DNA from: Bacteroidales bacterium
Lineage (GTDB): Bacteria; Bacteroidota; Bacteroidia; Bacteroidales; ML635J-15
Reading direction: 5' to 3'
DNA: 5,125 bases
Assembly: GCA_028696755.1 (NCBI GenBank)
Contig: JAQVGK010000296.1
Location: forward strand, 1 to 5,125
Below, piece by piece: positions 1 through 5,125 of the stretch. The notes below the pieces were generated by a model that saw nothing but the letters and a program-made list of their open reading frames with translations, did no database searches and was not told the DNA's origin. Positions within the stretch are counted from its first letter, which is position 1, and the number at the start of each line of letters is the position of its first letter. The translations under genes were made by a program, and so were the position numbers.

Positions 1-21
1 TAAGTCTTAAAGCTGTGAAAA

Positions 22-957
22 GTGTATAAATCACTGCGCAACTATATTGACAGACTTCATCTTTTGGTAAAAAGAATAACTGATCGAATTATTTTACCAG
101 GCTTTAAAGGAGTATCTCTTTATTATATCGGTGCGTTTTTTATAAAGGGACTAAGCAAAGGATCGGTTTCGATGCGAGCATCATCTGTGGCATTTAATCT
201 CTTTGTTTCGCTTTTTCCTGCGCTAATTTTCCTGTTTAGTTTAATCCCATTTATCCCAATCGAAAACTTTCAGTACGAATTATTTAGTGTGCTTGCCGAA
301 GTATTGCCAGGATCGGCTTACGACCTAATGTACGAAACAATTACCGATACAATTATGACACAGCGAAGCAGCATTCTTTCTCTCGGTTTCTTATTGATGT
401 TGTTTTTCTCGTCAAATGGAATAATGTCGCTAATCGAAGCATTTAACAATACATACCATCAGTTCGAAACACGAAAAGCTATCAGCATTCGACTTATATC
501 GGTTTTACTTGTTATTATTTTGAGTTTTCTATTGATGATTGCAATTTCTTTAATTGTTATGGGCAACAGCTTTTTTGTACGATTCATAACAAATCATCCA
601 AATTTAGACGACAGCAGTGTATTGTATTTTATTGTTGGATTTCTGAAATGGGGACTGATAATTCTACTGTATTTTTTGGCAATATCCTTTTTGTACTTCC
701 TCGCACCAACAAAAAAGAGCAGATTTCGATTTATTACCCCGGGAGCAATTTTTGCAACATTCCTGCAAATTGTTACTGTTTTGGGATTTACTTATTATGT
801 TAATAACTTCGCACAGTACAACAAACTCTATGGATCTATAGGAACTGTAATTGTGGTTATGATGCTGATTTACATCAGTTCACTTTCTTTGATTCTGGGC
901 TTTGAATTAAACGTGAGCATTTTGACAGGAAATAAGAAAATTTCGAAAAAAAAATAA
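22..957 (+). CDS. YihY/BrkB-family inner-membrane protein
   Basis: A 311-residue polytopic membrane protein of the YihY/virulence factor BrkB family; the exact function of the family is not settled. The N-terminal 50 residues are basic and probably cytoplasmic and include a PGFKG turn (26-30). The family-like block around residues 51-80 (RASSVAFN, then SLFPALIF and SLIPFIP) starts the first membrane span. Hydrophobic spans lie at about 58-80, 117-140, 155-182, 199-228, 238-262 and 273-298, six in all, and the tail is lysine-rich (KKISKKK). Length is normal for the family. The start is GTG at 22: an in-frame TGA at 16-18 rules out an earlier start, and the first ATG (172) would remove the conserved N-terminal stretch. 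No Shine-Dalgarno sequence is visible. The stop is TAA. The gene stands alone here, 109 bp before the next plus-strand gene. Family assignment is firm from sequence pattern, the role is not. Confidence 0.9.
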   Translation: MYKSLRNYIDRLHLLVKRITDRIILPGFKGVSLYYIGAFFIKGLSKGSVSMRASSVAFNLFVSLFPALIFLFSLIPFIPIENFQYELFSVLAEVLPGSAYDLMYETITDTIMTQRSSILSLGFLLMLFFSSNGIMSLIEAFNNTYHQFETRKAISIRLISVLLVIILSFLLMIAISLIVMGNSFFVRFITNHPNLDDSSVLYFIVGFLKWGLIILLYFLAISFLYFLAPTKKSRFRFITPGAIFATFLQIVTVLGFTYYVNNFAQYNKLYGSIGTVIVVMMLIYISSLSLILGFELNVSILTGNKKISKKK

Positions 958-1066
958 TCAAATAGTTTTGTATTAAATAATTTATTATTTTTGGAGATAA
1001 TGCAAAGCTTGACAATTCGTCTGCATACATTGTTAGCCTTGCATTTAGAAATAAACTATTTACTAT
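958..1066 (+). other. Intergenic region, A+T-rich, with possible promoter
   Basis: This 109-bp gap separates the membrane protein gene from the selenoprotein-candidate gene. It holds two matches to the Bacteroidota -7 element TAnnTTTG (963-970 and 986-993) and a weak all-A/T hairpin (975-980 with 985-990, loop TTTA) that could help end the upstream transcript. The hairpin is too weak to call as a terminator. No RNA gene is seen. Confidence 0.5.
986..993 (+). promoter_or_regulatory. Possible Bacteroidota -7 promoter element (TATTTTTG)
   Basis: TATTTTTG matches the TAnnTTTG -7 consensus used by the main sigma factor of Bacteroidota. It lies 73 bases before the ATG at 1067, so the leader would be about 65-70 bases. 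A TTTG at 967-970 could be the -33 element, but the 15-base spacing is shorter than the usual 19-21. The same octamer is found before both small minus-strand genes in this window, which adds some weight. Confidence 0.4.
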
Positions 1067-3181
1067 ATGAAGAAACTATTACTAATTATTTCAGCAGTTG
1101 TTTTATCATACTCTCTTTTTGCACAGCCTACTGTTGCCGAAGATTTTACAATAACTGACATTGACGGAGTCGAACATAATTTGTTCACTTATCTTGATGA
1201 CGGGAGGTATGTTTTGTTAGTATTTTATCTGGATGGTTGAGGCAGCTGTATAGCGTCTGTCCCGACGTTCAATAATATCTACAGTGAATTTGGTTGTAAC
1301 GAATTCGAATTAGTTGTAATTGCGGCCTTTGGATATGGTGAAACCGACGAAGATGTGATTGCATTTGAAGAAGAAGCTCCTGCAGATTTTCCTATGGTAA
1401 GTGCTGTTGAAGGCAATGGAGATGAAGTTATCGCTTATTATGGTATTGAATCTTTCCACGATGTTGTATTAATTAAACCCGACCGTGAAGTGGTTTGGAA
1501 TAGTGCTGATGTTGATTTGGAGAATGTAAACGATCTTGTTGAACAGGGACCACATCAAAATGCATGTCCAGACGATTGGCCGATAGCTGGCTTTTCTGGT
1601 GATCCATTAGTAATTCCAATCAATACTGGCGTATTCTTTACCGACGAGTCACAAAATCCAATAAATCAATGGTATTGGGAGTTTGAAAATGGAACACCAG
1701 CAACTTTCAACGGTCAAAATCCACCAGAAGTAATTTACGATGTTCCTGGTTATCATAATGTAAAACTTACAGTTAAAAATGAGTTCGATAACGAAAACGC
1801 TTTAACCAAAAATGATTACATATTAGTTTATGAGATAGCCGATACTCTGCCTGTTGCATGGTTTTCGGCAAATCAGGTGATTGTAATAGCAGGAAGCTCG
1901 GTAAACTTTACCGATCTTAGCTGGGATTTTCCGTTCGAATGGAGATGGGCTTTCCAAGGTGCAGCTCCTGCAAACGCAGTAAACCAACATCCTCAAAATG
2001 TTGTTTATAATAGCCCAGGCGAATATGATGTTCAACTGATTGTTCGAAATTCGCAAGGTTATGACACACTTTTAATCGAAGATTATATTAGAGTTATCCC
2101 CGAAGTTGGTGACGAAATTCCAGTTGCAAATTTTACAGCACAAAACCGACTGATTAAAAGAAATACCGAAGTTGTCTTCCAAGACTTATCAACAAATAAT
2201 CCAATGTTCTGGGCTTGGGAATTCGAAGGCGGTGATCCGTTTACGTCTAACTCTCAGCTACAACCTGGCGGAGTACTTTATGCAAACACAGGATTTTTCG
2301 ATGTTACTTTAAATGTTGGAAATGTTAATGGTTCCGATATGCTTACCAAAAGAGACTATATTGTTGTTTACGACTCTTTTGTAGGTAGCGTTTGTGATAC
2401 CATCGGCAATCTGCTCGAGGGTGAAATCCCTTACGCTATGCAAATTAACGGCATGACTGGCTATTATGGCGGTCAAAATAGTGATAGAATATCAATGTAT
2501 GCCGATTATTATGATTTTCATACATTTAACGAAGTACGTGGTGTGATTGTTCCTGTAATAAGTGTTGGACATATCTCTAACAGTTCTTACATAAGATTCC
2601 TTACTTGGGATGGAGCTGATAATAAACCAACTACAATTCTTTCCGACCAAAAAGTTTATCTTAGAGATTTACGCGACAATTACTTGCAAGTGATAATGTT
2701 TGACGAACCTCTCGAAGTTGATGGACCGTTCTACCTAGGCTATTCGATTAACTATGCCGACGGTGACGAATTCGTTGTTGGAATGGCTCCAAACAGAGGC
2801 CACGGTGGTACAAATACTTTGTTTGTTTACAAAGATGGAAACTGGCAAAGTTCTTCTACTGCATACAATGTTTCAACATCTTCGGGTATCAGACCAATGA
2901 CTTGTTTGGTTGGTATCGAGGATGAAACAATTGAAGAAAATACTGGAGTTTATCCAAATCCAGCAAGCGACAGATTGTATGTTGTAAACAACTTAAACTT
3001 TGATCATGGCGATTTTGTGGAAATTTTCGACAGAACTGGCAAAACAGTTAAAATGCAAATGGCAGAACCTGGCGAAACAGAAATTGAATTAAATACCGAA
3101 GATATTGCTCCAGGTGTTTATTACGCCAGAATATTTACAAAAGGAAAACTGATAACCGAGAAAATCAGCATTATCAGATAG
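1067..3181 (+). CDS. Candidate secreted selenoprotein: thioredoxin-like (UGSC), three PKD domains, T9SS sorting domain
   Basis: A 704-residue product if TGA at codon 58 is read as selenocysteine. Residues 1-19 are a signal peptide (MKKLLLIISAVVLSYSLFA, cut before Q20). Residues 21-165 form a thioredoxin/AhpC-TSA-like domain: EDFTITDIDG, strand YVLLVFY, active site U58-G-S-C61, helix ASVPTFNNIYSEFGC, strand LVVIAAF, then YGIESFH and VVLIKPDREVVW. The usual cis-proline is His131. PKD domains lie at about 172-255, 262-344 and 352-435, each with a W-x-W core (WYWEFENG, WRWAFQGA, WAWEFEGG) and a closing DYI-V strand. Residues 443-616 are a beta-rich domain I cannot name. Residues 625-704 are a type A T9SS sorting domain (VYPNPASDRLYV, DRTGK, APGVYYARI, KISIIR). 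The ATG at 1067 is chosen because it supplies the signal peptide in the same frame; starting at GTG 1355 would cut the thioredoxin fold and lose export. Likely an extracellular or surface thiol/selenol redox protein; the substrate is unknown. If TGA is not decoded, this is a broken gene. Confidence 0.8.
1238..1240 (+). other. In-frame TGA, candidate selenocysteine codon (Sec58)
   Basis: This is the only in-frame TGA between ATG 1067 and TAG 3179-3181. The residues around it read YLDG-U-GSC-IASVP, which places it at the first cysteine of a CxxC thioredoxin active site (compare WCGPC in thioredoxins). TGG encodes all the tryptophans in the gene, and another gene in the window ends in TGA (3174-3176, minus), so a general TGA-to-tryptophan code does not explain it. 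Alternatives are a Cys-to-stop mutation (TGT or TGC to TGA) or a base-call error. Confidence 0.75.
1241..1285 (+). promoter_or_regulatory. Candidate bacterial SECIS stem-loop
   Basis: The upper hairpin is 1252-1257 (AGCGUC) paired with 1264-1269 (GACGUU), including one G-U pair, around the six-base loop UGUCCC (1258-1263). It begins 11 bases after the UGA. G1259 is the second loop base, 19 positions past the UGA. Bacterial SECIS elements are short stem-loops just after the UGA with a G at the top of a small loop, so position and shape fit. A possible lower stem pairs 1245-1250 with 1280-1285, but with a lopsided internal loop. A competing fold pairs 1241-1245 with 1257-1261. Bases 1241-1269 are about 59% G+C and use GCG, CCG and ACG in a gene that mostly prefers A- or T-ending codons. 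Confidence 0.6.
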
Positions 3182-3524
3182 TTTTACTAGCCGAAAAAAA
3201 TCTAAAAATATCATCTTTGTTGTTCTCTTTAACAGCAAGATGATATTTTTCGTTTTTGTAAACAAAATATCTATACGATTTTCCGGCAAGTCGGTTTTGA
3301 GGATATTTGTCAACCGCCTCATCTTCGCATCTCCAAAGCGAGTAGTTTCCCTTTGTATAAACCAATTCCATCTCTACTATCTGTGATGATGAAAACGGCA
3401 TTTTTAACGATTTAACCATGCCAACCGACAACTGATTCTTGGTCTTTGGACTTAGTTCTCCAGCAGTTAGACTTAAAGAACCTGCTACTGCGATGACGAC
3501 GAGTAATGATGCAAACTTTTTCAT
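3174..3524 (-). CDS. Small exported protein of unknown function
   Basis: A 116-residue protein that I do not recognise. Residues 1-22 are a signal peptide (basic MKKF, hydrophobic SLLVVIAVAG, then SLTAG), so it is probably periplasmic or secreted. The mature part is mixed polar with many lysines and aromatic residues, alternating in a way that suggests beta strands (VEMELVYTKG, YRYFVYKN, YHLAVKEN). It has a single cysteine (Cys66, in LWRCEDE), no lipobox and no T9SS sorting domain. The ATG at 3524 is supported by the signal peptide and by a TAnnTTTG element 32 bases upstream. The stop is TGA. Its last 8 bases overlap the end of the large plus-strand gene, tail to tail. Most of its last 20 codons lie within a perfect 14-bp inverted repeat and its loop, which is unusual for coding DNA. 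The gene looks real because of its signal peptide and promoter; no function is inferred. Confidence 0.75.
   Translation of the reverse strand: MKKFASLLVVIAVAGSLSLTAGELSPKTKNQLSVGMVKSLKMPFSSSQIVEMELVYTKGNYSLWRCEDEAVDKYPQNRLAGKSYRYFVYKNEKYHLAVKENNKDDIFRFFSASKTI
3204..3250. terminator. Probable bidirectional terminator hairpin at convergent gene ends
   Basis: AAAAATATCATCTT (3204-3217) and AAGATGATATTTTT (3237-3250) are perfect 14-bp inverted arms around a 19-base loop. Inside the loop, TGTT (3218-3221) can pair with AACA (3231-3234). On the plus strand the hairpin starts 22 bases after the stop of the large gene and ends in a T-run (TTTTTCGTTTTT). On the minus strand a run of seven T (complement of 3194-3200) follows it. 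It can therefore end transcription in both directions. On the minus side it lies before the stop codon of the 116-residue gene, so ribosomes would have to keep it open. The stem is A/T-rich, which makes it weaker than a classical terminator. Confidence 0.6.
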
Positions 3525-3555
3525 AACTTTATTTTTTTAGCAATTATTTCTTTCA

Positions 3556-3563
3556 CAAAAATA
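3556..3563 (-). promoter_or_regulatory. Bacteroidota -7 promoter element for the 116-residue gene
   Basis: Read on the minus strand this is TATTTTTG, a full match to TAnnTTTG. It ends 31 bases before the ATG at 3524, a normal leader length. No clear TTTG -33 element is seen at the usual distance. Confidence 0.5.
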
Positions 3564-3570
3564 CGGTCAA

Positions 3571-3592
3571 CCTTAATTAATTGTGGTTAAGG
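3571..3592. repeat. Short inverted repeat near a promoter (CCTTAA/TTAAGG)
   Basis: CCTTAA (3571-3576) and TTAAGG (3587-3592) are 6-bp inverted arms with a 10-base spacer. They lie just upstream of the -7 element at 3556-3563, roughly over the -15 to -36 zone of the minus-strand promoter. The position would suit a regulator binding site, but an A+T-rich sequence produces such pairs by chance. Confidence 0.25.
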
Positions 3593-3626
3593 CAATACTA
3601 AACTTTTGCTAAAAAATGTTAAGAAT

Positions 3627-3656
3627 AAAAAAATCAGCAAGTGGTTATCTTGCTGA
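3627..3656 (-). terminator. Intrinsic terminator after the 160-residue gene
   Basis: On the minus strand TCAGCAAG (complement of 3649-3656) pairs perfectly with CTTGCTGA (complement of 3634-3641) around a 7-base loop. A run of seven T (complement of 3627-3633) follows directly. The 8-bp stem with four G-C pairs plus T-run is a textbook Rho-independent terminator. It lies 75 bases past the TAA at 3732-3734. It also separates the 160-residue gene from the 116-residue gene downstream. Confidence 0.88.
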
Positions 3657-3731
3657 ATATCAATTGATTAATAATTATTTATTTGTGTCGTCGTGTTAAT
3701 TTGTGTTAAGAATGTTAATGGATTCTAAAAA

Positions 3732-4214
3732 TTAATATGGATAATTTGAGAGAGCATAATACTCATCGTCATAATACTGATTTGAAGTTTTACCAAACAT
3801 AATGTAATATCCTGGATGATCTTCGTCTTCGAATATGCTCAAGTTAATGGAAACGGACATCCAATACATACCATAAGGTAAATCATCCTGGTAGATTACA
3901 GATCCAGAATTTATTTTAACTGTTGCAGTCTCAGGATTAACAGTGCCACTAACATTAACCCTCGAAACATATTCTTCCCCATCAAGGTTGAAATTTGTTA
4001 AAGCGACTCCTGTAAATGATCCATCACTATCATCATAAACAATATTATACAATTTCTCGGTACAAATACAGTAACCGCTGTCAAAAGCATCGGCTCTGCT
4101 TTGAGAACCACCCTTCCAGCTTGATTCCATAACTGATTCTACTGTTTGAGCAAGCGATAATGCTGAGCTAAAAAGAACAAATAAAAAGGCTAAAATAATT
4201 TTAGAGGTTTTCAT
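3732..4214 (-). CDS. Exported beta-rich protein of unknown function
   Basis: A 160-residue protein that I do not recognise. Residues 1-22 are a clear signal peptide (MKTSKIILAFLFVLFSSALSLA, cut before Q23), so it is exported. The mature part has a short region with SSWKGGSQSR (31-40), a C-x-C pair (Cys49 and Cys51, YCICTEKLY), and alternating strands (FTGVALTNFNLDG, YVSRVNVSG, ATVKINSG, YWMSVSINLSIF, YYIMFGKTS), suggesting a small beta-sandwich or barrel. The C-terminus is rich in tyrosine and aspartate (QYYDDEYYALSNYPY). There is no lipobox and no T9SS sorting domain. The ATG at 4214 follows from the signal peptide. The gene lies 52 bp after the serpin stop on the same strand and has a promoter-like element in that gap, so it may be transcribed alone or with the serpin; an intrinsic terminator follows it. 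Export is well supported, function is open. Confidence 0.8.
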   Translation of the reverse strand: MKTSKIILAFLFVLFSSALSLAQTVESVMESSWKGGSQSRADAFDSGYCICTEKLYNIVYDDSDGSFTGVALTNFNLDGEEYVSRVNVSGTVNPETATVKINSGSVIYQDDLPYGMYWMSVSINLSIFEDEDHPGYYIMFGKTSNQYYDDEYYALSNYPY

Positions 4215-4230
4215 GGCTGTAGATTTTAGT

Positions 4231-4238
4231 CAAAAATA
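4231..4238 (-). promoter_or_regulatory. Bacteroidota -7 promoter element for the 160-residue gene
   Basis: Read on the minus strand this is TATTTTTG, matching TAnnTTTG. It ends 16 bases before the ATG at 4214. About 20 bases further upstream is GTTG (complement of 4259-4262), one base off the TTTG -33 element. The short leader suggests transcription begins very near the start codon. It lies in the 52-bp gap after the serpin gene. Confidence 0.5.
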
Positions 4239-4266
4239 ATAAATAAAATGTTTAAGCACAACGAAA

Positions 4267-5124
4267 TTAAGGATTTTTCACAACACCCTCGAATAAAATA
4301 ATATTTGTATCAGATTCGCGAATAATAAAAACAAATGGACGGTTGGCGATTATAGTAATTGGTACGTCGGGGATACTAGATGTTGTTGCAAATTCAACAG
4401 CAGTTACAGCAGTAGCTTCGGTTCCTGCCTCATCAACTTCGATATAAGTTTTATGTATCACACGTGAAACAAATAAGCCTCCACCAGAGTTAATGCCACT
4501 TAAATCGGCCACTCCATCCGAAAACAAATCGGTCATCCCCATGTTTTGCAGCGGAGTATTAAGTAAGGTCTCGTACTCAAATTTCCATTTTGGCATAGAA
4601 AATAACACGCTGTCTTCGGTCATTGCATCTGTTAGCTGATTCCAATACTCGCTATCTAGTTGGCTTATTAATTCTCCAGGTGTTGAACCATATGCTGGGA
4701 TGAGAATATCCATAACATAATTTCCACGTCCATACGGAAGTTCAACAATTGATACTTCCTCGTCTATGTAATATTTGAGTTTAGTTTCAAGCTTCATCAT
4801 ATCGACTTGAACAGTGCTATTATCCGATAAGTAGAAGCTACGCTGCTCTGTATTATCAGGATTGAATTCGTATTTCCATTCGCCATAAAAATAAACAGCA
4901 TTAATAAGATACATAACAGTCTCGGCAGGAATAGAATTAATTATTTTAGTAATTTTATCATTTGTTTTATCGGCCACCCAATTATTTATAATGTTCACCG
5001 ATTCGGGATTTGCAAAATCGAGAGCTTGCACTTGCGCATTATAATACTCCACATTCACATCAAGAAAATCCTGTAAAACGTTAAACTGATTGTGATACCA
5101 AATTGAGTTTGCGATTGAAAGCTG
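4267..5124 (-). CDS. Serpin (serine/cysteine protease inhibitor), 5' end outside the window
   Basis: The frame is open to the right edge, so 285 residues are visible and roughly the first 80-120 of a typical 380-400-residue serpin are missing. In order: LSIANSIWY, YYNAQVQALDF and INNWVADKTNDKI (helix region), the NAVYFYGEW shutter block, ELPYGRGNYVMDILIP, a FSMPKWKFEYE strand, and LQNMGMTDLFSDGVADLSGI. Next come VSRVIHKTYIEVDEAGTEA, leading into the reactive-centre loop, and the C-terminal serpin signature ANRPFVFIIRES with ILFEGVVKNP. The hinge GTEATAVTA carries mostly small residues from P15 to P9, as in inhibitory serpins that trap a protease by loop insertion. The loop is about four residues longer than in human alpha-1-antitrypsin and has no basic residue near P1 (TTSSIPDVP), so a trypsin-like target is unlikely. 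A GTG at 5058 lies inside conserved sequence and is not the start. Whether it is exported or a lipoprotein cannot be seen. The stop is TAA. Confidence 0.93.
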   Translation of the reverse strand, partial: QLSIANSIWYHNQFNVLQDFLDVNVEYYNAQVQALDFANPESVNIINNWVADKTNDKITKIINSIPAETVMYLINAVYFYGEWKYEFNPDNTEQRSFYLSDNSTVQVDMMKLETKLKYYIDEEVSIVELPYGRGNYVMDILIPAYGSTPGELISQLDSEYWNQLTDAMTEDSVLFSMPKWKFEYETLLNTPLQNMGMTDLFSDGVADLSGINSGGGLFVSRVIHKTYIEVDEAGTEATAVTAVEFATTSSIPDVPITIIANRPFVFIIRESDTNIILFEGVVKNP

Positions 5125-5125
5125 C

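Follow-up and report, generated by a model that had tools for sequence, protein, structure and literature searches.

Thioredoxin-like selenoproteins with a UxxC motif are already known. A 2026 review lists two predicted families of this kind, a Prx-like thiol:disulfide oxidoreductase (PF00578) and a Redoxin family protein (PF08534; PMC13188914, Table 1). The gene described here has in common with them the Pfam families (PF08534 at a score below its cut-off), the UxxC motif and the occurrence of Cys homologues. It is unlike them in being fused to PKD repeats and a type IX secretion system (T9SS) sorting domain, in its predicted export and in belonging to the Bacteroidota. No entry in Table 1 of the review involves T9SS or PKD, and the main text of that paper mentions neither Bacteroidota nor Bacteroidetes. 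The same table includes the GSU2204 MtrB/PioB-type protein, the ExtKL cytochrome and the FCYXU TonB-dependent receptor, whose names suggest an envelope or surface location. However, these are different kinds of protein and none is given there as T9SS cargo.

The phylum has been reported to be without the selenocysteine (Sec) trait. In the accessible portions of these papers, a survey from 2006 did not detect the trait in Bacteroidetes (PMC1794560), a 2015 paper states that Bacteroidetes lack it (PMC5322559) and a 2016 paper records one Bacteroidetes genome with an orphan SelD (PMC5029168). Likewise, the part available of a further study describes tRNA-Sec in another organism and not in its Bacteroidota (PMC12016528). 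A literature search for Sec utilization together with Bacteroidota gave no match. No report of a T9SS selenoprotein was found either, in a search that took in few subscription papers and no preprints.

Two individual features also recall described proteins. The four letters UGSC are shared with the UGSC-containing protein NF041046 (GOS selenoprotein family). Membership was rejected, as NCBIfam scans up to E 0.01 gave no match and the motif varies among orthologues (UGGC, UGTC, USGC). The fold of the thioredoxin domain is like that of the ResA/StoA/TlpA thiol-disulfide oxidoreductases, which are small Cys proteins and are not known to carry PKD or T9SS parts. Although the folds are alike, a score of 40.2 bits against a cut-off of 170 led us to reject membership of the ResA subfamily NF002854.

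The gene and its reading frame

The window, by which we mean the whole stretch of DNA that was analysed (5,125 nt), contains a gene that very probably encodes a selenoprotein, with type IX export of the product predicted. We put the probability at roughly 0.94 for the joint reading, which combines decoding by SelB and a hairpin, type IX export and redox chemistry at Sec58/Cys61. The computed basis consists of the codon itself, homology, position-specific conservation of TGA, RNA constraint, machinery in relatives and the T9SS tail. From these we infer selenium insertion in the window's own organism, a surface location, and the chemistry and substrate. The features are as follows.

22..957, + strand: BrkB/YihY-family membrane protein, the upstream neighbour (PF03631), conserved for TGA and Cys orthologues
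1067..3181, + strand: predicted selenoprotein gene, 704 codons plus stop, with signal-peptide-like start, Trx/AhpC-like domain, PKD repeats and T9SS sorting domain
1067..1126, + strand: N-terminal signal-peptide-like segment, residues 1-20, judged by eye
1136..1492, + strand: AhpC-TSA/thioredoxin-like domain, residues 24-142 (PF00578, AlphaFold model)
1238..1240, + strand: TGA codon 58, predicted selenocysteine, the U of UGSC; sole stop position in the alignments, Cys in relatives
1247..1249, + strand: TGT, Cys61, partner cysteine of UxxC, invariant in both alignments (A1, A2)
1252..1269, + strand: predicted bacterial SECIS hairpin, 6-bp stem AGCGUC/GACGUU, loop UGUCCC beginning 17 nt past the UGA
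1253..1267, + strand: codons 63-67, GCG TCT GTC CCG ACG, inside the most synonymously constrained stretch in TGA orthologues
1595..1810, + strand: best PF00801 PKD match, residues 177-248 (Pfam), one of three PKD stretches altogether
2948..3172, + strand: T9SS type A C-terminal sorting domain, residues 628-702 (PF18962, TIGR04183)

A single frame runs from ATG 1067 to the TAG ending at 3181, and its sole internal stop is the TGA of codon 58. A first-pass annotation of the same DNA had described one frame broken by that TGA alone, which the sequence confirms. It had ended its feature at 1560, a position that approximates the end of the thioredoxin-like domain, but the gene itself extends to 3181. 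With TGA read as U, the translation is 704 aa long and contains VFYLDG-U-GSC. The database protein of this contig (P0006) has 608 aa and starts at GTG 1355, so the catalytic half has been lost to the gene caller.

What if the database entry is right and the locus makes two products, with translation from ATG 1067 stopping at the UGA to give a short secreted N-terminal piece, and a second protein starting at GTG 1355? The 608-aa open reading frame exists, and recoding of UGA is given as 30-40% efficient in vivo in the accessible text of one paper (PMC4513850), so some truncated product is to be expected. However, no signal peptide is apparent by eye in the GTG frame, although its T9SS tail requires export through the Sec pathway. 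It also begins in mid-domain, and the Cys relatives are single full-length proteins. We regard the two-product scheme as the least probable of the alternatives. Like the pseudogene or error and the code reassignment taken up below, this split gene was considered and rejected on the evidence given with each. A single read-through selenoprotein is the preferred reading.

Two further genes lie on the minus strand of the window. A serpin gene at 4267-5124 (PF00079, E 7e-91) is truncated at the contig end, and a homologue with 60% identity occupies the corresponding position at L002, one of the orthologous loci. The other gene, at 3732-4214, encodes a protein of 160 aa that begins, by eye, with a signal-peptide-like segment and matches no Pfam family at E 0.01; L002 has two adjacent copies of it.

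Codon 58 and the RNA that follows it

Four full-length Cys homologues (702-706 aa) are 60-62% identical to the window protein over one alignment (A1), full-length Cys relatives in general covering 58-62%, and its UGSC aligns with CGGC or CPSC in the four. Residue 58 falls at the first Cys of their CxxC site, exactly where the first-pass annotation had placed the TGA, and in Cys relatives the codon is TGT or TGC. This raises the possibility that a Cys gene has suffered a nonsense mutation or a sequencing error, and that the window holds a broken or misread CGSC protein. The contig apparently comes from a metagenome and TGA is one base away from TGT and TGC. What contradicts a mutation or error is that four orthologues from other assemblies have retained TGA at the same codon.

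The wider family extends this pattern. Among GTDB species genomes, 108 relatives were identified in a scan, from which 80 loci were retained. Residue 58 is encoded by TGA at 10 loci (11 genes), by TGT/TGC at 69 (best match) and by a Ser codon at one (L010), and each TGA gene in this set has one stop within its aligned part. After a wider survey the set comprised 128 distinct homologous stretches, in which 19,225 residues are aligned. These contain 32 in-frame stops, and 32/32 are TGA at residue 58, though local alignments may end before a stop, so that stops at the ends are missed. The codons at this site are TGC 48, TGT 42, TGA 32, other sense codons 6 and TAA/TAG 0; the sample is enriched for TGA genes, so 32/128 is not a frequency. 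Twenty-five matches in the wider survey have one TGA each and no TAA/TAG, and all 25 align at residue 58. One listed match in a whole-protein search across the order (G231, in the PKD part) contains a TAG. The argument that a random stop would rarely hit the catalytic codon is thus borne out, and scattered other stops are absent from the aligned thioredoxin domain in the 128 stretches. A mutation or error is very improbable, as it would have to recur at one codon in 32 distinct homologues whose aligned domains are otherwise free of stops.

A different possibility is that UGA has been reassigned as a sense codon (e.g., Trp in code 4) or is read by an unusual Cys- or Ser-tRNA(UCA). This predicts TGA elsewhere in the genes as well, whereas the aligned domain has TGA at the catalytic Cys site only. 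The tRNAs themselves are considered in the next section.

Two side observations concern TGA genes outside the orthologous group. A more distant group of TGA thioredoxin-like genes from four genomes (G357, G290, G194, and G286; loci L226-L229) has the motif U-S-[SF]-C and open frames of 427-440 aa. Another genome has two adjacent TGA thioredoxin-like genes (G169:C27:89933-91988) and a third, full-length one on contig C25.

The window gene and its TGA orthologues (L001, L002, L009, and L011) form a set of five with a BrkB gene upstream in each, as in Cys orthologues. Across 18 loci, BrkB is directly upstream of the Trx-PKD gene in 11, namely the four TGA loci just named and Cys loci L003-L008 and L014. 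Three full-length TGA orthologues have 70-74% protein identity to the window and an intact frame with no frameshifts; L009 is truncated by its contig end and was left out of this range. L011 aligns with the window across the thioredoxin domain (58% identity), although Pfam assigns it to no Trx family at E 0.001. With column 58 excluded from the tree, all five TGA orthologues cluster (88/94, not a starred branch) amid Cys orthologues. With the distant TGA forms L131 and L132 included, two changes are needed (2-3 in bootstraps, 5.9 in shuffles), but well-supported branches force only one change, and long branches meet. Downstream of the TGA, dN is 0.18-0.29. Only dN was used, because the synonymous sites are almost saturated, no values came from YN00 and several of the dS estimates by NG86 are undefined.

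The nucleotides just after the TGA behave differently in TGA and Cys genes. When the gene is scanned in 680 windows of 8 codons across the five TGA orthologues, the seven highest for synonymous identity are those that start at codons 57-63, with a same-codon fraction of 0.89-0.93 vs. a gene mean of 0.507. The corresponding stretch does not stand out in six Cys orthologues (0.49-0.59 vs. a mean of 0.522). Synonymous constraint confined to the TGA orthologues also argues against a mutation or error. Codons 63-67 read GCG TCT [G/A]TC CCG ACG in 5/5 TGA orthologues, and this region pairs as CGUC-U[G/A]UCCC-GACG with the loop starting 17 nt past the UGA.

How well does this hairpin fit the bacterial SECIS (bSECIS) model? 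As set out in the part of the review available, the model has a loop of 3-9 nt, a stem of 4-16 bp, a G at one of the first two positions of the loop, a spacing of 16-37 nt and an MFE <= -7.5 (PMC13188914). The window hairpin, with a loop of 6, a stem of 6, a loop starting UG, a spacing of 17 nt and -9.1 kcal/mol, conforms to all four bSECIS rules. None of the other four TGA orthologues (0/4) conforms to every rule: the loops of L002 and L009 do not have a G at either of their first two positions, and the energy rule is missed by L001 and L011. Over the wider set, all four rules hold for 8/32 TGA genes vs. 3/90 Cys genes.

A broader measure separates the two groups more clearly. The 45 nt past codon 58 fold more stably in the 32 TGA genes than in the 90 Cys genes (codon-shuffle z of -1.11 and 0.03, p 1.4e-6), the sequences being related and not independent. 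The separation is weaker under a tighter definition of the hairpin, with its loop at 14-26 nt and < -2 kcal/mol (14/32 TGA, 28/90 Cys, p 0.0014), and a hairpin with its loop at 14-26 nt is absent from 10/32 TGA genes. Some distant TGA genes have different stems at 17-19 nt, e.g., CGGUC-GCACC-GACCG in L132. A first fold of 1232-1290 alone was unremarkable (z -0.93, other pairings), and an Rfam search of the window with E as high as 1 produced two chance-like matches, with no tRNA and no SECIS.

Selenocysteine machinery in related genomes

The window itself has no tRNA in its 5,125 nt, and the machinery was sought in 25 related genomes, of which 10 carry TGA forms and 15 carry Cys forms. A tRNA-Sec occurs in 9/10 TGA genomes (at least 55.6 bits, anticodon UCA by ARAGORN) vs. 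0/15 Cys genomes. Three of the 15 Cys genomes have matches of 47-48 bits, barely above the family cut-off, and the one examined (L090, G016) is a tRNA-Ser. selA and selB each occur in 8/10 TGA genomes and in 0/15 Cys genomes. selD is not discriminating, being above cut-off in 21/25 genomes and 10/10 TGA genomes. In the relatives, then, the machinery is present in most genomes with TGA forms, and its co-occurrence with them is another point against a mutation or error.

Three exceptions give some support to reassignment. G003 has a TGA form and no match for tRNA-Sec, selA, or selB; G057 and G257 have TGA forms and no match for tRNA-Sec or selA. Each of these three assemblies is in many contigs. 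A fourth TGA genome, G006, has tRNA-Sec but no match for selA or selB. However, the UCA tRNAs examined are tRNA-Sec by both Rfam and ARAGORN, and tRNA-Sec and selA share a contig in 35 of the 39 genomes that have both. Reassignment of UGA is therefore even less probable than a mutation or error, and Sec decoding remains the preferred reading.

A survey of the Bacteroidota order to which G001 belongs gave a tRNA-Sec match in 46/393 genomes (E 3e-9 or better). ARAGORN confirmed 33 of the 46, selA is present in eight of the other 13, and the five weakest are counted on the match alone. This count calls for a revision of the remark in the first-pass annotation that selenoproteins are uncommon in Bacteroidota; in this order, the Sec trait seems to be much more frequent than older surveys indicate. 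Both this occurrence of the trait and the PKD/T9SS architecture appear to be new against the searchable literature. In 80 genomes of the order, selA occurs in 39/41 with tRNA-Sec (the 41 strongest matches) and in 3/39 without. One of these three, G108, yielded a tRNA-Sec in a lenient search. TGA thioredoxin-like genes occur in 16/42 tRNA-Sec genomes vs. 2/38 others (G057 and G257), for which Fisher's test gives p 0.0004 with genomes that are not a random draw.

The genes also lie close together. In G005 a TGA/T9SS gene adjoins tRNA-Sec, selA, and selB, divergently; in G007 one lies past tRNA-Sec, selA, selB, and selD on the opposite strand; and in G006 one adjoins tRNA-Sec. Altogether, six genomes (these three, G180, G286, and G368) have a TGA thioredoxin-like gene on the contig of the tRNA-Sec, no more than about 12 kb away. 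Such clustering argues against mis-binned sel genes. It seems likely that Sec decoding is a real and recurrent trait of environmental Bacteroidales-type bacteria, and that many of their selenoproteins are type IX-secreted surface thioredoxins, sometimes beside selC-selA-selB.

A separate observation concerns G010 (L060, Chitinivibrionales), which has two each of tRNA-Sec, selA, selB, and SelD. Both SelD genes contain an in-frame TGA, and there are two adjacent UGPC thioredoxin-like genes as well.

A predicted exported redox protein

The proposal that a thioredoxin-like domain spans the TGA was upheld by domain and fold analysis. AhpC-TSA (PF00578) matches residues 24-142 with 31.4 bits (cut-off 26), while PF08534 scores 18.6 bits, under its cut-off of 26.6. 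An AlphaFold model of residues 21-170 has a thioredoxin fold with mean pLDDT 96.6, and the nearest solved fold is ResA (1su9_A, TM 0.71 by query and 0.77 by target), to which the window protein also has a profile match at E 3e-23. Residue 58 (38 in the model) immediately precedes helix 39-54, which we take to be the usual place of the attacking residue. The domain model superseded a poor full-length model (mean pLDDT 65). The latter has a helix at residues 2-17 with low confidence at 13-18, the signal peptide being judged by eye, and its fold search gave TM 0.28 or less among the matches listed, all repeat-rich proteins with poor overlaps.

At the other end of the protein, Por_Secre_tail (PF18962) matches residues 628-702 with 46.1 bits (cut-off 27) and TIGR04183 scores 41 bits (cut-off 23), a score that qualifies as a T9SS type A sorting domain. 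The tail recurs in 9/9 other TGA proteins scanned. Eight are above the Pfam cut-off, and the ninth (L060) scores 23.1 against 27 yet exceeds the TIGR04183 cut-off. PKD domains occur in 7/9. A search for SprA (TIGR04189) found it in 15/15 genomes, of which 13 have TGA forms. Taken together, the thioredoxin fold, the T9SS tails and SprA point to an exported redox enzyme, surface-located or secreted, that probably uses Sec58 and Cys61.

How might such a protein be made and used? SelB and a Sec-tRNA(UCA) would read the UGA at 1238-1240 as selenocysteine, directed by the hairpin at 1252-1269 just downstream. The 704-residue product would then be exported via its putative signal peptide and afterwards the type IX route, to be secreted or anchored at the cell surface. 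Within the ResA/AhpC-like domain, Sec58 would be the attacking residue and Cys61 its partner, with a Sec58-Cys61 selenenylsulfide forming between them. Judged from the fold, reduction of disulfides or peroxides is the likeliest activity, and it would take place outside the cytoplasm. Perhaps the PKD repeats serve as a spacer or a binding stalk.

The candidate selenoprotein of the first-pass annotation is thus supported by Cys relatives, retained TGA, the lack of scattered stops and the machinery of relatives. If the reading is true, it defines an extracellular, outer-surface class of selenoprotein in a phylum that has been reported without the Sec trait. Selenocysteine would be placed outside the cell, on a multi-domain protein exported by the T9SS. 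The contig's database entry represents the part after the TGA alone, and other such genes may be similarly cut. Finally, since a single syntenic locus has both Sec and Cys orthologues, it would offer a natural test of what an exported enzyme gains from Sec over Cys.
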